This document shows positions 1-42,571 of a DNA stretch of 42,571 nt, one piece after another; within the stretch, counting starts at the first letter, position 1, and each line of letters begins with the position of its first letter. Under the pieces are notes generated by a model. It ran no database searches, was not told the DNA's origin, and was given only the letters and a program-made list of their open reading frames with translations. Source of the DNA: Bacteroidota bacterium (GTDB lineage Bacteria > Bacteroidota > Bacteroidia > 2-12-FULL-35-15); contig CANIFU010000021.1 of NCBI GenBank assembly GCA_947466965.1, positions 1-42,571 on the forward strand, written 5' to 3'. A program made the translations under genes and the position numbers.

Positions 1-3000
1 AATAGCTACCAACATCCATTTAGCAGGAACACCGCGCTTAAGCTCACTAGGCAGCGACACTTTTTTACTTCCTAAAAAAGTACCCGCTAGGGACAGTGCT
101 TTTGTTGCAGGTATTCCCGAAATAACCCTTGCAAAAGACCCTCACATCAAAGACAACAATCCACAATCCTTTTCCTCTTTTGGTAAATTGCAAGGTTTAA
201 AGCACAGTACAATAACTTGTATGATACAAGACAAAAGCGGAAATATTTGGTTCGGCACCAACGGCGGCGGGGTAAGCAAGTACGACGGGAAATCCTTTAC
301 CCATTTTACTGAAAAAGAAGGCTTGAGCAATAATTTCGTTAGGAGCATGTTAGAAGATAAAAGCGGAAACATTTGGTTCGGATCAGAGGGCGCCGGAGTA
401 TGCAAATACGATGGTTTATCCTTCACCCATTTTACTGAAAAAGAAGGCTTGAGCAAGAATACTGTTAGGTCGATCTTAGAAGACAAAAGCGGAAACATTT
501 GGTTCGGAACAGAGGGCGGTGGAGTGAACAAGTACGATGGTTCATCGTTCACCCATTTTACAGAAAAAGAAGGCTTGAGTAATAATATTGTTGTGTCTAT
601 GTTAGAAGACAAAAGCGGAAATATTTGGTTTGGAACTATTGGCAGTGGAGTATGCAAGTACGATGGGTGCCGAGTAGAGGCAATAGAAGTTTCATTGCAA
701 AGAGGCGAAACCATTCCCCACGGAACACAACAAGACCTTAAAAGAGAAAACGGAAAACTTGTTAAATCCTTCACCCATTTTACAAAAAATGAAGGCTTGA
801 GCAACAATACTATTTTGTCAATGTTAGAAGATAAAAGCGGAAATATTTGGTTCGGAACAGACGGCGGTGGAGTGAACAAGTACGATGGTTCATCCTTCAC
901 CCATTTTACAGAAAAAGAAGGCTTGAGTAATAATATTGTTTTGTCTATGTTAGAAGACATAAGCGGAAATGTTTGGTTTGGAACCATTGGCGGTGGAGTC
1001 AGCAAATACGATGGAAACCGAGTGGAAGCTATAGAAGCTGCATTGCAAAGAGGCGAAACCATTCCCGAGCGAATTCAACAAGACCTTATAATAGAAAACG
1101 GAAAACTTGTTAAATCCTTCACCCATTTTACAGAAAAAGAAGGCTTGAGTAATAATATTGTTAGTTCAGTACTAGAAGACAAAAGCGGAAATATTTGGTT
1201 CGGCACCAGTGACGGTGGAGTCAGCAAGTACGATGGAAAAACCTTCACCCATTTTACAGAAAAAGAAGGCTTGAGTAATAATATTGTTTTGTCGATATTA
1301 GAGGACAAAAGCGGAAACCTTTGGTTCGGCACGTTAGGTGGAGTCGATAAATATGACGGGAAATCCTTTACGCATTTTACAGAAAAAGAAGGGCTCAGCA
1401 ATAATAGTGTTTTGTCAATTTTAGAAGACAAAAGCGGAAACCTATGGGTTGGAACCATTGATGGTGGTGTAAACAAATACGATGGTTCATCCTTTACTCA
1501 TTTTACAGAAAAAGAAGGTTTGAGCAACAATTTTGTTAAATCGATGTTGGAAGACAAAAGCGGAAATATTTGGTTTGGCACAAATGGCGATGGAGTCAGC
1601 AAGTACGATGGTTTATCCTTCACCCATTTTACTGAAAAAGAAGGCTTGAGCAACAATTTTGTTAAATCGATGTTGGAAGACAAAAGCGGAAATATTTGGT
1701 TTGGCACAAATGGCGGTGGAGTATGCAAGTACGATGGAAACCGAGTGGAGGCAATAGAAGCGGCATTGCAAAGAGGCGAAACCATTCCCGAGGGAACACT
1801 ACATGACCTTAAAAGAGAAAACGGAAAACTTATTAAATCCTTCACCCATTTTACAGAAAAAGAAGGTTTGAGTAATAACATTGTTTTGTCAATGTTAGAA
1901 GACAAAAGCGGAAATCTTTGGTTTGGAACAAATGGCGGTGGCGTATGCAAGTACGATGGAAACCGCGTGGAAGCGATAGAAGCTGCAGAAAAAAGTGGTG
2001 CAATTATTCCTCAACGATTACAATACGACCTTAAAAATAAAAACGGAAAACGTATTAAATCCTTTACCCATTTTACAGAAAAAGAAGGCTTGATTAGTAA
2101 TGCTGTTTTATCCATGTTAGAAGACAAAAGCGGAAACCTTTGGTTTGGAACTCGGTTTGGCTTGAGCAAGCTAAGCCCCGAAAAAAAGGAGGCCTTATTC
2201 TTTTTTTCTAAAAATGGCAATGCATCTAAAGGTGCTGAAGAAAAAAATTTCTTTAAAAATTACACCTATGAAGATGGTTTTTATGGTATTGGTGTAATAG
2301 GAGGCAAAACTATTTTTGAAGATAAAAAGGGCACCATTTGGATTGCTGCCAATGATCGGCTCACCGCTTTTCATCCAGAGGGTGAAAGGCCAGATACTGT
2401 TGCTCCCAACATACAACTAACAGGTATCGAATTGTTTAATGAAAATATTCCCTGGGTCAACTTAGAAAAGAAAAAAGATAGTCCTCTCACGCTTGGAAAT
2501 GGCGCACGTGTTTGTGATTTTAAGTTTGATGGCCTAACAAAATGGTATAGCTTGCCTAAGCATTTAAGTTTAGTATACAACAACAATTACTTAACGTTTA
2601 ATTTTATTGGTATCACCCAAAAGCAAAATACAAAAGTAAAATACAAATATAAATTAGCTGGATTAGATCAAAACTGGAGTGCCATCACCAGTCGCACCCA
2701 AGCAACGTATGGCAACTTACCACCCGGCACTTATACGTTTCAAGTAAAAGCAATGAACAGCGAAGGTTATTGGAGTAATGAATTGAATTACACATTTACA
2801 ATTCGCTCGCCATGGTGGAAAACATGGTGGGCTTATTCTATTTATGTTTTGTTAATTACTACTTCATTTCTTTTAATTGTTTGGTGGAACGGAAGACAAT
2901 TAAGAACACGAGCAATAAAACTTACTGAGGAAGTAAGAATGGCAACAGTAATTATAAGAAAAGAAAAAGAAAAAATTGAATTGGCGAATGAAGAAACAGA

Positions 3001-3811
3001 AAAGCAAAAAGAAATAGTAGAAGAAAAAAGTGAAAAGCTCGCAGAAGCACTTAAAAATATTACAGACAGCATCAATTATGCACTTCGCATACAGCAAGCA
3101 ATTCTTCCAGACACAAAAGAGATTTACGCTTCGTTGCCGCATAGTTTTATCCTCTTTAAACCAAAAGACATCGTAAGTGGAGATTTTTATTTCTTTCACA
3201 AAAATAATGAATCGAATATTATTATCGCCGCTGCTGATTGCACAGGCCACGGTGTTCCGGGTGCATTTATGAGTATGGTTGGTTCTGAACGAATAAAAGA
3301 TGCTGTTCAGCAGAGTAATAACACAAGTGAACTATTATCGCTGTTAAATAAAGGAGTGAAAAACACTTTAAAACAATCAAACAAGAATGAATCGACAAGA
3401 GACGGAATGGACATTGTAATCTGCAAGTTAAACACAAAAAACCGTGTTGTAAATTACGCTGGCGCAAACCGACCTTTATGGATCATACGAAAGGGGCAAT
3501 CAGAAGTGGAAGTTATAAAAGCAACCAAAGTTGCAATTGGTGGATTGACAAATGAAGCGCATTATTTTGAAACGCACGAAATAGAATTACAACAAGACGA
3601 CACGTTTTATATTTTTACAGACGGTTACGCTGATCAGTTTGGCGGACATGATAGTAAAAAATTAATGACAAAAAAATTGAAAAATATTTTGCTCAGCATT
3701 CAAAGCATGACTATGGAGGAACAGAAACAGTACTTAGAAAATTTTTTAGAAAACTGGAGAAGTGGAACAGAGCAAGTTGACGACATTTTAGTAATTGGTA
3801 TAAGATTATAA
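1..3811 (+). CDS. Propeller sensor with SpoIIE-type phosphatase output (5' end outside window)
   Basis: The frame is open from base 2 to the stop at 3809-3811, so the gene begins left of the window; the TTG at 188 is an internal codon. The visible 1269 residues show about 14 two-component-regulator propeller blades (roughly 200-2390, consensus SGNIWFGT..GGV.KYDG), enough for two seven-bladed propellers. A Y_Y_Y domain follows (about 2610-2815), then one membrane helix (about 2820-2885, before it SPWWKTWW), a Glu/Lys-rich coiled coil (about 2900-3060), and a PP2C/SpoIIE phosphatase (about 3130-3808) with KPKDIVSGDF, AAADCTGHGVPGAFMS, FTDGYAD and a final QVDDILVIGI. Sensing is likely periplasmic and the phosphatase cytoplasmic, perhaps acting on an anti-sigma-antagonist-like partner; the ligand is unknown. 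Unlike classical hybrid two-component receptors it has no histidine kinase. Four blades are followed by a 33-residue insert. Confidence 0.93.
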   Translation, partial: IATNIHLAGTPRLSSLGSDTFLLPKKVPARDSAFVAGIPEITLAKDPHIKDNNPQSFSSFGKLQGLKHSTITCMIQDKSGNIWFGTNGGGVSKYDGKSFTHFTEKEGLSNNFVRSMLEDKSGNIWFGSEGAGVCKYDGLSFTHFTEKEGLSKNTVRSILEDKSGNIWFGTEGGGVNKYDGSSFTHFTEKEGLSNNIVVSMLEDKSGNIWFGTIGSGVCKYDGCRVEAIEVSLQRGETIPHGTQQDLKRENGKLVKSFTHFTKNEGLSNNTILSMLEDKSGNIWFGTDGGGVNKYDGSSFTHFTEKEGLSNNIVLSMLEDISGNVWFGTIGGGVSKYDGNRVEAIEAALQRGETIPERIQQDLIIENGKLVKSFTHFTEKEGLSNNIVSSVLEDKSGNIWFGTSDGGVSKYDGKTFTHFTEKEGLSNNIVLSILEDKSGNLWFGTLGGVDKYDGKSFTHFTEKEGLSNNSVLSILEDKSGNLWVGTIDGGVNKYDGSSFTHFTEKEGLSNNFVKSMLEDKSGNIWFGTNGDGVSKYDGLSFTHFTEKEGLSNNFVKSMLEDKSGNIWFGTNGGGVCKYDGNRVEAIEAALQRGETIPEGTLHDLKRENGKLIKSFTHFTEKEGLSNNIVLSMLEDKSGNLWFGTNGGGVCKYDGNRVEAIEAAEKSGAIIPQRLQYDLKNKNGKRIKSFTHFTEKEGLISNAVLSMLEDKSGNLWFGTRFGLSKLSPEKKEALFFFSKNGNASKGAEEKNFFKNYTYEDGFYGIGVIGGKTIFEDKKGTIWIAANDRLTAFHPEGERPDTVAPNIQLTGIELFNENIPWVNLEKKKDSPLTLGNGARVCDFKFDGLTKWYSLPKHLSLVYNNNYLTFNFIGITQKQNTKVKYKYKLAGLDQNWSAITSRTQATYGNLPPGTYTFQVKAMNSEGYWSNELNYTFTIRSPWWKTWWAYSIYVLLITTSFLLIVWWNGRQLRTRAIKLTEEVRMATVIIRKEKEKIELANEETEKQKEIVEEKSEKLAEALKNITDSINYALRIQQAILPDTKEIYASLPHSFILFKPKDIVSGDFYFFHKNNESNIIIAAADCTGHGVPGAFMSMVGSERIKDAVQQSNNTSELLSLLNKGVKNTLKQSNKNESTRDGMDIVICKLNTKNRVVNYAGANRPLWIIRKGQSEVEVIKATKVAIGGLTNEAHYFETHEIELQQDDTFYIFTDGYADQFGGHDSKKLMTKKLKNILLSIQSMTMEEQKQYLENFLENWRSGTEQVDDILVIGIRL
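293..2160 (+). repeat. Tandem in-frame 126-bp propeller-blade repeats with four 99-bp inserts
   Basis: Twelve copies of a 42-codon unit starting (S/T)FTHFT and ending KYDG run head to tail inside the sensor gene; the last copy ends in a divergent form. Four 33-codon inserts with consensus NRVEAIEAALQRGETIP lie at the same point, after KYDG, at 668-766, 1016-1114, 1739-1837 and 1961-2059. Two neighbouring units are identical over 70 bp (1520-1589 and 1646-1715, offset 126). This implies recent duplication or gene conversion. Copy number could be wrong in a short-read assembly. Confidence 0.95.
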
Positions 3812-3989
3812 AACAGACAATCCTTGCATATATATTTAAAGTCATACTAAGCCAAACTATACTAAAGCTTTTAAAAAAAATCACATCCCTTTCTCAAAAA
3901 ATAATACTAAAATACATACACTTACTTCAGAAATTGAAATGACTAAATAATCGTCAGCAAGCAAAGCACGTTAGCTTTCATTTGGCAAA

Positions 3990-4021
3990 TTGATTTTTAA
4001 AGACAATATTTATTAACTTTG
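3990..4021 (+). promoter_or_regulatory. Bacteroidota-type promoter for the MIase-like gene
   Basis: A perfect -7 box TAACTTTG lies at 4014-4021, with TTG at 3990-3992 as the -33 element and a 21-bp spacer. This fits the TTTG/TTG-N17-23-TAnnTTTG pattern known from Bacteroides and Flavobacterium. It gives a leader of about 60 bases before the ATG at 4089. The transcription start is inferred. Confidence 0.6.
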
Positions 4022-4088
4022 TAATCAGGGTTCGCATTCAAAAAAGCAAGAAACTCAAAGGAAACTTTTAATTATACCATGAAGTAAA

Positions 4089-4361
4089 ATGAAAAAATTT
4101 ATGCTGAATATCCAATTAAATGGATTAGATACCGAAACAAGAATGAAACTTCTCCCAAGAGAACAAGAGCTTGTTAAAGAACTTGAACAAAATGGGACGA
4201 TTGTAGATACTTTTATTAAACTTGACATGTCTGGAATTTTTATTATAATGATGGCTACTGATTCTGAAGATGTCCATACAAAACTGTCAACCTTGCCCTA
4301 CTATCCTTATATGAAAATTGAAATTATTCCTGTGCGGGTGGTTAACAACGTTAATCAATAA
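4089..4361 (+). CDS. Muconolactone-isomerase-like small protein
   Basis: This 90-residue protein has a single ferredoxin-like (dimeric alpha/beta-barrel) pattern: a first strand MKKFMLNIQL, an amphipathic helix with REQELVKELEQNGTI, a hydrophobic strand GIFIIMMATDSEDV, and the ending LSTLPYYPYMKIEIIPV. That ending closely resembles the SLPL(F/Y)PYM.IEV.PL tail of the muconolactone delta-isomerase (MIase) family. No aromatic-degradation genes lie nearby, so a true isomerase role is doubtful; many relatives are uncharacterised. It stands alone behind its own promoter. A YCII-like protein of the same fold is the main alternative. Confidence 0.6.
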   Translation: MKKFMLNIQLNGLDTETRMKLLPREQELVKELEQNGTIVDTFIKLDMSGIFIIMMATDSEDVHTKLSTLPYYPYMKIEIIPVRVVNNVNQ

Positions 4362-4846
4362 TATCGGCTATACGAACAGTTTGGTGAATGTTTTTTTGGA
4401 AGAAAACTACAAATTATAAATACAGATTCTAAAAATATAATAAAGTTTGAAAGTGTTGTCAAAATAAAATAAATAAATTACGACATTAAATAATTCCTAC
4501 TCCTGTTTTTTCGAACAAACGGATGCGAAGCGTTTTTGAAGCAAAGAAAATGATTGGTTTTTATTGAATAAAACTCCAACTCCCTTTTTTAATATACTTA
4601 CAACCTAATTATTAGGGTTCTAAATGTATTTCTATTTTACTATATCTAAAATAGAAATGACTCTAACCATTTTAAGCAAAATGGTCCAATCGTTAATAAA
4701 TTTTTAAATTCACACATCCTGACTTTGAAAGAAGATATTTGACTGATAATCTATCTGGTAAATTTTTTAGTATAAACATAAATTAGAAAATTGTGAAACG
4801 AATGATTAAAGGATTCAAATTAAAATTGAACGAATAAGTTGTTTAT
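4362..4846. other. Gene-free AT-rich stretch
   Basis: No convincing coding frame is seen on either strand. The stretch holds three consecutive inverted repeats at 4604-4685 and otherwise AT-rich sequence. The FNR-like promoter of the next gene follows. Confidence 0.7.
4604..4685. repeat. Three consecutive hairpin-forming inverted repeats
   Basis: CCTAAT-T-ATTAGG is at 4604-4616. A perfect 12-bp inverted repeat with arms 4628-4639 (atttctatttta) and 4647-4658 and a 7-base loop comes next. A perfect 8-bp repeat accatttt/aaaatggt with a 4-base loop is at 4666-4685. None is followed by a T-tract, so a standard terminator is unlikely. They could be a small structured RNA, a protein-binding array or a decayed mobile fragment. 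Confidence 0.7.
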
Positions 4847-4891
4847 AATGACGCTTATCATTCTTTCTCAAATATTCCTATTCTACATTTG
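4847..4891 (+). promoter_or_regulatory. FNR/CRP-like dyad plus -7 box upstream of DUF2231-like gene
   Basis: AATGA-N6-TCATT at 4847-4862 has the TGA-N6-TCA geometry of Crp/Fnr-family sites. A perfect -7 box TACATTTG is at 4884-4891. No TTG stands at -33, which fits an activator-dependent promoter. The dyad centre (4854.5) is 33 bp from the centre of the -7 box, so about -40 from the inferred start. The leader to the ATG at 4910 would be only about 15 bases. Confidence 0.5.
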
Positions 4892-4909
4892 TCTAAAACA
4901 CTAAAAAAA

Positions 4910-5398
4910 ATGAATCAAACACATATTCACTTACTAATTACGCACCTACCTATTTTCGGTTCAATATTAGGTGGACTTGTCCTAGCGCATGGTGTATGGA
5001 CAAAAAGTAATCAAACAATAATTGCCGCTTACAATCTTTTGATAATAGCTGCTATAGGAGCAGGTATTGCATATTCAACAGGTGAAGCCGCCGAAGAAAG
5101 TGTAGAAAATTTACAAGGTGTCATCGAAGAAACAATAATGAAGCACGAAGCATTTGCGCTTTTTGCTTTAATATCCTTCATCGTATTGGGAGTTGTCTCC
5201 TTGTTAGGCTTAGTGATTACGCTTAAAAAATCACCATTGACAAGAACTGTAGCATTATTAATTTTATTTATTTCCTTTATCAGCTTCGGACTGGTTGCAA
5301 GAACAGGCTATTTAGGAGGAAAAATAAGACATACAGAAATTAATTCCACTACTGATAGCACTTCAAAAGGGGTGAAAAATGAAGACGATGATGACTAA
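4910..5398 (+). CDS. DUF2231-like four-helix membrane protein
   Basis: The 162-residue protein has four predicted membrane helices (about residues 10-28, 36-53, 83-105 and 112-130) and an acidic tail ending EDDDD. Conserved-looking histidines sit at the N-terminus (QTHIHLLITHLPI), after helix 2 (MKHEAFA) and near the C-terminus (GGKIRHTEI), together with TGEAAEE and RTGYLGG. This pattern resembles DUF2231-type predicted membrane proteins; the paired histidines could bind haem, but that is inference. I chose the ATG at 4910. An in-frame TTG at 4889 lies inside the -7 promoter box and cannot be translated from that promoter. Its FNR-like site suggests control by redox state or nitrosative stress. 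Confidence 0.75.
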   Translation: MNQTHIHLLITHLPIFGSILGGLVLAHGVWTKSNQTIIAAYNLLIIAAIGAGIAYSTGEAAEESVENLQGVIEETIMKHEAFALFALISFIVLGVVSLLGLVITLKKSPLTRTVALLILFISFISFGLVARTGYLGGKIRHTEINSTTDSTSKGVKNEDDDD

Positions 5399-5494
5399 AA
5401 CAGACAAATGAAAATTCCAATTTTTATAAAACAAGTTTTCATTTTCTAATTTTGTACTCTTTAATGATTTTTTAACGACTATTGTTGAGTTACA

Positions 5495-5773
5495 ATGAAA
5501 TCCAATAGTTGTCAAAAAAACCTAAGTTGGAAAAACTCAATCAGATTTAATCAAGTATTACTTTTAATCAAAAGCGATATCGCTTTATGCCATCAAAAGC
5601 CGAATGATCATTTTCATATTTTGATAAAAGAAAATTGCAAACATTGTCATAACACTAATAAATGGGGGGAATCAATTTTTCAACATGCTGCAAGTTTTAG
5701 AAAAGACCACAATCATCTTACAACCTTTATCTCTTATCATTCAACCAATAATTACAGTTTCTTTACTAGCTAA
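5495..5773 (+). pseudogene. Degenerate multihaem cytochrome fragment
   Basis: This 92-codon frame has one intact haem-binding motif, CKHCH, followed by NTNKWGESIFQHAASF. That spacing (CxxCH then W, F, H and F) is typical of the repeated units of small multihaem cytochromes. The units on either side look damaged: before it stands IALCH, where CxxCH is expected, and after it FISYHSTNNY, where CISCH would need only two G-to-T/A-type changes (TTT and TAT instead of TGT). There is no signal peptide, although c-type cytochromes must be exported. I read it as a decayed remnant, not a working gene. A short unrelated protein is possible. Confidence 0.5.
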
Positions 5774-6042
5774 AGATTCCACGAGTATACTAAAATAAAT
5801 GTTATTTCAAAACACAATGAAGAAGGAATGTACAATATTAATAACTGGATATCTTATCACAAGAGTAGAAATAAAATGTAAATAAATACAAAAAACAGAG
5901 TGCTAATAATTAATATAAAATCAAAGATTATATTTTAAATGAAAAAATAAAAAGAGAATACTAAGTAAATTCAAAATAATAAAACTAAACGTAAATTGGA
6001 TAGGAAATAAACGGAACTTCTTCCAATATTTTAAAAGAGAAC

Positions 6043-6723
6043 TTACATTTTAATTATTTTTCCATCCTCCATTTCAATAATACGTTTGGTGCGGGCTGCA
6101 AATTCATTATCATGAGTTACAATCAAAAGCGACTGATTATACACCTGAGCCAATTCTGTAAAAATATCAAAAACTACTTCACTGTTCTTTTTATCCAAAT
6201 TACCTGTAGGCTCATCTCCCATTATTATCAAGGGATCATTAATCAAGGCTCTAGCAATTGCTACACGCTGCTTTTGCCCACCCGATAATTGATTTGGACG
6301 CTTTAATGCCTCACTTTCTATTCCCAGAATTTTTAATTTTTGATACGCCCGGTCTTCCACTTCTTTTTCCGAAAAATTCGCCAATTTTAATCCGGGCATC
6401 ATCACATTTCTTAAAACAGAAAACTCATTCAACAAATAATGAAACTGAAATACAAAACCTATTTTCTCGTTTCTAACTTGAGCCAACTCCGATTCGTTTT
6501 TAGTTCTCATGCGCACACCATCTATAATCAGATCGCCTTCGTAATCGGTATCCATCGTAGATAAAATATAAAGCAGTGTTGATTTACCACATCCCGACTT
6601 ACCAATAATAGAAACAAATTCTCCTTTATGCATCGAAAAACTAACATTGTTCAACACCTGCATTGTCAAAGGATCATGAAAATATTTAGAAATATTTATC
6701 GCCTCAAGTACTTTTTCGTTCAT
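6043..6723 (-). CDS. ABC transporter ATP-binding protein, LolD/MacB-type
   Basis: The 226-residue ATPase has Walker [10 protein letters not shown] (about residue 42), Q-loop FQFHYLL, signature LSGGQKQR, Walker [14 protein letters not shown] and the switch histidine in IVTHD. The length and the [13 protein letters not shown] segment fit the LolD/MacB/DevA group that drives FtsX-like permeases. It is the last gene of an adaptor-permease-ATPase operon; its ATG comes one base after the permease stop codon. The cargo could be lipoproteins, a toxic compound or a glycolipid. No TolC-like gene is nearby. Confidence 0.93.
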
Positions 6724-6724
6724 A

Positions 6725-7984
6725 CTATTTACCTCTGATAATTATTACAGGATCAATTTTACTTGCTTTACGCGAGGGTAAATAACCTGCCAAATAGGTT
6801 GTAACAATAGAAAAAACTGCACCAATAAGGTAAAACTTAGGATTGTAATTTATTGGATACGTTTTGATTGTAGGCAAAGAAGGTGTATCAAATGGAATTT
6901 GATCTATCAATGCTGATAGTCCATAACCACATAATAAACCGAGCAAACCGCCAAAAATACCAATGCTTAATGCTATCGTTGTAAAGATATTATTTACATC
7001 TTTTCCTGAAAAACCAGTAGCTTTTAAGATAGCTATAGAATCCATTTTTTCATAAATCATCATATTCAGAATATTGTAAATACCAAAACCAGCTACAATC
7101 AATAATGTTATTCCTACTGCATAGGAAATTAATGTACGAACACTACTACCTGTTTCAAATTGAGAATTAGCCGTTTGAATGTCTACCGCCTCAACATTGA
7201 ATAAATGCTGATATTCTTTGGCAAGTTGAGGCGCTATTAACATATTCTTCAGCTTAATCTGAATATCTGTTATGTAATTATTCGATTCTCCTAAAAGTTT
7301 TTGTGTGGTATTGATCGATGCATAACTCTGTACTTTGTCTATTTCTAACAAACCAGATTCAAAATAACCAACCACTTTTAACTGCTTACGTTCACCTTTT
7401 GCTGTAGTTACCTGAATAACATCGCCTATCTCTGCAAGCATTTTATCTGCTGCTCCTTTCCCAAGAATAATACTGTTAGGAGTGTTTTTTAGATCAATGT
7501 AGTTGCCTGAAGTTACATAATCACTAAACGAAAATAATTTATTTTCTCCTTCAACATCAATTCCATTTATGACACCAGTAAGATCAATTCCGCCAACATT
7601 ATAAAATACCTGAGCAGTAATTTTTGGGGCTATCCCCAATACACGATCATCATTTTTTAATGCTTTAATTACGGCTGTATTGTTATATATTTCTAAACGT
7701 TCATTTTTAGGTTTTATAGAACTTATAAAATTATGCCGCTCCTTGAACAGCATAGCTTGATCAACTGGTTGATTTTTTGAAGGTAAAATTTCATTGTATA
7801 AACGAATGTGTGGTGTCCTGTTTAATATAAGCCCATCAAGAAGATCGTTCAGACCCGACATAAAACTAAGCAGACCCACAAACATTGTGATACTAAATGT
7901 CACTCCTATTGCGGCAACAAGTGTTTGTCGCCAACGAGCCATCAATAATGAACGTGAAATACTTGCTATAAGATTAAATTTCAT
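6725..7984 (-). CDS. ABC transporter permease, FtsX/MacB-like
   Basis: The 419-residue protein has the MacB/LolE plan: one N-terminal membrane helix (about residues 20-45), a periplasmic MacB-PCD-like domain (about 45-280), then three helices (about 285-310, 335-360 and 385-408). The last three form the FtsX domain, with MMIYEKMDSIAILKATGF and a closing YLPSRKASKIDPVIIIRG typical of the family. It overlaps the adaptor gene upstream by four bases (ATGA), so the two are translationally coupled. It should couple ATP hydrolysis by the downstream ATPase to movement of a substrate from the inner membrane or periplasm. Confidence 0.92.
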   Translation of the reverse strand: MKFNLIASISRSLLMARWRQTLVAAIGVTFSITMFVGLLSFMSGLNDLLDGLILNRTPHIRLYNEILPSKNQPVDQAMLFKERHNFISSIKPKNERLEIYNNTAVIKALKNDDRVLGIAPKITAQVFYNVGGIDLTGVINGIDVEGENKLFSFSDYVTSGNYIDLKNTPNSIILGKGAADKMLAEIGDVIQVTTAKGERKQLKVVGYFESGLLEIDKVQSYASINTTQKLLGESNNYITDIQIKLKNMLIAPQLAKEYQHLFNVEAVDIQTANSQFETGSSVRTLISYAVGITLLIVAGFGIYNILNMMIYEKMDSIAILKATGFSGKDVNNIFTTIALSIGIFGGLLGLLCGYGLSALIDQIPFDTPSLPTIKTYPINYNPKFYLIGAVFSIVTTYLAGYLPSRKASKIDPVIIIRGK

Positions 7985-9063
7985 TCTTCCGGTTTTATAA
8001 GATGATCTTCTGATCTTATACCAGATAGGATTTCAACTTTCTGATAATCCTTTAATCCTGTCTTTACAATAACTTTATCGCCATTACTTTTTACGACAAT
8101 TGAATCGTTCAATAAATAATCTCTTGGTATTAGTATTGCATTTTCTTTTGACTGAATAACAATATTCGCTTCAAACGTGATATTTGGATATAAAATTTCT
8201 GGTTGTTTTAAAAATTCAGCTTCTATCAGAAAAGTTTTGCTGCGTTCATTCATCATCGGATTGATCTTTGTAACAATGGCTTCAAATACTTTTCCTTTAT
8301 AACTATCTAAGGTTAAAATTACAGCTAAGCCTTTTTTTATTTTTAAAATATCAAATTCATCTACCTGCATTTCTAAAATAAAATTTCTAGAATCTCCAAT
8401 AACTGCAAGTGGTGATTGTATACTCACTAATTCACCTTTTGATTTTGAAATACTGTAAACCATCCCTTCCATTTCACTTTTTAAAGTGTAATCACTTTCC
8501 AATTTAGTAGAAATCAGTAAATTCTTTTTTGATTGGGAAGAGGAAAAATTTAACTGCCGTTTCAGATCATCAAATTTTACAAGTGAAGAGGCGTAACTGT
8601 TTTTAGAATTCTGATATGCTAACTCACGTTGTTCTAGTTCTACCTTAGTTCCAATTTGTTGTTGCCACAATATAGTCTGACGGTTCATTAGTAAAGAATC
8701 ATTCTTCATTTTGTTTCTTGAAAATTCAATTGAAGATCTCGCGTCACTCAATTTCCCCTGATTTGCATTAAAATCTGAAAATGCTGCTGCTAATTCTGCA
8801 TTTTCTGTCGACAAACGCTGCGTTTCATTTGATACCGATAAAATTGGAGTGCCTTTTTTTACGGTATCTCCTTCTTCAACAAAAACTTTATCAACAATGC
8901 CATTAATAATTGCATATGCCTGATACTGGTTTTTGCTTTTTACTATTCCTGATGCATAAATAGATTCTGAAATTGATTCTACCGTTGGACTAATTTCTTC
9001 TACACTCCCCTTGCAACCAAATATAAAAAGAGGAAGAATATATATTATATTTTTGAATTCCAT
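7981..9063 (-). CDS. Periplasmic adaptor lipoprotein (HlyD/MacA family)
   Basis: This 360-residue membrane-fusion protein begins with a lipoprotein signal (IIYILPLFIFGC, lipidated Cys about residue 17). It then has a first biotinyl-lipoyl half (VDKVFVEEGDTVKKG), a long coiled-coil hairpin (about 85-165), the second lipoyl half (EGMVYSISKSKGELV), and beta-barrel and membrane-proximal domains. Gene order adaptor-permease-ATPase is that of DevBCA and MacAB-like pumps. A -7-like box TAATTTTG reads toward the gene at 9075-9068, only 5 bases before the ATG; if it is real, the mRNA would be nearly leaderless. No good -33 element accompanies it. Confidence 0.88.
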   Translation of the reverse strand: MEFKNIIYILPLFIFGCKGSVEEISPTVESISESIYASGIVKSKNQYQAYAIINGIVDKVFVEEGDTVKKGTPILSVSNETQRLSTENAELAAAFSDFNANQGKLSDARSSIEFSRNKMKNDSLLMNRQTILWQQQIGTKVELEQRELAYQNSKNSYASSLVKFDDLKRQLNFSSSQSKKNLLISTKLESDYTLKSEMEGMVYSISKSKGELVSIQSPLAVIGDSRNFILEMQVDEFDILKIKKGLAVILTLDSYKGKVFEAIVTKINPMMNERSKTFLIEAEFLKQPEILYPNITFEANIVIQSKENAILIPRDYLLNDSIVVKSNGDKVIVKTGLKDYQKVEILSGIRSEDHLIKPEE

Positions 9064-9463
9064 TCCACAAAATTATATTTTTTTTGAATTCAATCGACTG
9101 AACATTTTCATATACCAAGATGATTAAAATCATACGAATAAAAATCCGATATGGTCCAATTCTATTATTTATAGTCATAAAATCAGAACAAAACATAAAT
9201 AATAGAGTACTTGTGATGTAACTGACATTCATCATTGATTTTAATCAGTGTGAATCGTAATTATTAAAAACATCTTTGTAAACTAAAATAATAAAATAAG
9301 TCTTTTATTTCCTTCTGTCCCATTCAGAAAAAAACGTCTTTCTATACTTTATTTTATTGACATCATTTTTGTGTAAACAAAGATGATAACTACTTGTTGA
9401 TAGTATATAAGTAATTCATAAAATTGAATACTTTTAAAATGAACCAACAATTTTTTATTGAAA
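9064..9463. other. Divergent intergenic region
   Basis: No gene is seen in these 400 bases between the adaptor operon (leftward) and the epimerase gene (rightward). They hold the FNR-like dyad at 9233-9250. A spaced inverted repeat also lies here: catctttgt at 9271-9279 against acaaagatg at 9377-9385. The rest is AT-rich. Confidence 0.65.
9233..9278 (+). promoter_or_regulatory. FNR/CRP-like dyad with downstream -7-like box
   Basis: CATTGATT-tt-AATCAGTG (arms 9233-9240 and 9243-9250, one mismatch) contains TTGAT-N4-ATCA, close to the FNR consensus TTGATNNNNATCAA. CATCTTTG at 9271-9278 differs from TAnnTTTG only at the first base. The distance between centres is 33 bp, the same as at the DUF2231-like promoter. 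It points at the epimerase gene, but with a leader of about 180 bases. Confidence 0.45.
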
Positions 9464-10372
9464 ATGAAAAATGTATTAATAACTGGTGGAAACGGATTCG
9501 TTGGAAAATATCTTTCTGATAAATTAATACAATGTGGTTATCATGTAACCGTATTAAGCAGAAAAAATAACTACCATAATAAAATTCCTACGTTTACTTG
9601 GGATTTGAAAAAAGAGACGATTGATAAAGAAGCATTAGAAAATGTAGAATATATCGTACATCTTGCTGGAGAAAATATAGGTGAGCGCAGGTGGACAGAA
9701 GAAAGAATGCAACGTATAATTGATAGTCGAGTAAAATCGGGCAACTTGATTTTTGAAGAAGTAAAAAAGAAGAAAATAAAATTAAAAGCCTTTATCTCTG
9801 CTTCTGCTGTAGGATATTACGGCGCCGTAACTTCTGAAAAAATATTTAATGAAACAGATCCTCCCTGCAACGATTTCCTTGGAGAAACGTGTCGTTTGTG
9901 GGAACAAACTGCCTATCAATTTGAAAATGCAGGAATAAGAACTGTCATTATCCGATCTGGAATTGTACTTGCAAAAAAGGAAGGAGCATTGCCAAAAATG
10001 ATGGGGCCTGTAAAATTGGGAATTGGTTCTGCTATTGGAGATGGAAAGCAATATATCCCATGGATACACATTGACGATATCTGCAATATATTCATTAAAG
10101 CAATCGAAGATGAAACGATGCACGGAGCATATAACGCAGTATCTCCCGACCCAAAAACTAACAAAGAATTTACAAAAACATTAGCGAAAGTTTTAAATGC
10201 ACCGTTTTGGTTTCCTGCCATTCCTGCTTTTGCCTTAAAACTAATGTTCGGCAAAATGTCTGAAATGCTTCTAAAAGGAAGCAGGGTTTCTTCTGATAAA
10301 ATTAGTGCTACAGGATTTAAATTTCGTTTTCCTGAATTAGAAAAAGCACTGAAAAATATACTTGATAAATAA
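9464..10372 (+). CDS. TIGR01777-type NAD(P)-dependent epimerase
   Basis: The 302-residue protein has an N-terminal Rossmann motif VLITGGNGFVGKYL (TGxxGxxG), VEYIVHLAGENIGERRW in the middle, and the extended-SDR active site with SASAVGYYG. A C-terminal domain of unknown function (DUF1731-like; LLKGSRVSSDKISATGFKF) follows. These are the marks of the TIGR01777 family (YfcH in E. coli, SDR39U1 in animals), whose substrate is not established. I start it at the ATG at 9464; a TTG two codons earlier is less likely. It stands alone and ends at a strong terminator shared with accC. Confidence 0.9.
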   Translation: MKNVLITGGNGFVGKYLSDKLIQCGYHVTVLSRKNNYHNKIPTFTWDLKKETIDKEALENVEYIVHLAGENIGERRWTEERMQRIIDSRVKSGNLIFEEVKKKKIKLKAFISASAVGYYGAVTSEKIFNETDPPCNDFLGETCRLWEQTAYQFENAGIRTVIIRSGIVLAKKEGALPKMMGPVKLGIGSAIGDGKQYIPWIHIDDICNIFIKAIEDETMHGAYNAVSPDPKTNKEFTKTLAKVLNAPFWFPAIPAFALKLMFGKMSEMLLKGSRVSSDKISATGFKFRFPELEKALKNILDK

Positions 10373-10445
10373 AAGAATGGTGATTAGGGGGATTTATAAA
10401 AATGGGGAGGGTTCACGAATTGAGCTTTTTTTATTTTAAGATGCA

Positions 10446-10487
10446 TAAAATAGATGCCAGAAGTAAAATTCTGGCATCTATTTTTTT
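10446..10487. terminator. Bidirectional terminator between epimerase gene and accC
   Basis: A perfect 16-bp stem (aaaatagatgccagaa at 10447-10462 with its complement at 10469-10484) closes on a 6-base loop and is followed by a T-tract. An A-rich start of the left arm serves the opposite strand. It separates two convergent genes. Confidence 0.9.
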
Positions 10488-10504
10488 GTTCGTGTAAGTA
10501 TACA

Positions 10505-11845
10505 TTATTCCGAAAGATGAAAATCTTCCAAAAACTTCGTTGTATAATTCCCTTTGATGAAATTCTCATCCTTCATTAATTTCAAATGAAAAGGAATGGT
10601 AGTTTTTACACCTTCAATTACATATTCACTTAATGCACGGTGCATCTTAGCAATAGCTTCTTCACGCGTTTGAGCAACCGTAATCAGTTTTGCAACCATA
10701 CTATCGTAATTGGGAGGAATCGTATAACCCGCATAAATATGTGAGTCAACACGAATTCCATGTCCTCCCGGAGTATGCAATACAGTGATTTTACCTGGTG
10801 AGGGACGAAAGTTATTAAATGGATCTTCTGCGTTAATGCGGCACTCGATTGCGTGCAGTTGCGGATAGTAATTTTTTCCGGAAATAGGGACCCCTGCTGC
10901 AACTAATATTTGCTCACGAATCAAATCGTAATCAATCACCTCTTCGGTGATTGGATGTTCCACCTGAATACGTGTATTCATTTCCATGAAATAAAAATTG
11001 CGGTGTTTATCCACCAAAAATTCTACCGTACCAACACCTTCATATTTCACGGCTAATGCAGCCTTAATTGCAGCATCACCCATGCGTTCACGCAACTCAT
11101 CCGTCATAAATGGAGAGGGCGTTTCTTCAGCTAATTTCTGGTGACGTCTTTGAATAGAACAATCTCTTTCAGATAAATGACAGGCTTTTCCATACTGATC
11201 ACCTACTACTTGAATTTCGATATGACGAGGTTCTTCTATATATTTCTCCATATACATTGCACCATTTCCAAAAGCAGCTTCTGCTTCTTTACTAGCAGAT
11301 TCGTAATTTGCTTTCATCTCATCTTCTTTCCAGATGATGCGCATTCCACGTCCACCACCACCGGCAGTAGCTTTAATAATAACAGGATATCCTACTTTTG
11401 GAGCAAGTTCAATTGCTTGCTCAGCACTTTCTAACAACCCTTCAGAACCCGGAACACAAGGAACTCCTGCAGCAATCATGGTAGCTTTCGCTGAAGATTT
11501 ATCTCCCATGGAGTTGATCATTTCAGGGGTAGCGCCAATAAATTTAATATTATGCTCCTGACAGATCTTTGAAAATTTAGCATTCTCAGAAAGAAAACCA
11601 TAACCCGGATGAATTGCATCTGCATTGGTAATCTCTGCAGCTGAGATAATATTAGGTATATTTAAATAGGAATCTTTACTTGGAGGAGGTCCTATACACA
11701 CCGCTTCATCTGCAAATTTAACATGCAAAGAATCTTTATCGGCCGTTGAATAAACTGCTACCGTTTTAATTCCCATTTCCTTACAAGTGCGAATAATGCG
11801 TAAAGCAATTTCTCCTCTATTTGCTATTAATATCTTTTTGAACAT
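10505..11845 (-). CDS. accC: Acetyl-CoA carboxylase, biotin carboxylase subunit
   Basis: AccC carboxylates biotin on AccB using ATP and bicarbonate, the first half of malonyl-CoA synthesis. The 446 residues match the family length and show the N-terminal [14 protein letters not shown], the ATP-grasp glycine loop [39 protein letters not shown] with active-site residues, and ECRINAEDP. It is the last gene of the fatty-acid operon, 107 bases after accB. That gap contains degenerate TTTGAAAATT-like repeats and a 7-bp hairpin (ggaaatg/catttcc). Confidence 0.98.
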
Positions 11846-11952
11846 GGTTTCAATTTGAAAATTAAAAAAATTTGAAGATCTGAAAATGAAATGTCAATTA
11901 ATTGGAAATGGAATTATCATTTCCGAGTTAAAGTCATTCCCAAATTTCAAAA
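11846..11952. repeat. Degenerate short direct repeats between accB and accC
   Basis: On the minus strand this gap reads as imperfect copies of a CATTTTCAAATTT-like unit, with ATTTTCA repeated close to accC. Such AT-rich direct repeats recur in other gaps of this window. A small hairpin ggaaatg/catttcc also lies here, about 11909-11929. Confidence 0.4.
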
Positions 11953-12441
11953 TTAGCTAGGGTCAACTAAAAATAATGGTTGATCATACTCAACAGGAGT
12001 AGCATCATTCACCAACACTTTTACAATTTTACCTTTTACTTCAGATTCAATTTCATTGAATAATTTCATCGCTTCAATGATGCAAATAACTTTCCCATTT
12101 GCCACCTCATCACCAACATTTACAAATGATGGTTTATCAGGAGATGATGAACGATAGAAGGTTCCTATCATTGGAGATTTTACAGTAATATAATTTGCAT
12201 CTTCACTCACTACTACTTTTACTTCGGGTGCTTTTACATCAGTACTAGCTAATTGCTGAACAGCAGGAGCGGATTGAATTACTGACTGAGCAACCGGTGC
12301 AGTTGATTGAACAAATACTTGTTCTTTTCTACCGGCAGGCGTTTTGATAACAATTTTTACATCTTTCGTTTCTAACTCTACCTCGCTTACGCCAGACTTA
12401 GCTACAAACTTGATCAAATCTTGAATTTCGTTCAGTTTCAT
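11953..12441 (-). CDS. accB: Acetyl-CoA carboxylase biotin carboxyl carrier protein
   Basis: The 162-residue protein has the usual BCCP layout: an N-terminal helical segment (MKLNEIQDLIKFVAKSGVSE), a flexible Ala/Pro/Val-rich linker (about 45-75), and a C-terminal biotinyl domain. The biotin-accepting lysine is K126 in EAMKLFNEIE. It carries carboxybiotin from AccC to the carboxyltransferase, whose subunits are not in this window. It lies downstream of fabH with a 155-base gap that may hold a separate promoter, though I see no perfect -7 box there. Confidence 0.97.
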   Translation of the reverse strand: MKLNEIQDLIKFVAKSGVSEVELETKDVKIVIKTPAGRKEQVFVQSTAPVAQSVIQSAPAVQQLASTDVKAPEVKVVVSEDANYITVKSPMIGTFYRSSSPDKPSFVNVGDEVANGKVICIIEAMKLFNEIESEVKGKIVKVLVNDATPVEYDQPLFLVDPS

Positions 12442-12596
12442 TCTTACTTTTTTTAGTGATTTATTTATTATTCAAAGAGATAATGAATTGTAAATAAAGA
12501 TCTCTGGTGTTGAACAAGTTTTATAAACTGTCAAAACATATAAATCCTTTTTTTCTATTCGATATCTGTATTTTATTATCTATTGCTATTTATTCT

Positions 12597-13595
12597 CTAT
12601 TTATTTCCATCGTATGCCCACTTTAAATAAATAGCACCCCAAGTAAAGCCTGCACCAAAAGTAGAGATCACAATGTTATCTCCTTTTTTTAATTGCTTTT
12701 CATAATCCCACAAACACAAAGGAATTGTCCCTCCGGTTGTATTTCCGTATTTCTGAATATTCAACATTACTTTATCAGAAGATAAACCCATTCGCTCTGC
12801 AGTAGCTTCAATAATACGTTTGTTTGCCTGATGTGGAACTAACCAGGCTACATCATCTGCATTAAGATTATTACGCTCCATAATTTCTGCGCTTACTTCT
12901 GCCATTCCTACAACAGCACGTTTAAAAACTGGTTGACCATCCTGAAAAACAAAGTGTTCTTTCGCATCTATCGTTTCGTGACTTGGTGGCTTAACTGAAC
13001 CGCCTGCTTTCTGATGTAAATATTTTCTTCCAGAACCATCTGACTTTAAAATTGAGTCTTGCAAACCCAACCCTTCTGTATTTGGTTCTAATAAAACACA
13101 ACCTGCACCATCACCAAAAATAATACAAGTTGAACGATCTGTATAATCTAAGATTGCCGACATTTTATCAGCGCCAACTACAATTACTTTTTTATATTTT
13201 CCGGTTTCAATAAATTGCGCTCCAGTTGATAATGCGAACACAAAACCGGAACAGGCTGCGGAAAGGTCAAAGCCCCATGCATTTGTTGCACCAATTTTAT
13301 CACAAATAACATTTGAAGTAGAAGGAAATACATAATCAGGTGTAACTGTTCCAACAATAATCATATCAATATCCAAAGCCGATATACCACGTTTTTTTAA
13401 AAGCAATTCGATAGCATGCACACACATATCTGAAGTACCTAAACCTTCTCCCTTTAGTATTCTACGCTCTTTAATTCCTGTACGTGTTTCAATCCACTCT
13501 GAGGTAGTAGGAACAAGTTTTTCTAGTTCCGTATTAGAAAGAATATAATCAGGTACATATCCTGCAACAGCGGTAATAGCAGCGGTAGTTTTCAT
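12597..13595 (-). CDS. fabH: 3-oxoacyl-ACP synthase III
   Basis: FabH starts fatty-acid synthesis by condensing acetyl-CoA (or a branched acyl-CoA) with malonyl-ACP. The 332-residue protein has the catalytic triad: Cys115 in AACSGF, His in VPHQANKRI and Asn in YGNTTGGTIPL. The N-terminal TSEWIETRTGIKERR is typical. Its start codon shares one base with the plsX stop (TAATG), so the two are translationally coupled. Branched-chain starters are common in Bacteroidota, but substrate choice cannot be read here. Confidence 0.98.
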   Translation of the reverse strand: MKTTAAITAVAGYVPDYILSNTELEKLVPTTSEWIETRTGIKERRILKGEGLGTSDMCVHAIELLLKKRGISALDIDMIIVGTVTPDYVFPSTSNVICDKIGATNAWGFDLSAACSGFVFALSTGAQFIETGKYKKVIVVGADKMSAILDYTDRSTCIIFGDGAGCVLLEPNTEGLGLQDSILKSDGSGRKYLHQKAGGSVKPPSHETIDAKEHFVFQDGQPVFKRAVVGMAEVSAEIMERNNLNADDVAWLVPHQANKRIIEATAERMGLSSDKVMLNIQKYGNTTGGTIPLCLWDYEKQLKKGDNIVISTFGAGFTWGAIYLKWAYDGNK

Positions 13596-14533
13596 TATTG
13601 AAATGCAAGTTTAATTTTTTCCGTAAGATTTGCTTCTATTATGCTCTTGGTTAGCAAGAGCATATTTTTTACGGCAATTTTATTTGAAATTCCGTGTCCA
13701 ATCATTACTGTGGAATTTATTCCTAAAACAGGAGTTCCTCCATAATTTTCATAATTAAAACGATCAAAATATTCGTCTTTAATTTTTCGTTTCCGGATCA
13801 ATGTATATAATGCTTCCGCTTGTTTCAAAACAACGTTTCCTGTAAAACCATCACAAACTGTTACGTCTGTCTGATCATTAAAAAGATCGCGACCTTCCAC
13901 ATTACCGATAAAATTAAAATCTTTTGAGTCTTTCATCAAGGCATGAGCAGCTTGAGCTACAAGATTTCCTTTTTCAGGTTCTTCACCAATATTCAATAGG
14001 GCTACTCTTGGATTTTTTATTCCGTAAACATGTTCGGCAAAAATAGAACCGAGTACTCCGAATTGATACAATACATCGGGCTTACAATCAGCATTTGATC
14101 CAACATCAAGAATAAGTCCGATTCCGCCGTTTTCTTTAGGAAGAAGGGAAGTGATACACGGACGAATAACTCCGGGAACTGCTTTAACGCTAAACATAGA
14201 TCCTACAAGCATTGCACCTGTATTTCCATTGCTTGCAAAACCATCGATCTTGCCCTCTTTTAAAAGATGAAACCCAACACTAATACTAGAATTGGGTTTC
14301 TGAGTGAAAGCTTTAGTAGGGTGTTCACCCATACCTATTATTTCTGTAGTATGTACAATATCAAAATTACTCGCTTCTGCTCCTTCTTTAGCAAGTCCGG
14401 CAAGAATTTGATCTTGGTCGCCAATTAAAACAAGGCGAACTTCTTTGGGTAGTTCATTATAAGCCAATACAGCTCCAGACACAGTTGCATCCGGTGAAAA
14501 ATCACCGCCCATAATATCTATACCTATCTTCAT
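13595..14533 (-). CDS. plsX: Phosphate acyltransferase PlsX
   Basis: PlsX makes acyl-phosphate from acyl-ACP for the PlsY step of phospholipid synthesis. The 312 residues begin MKIGIDIMGGDFSPDATV, the family signature, and include GMGEHPTKAF, FASNGNTGAML, LDVGSNADCKP and VCDGFTGNVVLK. The start codon is preceded by a clear Shine-Dalgarno-like AAGGAG, unusual in Bacteroidota and useful for fixing this start. It sits between rpmF and fabH, as in many bacteria. Confidence 0.98.
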   Translation of the reverse strand: MKIGIDIMGGDFSPDATVSGAVLAYNELPKEVRLVLIGDQDQILAGLAKEGAEASNFDIVHTTEIIGMGEHPTKAFTQKPNSSISVGFHLLKEGKIDGFASNGNTGAMLVGSMFSVKAVPGVIRPCITSLLPKENGGIGLILDVGSNADCKPDVLYQFGVLGSIFAEHVYGIKNPRVALLNIGEEPEKGNLVAQAAHALMKDSKDFNFIGNVEGRDLFNDQTDVTVCDGFTGNVVLKQAEALYTLIRKRKIKDEYFDRFNYENYGGTPVLGINSTVMIGHGISNKIAVKNMLLLTKSIIEANLTEKIKLAFQ

Positions 14534-14540
14534 AAACTCC

Positions 14541-14596
14541 TTCGAATTACGAATTAATACTAAAGTACGAATTACGAATATTTACGAATTGCGAAG
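14541..14596. repeat. Short direct repeats of ACGAATT type between rpmF and plsX
   Basis: Five or so copies of (A)CGAATT(A) stand at 14543-14556, 14567-14580 and 14584-14595. A related TTTGTAATTCGTTAAGATTCGTAATT stretch is seen near 29730-29757, upstream of the nadB stop. These are short interspersed intergenic repeats, too short and irregular for CRISPR. Confidence 0.6.
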
Positions 14597-14640
14597 TATT
14601 TGTGAACCGGCAATTTTCGTTTTTTCGCAATCACTAAATA

Positions 14641-14826
14641 CTATGCAGAAACTTTTTTCTCTACTGCTAATTTTCCTTTGTAGTACCCACACTCTCCGCA
14701 TACACGGTGATACAATGTTGGTGCTCCACAGTTTGAACATGTTGATAGTGTTGACGCTACTGCTTTGTCGTGACCTCTACGGCTATCTCTTCTACTTCTC
14801 GATAATTTTCGCTTTGGATGTGGCAT
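14641..14826 (-). CDS. rpmF: 50S ribosomal protein L32
   Basis: The 61-residue protein starts MPHPKRKLSRSRRDSRR, the L32 signature, and has a zinc-ribbon with Cys30, Cys33, Cys43 and Cys46 (CSNC and CGEC). It is therefore the zinc-binding form and not a cysteine-free duplicate. It lies between yceD and plsX, the classic coupling of L32 with lipid-synthesis genes. Confidence 0.98.
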   Translation of the reverse strand: MPHPKRKLSRSRRDSRRGHDKAVASTLSTCSNCGAPTLYHRVCGECGYYKGKLAVEKKVSA

Positions 14827-14870
14827 TGTTTATAAATTTTAGAATTATTGATTTAAAATTTTACTGTTTA

Positions 14871-15410
14871 CTAATTTAATTTTATGTTTTTCAAATTGTT
14901 CCAACGTGGATCAATCTTTTCTTCTTCTTCCTTTTCTTCCTCTGTAATAAATTCCTCCAACTTGTTAAGAACCTCTTTATCGCATAAACTATTTCCTTTT
15001 TTATCTATAGAATGAACTCTTTTGATTGGCAATGTAAGTGTGATATACTCATATATATATTGTGTTAGATCCAGCTCGTGTTCATTAGCAGCAATAGTTA
15101 TGATATCATCGTCTTCATTCCCTGTGTCACTTCCTCCTACTTTCACAATTAATTTGTGTATTCCATTCAAAGGGAGATCAAACACTCCCGTACATAGATC
15201 ACATTCAGTTTTTACGGTGCCTCTAATCTCAAATTCTAAAACCATCATTTGCGATTGCTTTAATAAATTCAGATTCACAATAATAGCTGCATGTTTAATC
15301 TCAGAATATTCAAAGTCATTAAAGAACGAATCACCTACCTTAAACTCATATTCATGTAAGCCTAAACTTAATCCTACAAACTGAATGATATACTCTTTTC
15401 TGGTCTGCAT
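14871..15410 (-). CDS. yceD: YceD/DUF177 family protein
   Basis: The 179-residue protein belongs to DUF177 by its position just upstream of rpmF and by the core RGTVKTECDLCTGVFDLPL, including the CDLC pair, followed by an acidic segment (GNEDDDIITIAANEHELDL). In other bacteria and chloroplasts the family is linked to 23S rRNA processing or accumulation. The C-terminal Glu-rich run (EEEKEEEEKIDPRW) is typical. It is the first gene after the TACCTTTG promoter at 15437-15444. Confidence 0.92.
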   Translation of the reverse strand: MQTRKEYIIQFVGLSLGLHEYEFKVGDSFFNDFEYSEIKHAAIIVNLNLLKQSQMMVLEFEIRGTVKTECDLCTGVFDLPLNGIHKLIVKVGGSDTGNEDDDIITIAANEHELDLTQYIYEYITLTLPIKRVHSIDKKGNSLCDKEVLNKLEEFITEEEKEEEEKIDPRWNNLKNIKLN

Positions 15411-15436
15411 TTTTTCTAAGTTTTTAAGAAAGAGGG

Positions 15437-15466
15437 CAAAGGTAAAAAAATCTGCCTTACTTCAAA
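15437..15466 (-). promoter_or_regulatory. Promoter of the yceD-rpmF-plsX-fabH operon
   Basis: On the minus strand TTTG (15466-15463) and a perfect TACCTTTG (15444-15437) are separated by 18 bp. This is a good match to the Bacteroidota -33/-7 consensus and lies 27 bases before the yceD ATG. It separates the lipid operon from pdxA despite shared orientation. Confidence 0.75.
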
Positions 15467-15680
15467 GCTTTGATTGAAATTAATTTTGATGCTATTTTAG
15501 TCTTTTTTATACGAAAACGGGATAAAAATACACTTTTTAGCCGATTTTCACATACAAATAGCCAATTTTTTAGGACAAAAGAATAAAAAAAAGATTTTTA
15601 AAGAAGCCATGCCTCAGAACAAATTAAGGAAAGTTGATCCGATAGCAGTTTTTAAAGCGCCTATTCAGAAAAGCAATTTT

Positions 15681-16736
15681 TTAGCGTTCTCTTTTTATAG
15701 GACTTATTTTTAATGGATGTGCCGAAATTTCTTTGTAGAATTTTCTTACTTTATAAATATCGATGGCCGTATAAATTGCTCTCCGGAAAGATTCTTCGGA
15801 TGCGATATTTTTTCCTGCAATATCATATGCAGTTCCATGATCAGGTGATGTACGTATTACCGGTAAACCGGCAGTAAAATTTACACCCGAATTAAAGGCA
15901 ATAGTCTTGAAGGGTATTAATCCCTGATCGTGATACATCGCCAAAACAGCGTCAAATTTTTTGTATGATTCGTTTCCGAAAAATCCATCGGCGGAATAAG
16001 GACCATAAACCAACATTCCCTCCTCCTTCAATTGATTGATTGCAGGAATAATACTATTTTTTTCTTCATCGCCAATCACGCCGTTATCACCTGCATGTGG
16101 ATTTAGCCCTAAAACAGCGATTTTAGGCTTGCGTATCTCAAAATCCTGAATCAACGACTGGTTCAATGCTCTTAATTTGGTACTAATTTTTTCTTGTGTA
16201 AGCTCTTGCGCTACCTTGGTTACAGGGATATGTCCGGTTACTACAGCAACCCTCAATGTGTTACTTACCAAAAACATTAGGCTGTTACCGTCTCCGAACT
16301 TTTCATCTAAATATTCGGTATGCCCGGGAAATTTAAAATCTTCTGATTGTATATTTTCTTTGTTTATTGGTGCAGTTACCAAAACATGTATTTTACCTTG
16401 TGCCAGTGCATATGCTGCGGCTTCTAAGGATTTAAAAGCGTATTTACCTCCAGCTTCAGTTTGTTTACCAAGTTCAATAGTCACATCTTCTTCGTATACA
16501 TTAATCAGGTTCGCACGCTTGTGGTTGACTTCCGAAAAATCCTTTATCTGATTAAAACTAAAATCCTCAATGTTCAATGCTTTACGGTGAAAACTCGCTG
16601 TTTTTAATGAACTAAAAACAACGGGGGTACAAATTTCAAGCATTTGCGGATCTAAAAATGTTTTGATAATCACTTCTAATCCTATTCCATTTATATCACC
16701 CTGTGAAATTCCAACTATTATTTTTTCGTCTGACAT
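15681..16736 (-). CDS. pdxA: 4-hydroxythreonine-4-phosphate dehydrogenase
   Basis: PdxA oxidises 4-phosphohydroxy-L-threonine in the DXP-dependent pyridoxal-phosphate pathway. The 351 residues contain the N-terminal GISQGDINGIGLEV, the metal-binding FPGHTEYL, GLNPHAGDNGVIG, AMYHDQGLIPFK and RTSPDHGTAYDIAG; these hold the three metal-ligand histidine regions. It is upstream of yceD in the same direction, with a 270-base gap and a separate promoter for yceD. Confidence 0.97.
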   Translation of the reverse strand: MSDEKIIVGISQGDINGIGLEVIIKTFLDPQMLEICTPVVFSSLKTASFHRKALNIEDFSFNQIKDFSEVNHKRANLINVYEEDVTIELGKQTEAGGKYAFKSLEAAAYALAQGKIHVLVTAPINKENIQSEDFKFPGHTEYLDEKFGDGNSLMFLVSNTLRVAVVTGHIPVTKVAQELTQEKISTKLRALNQSLIQDFEIRKPKIAVLGLNPHAGDNGVIGDEEKNSIIPAINQLKEEGMLVYGPYSADGFFGNESYKKFDAVLAMYHDQGLIPFKTIAFNSGVNFTAGLPVIRTSPDHGTAYDIAGKNIASEESFRRAIYTAIDIYKVRKFYKEISAHPLKISPIKRER

Positions 16737-16908
16737 ACTATAAGTTTAAAGTTTGAAAGTCTAAAGTTTAAAGTTTTTGATTTCTGTTCTAAACTATATT
16801 TTAACCCATTCAAAGAATTACAAAGGTAAATTTTAATTGGTTGTTTGTATAAAAATAAAAGTCGGTTCGTACAACAACTTTTGAACTTTCCAACTTTGAA
16901 CATTGAAC
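16737..16908. repeat. Short direct repeats flanking pdxA
   Basis: Copies of an (A)AAGTTT(A/G)AA unit lie at about 16741-16776, and related ACTTT(C/G) units at about 16877-16902. They occupy both ends of the gap between pdxA and the next gene, with the pdxA -7 box in between. Confidence 0.5.
16821..16828 (-). promoter_or_regulatory. -7 box upstream of pdxA
   Basis: A perfect TACCTTTG reads toward pdxA, giving a leader of about 80 bases. No TTG or TTTG stands at the expected -33 distance, so this is a weaker call than the yceD promoter. Confidence 0.4.
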
Positions 16909-18039
16909 TCACTCTTCCACCCAACCTATAATATCACTCAATGAAGTAACATCCAATGTTGTCCATTTTTTTGTAATGGTATTCCATACTACAACTCCTT
17001 GAGGGTATCGGTCGGGGCCCATTACAATATCATTTTGAAAAGCGGCAAAGCCTTCTGTTGTTTTTGCATTGTCCAAACGGCACCATTTTTTTCCAGCTTC
17101 TAGGGTTTCGTATTTTATGGATCTACCGTATTTCGGATTCTCATCTGCTTCTACAAAAAAATCATTTCCGATGGATTCAAATAAGAGTTTTGTTGCTATC
17201 TTTTTTTTCATATCAATTTCCAACCTGCCTTTACCGCATGAATATATTACATTCCCGTATGAAGAGAACTCAAACGCAGCATTTTGAGCAGTTGCGGGAA
17301 TTTCAGTAATCTCTGCCATCTTTTCAATTGTTTTATTTAAGTGAACCTTATAGATGGTTGCTGTTTGCTGATTCTTGGAAAAATTCGCATATAAAAAAGA
17401 GGTGTTGTCTAACCAGAAAATTTGGAATGTTCGTTTTACATCATCACCTAAAAGCGGTTGTGCTTCTCCGTATCCTGCATCTTTCACTAAGATTTCCTGC
17501 TTTCCATTTACATAATAAGCAGATATACCGAAGGGTTTTGTTGTTTCGTCCACCTCCACATCTGGTCTTGGCAAAGGATTATAATTTGCATTTTCTACTT
17601 TTCCGAACTTTTCTGTTTTTAGATTCAATACGGAATAGTATTTCCCTTTAAAAATATCATTGGTATGAAATATAATACTGTCGCCACTAAATGCAACAAA
17701 ATCACCACGCTCTTCCACTAATAATTTTTTAGTTTTAATATCAATCACATTTCCGATTCCGGTAACGACATAACGGTTGCGATAAATTCTGTTTTTTCCT
17801 AAATCGAATCGAACATAATTACCTTTTATTCCTGCTTTTTGTGTTGGAAGTGATACGATGGTTTCTCTGGTAACCATCGCTCCGTCAACAAAAACATAAT
17901 TCACAAGGTGTTGCAAATGATTCACAGCGGCATTGTCGTCATACTCAGCGATAAGAAGCGACAAACGGTTTTGGGGCAACTGAAATGCCACAAAAAGAAA
18001 AAGAATAAAAATGAGAAAGGAATAACTAACAAGTCTCAT
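16909..18039 (-). CDS. Secreted protein of unknown function, co-transcribed with pepA
   Basis: I do not recognise a named family. The 376-residue protein begins with a signal peptide or membrane anchor (SYSFLIFILFLFVAFQLP). The rest is beta-rich with repeating short units such as VVTGIGNVIDIKTKKLLVEERGD, IFWLDNTSFLYANFS and WCRLDNAKTTEGFAAFQ, suggesting a degenerate propeller. No catalytic motif stands out. It starts 12 bases after the pepA stop on the same strand and is probably in its operon. A periplasmic location is likely. Confidence 0.75.
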   Translation of the reverse strand: MRLVSYSFLIFILFLFVAFQLPQNRLSLLIAEYDDNAAVNHLQHLVNYVFVDGAMVTRETIVSLPTQKAGIKGNYVRFDLGKNRIYRNRYVVTGIGNVIDIKTKKLLVEERGDFVAFSGDSIIFHTNDIFKGKYYSVLNLKTEKFGKVENANYNPLPRPDVEVDETTKPFGISAYYVNGKQEILVKDAGYGEAQPLLGDDVKRTFQIFWLDNTSFLYANFSKNQQTATIYKVHLNKTIEKMAEITEIPATAQNAAFEFSSYGNVIYSCGKGRLEIDMKKKIATKLLFESIGNDFFVEADENPKYGRSIKYETLEAGKKWCRLDNAKTTEGFAAFQNDIVMGPDRYPQGVVVWNTITKKWTTLDVTSLSDIIGWVEE

Positions 18040-18051
18040 TCAATAATAGGT

Positions 18052-19488
18052 TTACGAATTATTTTTAAAAAAGTCGAACAATAATCTTACACCAACCCCT
18101 GTGCCGCCTTTTACTCTGTAATTATCTTTTGCAGTTATAAAAGCAGGACCGGCAATATCGAGGTGCATCCAGGGGTAATTGATATAACGTGCCAAAAATT
18201 TTCCAGCAGTGATACTTCCTGCATAAGGGCCCCCTATATTTTTCATATCAGCAATATCCGATTTAATCATATCATCGTAATCATCCCAGAAAGGCATTTC
18301 AGCCAAACGTTCAAATACGTTATTTCCGCTTTGTTTTAATTTATTTTTTGTTGCTTCGTCTGCTGTTCCCATCGCAACAATTCCAGAAGTACCTATAGCT
18401 GCAACTGCTGCTCCTGTTAATGTTGCCAGATCGATTACCAATTCAGGATTATATTTTTGAGCATAAGCCAATGCATCTCCCAGAATCATACGCCCTTCAG
18501 CATCAGCATTCAACATCTCTACAGTCATTCCATTGTACATCGTAATTACATCTCCTGGAACATACGCATTTTCTCCTGGACGGTTATCGGTAGCAGGAAC
18601 CAACCCAATCACATGAACCGCTAATTTAGCTTTCGCAATGGCATACATTGTACCTGCCACAGCAGCAGCACCAGCCATGTCACACTTCATCATATCCATA
18701 CTGTTTGGTGTCGGCTTCAGACTCAACCCACCAGTATCATAAACCACTCCTTTGCCTACCAAAATAATTGGTTTTTTATTTTTAGCATTGCGAGGCTTGT
18801 ATTCCATAATACTGAAGGTAGGAGGTTCAATACTTCCTAGATTCACGGATAATAATCCTCCCATTTTTAATGCTTTGATCTTTTCTTTGTTAAAAACTTC
18901 TACGTTAAACCCCGCTTCTTTCCCAAGTTTTCGAAATTCTTTTGACAATTGAGTTGCAGTTAAAAAGTTAACGGGCTCATTCACTAATGTTCTAGAAATA
19001 CAGGTTGCTTCCACAACAATATTCAACTCCTCTATATGCTTTACTGAAAGATCTTTTGAAATAATAAAAACTGATTTTAATGAAAGTGTTTCTTTCTTTT
19101 TTTCCTTTTTATATTTTAAAAATTGATAATTGCACAAGGCCAAGCCTTCAGCAAAGGCAAGCGTTTCTTCCGCATTCCCTTCCACATCAACTACTGCAAT
19201 TGTTTCTATTTGAGCGTCCGTAATCCAACTATGAATAATATTTGAAGCCTTTCGCAATGATTCAACCGTTAAATACTTTTCTTTTTTCACATCAATTAAC
19301 TGAACAATCACTAAGCGATGGAGTTGATTAACACAAATAGATTTTTTATCGTATTTATTTATTTCATTCTTGATATAAACGATTTCAGCTTTTGTTAAAC
19401 CATAGTTATTAAAACTATTATTCTTAGTGCACAACAAAACAACATTATCATTGTTATTTATTGTAGATTTTTTAGAGATATTGGTCAT
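18052..19488 (-). CDS. pepA: Leucyl aminopeptidase (M17)
   Basis: This 478-residue M17 metallopeptidase cleaves N-terminal residues from peptides in the cytoplasm. The C-terminal catalytic domain has the two-metal site: GKGVVYDTGGLSLKP with the active-site Lys, MKCDMAGAAAV, and NADAEGRMILGDAL (the NTDAEGRL signature with T replaced by A). ITAGKFLARY and WMHLDIAGPAF follow. The N-terminal half is more divergent, as is normal. The gene diverges from mqnC across 98 bases. Confidence 0.94.
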   Translation of the reverse strand: MTNISKKSTINNNDNVVLLCTKNNSFNNYGLTKAEIVYIKNEINKYDKKSICVNQLHRLVIVQLIDVKKEKYLTVESLRKASNIIHSWITDAQIETIAVVDVEGNAEETLAFAEGLALCNYQFLKYKKEKKKETLSLKSVFIISKDLSVKHIEELNIVVEATCISRTLVNEPVNFLTATQLSKEFRKLGKEAGFNVEVFNKEKIKALKMGGLLSVNLGSIEPPTFSIMEYKPRNAKNKKPIILVGKGVVYDTGGLSLKPTPNSMDMMKCDMAGAAAVAGTMYAIAKAKLAVHVIGLVPATDNRPGENAYVPGDVITMYNGMTVEMLNADAEGRMILGDALAYAQKYNPELVIDLATLTGAAVAAIGTSGIVAMGTADEATKNKLKQSGNNVFERLAEMPFWDDYDDMIKSDIADMKNIGGPYAGSITAGKFLARYINYPWMHLDIAGPAFITAKDNYRVKGGTGVGVRLLFDFFKNNS

Positions 19489-19586
19489 ATAATTTCTACT
19501 TTTGAGAAAGTAAATATAGCAAAAGAATTTACAAAATCGTCACATTAAAAGAGCGTACTTCATTCTCTTTTAAAAACACAAATGAA

Positions 19587-20735
19587 ATGAATATAGAACA
19601 ATTACTTAAGCGTGCTTTGAATTTTGAGTTCCTTTCGGAAGCAGAAGGAGTATATTTATTCAAAAATGCGCCTACTGCCAAACTAATGTTTGTAGCCAAT
19701 GAATTACGCAAAATTCAAAAGCCAGATTCATTGCCAAACAATGGAAAACCTGGCAAAGTTACCTGGCAGATCGATAGAAATGTAAACACAACTAATGTAT
19801 GTATCGCAAATTGCAAATTTTGTAATTTCTATCGCATACCCGGACACAAAGAATCGTATATCACTAACATTGAAACATACAAAACAAAAATTGATGAAAC
19901 CCTTCAATATGGCGGAGATCAACTATTGTTGCAAGGAGGACATCATCCTGAATTAGGATTAAAATTTTATGCAGACACCTTCAGATCCATTAAACGTTTA
20001 TACCCTGCGATTAAACTTCATGCACTCGGACCACCGGAAATTGCACACATCACCAAACTTGAAAAATCAACTCATACCGAAGTATTAAAAGCGCTGAAAG
20101 AAGCCGGGATGGACAGCTTGCCGGGTGCTGGTGCCGAAATATTAAATGACCGTGTTCGCAGGCTGATCTCCAAAGGAAAATGTACGGGACGTGAATGGCT
20201 AGATGTTATGCGTGCCGCTCACCAACTTCACATCACTACTTCAGGAACAATGATGTTCGGACATATCGAAACCATAGAAGAACGTTTTGAACATTTGGTT
20301 ATGATCCGACAGGTACAAAGCGAAAAGCCCAAAGATGCAAAAGGCTTTCTGGCCTTTATTCCATGGCCTTTTATGGACGATGGCACTTTATTGAAGCGAC
20401 ACAAAGGAATCACCAACAATGTCAGCGGAGATGAATATATCCGCATGATTGCAATGAGCAGAATCATGCTTCCGAATATTATTAATATTCAAGCAAGCTG
20501 GTTAACAGTTGGAAAGGATGTTGCGAAACTGTGTTTGCATGCTGGAGCAAATGATTTTGGCAGTATCATGCTGGAAGAAAATGTAGTATCTGCTGCCGGT
20601 GCGCCACACCGCTTTACAGCAAAAGGCATTCAGGATGCGATCACAGAAGCTGGATTTGAACCACAACTGCGAACGCAGCAATACGATTATCGTGAACTCC
20701 CAGCAAATATGTTGGAGCAAGTAATTAACTATTAA
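19587..20735 (+). CDS. mqnC: Cyclic dehypoxanthinyl futalosine synthase
   Basis: MqnC is a radical-SAM enzyme that cyclises dehypoxanthine futalosine in the futalosine route to menaquinone. The 382 residues have the [4Fe-4S] motif C72IANC76KFC79, then NFYRIPGHKESY, LLQGGHHPELG, LPGAGAEIL and ASWLTVGKD, as in MqnC; MqnE has a different set. No other mqn genes are present. A hairpin with arms 20754-20763 and 20777-20786 follows the stop but has no T-tract. Confidence 0.93.
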   Translation: MNIEQLLKRALNFEFLSEAEGVYLFKNAPTAKLMFVANELRKIQKPDSLPNNGKPGKVTWQIDRNVNTTNVCIANCKFCNFYRIPGHKESYITNIETYKTKIDETLQYGGDQLLLQGGHHPELGLKFYADTFRSIKRLYPAIKLHALGPPEIAHITKLEKSTHTEVLKALKEAGMDSLPGAGAEILNDRVRRLISKGKCTGREWLDVMRAAHQLHITTSGTMMFGHIETIEERFEHLVMIRQVQSEKPKDAKGFLAFIPWPFMDDGTLLKRHKGITNNVSGDEYIRMIAMSRIMLPNIINIQASWLTVGKDVAKLCLHAGANDFGSIMLEENVVSAAGAPHRFTAKGIQDAITEAGFEPQLRTQQYDYRELPANMLEQVINY

Positions 20736-20753
20736 GTATTTTAAATTCCCTTT

Positions 20754-20786
20754 TATTTTATTTAATTGTATGCCTGAAATAAAATA
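20754..20786. other. Inverted repeat downstream of mqnC
   Basis: TATTTTATTT (20754-20763) and AAATAAAATA (20777-20786) form a perfect 10-bp stem with a 13-base loop. No T-tract follows on the plus strand. It may be a weak terminator or an element in the leader of the next gene. Confidence 0.45.
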
Positions 20787-20825
20787 CCTAATTTAGAGTT
20801 CTGTATTTTTTATGAAAAAGTGTTG

Positions 20826-23555
20826 ATGAAAAAAATTATATTTATTTTAGTTATTCTTTTTGCAGGCATTTCAACCGCATTCGCGACTCATAATCGTGCA
20901 GGAGAAATAACATATGAATATATTGGAGATGCTGGAAATCCATACAAATACCGCATTATAGTTACTACCTATACAAAATGGGTAGGACCAAGCGGAACTG
21001 ATAAATGTGAATTAGATGCGATTCTTTTTGGAGATGGTGATAGTGTTACAAATGTTGCTCGGGTAAACGGACCAAGTATCAATTGCCCTTCCACTCATGA
21101 TGGCGTTCTCCTTACTCCTGACACACGTTACAATGTTTACATTGCTGAACACAATTATGATGGTCCGGGAAATTATATCATTTCAATGGAAGACCGAAAC
21201 AGAAATTCTGGAATATGTAATATTCCAGGCTCATCGGATGACGCCTCTTTCTTCTTACGATCCGAATTGGTCATCTCTCCTTTTTTAGGTCAGAATAATT
21301 CCCCTACTTTATTGAATCCGCCTATTGACGATGCCTGTGTGGGTGTTTGCTTTGAACACAATCCGGGTGCCTATGATGCGGATGGCGACAGTTTACATTA
21401 CAGCTTAAGCGTTTGCTATGCAAATGGAACACCAATTCTAGGATGGACTTTTCCCCCGAACATGAATTCAAGCAGCATTGACCCCCTTTCCGGAGATCTT
21501 GTTTGGTGTGCACCACCAATGATATGTCAGTACAACGTTGCAATTATCATCAAAGAATACCGTTTACTTTCAGGCACGAACATACGTTATTACATTGGTT
21601 CGGTATTGCGTGATATGCAAATTACCGTCGGCTCATGTTCGAATACACCTCCTCAGATAAATAATCTTCGTGATACATGTGTTGTTGCCGGTACCAATTT
21701 AAACTTCAATGTGAATGCCACGGATGCTCAGGCGAATGTATTAACATTAACAGCAAGCGGTGGTCCTTTATTACCTTCCTTCAGCCCTCCGGCTACCTTT
21801 ACTTCCATATCGGGAATAGGAGCAGCTTCCGGAACATTTAACTGGAATCCAAGCTGTACACAGGTTCAATTATTACCATACATGGTTACGTTTAAAGCTA
21901 AGGATGGCGACATCACTACTCCACTTGTGAATTATGAGTCGATGTTCATTCATGTAATTGCGCCTCCTATCAATGGATTAACAGCAACTCCAAGTGGATC
22001 AAGTATTATTCTCAACTGGAATGATGCCATTTGCGATACCTTAGGTAGCAATCCATTAAAAAAATATTACGTTTATCGCAAAAACACCTGCGATCCATGG
22101 GCTCCAGGACCCTGTGAAACAGGAGTTCCAAGCTATACCGGCTATATATTAATCGGGACAACCAATTATGACATTACAACTTTTACAGACAATAATGGCG
22201 GAGCTGGCTTAACCAATGGTGTTGACTATTCCTACATTATTGTTGCCTATTATGTGGATGGATCTCAAAGTATCGCCTCTGATAATGTTTGTGCACAATT
22301 GGTTCGCGATGTTCCAATCATTACCAATGTAAGTGTTCTGAGTACAGGTGTAAGCGATTCTATTTGGACGCATTGGGTAAAACCAGTTGCTACTTCTACA
22401 AATCTCGACACATTAGTAAATCCACCTCCTTATGAATACCGATTGATGAGGGCTACCGGATTTAATCCTGTTGCAGGTACATTCGTACTTGAAGCAACTT
22501 ATAACTATGCTTCATACTGGCAAATGACGGATACAGGCTATGTCAGCAGCGCATTAAATACACAAGGAACGCCCTATAGCTATCGTGTTGATTTTTATTC
22601 GAACGGAATATTAAAAGGGTCAACACCTTCAGCTTCCTCTGTATTTTTATCTTCAACTCCTGCCGATAAGAAAGTCAATTTATCCTGGCAGCAATTTGTT
22701 CCATGGAATAACTATAAGTATTTTATCTACCGAGAAACAATTCCGGGTTCAACTGTTTTCAATTTAATTGACAGTACCAATGCACAAAACTATACCGATA
22801 CCGCTTTAATTAATGAAGTGGAATACTGTTATAAAGTATTGAGCAAAGGAGAATATTCTGATCCGACATTACCAAAACCATTAAACAATTTTTCGCAGAT
22901 AAAATGTGAAATGCCTGTTGATATTGTTCCGCCTTGCCAACCAACATTTGATGTGGTTACAGATTGTGACGTGATACAAAACACCATTAACTGGATTAAT
23001 CCGAATACATATTGTAGCAACGATGCTGTTCAGATAAATATTTATTTTGCTCCGACAGTGAATGATCCGTTGCAAATGATATACAGCAGCAGCGACATGA
23101 ACATTACCAGCTATACATTACCGGTGTATTATTTTGAGGGCGTTGCATCCATTGCTGGTTGTTATGCCGTAACAGCTGTAGATTCCGCCATCATTCCAAA
23201 TGAAAGTCCGATCGTTAATAAAATATGTATCGACAATTGTCCGGAATACGAATTACCAAATGTATTCACACCAAATGGAGATCACAAAAACGATTTCTTC
23301 ACACCACTTCCAAAATGGCGCTACGTAAAAGATGTAGATATTAAAATATTCGACCGATGGGGCTTGCTGATTTTTGCAACTGATAACCCAGAAGTATTGT
23401 GGGATGGAAAAAATCAAGATACAAAAGTGGAATGCACAGATGGAACTTATTTTTATGTATGTATCGTAAACGAAATCCGTATCGATGGTATTAAACCACG
23501 CGTATTAAAAGGGTTTGTTCAACTGATCAAAGAAGGAGAAAATCCTGCCAAATAA
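20826..23555 (+). CDS. T9SS type-B surface protein (CHU_C domain, FnIII-like middle)
   Basis: The 909-residue protein has a signal peptide (KKIIFILVILFAGISTAFA) then a domain of about 280 residues that starts THNRAGEITY and includes AYDADGDSLHYSLS and LRDMQITVGSC. About three or four fibronectin-III-like repeats follow (for example GLTATPSGSSIILNWND and KVNLSWQQF). The C-terminal CHU_C/gliding-motility domain (PNVFTPNGDHKNDFF, IKIFDRWGLLIF, WDGKN, DGTYFYVC) is the type-B sorting signal of the type IX secretion system, so it should reach the cell surface or medium. I use the ATG at 20826 rather than GTG at 20820. No SprF-like partner lies next to it. Ligand or adhesion target unknown. Ends 2 bases before ribE. 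Confidence 0.9.
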   Translation: MKKIIFILVILFAGISTAFATHNRAGEITYEYIGDAGNPYKYRIIVTTYTKWVGPSGTDKCELDAILFGDGDSVTNVARVNGPSINCPSTHDGVLLTPDTRYNVYIAEHNYDGPGNYIISMEDRNRNSGICNIPGSSDDASFFLRSELVISPFLGQNNSPTLLNPPIDDACVGVCFEHNPGAYDADGDSLHYSLSVCYANGTPILGWTFPPNMNSSSIDPLSGDLVWCAPPMICQYNVAIIIKEYRLLSGTNIRYYIGSVLRDMQITVGSCSNTPPQINNLRDTCVVAGTNLNFNVNATDAQANVLTLTASGGPLLPSFSPPATFTSISGIGAASGTFNWNPSCTQVQLLPYMVTFKAKDGDITTPLVNYESMFIHVIAPPINGLTATPSGSSIILNWNDAICDTLGSNPLKKYYVYRKNTCDPWAPGPCETGVPSYTGYILIGTTNYDITTFTDNNGGAGLTNGVDYSYIIVAYYVDGSQSIASDNVCAQLVRDVPIITNVSVLSTGVSDSIWTHWVKPVATSTNLDTLVNPPPYEYRLMRATGFNPVAGTFVLEATYNYASYWQMTDTGYVSSALNTQGTPYSYRVDFYSNGILKGSTPSASSVFLSSTPADKKVNLSWQQFVPWNNYKYFIYRETIPGSTVFNLIDSTNAQNYTDTALINEVEYCYKVLSKGEYSDPTLPKPLNNFSQIKCEMPVDIVPPCQPTFDVVTDCDVIQNTINWINPNTYCSNDAVQINIYFAPTVNDPLQMIYSSSDMNITSYTLPVYYFEGVASIAGCYAVTAVDSAIIPNESPIVNKICIDNCPEYELPNVFTPNGDHKNDFFTPLPKWRYVKDVDIKIFDRWGLLIFATDNPEVLWDGKNQDTKVECTDGTYFYVCIVNEIRIDGIKPRVLKGFVQLIKEGENPAK

Positions 23556-23557
23556 TT

Positions 23558-24145
23558 ATGTTTTCAGGAATCATAGAAGAAACAGGAGAGCTTACCGCAA
23601 TCCACAAAGAACAAAGCAATTTACATCTCACGGTAAAGACTGCATTTACCAACGAACTTAAAATCGACCAAAGCATTGCTCACAATGGCGTTTGTCTTAC
23701 AGTAGTTGGAATACAAAATGATACATATACGGTAACTGCTATTGCAGAAACGCTTTTAAAAACAAACCTTGGCGAATTGCATGTTGGCGACATTGTAAAT
23801 CTTGAACGCTGTCTGAAAGTAGGCGACAGATTAGATGGACACATTGTTCAAGGTCATGTTGATCAGATAGCAATATGCAGTTCGGTAACAGAAACAAACG
23901 GCAGTTGGACGTTTACATTCGAGTACGATGCTTCAACAAAAAATGTAACTGTTGAAAAAGGCTCTGTGTGTGTGAACGGTGTAAGTTTAACCGTTGTCAA
24001 TTCAAAAGATCACTCCTTTTCAGTTTGCATCATTCCTTATACTTACGAACATACAAATTTCAAAACAATTCAGCAGGGTTCAATCGTAAATATCGAATTT
24101 GATATTTTAGGAAAATATATTTCGAGATTGCTTCCTAAATTTTAA
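23558..24145 (+). CDS. ribE: Riboflavin synthase
   Basis: Riboflavin synthase (alpha type) dismutates two 6,7-dimethyl-8-ribityllumazines to riboflavin. The 195 residues begin MFSGIIEETG and hold two lumazine-binding barrels: the first with NGVCLTVV and the second with GHIVQGHVDQ and VNGVSLTVV. A short C-terminal helix ends it. Its start follows the surface-protein stop by 2 bases, so the two may be co-transcribed although they share no evident function. Confidence 0.97.
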   Translation: MFSGIIEETGELTAIHKEQSNLHLTVKTAFTNELKIDQSIAHNGVCLTVVGIQNDTYTVTAIAETLLKTNLGELHVGDIVNLERCLKVGDRLDGHIVQGHVDQIAICSSVTETNGSWTFTFEYDASTKNVTVEKGSVCVNGVSLTVVNSKDHSFSVCIIPYTYEHTNFKTIQQGSIVNIEFDILGKYISRLLPKF

Positions 24146-24191
24146 ATATTATTTTTCTACAATTTTTAAAAAAAAATATGCTGGTATCGAA

Positions 24192-24225
24192 TTGCTTCTC
24201 AACAAAATATAGTATATTAGTTTTC
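24192..24225 (+). promoter_or_regulatory. Probable promoter of the copper-monooxygenase-like gene
   Basis: TTG at 24192-24194 and TAGTTTTC at 24218-24225 (one mismatch to TAnnTTTG) are separated by 23 bp. The leader would be about 25 bases. Confidence 0.4.
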
Positions 24226-24257
24226 GCAATGATCATCAAACAATTTAAAAATCACTC

Positions 24258-25916
24258 ATGAAAAAAGCTATACTCACAAAAATACTTTTGCTATTTTTTG
24301 TTACTCAGAGTTGTTATACTTCTGCACAAGCAACGTATACACACATTTACAATATCTTTCAGGCAAACTGCACTACGTGTCATGATGCAACAAGTCCTGC
24401 GGGAGGATTAAATCTTTCTGCAACATCTGCAGCAGTTTATACAAGTATCGTAAATGCCAATCCCACCAATCCGGCAGCATTGGCAAAAGGAGATAAACGA
24501 ATTAAACCCGGTGATCCGCATAGAAGTTATTTGTTACGTAAATGTCAGAACGGCTTAGATCCGGATAACGGGCTTGTTGCAGGAGAAGGGAATGCAATGC
24601 CAACATCACCTGCTGCACCATTGTCAAATAAAGAAGTTGAATTGATTCGTCAATGGATCTATGCTGGTGCTCCACAAACAGGAAATGTAGTAGACACTGC
24701 CGTAATTAACAAATACTATAACGGTTATGGAATTGATAACTCGGCAGCTTCTCATCCTCTGCCAACAGATATCGGATCTTTTCAGGTTCATATTGGAAAA
24801 ATATTCATAGATACACTTTCAGAAATAGAATATTTTCTGAAACACAATTTGAATTTACCCGATACTGTAGAAGTAAACCGCGTTGAATTATTTTTGGCAA
24901 ATCAATCCCATCATTTTATTATTTATAAATTTTTACCCGGTGCTGCTGCAAGTTTTTCTGATGCAATCCGAATACAAAACCCAACAACAGGAGTAGGATC
25001 TTCAGACGGTTTCAATACGATGGTGAGCGCCTTTCAGGCATCTCGTAATGATGTATTGCCTCCCACTACAGCCTATCAATGGGAAACAACAACAGCCCTT
25101 GATTTAAATCATCACTTGTTTAACACGAGTGCGGATTCGGTTTTAGCAGCCGACCTTTACTTTAATGTGTACACACAACCCAAAGGGACTGCCGCTTCAA
25201 TTATGTATAGTGACATCATCACCAACACGAGTATTTTTATTCCTAACACTAGCACTAATGTTACTTTTACAAAAGCAGATTTTAATGCAAGTGCAACGCG
25301 GATGTGGAATATTTGGCAACTTTCCTCTCATACACATAAGTACGGAGTAGACTTTGATATCTTTATGAGAAACCCTGGTGGCAGCACAGGAACGCAGATC
25401 TATGAAGGGTTCTACAACGCTGACTATACTTTCAACCAAGGCTATTATGATTGGGAGCATCCAGCAGTAGAGTTATTCTTTCCTTTCTTATCCGTTAATC
25501 CAAGAGATGGATTGATTCAGAAAGCCGTTTTCAATAATACGGGTCCAACCAATATCTTTTTTGGTTTAACAACCAACGATGAAATGATGTTATACTTTAT
25601 CCAATATACCTTAGGCAATACAATTGTTGGAATAAATGAAAATGCAGCTATTGAAAACAAAATCAATTTGGATGTTTTTCCAAATCCTTTCAGCAACAAC
25701 ACACAGATAAGTTATGATTTGAAAGAAAATGCAACTGTAACAATCGGTGTATACGATGTTCTTGGAAACAAAATTGAAACGCTTATAAACGAAGCACAAG
25801 ATAGCGGAAATCATCTTATTGATTACAATGCAAAAAATCGTGCAAAAGGCATTTACTTAGTTGTGGTATCCATTAACGGACAAGCATTCACGAAACGAAT
25901 TGTGCTGACGAATTAA
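24258..25916 (+). CDS. Secreted cytochrome c / type II copper monooxygenase-like protein with T9SS tail
   Basis: The 552-residue protein has a signal peptide (about residues 1-24) and a haem c site C38TTCH42 in an N-terminal domain of about 120 residues. The central part (about 175-455) resembles peptidylglycine-hydroxylating (PHM/DBM) type II copper monooxygenases: H218 H219 in NQSHHFIIYKF, H285 H286 in LDLNHHLFN, H358-T-H360 in SSHTHKYG and M443/M444 in TNDEMMLYF. These match both copper sites (three His; two His plus Met). A type-A T9SS sorting domain closes it (DVFPNPFSNN, YDVLGNKIE, GIYLVVVSINGQAFTKRIV). It should be exported and perhaps surface-attached. The haem domain could pass electrons to copper; that and any substrate are inference. 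It ends at a terminator. Confidence 0.8.
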   Translation: MKKAILTKILLLFFVTQSCYTSAQATYTHIYNIFQANCTTCHDATSPAGGLNLSATSAAVYTSIVNANPTNPAALAKGDKRIKPGDPHRSYLLRKCQNGLDPDNGLVAGEGNAMPTSPAAPLSNKEVELIRQWIYAGAPQTGNVVDTAVINKYYNGYGIDNSAASHPLPTDIGSFQVHIGKIFIDTLSEIEYFLKHNLNLPDTVEVNRVELFLANQSHHFIIYKFLPGAAASFSDAIRIQNPTTGVGSSDGFNTMVSAFQASRNDVLPPTTAYQWETTTALDLNHHLFNTSADSVLAADLYFNVYTQPKGTAASIMYSDIITNTSIFIPNTSTNVTFTKADFNASATRMWNIWQLSSHTHKYGVDFDIFMRNPGGSTGTQIYEGFYNADYTFNQGYYDWEHPAVELFFPFLSVNPRDGLIQKAVFNNTGPTNIFFGLTTNDEMMLYFIQYTLGNTIVGINENAAIENKINLDVFPNPFSNNTQISYDLKENATVTIGVYDVLGNKIETLINEAQDSGNHLIDYNAKNRAKGIYLVVVSINGQAFTKRIVLTN

Positions 25917-25933
25917 AATAAGTTAAGAACATG

Positions 25934-25972
25934 AAAAAATCCCGCTCCGTAATTAACGGAGCGGGATTTTTT
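25934..25972. terminator. Strong bidirectional terminator
   Basis: A perfect 12-bp stem (atcccgctccgt at 25939-25950 and its complement at 25956-25967) has a 5-base loop, with A-tract before and T-tract after. It serves both the copper-monooxygenase-like gene and metF, which converge here. Confidence 0.95.
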
Positions 25973-26029
25973 ATATTTTATCACGTAACATAAAATAACT
26001 ATAGGAGTAAAAAAAACAGCGATTGTGTT

Positions 26030-26983
26030 TTAAAACACTTTGCTCGCCACTCTTCTTGTTACTTCAGAAGTTCCCATCGTGTAATAATGTAAACAAGGAA
26101 CGCCGGCGCTTATCAATTCTTTCGACTGATTGATACACCATTCAATGCCCACCTCTTTTACATCCGCATCGGTCTTACACTTTTCAATTTGCAATAACAA
26201 TTCATGAGGAATATCAATCTTAAAAATTTTAGGGAGAGTGGTTGCTTGTTTTTTGGTTGTAATAATTTTCAATCCCGGAATAATTGGTACAATAATATTT
26301 TGTTCTTTACACTTTTTCAGATATTCAAAATACTGTGCATTATCGAAAAACATTTGTGTTACAATGTATTCAGATCCCGCATCAATTTTTGCTTTCAAAT
26401 ATCTCATATCAGAGATCATGTTGGGCGCTTCAAAATGTTTTTCGGGATAACCGGCAACGCCAATACAAAAATTTGTAGGAGCAACATCCGCCAGATCATC
26501 ATCCATGTATTTGCCTTTATTCATATTATCGATCTGTTTTACAAGATCAATTGCGTAAGCATGTCCACCGGGTTCCGGAACAAATTCCGGTTCACTTTTA
26601 ATGGAATCGCCACGCAATGCCAACACATTATCGATCCCTAAAAACTGAAGATCGATCAGGGCATTTTCGGTTTCTTCTTTGCTGAACCCGCCACATATAA
26701 TATGAGGCACCGCATCAATATGATATTTATTCATGATGGCAGCACAAATTCCAACTGTCCCAGGACGCTTACGAATGCTTACCTTTTCCAAATAACCACC
26801 ATCACGTTTTTTATAAATATATTCTTCACGATGATAGGTCACATCCACAAATGAAGGTTTAAACTCCATCAATGGATCTATTCCATCAAAAATGGATTGA
26901 ATGCTTTTGCCTTTTAATGGTGGGAGAATTTCGATGGAGAACAAGGTCGATTGAGCTTGTTTGATGTGATCAGTTACTTTCAT
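26030..26983 (-). CDS. metF: Methylenetetrahydrofolate reductase
   Basis: MetF reduces 5,10-methylene-THF to 5-methyl-THF using FAD, supplying methyl groups for methionine. The 317 residues have the TIM-barrel start FSIEILPPLKG, SFVDVTYHREEY, an NADH/folate region VLALRGDS and GVAGYPEKH, and TQMFFDNAQYFEYL. Length fits the bacterial form. It stands alone, with a promoter upstream and the terminator above. Confidence 0.96.
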   Translation of the reverse strand: MKVTDHIKQAQSTLFSIEILPPLKGKSIQSIFDGIDPLMEFKPSFVDVTYHREEYIYKKRDGGYLEKVSIRKRPGTVGICAAIMNKYHIDAVPHIICGGFSKEETENALIDLQFLGIDNVLALRGDSIKSEPEFVPEPGGHAYAIDLVKQIDNMNKGKYMDDDLADVAPTNFCIGVAGYPEKHFEAPNMISDMRYLKAKIDAGSEYIVTQMFFDNAQYFEYLKKCKEQNIIVPIIPGLKIITTKKQATTLPKIFKIDIPHELLLQIEKCKTDADVKEVGIEWCINQSKELISAGVPCLHYYTMGTSEVTRRVASKVF

Positions 26984-27034
26984 AAAGTTGTAATTGCAGA
27001 TCTATCTGCCGACAAGTTAAATTATATTCGGGTG

Positions 27035-27066
27035 CAAAGTAACGGCTTGATGGGTTAAAAACCAAA
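27035..27066 (-). promoter_or_regulatory. Promoter of metF
   Basis: On the minus strand TTTG (27066-27063) and TTACTTTG (27042-27035, one mismatch to TAnnTTTG) have a 20-bp spacer. It lies 52 bases before the metF ATG. Confidence 0.5.
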
Positions 27067-27150
27067 TTATAAAGAAAATGACATTTGACTATTGCCTAAA
27101 TAGTTCACAAAAAAGTAGTAAATTCGCAGTCCTTATAGAAGAATATAGAA

Positions 27151-28941
27151 ATGGAGAACATCAGAAATTTTTGCATCATAGCACACATCGATCACGGAAA
27201 AAGTACACTTGCCGACCGCCTATTGGAGTATACCAATACCATCAACAAACGTGAAATGCAAGCACAAGTGTTGGATGATATGGATCTGGAAAAAGAACGC
27301 GGAATTACAATCAAGAGTCACGCGATTCAAATGGATTATGAATTGAACGGGAAAAAATATGTGTTGAATTTAATTGACACACCGGGCCACGTAGATTTTT
27401 CGTACGAAGTATCCCGTTCTATTGCCGCATGTGAAGGCGCATTATTGATTGTAGATGCTGCACAAGGAATTCAAGCACAAACCATTTCCAACTTATACCT
27501 TGCTTTAGGAAACGATTTAGAAATAATTCCTATTCTAAATAAAATTGATTTACCAAGTGCTGAACCAGAATTGGTAAAAGATCAGATTGTAGAATTACTA
27601 GGTTGTAAACGCGAAGACATTTTAGCAGCATCCGGCAAAACAGGGATGGGTGTTCATGAGATCTTAGAAGCAATTGTTGCCCGAATACCCTCGCCAAAAG
27701 GTGATCCGACAGGACCCTTGCAAGCTTTGATATTTGACTCGGTTTACAATTCCTTTAGAGGAATTATTGCCTATTTTAAAGTTACAAACGGTAGCATCAA
27801 AAAAGGGGATAAAGTAAAATTTTTCGCCACAGAAAAAGAATACAGTGCAGATGAGATTGGCGTTTTACGTCTCAAGCAAGAACCGCGAACAGAGGTAAAA
27901 ACAGGCGATGTTGGTTATATCATTTCTGGAATTAAAGATGCTCGAGAAGTTAAAGTGGGTGATACCATTACAACAGTTAACAATCCCTGTGCTGAAGGAA
28001 TTCAAGGATTTGAAGAAGTAAAGCCAATGGTATTTGCCGGTATTTATCCGGTTGATACCGAAGATTTTGAAGAACTGCGCTACTCCATGGAGAAACTTCA
28101 GCTAAATGATGCCTCTCTAACGTGGGAGCCGGAATCTTCTGCAGCACTTGGCTTTGGCTTCCGTTGCGGTTTCCTCGGTATGCTTCACATGGAAATTATT
28201 CAAGAACGATTGGAGCGTGAATTCAATATGACCGTTATCACAACAGTTCCCAACGTTTCTTATCATGCATATAGCACAAAAAATGAATTGATGGTAGTGA
28301 ACAACCCATCCGACTTGCCCGATCCAAGTAAATTAGACAGAGTTGAAGAGCCTTATATTAAAGCGCAAATCATTACTAAATCCGAATACGTTGGAAACAT
28401 TATGAGTTTGTGTATTGGTAAACGTGGAATCATCACCAACCAAATTTATTTAACAACCGACCGTGTTGAATTAATGTTTGATATGCCATTGGGCGAGATC
28501 GTTTTCGATTTTTATGATCGCCTAAAAACCATTTCAAAAGGGTATGCTTCTTTTGATTATCAACCATTGGATTACCGTCAAAGTTATTTAGTGAAGTTAG
28601 ATATTTTATTAAATGCAGAACCCGTGGATGCATTGTCATCGTTGATTCATAGAGATAACGCTTATGAGTTTGGTAAAAAGATGTGTGAGAAACTGAAAGA
28701 ATTAATCCCACGTCAACAATTCGAGATTCCTATTCAAGCTGCTATCGGAGCAAAAATTATTGCTCGCGAAACCATCAAAGCCATGCGTAAAGATGTGACT
28801 GCAAAATGTTATGGTGGTGATATTTCCCGTAAACGTAAATTGTTAGAAAAACAAAAAGAAGGAAAGAAACGGATGCGCTCTGTTGGAAGTGTGGAAATAC
28901 CTCAAAGTGCATTTATGGCGGTATTGAAGTTGAATGATTAG
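27151..28941 (+). CDS. lepA: Elongation factor 4 (back-translocating GTPase)
   Basis: LepA/EF4 is a ribosome-binding GTPase. The 596 residues have G1 [18 protein letters not shown] (switch I), G3 DTPGHVDF and G4 NKIDLP. The EF-G-like domains and the LepA-specific C-terminal domain follow ([24 protein letters not shown]). Length and motifs are normal. It is transcribed away from metF; a weak -7-like TAAATTCG at 27119-27126 lies ahead of it. Confidence 0.98.
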
Positions 28942-29189
28942 CGCGGTTACGGATAACGAATCAGAACGAATTTACTTAGCTGGATGTGTTATGCTAATCT
29001 GTTAGCAGAATCCATTCCCCCTTTGGAAAAGGGGGCTAGGGGGATTCCGAAAATGTTAATCCCAGCTAAAAACCTTGCCAATAAACTATTTGGTCCTTCT
29101 TACCCCTATTTTGGCAAAATTATTTCAAAACCCTTTAACTTTACCATTCCCTAATCGTCCTATACCGGAAATCTTACAAAAACGCTACA
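28942..29189. other. Intergenic region after lepA
   Basis: No gene is seen between lepA and the sigma-factor remnant. The region holds the nested palindrome at 29008-29047. Confidence 0.7.
29008..29047. repeat. REP-like nested palindrome
   Basis: An inner perfect hairpin CCCCCTTT-GGA-AAAGGGGG (29017-29035) lies inside an outer pair GAATCC (29008-29013) and GGATTC (29042-29047), with CTAGGGG between. The G-rich element stands out in an AT-rich gap and looks like a dispersed extragenic palindrome. A partial relative (tagggggatt) is at 10385-10394. Confidence 0.7.
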
Positions 29190-29315
29190 ATGACTGTCGA
29201 AGAATTCAACAAGACTGTTGATTTACATGCAGATAATCTTTACAGATTTATCCTTAAGAATATTAAGGATTCGGAGAAGGCGCATGATATTGTGTATGAC
29301 ACGTGCCAAAAGTAA
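29190..29315 (+). pseudogene. N-terminal remnant of an ECF sigma factor
   Basis: An ATG at 29190 opens a 41-codon frame, MTVEEFNKTVDLHADNLYRF and then ILKNIKDSEKAHDIVYDT. It matches the start of region 2 of Bacteroidota ECF sigma factors, where the family normally goes on as DTFEKLW. Here the frame reads DTCQK and stops. The other 140 or so residues expected (regions 2 and 4) are not found downstream in any frame. A deletion or recombination is the simplest reading. Its last 13 bases overlap the next open frame, which begins at GTG 29303. Confidence 0.6.
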
Positions 29316-29644
29316 ATAACGAACAACCAACAAATCCTGTCATTATTAGCAAGTCACTTCGAGCGGAGTCGAGAAGCGATAATCAACCAACGGATTTTCT
29401 TTCTTTAAAAGAAGTAGTAGCTCAAAAATTAAAAGAAAAAACATTGGATGATGAATCGGTTGCAATACAAAAGAAAAACGGTCGCGTTAAACGTTTCAAC
29501 GGCTGGGATTTAGCACAAATTGTAAACAGAGAGATCAGCAAAATAACTGGAAGAAATGTAGAAGTAAAACCAACCTATAATGATGAAGGCGCTGTTACAG
29601 CTTATGCTTTAGGCGGAGGAGTTCAGATAACTAGGGGGAAATAA
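29303..29644 (+). CDS. Hypothetical protein of uncertain start, carrying an embedded palindrome
   Basis: The frame runs 113 codons from GTG 29303, the only conventional-looking start; no in-frame ATG exists before the conserved-looking part. The C-terminal 80 residues (SLKEVVAQKLKEKTLDDE, then VKRFNGWDLAQIVNREISK and ITGRNVEVKPTY) look like a real alpha/beta domain of unknown family. The first 35 residues are low in character and include SKSLRAESRSD, encoded by the palindromic repeat at 29353-29377. The gene may be the 3' part of a longer one cut when the sigma factor was lost. I cannot assign a function. Confidence 0.45.
   Translation: MPKVNNEQPTNPVIISKSLRAESRSDNQPTDFLSLKEVVAQKLKEKTLDDESVAIQKKNGRVKRFNGWDLAQIVNREISKITGRNVEVKPTYNDEGAVTAYALGGGVQITRGK
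29353..29377. repeat. Imperfect palindrome (CTTCGA...TCGAGAAG) inside an open frame
   Basis: gtcacttcgagcggagtcga followed by gaagc is an imperfect palindrome of a kind usually found between genes. Here it is read in frame as eight or nine residues. It shares ggagtcga with the palindrome at 42328-42341. Confidence 0.55.
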
Positions 29645-29741
29645 CAAATACACGCTCTACAATAAAAACACAGCCCTAACCACTCTCGAGCGGGGAATAA
29701 ATTCTCCTCTCAATTAAGACAACACCCAAATTTGTAATTCG

Positions 29742-31319
29742 TTAAGATTCGTAATTAGTAGTTTTCGGATAGTTCACATTATAATGTAAGCCTCTGCTCT
29801 CTTTTCGTTTGCGAGCATGCTTAATAATAATGTATGCGACATTGATCAAGTTTCTTAACTCACATAACTTAGGAGAAATAATTGTTTTTAAATACAAGGC
29901 TTCATTTTCTTTGTATAAAATTTCCAAGCGATCAAAAGCTCTTTGCAATCGTATATCCGAGCGAACAATTCCAACATAGTTGGTCATAATGGCTTGAACT
30001 TCTCTTAAACTTTGAGTCAACAAAACCATTTCTTCGGGATGGGCTGTTCCTTCAGCATCCCAATCAGGAATTGATTCACAAAAACGGGTTGAATTTATTT
30101 TTTCAATTGCATCCATCGCTGCCTGATGCGCATACACCAAAGCTTCCAATAATGAATTGGATGCCAAACGATTTGCACCATGTAATCCGGTTGATGAACA
30201 TTCACCAATTGCATATAATTTATTAATAGAACTTCTTCCTTTTTGATCTACTTTTATTCCACCACACATATAATGCGCAGCAGGAACAACTGGAATATAA
30301 TCTTCTGTAATATCGATTCCCAATGTCAAGCATTTCTGATAAATATTCGGAAAGTGTTTTACCAATTCTTCTTTATTTAAATGACGGCAATCCAAATACA
30401 CATAATCATCACCACGCGTTTTCATTTCGTTATCGATAGCCCGAGCAACAATATCTCGGGGAGCTAATGATTTTCGTTCATCATACTTCTGCATGAATTC
30501 TTTTCCATCGATTGTTTTTAAAATACCTCCAAAACCCCTTACCGCTTCCGAAATTAAAAAAGAAGGACTCTCTTCAGGATTGAATAATGAGGTAGGATGA
30601 AACTGATAAAACTCCATGCCTTCAATTCTTCCTTTTGCTCGATATACCATCGCCACTCCGTCACCGGTTGCAATTGTAGGATTGGTTGTAGTACTATAAA
30701 CATGACCGGCACCGCCAGTAGCCATGAGAATCGTTTTTGCTAAAATCGTTTCAATTTTATTGCTTCTTAAATTCAAAACATAAGCCCCATAACATTCAAT
30801 ATCAGGAGTTCTACTATTTACTTCTACTTCCAAATGATGCTGTGTTAAAATATCAATCGCAAAATGATGATCCAATATTTCAATATTTGGGTGAGAATGA
30901 ACAGCAGCTAAGAGCGCTCGTTCAATTTCGAATCCGGTATTGTCTTTGTGATGAAGGATTCGGTGTTCGGAATGACCACCTTCCTTTGCAAGATCATAAT
31001 CACCACTCGCATTTTTGTCAAAGGTGGCGCCCCAGGCAATTAATTCATTCACGCGCTCGGTTGATTCTGTAATTACCATCCTCACAATTTCTTCATCACA
31101 CATACCATCTCCAGCAATTAAAGTGTCCTGAATATGTTTTTCAAAACTATCTGGACCATACATAACAGCAGCAATACCTCCTTGAGCATACTTCGTATTG
31201 CTTTCGTCTTCATTTGCCTTGGTGATCATGCATACACTGCCATATTGAGCCACTTTTAAAGCATAACTCAATCCGGCAATGCCTGAACCAATAATTAAAA
31301 AATCAATTCTTCTTTTCAT
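29742..31319 (-). CDS. nadB: L-aspartate oxidase
   Basis: NadB oxidises L-aspartate to iminoaspartate, the first step of NAD synthesis. The 525-residue flavoprotein has the N-terminal dinucleotide fold IIGSGIAGLSYAL and SNTKYAQGGIAAVM. The succinate-dehydrogenase-like active-site region follows (HTEFYQFHPT-type EGMEFYQFHPTSL, RDIVARAID and AHYMCGGIKVD), then a C-terminal helical domain. Neither nadA nor nadC is in the window. It diverges from the nfu gene across 78 bases. Confidence 0.95.
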   Translation of the reverse strand: MKRRIDFLIIGSGIAGLSYALKVAQYGSVCMITKANEDESNTKYAQGGIAAVMYGPDSFEKHIQDTLIAGDGMCDEEIVRMVITESTERVNELIAWGATFDKNASGDYDLAKEGGHSEHRILHHKDNTGFEIERALLAAVHSHPNIEILDHHFAIDILTQHHLEVEVNSRTPDIECYGAYVLNLRSNKIETILAKTILMATGGAGHVYSTTTNPTIATGDGVAMVYRAKGRIEGMEFYQFHPTSLFNPEESPSFLISEAVRGFGGILKTIDGKEFMQKYDERKSLAPRDIVARAIDNEMKTRGDDYVYLDCRHLNKEELVKHFPNIYQKCLTLGIDITEDYIPVVPAAHYMCGGIKVDQKGRSSINKLYAIGECSSTGLHGANRLASNSLLEALVYAHQAAMDAIEKINSTRFCESIPDWDAEGTAHPEEMVLLTQSLREVQAIMTNYVGIVRSDIRLQRAFDRLEILYKENEALYLKTIISPKLCELRNLINVAYIIIKHARKRKESRGLHYNVNYPKTTNYES

Positions 31320-31368
31320 AATCTCACCTCAACTCTTTTCTTGAAAAAATGAGCGGATATTTTTTTAG

Positions 31369-31376
31369 TATCTTTG
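31369..31376 (+). promoter_or_regulatory. -7 box of the nfu gene
   Basis: A perfect TATCTTTG precedes the ATG at 31398 by 21 bases. A TTG at 31341-31343 is 25 bp away, a little longer than usual. The box contains the TTG that would be an alternative start, which argues for 31398. Confidence 0.5.
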
Positions 31377-31397
31377 CAATTCAAAATTACTGAAAAG

Positions 31398-32021
31398 ATG
31401 GACACACTCGTAAAAAAGCCAATTATCATATACGCAGAGAGCACCCCTAATCCTTCTTCAATGAAGTTTGTAGCCAATCAACTTTTGGTGAACGATGGAG
31501 CTACTGCGCAGTATCTAATGAAAACTGAAACCAAAGGCTCACCATTAGCTGCTCAATTATTTGAATTCCCATTTGTGAAAGCCGTATTCATGGCTGCAAA
31601 TTTTGTGACCATTACAAAAATTGATGCCATTCAGTGGGAGGAAGTAACATTGGAGTTGCGCGACTTTATTCGCATATACATCAGTGAAGGCAAACCAGTA
31701 ATCACCGAACTGCAAAAAACGGAAGTAGCAATTGATAATACCTTCACAGAGAAGAAAGAAGTATTTACTGAACATGCAGCTCCTACAACTGAAATTGAAG
31801 TAAAAATTGTAGAAGCCTTGGAACAATATATTCGTCCCGCTGTTGAAAGCGATGGAGGGAGTATTACTTTTAAAAATTTTGTTGATGGAAGGGTTACGGT
31901 TCAATTGAGAGGCGCTTGCAGCGGCTGCCCATCTTCTACTATTACTTTAAAAGCTGGCATCGAAGGTTTATTAAAACGAATGATTCCTGAAGTAACTGAA
32001 GTTGTTTCTGAAGCAGTATAA
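31398..32021 (+). CDS. nfuA: Nfu-type iron-sulfur cluster scaffold protein
   Basis: The 207-residue protein has an N-terminal Nfu_N domain (ESTPNPSSMKFVAN, then FEFPFVKAVFMAANFVTI), a spacer rich in charged residues (about 105-135), and a C-terminal NifU-like domain with the cluster-binding CSGC in RGACSGCPSSTITLKAGIE. It builds or carries [4Fe-4S] clusters for target enzymes such as MqnC and perhaps NadA. I start it at ATG 31398, not at TTG 31374. It ends at a strong terminator. The name is by family; an Nfu1-like label would be equally fair. Confidence 0.9.
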   Translation: MDTLVKKPIIIYAESTPNPSSMKFVANQLLVNDGATAQYLMKTETKGSPLAAQLFEFPFVKAVFMAANFVTITKIDAIQWEEVTLELRDFIRIYISEGKPVITELQKTEVAIDNTFTEKKEVFTEHAAPTTEIEVKIVEALEQYIRPAVESDGGSITFKNFVDGRVTVQLRGACSGCPSSTITLKAGIEGLLKRMIPEVTEVVSEAV

Positions 32022-32061
32022 AAAAATTATTTGACTAATTTTATTGAAGTTATTGATCGTA

Positions 32062-32100
32062 AAAAAAGTCGCCTGAAAATTTTTTTCAGGCGACTTTTTT
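32062..32100. terminator. Bidirectional terminator
   Basis: aaaaaagtcgcctgaaaa (32062-32079) pairs perfectly with 32083-32100 across a 3-base loop, with A and T tracts. It ends nfuA and the convergent secreted propeller gene. The same caggcgact word recurs at the window's right edge (42539-42547). Confidence 0.93.
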
Positions 32101-32120
32101 ATTTTCAACTAATCAATCCT

Positions 32121-34628
32121 TTAATTTTTCACGAACTTCTTCGTTACTATATTTTCGTTCGTTATTATTTGCAGATAATAGATTCCCGCGGGCACTTGAG
32201 TGGTGAAAATTGTCATTTTATTTTTTCCGGCAAGCGCATTGACTTGCTCCGAATAAATAATCTTTCCAGCAATATTCATTAAATTTATTTTTACATTATC
32301 TGCTTTTTGAAGCAGGTATTCCATCGTAAGATTGTTAGAGGTTGGATTCGGATAAATATTCAAGAGGATTGCTTTTTCGAATTCAGATACCCCTACATCG
32401 TTCACAGTAAATACAACAGAAACTGATGAACAACCAAGATTGTTAAAGACTTCTACATAATAATTGCCATTAGCAGTGAAATTGTAATTCTGACTAGTTG
32501 CTCCTGGAATTGCAACACCATTTAGATACCACTGATATGCCGCATAAGAAGGGGAACAAATCAATGAATCCATCACTTCAGTTACGCTAGGTAATCCTGG
32601 ATTTACAAGAACAGTGATTGTAACAGAATCAATATTTGAACAACCACCAGTAGCTGTTCCAACTACGGTATAAGTTGTAGTAGATGAAGGCCCCGCAATT
32701 GGATTTGCTATATTCGGATCACTCAAAGAAACTGCAGGAGACCAAACATAAGAAATTGCACCGGTTGCTAATAAGGATGCATTGATACTTAAACAAGTAC
32801 TATCGTTCGGACCGGCATCAACAGGTGGCAAACCAAAAACAGTTACTGTTTGTGTTGCAGTACTTGAGCAACCATTACCATTTGAAACGGTAACAGAATA
32901 TGTTCCGGAAACCGATACAGTAATAGATTGCAATGTATCATTAACAGAGGTACTCCAGCTATAAGAACTTGCTACTCCCGATGTTAAAGTGACAGAACCA
33001 CCTGTGCAAAAAGAGGTTGCTCCACTTGTTGTTATAAGCGGATCAATAAGCGGAACAACCATTACAATAACGGTATCTATATCAGTACAACCGCTTCCAT
33101 TTGTTATTGCAACAAAATAAGTGGTTGTATCAGTTGGGTTTGCAATTGGATTTGAAATATTTGTAGCCGATAGTCCACTAGAAGGGGTCCATAAATAACT
33201 AACAGCTCCAGGAGCGGATGCGTTTAATTGAACAGAACTTCCATTGCAAATGATTGTATCTGAACCAGCATCTGCTTTTAACTGACAATATTTGATAGTT
33301 TCGAAATCTTCGTTTGAGCCGGCCCCCTTACTTAAACCGGTGATAAAAACATTACCAATTCCATCAACAGCAATAGCGGCTGCCTGATCCGTGTTATTGG
33401 CTGTCCCATTGTATTTAGTGATCCATTCCTGTGTTCCGGCAGTATCATATTTGATAGTCAGGTAATCATTATTTGATCCGGATGAATAACTATAACCTGT
33501 AATGTATACATTTCCCGAAGCGTCAACAGCAAGAGCTTTTCCTTCGTCATATCCATTAGCGGCACCATTGTATCTGGCTGTCCACTGACTTATTCCTGAA
33601 TTATCATATTTTATGGTAAACGCATCCTCTGCTGTACTTCCGACACCAACACTTTTTCCGGTAACATAAACATTCCCTGCAGCATCTAAAGCAATTGCAT
33701 TTGCCCGATCATAATCATTACCGGTTCCATTGTAACGTACTTGCCATTGCTGTATCCCTGCTGCATTATATTTTACAGTAGCGAAGTCATAGTTTGTAAG
33801 AACAAAAGTCTGACTGTATCCGGTAACATAAACATTGCCCGCAGCATCCACAGCAATGGCTCGAGCCTCATCATAATTTCCGTCAGGACTATTATATTTA
33901 GTTGCCCATTGCTGAATGCCTGCCAGGTTATATTTTAAAGTAATGTAATCAAAATCGGCAGCCGTACTTTGAAAAGTATAACCAGTAACATAGGCAGTAC
34001 CGGTCAACGAATCGACATAAATAGCAAAACCGGCATCAATAGAACTACCAGCACCTTCAAATCGGGTTGCATATTGTTGAACACCGGCTGAATTATATCT
34101 TACTGTTGTAGCAGCACTATTTGTTCCGGCTCCATCACTGCTACCCGTTACAAAAACATTTCCGGCATTATCCACATCGATATCCCATGCTTCGTCGGTA
34201 CCACCTGCTACATTTGTATAACGAGAAGCCCATTGCTGAACACCAGCTGAGTTGTATTTTACGGTAGCATAATCATAACCTGTTCCGGCACCGCCATCGC
34301 TCCAACCTGTAACATAAACATTACCTGAAGGATCAAGGGTAATAGCATGCGCTTCATCTAAGCTGTTTCCAGTTCCATTGTATTCGGTTCTCCAGATTTC
34401 GGCACCAGTTGGATCATATTTTATTGTAACATAATCGAAATTACCACTAACCCCTTGTCCAAGTCCAGTTACATAAACATTTCCCGCCCCATCCAAGGCC
34501 ATATCTTCTGCCCGGTCGATATTTGTACCGGCGCTTGAATAACGTGTTTGCCACTGAATATTAATTTGGGCATTTATCTCCCCCAATAAAGCTCCTGAAA
34601 TGAAAATGGATAAGAGTGCTTTTTTCAT
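32121..34628 (-). CDS. Secreted SBBP beta-propeller protein with T9SS type-A tail
   Basis: The 835-residue protein has a signal peptide (KKALLSIFISGALLGEINAQ), then eight SBBP-type repeats (about 25-440) with A.AI.(V/L)DAAGNVYVTG and YD.ATVKYN, forming a propeller. Three Ig/PKD-like modules follow (KADAGSDTIICNGSSVQL and similar, about 450-750). The C-terminal sorting domain of the type IX system ends it (NIYPNPTSNN, AGKIIYSE, PAGIYYLQI, KFVKN). Repeat similarity suggests expansion by duplication. It should be secreted or anchored on the surface; ligand unknown. It diverges from the CHU_C gene over a 121-base region with promoters facing both ways. Confidence 0.9.
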   Translation of the reverse strand: MKKALLSIFISGALLGEINAQINIQWQTRYSSAGTNIDRAEDMALDGAGNVYVTGLGQGVSGNFDYVTIKYDPTGAEIWRTEYNGTGNSLDEAHAITLDPSGNVYVTGWSDGGAGTGYDYATVKYNSAGVQQWASRYTNVAGGTDEAWDIDVDNAGNVFVTGSSDGAGTNSAATTVRYNSAGVQQYATRFEGAGSSIDAGFAIYVDSLTGTAYVTGYTFQSTAADFDYITLKYNLAGIQQWATKYNSPDGNYDEARAIAVDAAGNVYVTGYSQTFVLTNYDFATVKYNAAGIQQWQVRYNGTGNDYDRANAIALDAAGNVYVTGKSVGVGSTAEDAFTIKYDNSGISQWTARYNGAANGYDEGKALAVDASGNVYITGYSYSSGSNNDYLTIKYDTAGTQEWITKYNGTANNTDQAAAIAVDGIGNVFITGLSKGAGSNEDFETIKYCQLKADAGSDTIICNGSSVQLNASAPGAVSYLWTPSSGLSATNISNPIANPTDTTTYFVAITNGSGCTDIDTVIVMVVPLIDPLITTSGATSFCTGGSVTLTSGVASSYSWSTSVNDTLQSITVSVSGTYSVTVSNGNGCSSTATQTVTVFGLPPVDAGPNDSTCLSINASLLATGAISYVWSPAVSLSDPNIANPIAGPSSTTTYTVVGTATGGCSNIDSVTITVLVNPGLPSVTEVMDSLICSPSYAAYQWYLNGVAIPGATSQNYNFTANGNYYVEVFNNLGCSSVSVVFTVNDVGVSEFEKAILLNIYPNPTSNNLTMEYLLQKADNVKINLMNIAGKIIYSEQVNALAGKNKMTIFTTQVPAGIYYLQIITNENIVTKKFVKN

Positions 34629-34651
34629 GATGAATCTATAATAAATTTAGT

Positions 34652-34659
34652 CAAAACTA
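34652..34659 (-). promoter_or_regulatory. -7 box of the SBBP propeller gene
   Basis: A perfect TAGTTTTG reads leftward 23 bases before the ATG at 34628. No clear -33 TTG accompanies it. Confidence 0.5.
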
Positions 34660-34701
34660 CACTTTTTTTATACTAATACGACATTCACGTGTATAAAAAA
34701 A

Positions 34702-34730
34702 TTGTCACACTAAAAAATTTATTACTTTTA
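34702..34730 (+). promoter_or_regulatory. Promoter of the T9SS surface-protein cassette
   Basis: TTG at 34702-34704 and TACTTTTA at 34723-34730 (one mismatch to TAnnTTTG) are 18 bp apart. They precede the ATG at 34750 and, like the divergent -7 box, lie in the same 121-base gap. Confidence 0.45.
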
Positions 34731-34749
34731 CAAACGGTAATTTATAGTC

Positions 34750-37700
34750 ATGATTAAACATTATAATTTAATGAAGAATCGAATTTTAATCCTTATTGTT
34801 TTTGTTTTCTTCCTGTCAAGTTCATCAAATGCTACTCATATTGTTGGAGGATCATTGACGTATGAGCAATTAGGCGGTTCAACTTATCGTGTAACATTAA
34901 AATTATACCGCGACTGCAGCCCCGGGAATGCTGCATTTCCTAATCCTGTAACGATTGAAGTAAGAAGAAGTTGCGGAACAATATCCCTTGCCGATATTGA
35001 AATTCCTTTTCCAGGGGCAAGTTTGGTTCCACCAAATATTGATACCTGTGCTGTTAATCCGGGAATCTGTCTTGAAGAAGCGATATATACAAAAGTAGTT
35101 AGCGGTTTGCCTCCAACTACAGGTGGATATGATTTATTTTTTCAATCTTGCTGTCGTAACGCTACATTACTGAACATTGTATCTCCTTTAACAGCAGGAG
35201 AAACATGGTATGCTCATATTCCTGATAATGGTGTTGTCATTTCAAACAGCAGTCCGAAATGGGTAAACCCACCTCCTGTATTTGTTTGCCAAGGAAACAA
35301 CATGTATGTTGATCACAGTGCTACTGATGCGGATGGAGATTCACTCGTATATTCATTATACAGTCCTTTCAGCAATATAGCAGTTACTTGGCCAGGATGC
35401 GTTTTCACTACTCCAGCTATAACTTGGTCGAGTACATATGGCGCAAACAACCCATTGAATGCAGCAATTCCCGGATCATTAACCGTTAGTTCATCCGGTA
35501 TCCTCAATGGAGTACCACCAATTTTAGGTCAGTTTGTTGCCGGTGTAAAATGCGAAGAGTGGCGTAACGGCGTAAAAATTGGAGAAATAGTACGCGACTT
35601 TCAATTTAACGTAGTGAACTGCCCACCACTTGCAGTTGCAAGTTTCAACACCAGTGGAGCATGTATAGGAACTACAATCGCATTTAATAATACGACTACA
35701 CCTGCTGCAAACTCCTATTTATGGAACTTTGGTGATGGGTCGCCTACTTCTTCGTTAACAAGCCCTAGCCATACCTTTCCGACACTTGGAAACTATACTG
35801 CAACATTGATTATTAATAGCGGGACAGCTTGCGCTGACACATTATCACAAGCTGTAAATATGTCTATTGTGAATTCAGACTTTATCAGTGATGCTCCTGA
35901 ATGTCAGGGATTACCAGTTGTATTTACAGATAGCTCCTCTGTGAATACAATTAGTTCAATCACCAATTGGGATTGGAACTTTGGTGACGGCTTTACATCT
36001 ACATTACAAGATCCGACACATATATTTAATGCTGGAGGTACGTTCAACGTAAGTTTAATTACAACATCTGCTGCGGGTTGTAAGGATACTATCAATTATC
36101 CGGTGAACATACAAGGATTGCCAATTGCAAATGCAGGCAGTGATACAATCAGCTGTACAAACAATTCAACAATTACATTGGGTGGAACAATCCTAAATGC
36201 AGGGGGAGGTCAATGGATCGGAAGTTTAGGAAGTATTTTTACCCCAGGAAGCACAACACTCAACGCAACATATACACCATCGGCTGCTGCATTAGCAAGC
36301 GGATCCGACACACTATTACTACTAACAACCAGCAATGCACTTTGTCCGGCCGATACCGATCAAGTAATCATTAGTTTCTATGCAGGCCCAACTGTTGATG
36401 CAGGTGCCGATATCTTTGTGTGTAAAGATACAGCCAGCGTCCCTCTGTGTGCAACTGTAACAGTAGCTTCCGGTGGAACATGGGCAACATCAGGCACCGG
36501 AATATTCTTGTTCCCATTGAGCACATTGTGTAACGAATATCAGCCAAGTACTGCCGATACAATTGCAGGCTCTGTGATTCTTTATTTAATATCTACTGGC
36601 AATGGAAACTGTTTTGCATCGAGCGACTCTACCTTGTTAACATTTACGTCTACTCCAATTTCAGTAATCACTTCTGGCAGCAGCGTATGTTCTTCCTATC
36701 CGATCACATTAACAGCAACAACTTCAACAGGAAATGGTATATGGACAAGTTCTGGAACTGGAACATTTACACCAAACAACACCACATTAAACGGAAACTA
36801 TATTCCGAGTTCAGCGGATGACCTTGCCGGAAACGTTTCGTTGATCTTTACTTCAACAAATAACGGTGGGTGCAGATCAAATGCAGACACGGTCAACGTT
36901 ACCATTTTCCCTTCACCAATAGCTGCGTTCAACGGTATAAGTGCTTGTCCGCAAGATACAATAACGTTTACAAATGGATCAACAGGAACAATAGTAAACT
37001 GGAACTGGAATTTTGGAGATAGCGGAACAAGTTCATTAGAAAATCCGACTCATATTTATGGAACAGGCGGTCCATTTAATGTTTCATTAATTGTTACTTC
37101 AAACAACGGTTGCTTGGATACGATATCGCAGGTGGTGAATGTATTCGAACAACCTGTTGCTAATTTTAATGCCAACGGAATTTGTTTGAATGATGGAACC
37201 CTTTATACAGATATGTCAACGGTTGGCGGCGCAACTATTTCATCGTGGAACTGGAGTTATGGTGATGCAAGTGCAAACGGTACAATCCAAAATCCGAATC
37301 ACAATTTCCCTTCAGCCGGAACGTATACCACCTTATTAATTGTTCAATCATCGCAAGGTTGTATCGACTCTATCACACAGGCTGTAACCGTATTGCCTGG
37401 TCCGGGAGCAAACTTTACAGCCGATGATTTTACAGGAAATGTAAATCAAACAATTGGATTTTCAGATCAATCGACGACGGGTGCAATTAGTTGGTTTTGG
37501 GATTTTGGTGATTCATCCGCTGATTCTACATCAACATTACAAAACCCTTCACACATTTACGGAGCGGGTGGTTTTTATGACGTATGCTTAATTGTAACTG
37601 ACATCAATGGTTGTTCAGATACTATTTGCCGCACAGAAATCATTTCCATGCCACCTGAAGTTCCAAGCGGATTTACACCGAATGGCGATGGAGAGAATGA

Positions 37701-37920
37701 TGTTTTCTATGTGTATGGCGGTCCGTTTAAAAAACTAGATTTTAGAATTTACAACAATTGGGGTGAATTAATTTTCGAATCAAGTGAACAAGCAAAAGGT
37801 TGGGATGGCAAACGAAACAACATAGATCAGGCGATTGGGGTATACGTTTATACTGTAATCGGCACGACAGAAGATAACAAGGAATACAAGCTATCCGGTG
37901 ATGTTACTTTGTTACGATAA
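34750..37920 (+). CDS. T9SS type-B surface protein with PKD repeats (SprB-like organisation)
   Basis: The 1056-residue protein (or 1049 from ATG 34771, which places MKNRILILIVFVFFLSSSSN at the very start) has a signal peptide, then an N-terminal domain of about 260 residues (THIVGGSLTYE to VRDFQFNVVNC, with ATDADGDSLVYSL). Five PKD domains follow (WNFGDG or WDFGDS cores), split by three Ig-like modules. The C-terminal CHU_C domain has PSGFTPNGDGENDVF, FRIYNNWGELIF and GWDGKR. This is a type-B type IX substrate. PorP/SprF-like and PorE-like genes follow directly, the arrangement known for SprB and its partner SprF. Adhesion or motility is a reasonable guess. It shares its N-terminal domain with the protein at 20826-23555. 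Confidence 0.92.
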   Translation: MIKHYNLMKNRILILIVFVFFLSSSSNATHIVGGSLTYEQLGGSTYRVTLKLYRDCSPGNAAFPNPVTIEVRRSCGTISLADIEIPFPGASLVPPNIDTCAVNPGICLEEAIYTKVVSGLPPTTGGYDLFFQSCCRNATLLNIVSPLTAGETWYAHIPDNGVVISNSSPKWVNPPPVFVCQGNNMYVDHSATDADGDSLVYSLYSPFSNIAVTWPGCVFTTPAITWSSTYGANNPLNAAIPGSLTVSSSGILNGVPPILGQFVAGVKCEEWRNGVKIGEIVRDFQFNVVNCPPLAVASFNTSGACIGTTIAFNNTTTPAANSYLWNFGDGSPTSSLTSPSHTFPTLGNYTATLIINSGTACADTLSQAVNMSIVNSDFISDAPECQGLPVVFTDSSSVNTISSITNWDWNFGDGFTSTLQDPTHIFNAGGTFNVSLITTSAAGCKDTINYPVNIQGLPIANAGSDTISCTNNSTITLGGTILNAGGGQWIGSLGSIFTPGSTTLNATYTPSAAALASGSDTLLLLTTSNALCPADTDQVIISFYAGPTVDAGADIFVCKDTASVPLCATVTVASGGTWATSGTGIFLFPLSTLCNEYQPSTADTIAGSVILYLISTGNGNCFASSDSTLLTFTSTPISVITSGSSVCSSYPITLTATTSTGNGIWTSSGTGTFTPNNTTLNGNYIPSSADDLAGNVSLIFTSTNNGGCRSNADTVNVTIFPSPIAAFNGISACPQDTITFTNGSTGTIVNWNWNFGDSGTSSLENPTHIYGTGGPFNVSLIVTSNNGCLDTISQVVNVFEQPVANFNANGICLNDGTLYTDMSTVGGATISSWNWSYGDASANGTIQNPNHNFPSAGTYTTLLIVQSSQGCIDSITQAVTVLPGPGANFTADDFTGNVNQTIGFSDQSTTGAISWFWDFGDSSADSTSTLQNPSHIYGAGGFYDVCLIVTDINGCSDTICRTEIISMPPEVPSGFTPNGDGENDVFYVYGGPFKKLDFRIYNNWGELIFESSEQAKGWDGKRNNIDQAIGVYVYTVIGTTEDNKEYKLSGDVTLLR

Positions 37921-37953
37921 TAGTTTAAAAAATAGAGCAGATAAAATAGTTTC

Positions 37954-38979
37954 ATGAAACACTTTTTAAATCGATCATTCATCAATTCATCGAATAGTAT
38001 TTTACTCGGATTGATATTGTTATTATCCATACGAGTAGCTAAAGCGCAGGATTTCCACTTGTCGCAATACGATGCGCCACCGCTGTTTTTGAATCCTGCA
38101 ATGACAGGAATGTTTGACGGAAAATACCGCATACATGGGCACTACCGCACGCAATGGATGGCGGTAGCAACAAAGCCATATACAACAACAGGTATATCGT
38201 TTGACATGCCAATGAAAAAATTCGGAATTGGAGTTCAAATTTTTAATTATCGAGCGGGTGTAGGTAGTTACAATGCGTTGAGTGCTTTATTATCCTTGGG
38301 CTATGATGTTGTTTTAGACCAAGAAAAAAATCATCATTTAGCATTTGGAATACAAGGTGGTATTGTTCAAAAAAGCGTGAATGTTGATCAGCTTTCTTTT
38401 GGAAATCAATATACAACAAACAACGGTGGGGGATTTGATACAGGATTACCAAGTGGTGAATCGTTCAGCAATTCTAATTTTATGATCCATGACATAAATG
38501 CTGGAGCATTATATTATTATTCAAAAGATAATTCACGTATAAATCCTTTTATAGGTTTTTCTGCCTTTCATTTAACGCAACCTAAAGAAACTTTTTTTGC
38601 TTCTTCAAACAAATTACCATTGCGCTATTATCTTCATGGTGGTGTTAGAGTAAATATAAACGAAAAGATTCAGTTGTTGCCTAAGTTTATATACATGAAA
38701 CAGATCAACGATCAGGAATTTACGGCTACTTTATTAGTACATTATTTCTTAAAAAATTCTGATACGTATATCATTTTCGGACCAACTTACAGGAATAAAG
38801 ATGCTGCAATTGTTGAAGCTGGCTTTAAAAAAGGGAATTACACCGCACGCATCAGCTATGACATCAATACATCTAAATTACAAGAAGTATCAAACCACCG
38901 CGGAGGTTTTGAAATTTCATTGACCTATGTTGCTCGTAGAAGCAAACCAAACCCTTTAGCTAATTGTCCAAGATTATAG
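37954..38979 (+). CDS. PorP/SprF family outer-membrane protein
   Basis: The 341-residue protein has a signal peptide ending about AKAQ and then QDFHLSQYDAPPLFLNPAMTGMF, the family start. It continues as an outer-membrane barrel of about 14 strands with KFGIGVQIFNY, LSLGYDV and AFGIQGGIV. PorP/SprF proteins partner with type-B type IX substrates for export or attachment. It lies 33 bases after the CHU_C gene and 2 bases before the PorE-like gene, so the three form an operon. A later family name would be type IX secretion system membrane protein PorP/SprF. Confidence 0.93.
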   Translation: MKHFLNRSFINSSNSILLGLILLLSIRVAKAQDFHLSQYDAPPLFLNPAMTGMFDGKYRIHGHYRTQWMAVATKPYTTTGISFDMPMKKFGIGVQIFNYRAGVGSYNALSALLSLGYDVVLDQEKNHHLAFGIQGGIVQKSVNVDQLSFGNQYTTNNGGGFDTGLPSGESFSNSNFMIHDINAGALYYYSKDNSRINPFIGFSAFHLTQPKETFFASSNKLPLRYYLHGGVRVNINEKIQLLPKFIYMKQINDQEFTATLLVHYFLKNSDTYIIFGPTYRNKDAAIVEAGFKKGNYTARISYDINTSKLQEVSNHRGGFEISLTYVARRSKPNPLANCPRL

Positions 38980-38981
38980 TT

Positions 38982-41045
38982 ATGAGCAGCGTGAAAAAAA
39001 TTATTGCACTATTATTTCTGTTATCAAGTTTAGTTTCTTTTTCGCAAAGCAAAAGAGAATGGATTGAATACGCCGATATCGCATTTAAAAATGAAGATTA
39101 CAAAACAGCCGTTGTTTTTTACTTAAAAGTGATCGACAAAAGTACTTCTGTTGACCTAACACGTCCTTATGAAGTAAAACCTTATATTGCTCCGGCAAAA
39201 AAACAGAAAGACAGTATCAAGGCTGCTAAAGAAACCATTAAAGAAGCGGTACCTTTTGATTCGACCGAACAATATGTGATCCATCAAATAGCAGACTGTT
39301 ACCGCTTGAATAGTGATTATGCAAATGCGGAGATCTGGTTTAAAAAATCGGCAGATGCAAAACCTACAGCTTATCCTTATGAAAAATTTTGGTTAGGCAA
39401 CGCATTGATGAAAAATCAACATTATCCCGCTGCTGCATTTAATTTCGAATCGGTAATGACTGATGCAGAAGGAAAAGATTCTGTCATGTTCAAGATGGCC
39501 AAACTGCAACTTGCAGGCTGCTATTTAGCTACAGATACCAACAATACTAAAACAGGTGTTATTATCTCAAAACTCGATTCTGTTTTTAATGCCGGAACAG
39601 CAAGCTTTGCAGTAAACTATTATGGAGATGCAAATACCATTCAATTTACGACAGCGCGCGATGGCAATACAATCCTTGACCCTAAAAAAGAAGATCCAAA
39701 ATATGTTTGTGATATATACACATTAAAGAAAATAAACAATGGATGGAAAGAATTAAATAAAGTATCCGGACCTGCAAACACAGAAATGCATGAAGGGGCA
39801 GGATTCTTAACGTTAGATAGAAGTAATTATTTTTTCACCCGTTGGTCAGCAACAAATAAAAACGAGTGTGCTATTTATCTTTCAAAAAACATGAATGATA
39901 AATGGCTTGGTGCAGAAAAATTAAATGACGATGTGAACCTTGCCGGTTACAAAACAATGCATCCTTCATTGTCTCCCGATGGAAGTGTTTTATATTTTTC
40001 TTCAAATCGTCCGGGAGGGGTCGGGAAAATGGATCTTTGGTATGTGAATTTAGATGAAGAAAGCCGTCCGACTGGAAGACCAATCAACATGGGTCCATTG
40101 TTTAATACTTCTGAAGATGAAGTAACACCATTCTTTCACTTTTATACTTCAACACTTTATTTTAGTTCAAACGGACATCCTGGATTTGGGGGCTTAGATA
40201 TTTTTAAATCATCATACAACAGTGATTCATTATGGTCTTTACCAAAAAACTTAGGTTCACCTTTTAACTCTAGTAAAGATGATTCTTATTTTGTTTTAGA
40301 ACGGAGTCAAAGAAACGGATTCCTTACTTCGGACAGAGAGGACTGCAAAGATTGCATAGGTGGTGCTTGTTTAAAAGTATATGCTATTGAAAAAGACCCT
40401 TTGATCTATGACTTGAAAGGAACTGTTTACAATGCTGAAACAAATCAAGTTATTGCAAACTCGATGATTACCCTAAAAGATATTCGAGGTGATAGAGAAC
40501 CATTTTATTTATTTACAGATGCTGATGGAAATTATTTTACAGCATTGGATGAAGGAATGGAATTATATTTAAAAGCCCAAAAGAATAAATTTTTCGGTGA
40601 TGCCGGAAACGTTACCACTTTAGGATTAACAGAATCTGCCCACTTGATAAAAGATTTCTTCTTATCATCTATTCCTTCTGGAGACATTGTAATTCCAGGA
40701 ATAGAGTATGATTTAGATAAAGCGACTTTGCGTCCTGCATCTCAAAAGATCCTGGATGACTTAACCGACTTCTTGAATTTGAATAATAACTTAACAGTAG
40801 AAATCAATTCACATACCGATGAACGTGGAAGTGACAAATACAATCTAAAATTATCACAAGATAGAGCGAAGTCATGTGTAGACTATTTAATTTCGAAAGG
40901 AATTGCACCTCAACGATTATTTCCTCTGGGTTACGGCGAAAGCAAATTGCTTATCTTGAAAGCTACAACGGAGGAAGAACATCAGAAGAACAGAAGAACA
41001 GCCTTTCGCCCTATTAATGAAGCTGATATCAGAACGAATAAATAA
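38982..41045 (+). CDS. PorE-like OmpA-family protein (TPR, PD40, OmpA)
   Basis: The 687-residue protein has a signal peptide (about 1-21), TPR-like repeats (about 25-200), a PD40/WD40 propeller (about 220-460, for example MHPSLSPDGSVLYFSSNRPGG), a carboxypeptidase-regulatory-like domain (about 475-560) and a C-terminal OmpA domain. The last includes NSHTDERGSDKYNLKLSQDRA with the Asp and Arg that bind peptidoglycan. This order matches PorE, which ties the type IX machinery to the cell wall. The start is ATG 38982; a TTG at 38964 would overlap the previous gene. Ends at a terminator. Confidence 0.9.
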   Translation: MSSVKKIIALLFLLSSLVSFSQSKREWIEYADIAFKNEDYKTAVVFYLKVIDKSTSVDLTRPYEVKPYIAPAKKQKDSIKAAKETIKEAVPFDSTEQYVIHQIADCYRLNSDYANAEIWFKKSADAKPTAYPYEKFWLGNALMKNQHYPAAAFNFESVMTDAEGKDSVMFKMAKLQLAGCYLATDTNNTKTGVIISKLDSVFNAGTASFAVNYYGDANTIQFTTARDGNTILDPKKEDPKYVCDIYTLKKINNGWKELNKVSGPANTEMHEGAGFLTLDRSNYFFTRWSATNKNECAIYLSKNMNDKWLGAEKLNDDVNLAGYKTMHPSLSPDGSVLYFSSNRPGGVGKMDLWYVNLDEESRPTGRPINMGPLFNTSEDEVTPFFHFYTSTLYFSSNGHPGFGGLDIFKSSYNSDSLWSLPKNLGSPFNSSKDDSYFVLERSQRNGFLTSDREDCKDCIGGACLKVYAIEKDPLIYDLKGTVYNAETNQVIANSMITLKDIRGDREPFYLFTDADGNYFTALDEGMELYLKAQKNKFFGDAGNVTTLGLTESAHLIKDFFLSSIPSGDIVIPGIEYDLDKATLRPASQKILDDLTDFLNLNNNLTVEINSHTDERGSDKYNLKLSQDRAKSCVDYLISKGIAPQRLFPLGYGESKLLILKATTEEEHQKNRRTAFRPINEADIRTNK

Positions 41046-41049
41046 TTAC

Positions 41050-41079
41050 AAAAACCCAAACATATTGTTTGGGTTTTTT
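41050..41079 (+). terminator. Terminator after the T9SS cassette
   Basis: aaaaacccaaac (41050-41061) and gtttgggttttt (41067-41078) form a 12-bp stem with a 5-base loop and a T-tract. It closes the three-gene operon. Confidence 0.9.
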
Positions 41080-41198
41080 GATTCTCATCTTTTATTGAAA
41101 CACATACATTATCCGTGCAGAAACGGATATACACGTTTAAATACCGACTAACGAGCTAAATTCCATCACATTTGCTCTCATAAATACAGATTCCCAAT

Positions 41199-41226
41199 TA
41201 ATGTAATTTACATTATAGTAGCTTTA
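41199..41226 (+). promoter_or_regulatory. 17-bp palindromic operator beside a -7 box
   Basis: TAATGTAA-T-TTACATTA (41199-41215) is a perfect palindrome. TAGCTTTA at 41219-41226 is one base off TAnnTTTG and starts 4 bases later. The palindrome occupies the space between the -7 and -33 positions, where a bound repressor would block transcription of the lipoprotein gene at 41239. The regulator is unknown. Confidence 0.55.
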
Positions 41227-41238
41227 AAGAAATTAAAG

Positions 41239-41904
41239 ATGAAAAAATATATATTGTTAAGCATTGCAATTCTGTTCTTTTTTACAACATGTAAAAAAGA
41301 CCCAGATGTTAACCCTCAAACAGCTGGACCGGCTTACACACCTCAAAATTTAGCTGCATATTCTTATTTCAAAACAGGAACTTATTGGATATACAAAGAC
41401 AGCACTTCAGGAGTTGAAGACAGCGTTTATGTATATACAGACACCTCTTACTCTTATTATCAAACAGGAGCTGTTCAAGCTGATGGTAATTATATGTTTT
41501 ATAATTTCATAGCGCTTAGTTATTTTGATACATACCATTATCATTATAGTATTTCTATGGGAAATTATAGTCTTTCTACTGGCGAAGTAGGAGTCGTAAG
41601 AATGAGAAATAAACCAACTGACTACGTTGGTGAAACATTCCTGATGTCAAATAGGTTTGTTGCTAATGATGTAATAACATGGTACCTGGGAGCAGGGAGC
41701 ACCTACTACAAAGAATTTTACGACAGTGTTAATATTTTAGGAACTTATTATTATTCCGTTGCTAAATTTTATGATACAAATAATGCATCGGAATACAATA
41801 GCCCAACTAATTTTTATATTGCAAAAAATATTGGAATAATCAAAAAAGAAAAATTAGACAGTAATAAAGTTTGGAATCTAATCCGTTACAATATTGTTCA
41901 ATAA
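41239..41904 (+). CDS. Putative lipoprotein of unknown function
   Basis: The 221-residue protein has a lipoprotein signal (LSIAILFFFTTC, lipidated Cys about residue 18) followed by KKDPDVNPQ. The mature part is rich in Tyr, Ser and Thr with repeated short hydrophobic strands (GTYWIYKDS, YYQTGAVQADGNYMFY, TYYYSVAKFYD), so a small beta domain is likely. I do not recognise a family. It has its own promoter with the palindromic operator above and no obvious operon partner. Confidence 0.75.
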   Translation: MKKYILLSIAILFFFTTCKKDPDVNPQTAGPAYTPQNLAAYSYFKTGTYWIYKDSTSGVEDSVYVYTDTSYSYYQTGAVQADGNYMFYNFIALSYFDTYHYHYSISMGNYSLSTGEVGVVRMRNKPTDYVGETFLMSNRFVANDVITWYLGAGSTYYKEFYDSVNILGTYYYSVAKFYDTNNASEYNSPTNFYIAKNIGIIKKEKLDSNKVWNLIRYNIVQ

Positions 41905-41964
41905 GTAAGTGTAAATTTTAATCTTTTTAAGAAAGAGACTAAAACCAATGCACTTAATAAATAA

Positions 41965-42186
41965 TTAAGCAAAAAAAGAATACCTCTCTTCTGTAGGCTT
42001 CACAAATATATAGCTCATACTCGGAGCAAATCGCTTCACACTCTTTTTCCGCCTTCTATGATCGCGTTTGTTTCCGCAGGCGGGTTTTGGTGCACAACCC
42101 ATATCGGATACAATTATTATACTTGCAGTTAGAATAAACGCCAAACTCAGCATTGAAATTTTTGGAAGAAAGAAAAAAGGTTTCAT
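41965..42186 (-). CDS. Small basic putative lipoprotein
   Basis: The 73-residue frame has a hydrophobic signal (ISMLSLAFILTASIIIVSDMGC) with Cys about residue 31. The basic CAPKPACGNKRDHRRRKKS follows, then a conserved-looking tail KRFAPSMSYIF. The pattern is coherent for a short lipoprotein, but there is no homology evidence here. It converges with the lipoprotein at 41239 across 60 bases with no clear terminator. Confidence 0.5.
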   Translation of the reverse strand: MKPFFFLPKISMLSLAFILTASIIIVSDMGCAPKPACGNKRDHRRRKKSVKRFAPSMSYIFVKPTEERYSFFA

Positions 42187-42571
42187 GTTTTGTCAATATA
42201 ATGAAATACAAATATTGGATTTAGTATGTATAAAAATACAAATAAATGTCAATTAAAAATATAAATTTAAGTTATAGCTGTTCGAAGCGAATATTTAGGG
42301 CACCGAATAGTATTACATTCTAAAATACGATTCCGGAGTCGAACGATAGAAATGAAAGCATATGATTCCGTGGAGCAATAGTAGTTCTAATCGTTCACGA
42401 TACGTTCCTGCGGAACACTCGAACTGACATATAGATGTAAGCAGCAATTGATTTGACAACCCAAGAAATAATATAAGCACTAATAATATTTCGAAGCCGC
42501 GCGGGGACGTCCACAAAAAGAGCGAACTGCTTTTTTTTCAGGCGACTGAATGCGAGGATTTTTGAGTGAAA
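42187..42571. other. Right-edge region without a supported gene
   Basis: No convincing gene is seen. A minus-strand frame is open from the right edge to a TGA at 42395-42397 (58 residues visible, including LKKKQFALFVDVPARLRNII) but I cannot recognise it. Short palindromes are CGATTCCGGAGTCG (42328-42341, imperfect) and GTTCC-tgc-GGAAC (42404-42416), and gattccg occurs twice. It could be extragenic repeat sequence or the 3' end of a gene starting outside. Confidence 0.5.

Follow-up and report, generated by a model that had tools for sequence, protein, structure and literature searches.

Peptidylglycine-hydroxylating monooxygenase (PHM) and dopamine-beta monooxygenase (DBH) of animals make amidated hormones and noradrenaline, respectively, using electrons from vitamin C, and there have been decades of debate over both their need for ascorbate and the 11 Å electron transfer between their two coppers. 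The CuM ligands of PHM are His242, His244, and Met314. In both enzymes, CuH transfers electrons while CuM binds O2, and each copper receives one electron from ascorbate (PMC6123673, PMC4846438). Our numbering of the CuH ligands of PHM follows PMC6123673, while that of the DBH ligands follows PMC4846438. The present analysis concerns a single gene in the window, by which we mean the whole 42,571-nucleotide stretch of Bacteroidota DNA under study. A sequence-only reading had proposed that this gene encodes a haem domain, a PHM-like dicopper core, and a type-A sorting tail of the type IX secretion system (T9SS), all within one secreted protein.

Domain layout, fold, and copper ligands

The gene lies at 24258..25916 on the forward strand, as do all of its features described below, and its reading frame was found intact there, encoding 552 residues; homologues that share its length and order of parts occur in 8/36 genomes of the genus and elsewhere in the phylum. 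Judging from the sequence, the protein begins with a signal peptide (MKKAILTKILLLFFVTQSCYTSAQA; 24258..24329), whose predicted boundary is near residue 24. This is followed by a class I c-type cytochrome domain at approximately residues 28-140 (24339..24677), which includes the haem-attachment motif C38-T-T-C41-H42 at residues 38-42 (24369..24383), a PHM/DBH-type double jelly roll at approximately residues 143-453 (24684..25616), and a type-A sorting domain at residues 473-549 (25674..25904). The residues of the haem motif (C38, C41, and H42) and all of the candidate copper ligands (H218, H219, H285, H286, H358, H360, M443, and M444) are located exactly where they had been reported, and the combination of a haem domain, a dicopper core, and a T9SS tail in one protein is borne out by profile, structure, and conservation alike. 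For the tail, PF18962 scored 41.3 bits (cut-off 27) and TIGR04183 scored 44.6 bits (cut-off 23), which confirms its assignment to type A, and the tail of the model matched the C-terminal domains of PorU (VIA Z 11.1) and mirolase (VIA Z 10.8). The genome also encodes the SprA translocon, so that both features expected of type-A cargo are found, i.e., a sorting domain above the curated score and a T9SS in the same genome.

When searched against Pfam as a single sequence, the protein scored below the cut-off for both PF03712, the PHM C-terminal domain (18.6 bits, cut-off 23), and PF13442, cytochrome c (18.1 bits, cut-off 27), and it had no match to PF01082. A single-sequence search of the PDB likewise gave no convincing match. 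Therefore, the PHM and cytochrome c assignments needed evidence from the family. Two relatives, L119 (25.7) and L026 (23.6), do pass the PF03712 cut-off, and because Pfam recognises this domain in several members, bacterial PHM-like domains are already known as such. A profile of 31 homologues compared with all PDB sequences matched human DBH at E 4.7e-4 and rat PHM at E 8e-4, with HTH placed over HTH, DEM placed over the DEM or EEM of DBH/PHM, and LDLNxHyvN aligned with the strand that bears PHM His172 and DBH His333. Among solved structures, the haem part of the same profile came closest to hydrazine synthase alpha, whose cytochrome domain (5c2v) was matched at E 4.3e-5.

Structural modelling and superposition upon PHM, which had been suggested as a check, agreed with the profile. 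The AlphaFold model of the mature protein (pLDDT 93.8, pTM 0.79) retrieved only PHM or DBH structures among its top 31 Foldseek matches, and by VIA it superposed upon PHM with Z 21.2 over 270 residues at 2.9 Å and upon DBH with Z 19.9. A model of the core, consisting of the haem domain and the jelly rolls (pLDDT 94.4, pTM 0.90), gave nearly identical values for PHM (5wja, Z 21.4, 269 residues at 2.9 Å) and DBH (4zel, Z 20.0), whereas the best fold outside of these two enzymes reached Z 8.8. Sequence and model together establish the parts, their conservation, and the fold, which includes the double jelly-roll core of the PHM/DBH copper type II monooxygenase superfamily. PNGase F and the double jelly-roll capsid proteins share this topology, but we rejected them as matches given their Z ≤ 8.8 versus 21; to our knowledge, no PHM-type copper ligands are to be expected in these proteins. 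Chance resemblance to PHM was similarly rejected based upon the conservation among 91 members and the Z 21 fold match. Since the core reaches a pTM of 0.90 even though the haem domain makes up more than a quarter of the chain, the model suggests a single fixed orientation of the haem and copper domains, rather than a loose tether.

Conservation of the copper ligands was examined first in 39 homologues and later in an alignment of 91 family members. In the latter, H218, H219, H286, H358, and H360 are invariant (91/91), as is M443 (90/90), and the ligands are kept in members down to ~27% identity. Two positions had been left ambiguous, H285 or H286 and M443 or M444. As H285 and M444 vary freely across the alignment, the copper ligands are H286 and M443, and the other residue of each pair can be dropped. 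Homologues without the ligand residues had been named as the observation that would count against the assignment, and the alignment contained none. The complete series, HH 218-219, H286, HTH 358-360, and M443, is in register with PHM/DBH, just as had been claimed for its order. His218-His219 (24909..24914) are the counterparts of PHM His107-His108, while His286 (25113..25115), in register with the LxxHY motif of both enzymes, is that of PHM His172 and DBH His333; together these supply the His, His, His set that the superfamily has at CuH. His358-Thr-His360 (25329..25337), in register with the HTH of both enzymes, corresponds to PHM His242/His244, and Met443 (25584..25586), in register through the DEM motif, corresponds to PHM Met314 and DBH Met487, which yields the His-x-His plus Met arrangement of CuM. 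Superposition and alignment upon PHM argue that these six ligands would form two copper sites.

The haem domain is conserved nearly as well. CxxCH is kept in 89/90 family members and Met114, the probable axial ligand of the haem, in 82/91, i.e., it is replaced in 9/91 rows. Together, the CxxCH motif, the distal Met, and the signal for export correspond to a class I c-type cytochrome, and cytochrome c assembly proteins are encoded in the same genome. Two members lack the haem altogether. In L090 (9848-11968, +), the CxxCH stretch reads CTDALL and Met114 is replaced by Ile, while all six copper ligands are intact. L044 (1363-2316, +) is a lipoprotein composed of the PHM-like part alone, again with its copper ligands. 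Thus, whatever maintains the copper sites does not strictly depend upon the haem. L090 also offers a ready-made natural control for tests of haem function. In the complete genome CP096135.1 (L091:9900-11597), the haem and PHM parts are found in different frames, which is due either to a broken gene or to a sequencing error.

Distribution, export, and neighbourhood of haem-PHM fusions

The gene belongs to a widespread, uncharacterised family of Bacteroidota. Within the genus, 8/36 genomes have full-length homologues (45-92% identity), and such homologues are also present in several other families of the class. A query lacking the tail found matches in 24/395 genomes across the phylum, which represent 20/171 sampled genera. 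Cultured relatives include Spirosoma endophyticum DSM 26130, Fibrella forsythiae HMF5405, and Arcicella aurantiaca DSM 22214. The rarity implied by the sequence-only reading did not hold, as the fusion is common in the phylum and its T9SS tail is optional. Scanning 84,980 species genomes yielded 303 encoded relatives, from which 79 loci were kept; all of these are labelled Bacteroidota except for a Gemmatimonadota MAG (L120) and a record titled only 'uncultured bacterium' (L075). Of the kept loci, 13 carry tandem copies, which number at most four, and one genome (G038) has five copies. The longest tandem array found consists of four consecutive haem-PHM genes (L076:7458-15060). NCBIfam has no family covering the fusion, and our search of mainly open-access literature yielded no described bacterial cytochrome-PHM fusion.

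A PF03712 search of the 395 Bacteroidota genomes gave matches in 35, and we read 30 of the resulting loci. In 28 of their 29 complete ORFs, CxxCH precedes the HH, HxH, and EM motifs; the sole haem-less one (L149) is the same locus as L044. Accordingly, the fusion is the rule in the sampled Bacteroidota. Approximately half of the PF03712 proteins that we read constitute a second haem-PHM family, which also has a signal, a cytochrome c domain, and then a PHM core with the same ligands. It differs in that its PHM part is only 13% identical to that of the window family (HHalign) and scores above the PF03712 cut-off, its haem is of the CxxCHxxGExxPF...MPP subtype, and PHMH takes the place of SHTH. 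The genome of the window itself encodes one such member, a 451-residue lipoprotein (L158:8427-9779:-, on contig C37 of genome G000), and this gene and a cluster of genes for rhodanese, thioredoxin, and OsmC-like proteins are convergently oriented. The haem parts of the two families match one another by HHalign (E 3e-10), as do the PHM parts (E 5e-22), while cross-comparisons are not significant. Homology in both parts, as these alignments indicate, would be compatible with one old fusion.

Among relatives of the window protein, some begin with a similar signal peptide and the others with a lipoprotein signal. The family tree has two main clades; one, to which the window protein belongs, carries T9SS tails and the other consists mainly of lipoproteins. 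Within the lipoprotein clade, a supported group of three members (L039, L041, and L043) again has sorting-type tails, which points to more than one origin of surface display. Export varies while the core stays constant, so it appears that an outside location has been selected and reached by different routes. A search of plasmid records gave no match to a lipoprotein-type member.

The neighbours of the gene in the window encode PdxA, leucyl aminopeptidase, MqnC, a CHU_C protein, riboflavin synthase, MetF, and LepA, and the RibE-gene-MetF order is conserved only in relatives from the genus. To search for partners, neighbours with flanks of up to 10 kb were clustered across the 79 loci. No conserved partner, electron-donor, or substrate gene was linked to the family in these loci; the only recurring pattern was local housekeeping synteny, which agrees with the earlier observation that no partner gene is nearby. 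In five loci (L063:9266-9667, L087:8254-8691, L080, L084, and L110), the family gene lies close to one for a small HMA-domain lipoprotein with a TCPxGCA-like motif, possibly involved in copper handling; these lipoproteins are confined to a single clade and were not taken as partners. Two other regions of the window can be mentioned here. A 376-residue protein encoded between PdxA and leucyl aminopeptidase (16909-18039, -) has no Pfam match, and 34750-41045 (+) is a typical surface-protein unit of the T9SS, with genes for a PKD/CHU_C protein, PorP/SprF, and an OmpA/PD40 protein in that order.

Proposed function and competing explanations

We consider it likely that the window protein is exported and functions as a dicopper monooxygenase with the PHM/DBH fold, that it has its own haem electron relay, and that it acts upon an extracellular substrate. 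Its metal occupancy, electron direction, use of O2, and location are what we infer from the features described above. The protein would cross the inner membrane, with haem being attached in the periplasm and copper being loaded either there or outside, and the T9SS would carry it over the outer membrane and onto the cell surface. Electrons from an outside donor would then reach the haem one by one and be passed to CuH, while O2 would be activated at CuM. Two electrons delivered by the haem would thereby support hydroxylation of the extracellular substrate, replacing the two ascorbates used by animal PHM/DBH. In the simplest reading, the haem, a one-electron carrier with ligands of the His-Met type, probably takes over the role of ascorbate. 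An electron feed in cis gains support from the retention of the haem in nearly all members and from the existence of a second haem-PHM family, whereas it is weakened by the rare haem-less members (L044 and L090) that have every copper ligand.

As for the substrate, the positions of PHM Arg240, Asn316, and Tyr318, which we take to be the residues that bind the peptide carboxylate, are occupied here by Ser356, Leu445, and Phe447 and are not conserved in the family alignment. The PHM part of the window protein also has no Cys and those of its relatives have 0-2, i.e., the conserved disulphide set of PHM is absent. Lacking both the carboxylate-binding residues and the disulphides, the protein falls outside the narrow class of peptide-amidating PHMs, and the sequence makes a C-terminal peptide glycine an unlikely substrate and peptide amidation an unlikely reaction.

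The full CuH and CuM set, with its spacing, is kept as in the monooxygenases, and the protein has neither a peroxidase-type second haem nor a conserved redox neighbour. For these reasons, we think it rather unlikely that the dicopper core is instead a peroxygenase or reductase of H2O2, nitrite, or organic peroxides, in which the haem would move electrons in or out and no O2-dependent hydroxylation would occur. In its favour, PHM crystals bind nitrite, azide, and CO according to PDB titles. PHM itself has a reported peroxide-driven activity. The haem profile also resembles the cytochrome domain of hydrazine synthase alpha, a nitrogen-cycle enzyme, though this type of domain is widespread.

It is quite unlikely, in our estimation, that the haem has a structural, sensory, or docking role and that, as in the animal enzymes, an external small molecule reduces the copper, rather than the haem serving as catalytic donor. 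This explanation would account for the retention of the copper ligands in the natural haem-less proteins L044 and L090 and for the loss of Met114 in some members, and it has a parallel in the N-terminal DOMON domain of DBH, which superposes on a haem-b cytochrome domain and for which a regulatory role has been proposed (PMC4846438). However, the near-invariance of CxxCH in the family, together with its presence in both distant families, exceeds what a purely structural role demands. Lastly, a non-enzymatic copper carrier or sequestration protein that merely keeps the fold would fit the surface location, the paralogue arrays, and the HMA-domain lipoproteins near five related loci, but is highly improbable, because the exact division into CuH and CuM, the Met-containing second site, and the haem are more than a carrier needs and the HMA linkage is limited to one clade.

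Comparison with known systems

If the window protein is indeed an exported, haem-fed dicopper monooxygenase, it would represent an uncharacterised route of extracellular oxidation by common Bacteroidota. By extension, we tentatively raise the possibility that Bacteroidota have a large class of haem-wired, ascorbate-free surface dicopper monooxygenases that oxidise compounds or polymers outside the cell, in a manner comparable to that of lytic polysaccharide monooxygenases on chitin and cellulose, and that the tandem paralogues serve different substrates. A bacterial core with a fixed haem would also offer a soluble protein in which electron input could be followed spectroscopically, electron by electron.

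Among the described systems, hydrazine synthase alpha has a similar cytochrome domain at its C-terminus, but it is a different enzyme and has no copper jelly roll. DBH shares the core fold, the ligands, and the presence of an extra N-terminal domain. In DBH, this domain is a DOMON with a cytochrome-domain fold (PMC4846438), whereas the window protein, which is a bacterial surface protein and has no dimerisation domain, has in its place a genuine c-type cytochrome, which bears a haem motif and belongs to a different fold class. PHM, a domain of PAM, has the same double jelly roll and the same six ligands in the same order and register. With only ~15% identity to PHM, the window protein differs from it in having a fused haem, T9SS export, and no lyase partner in evidence.
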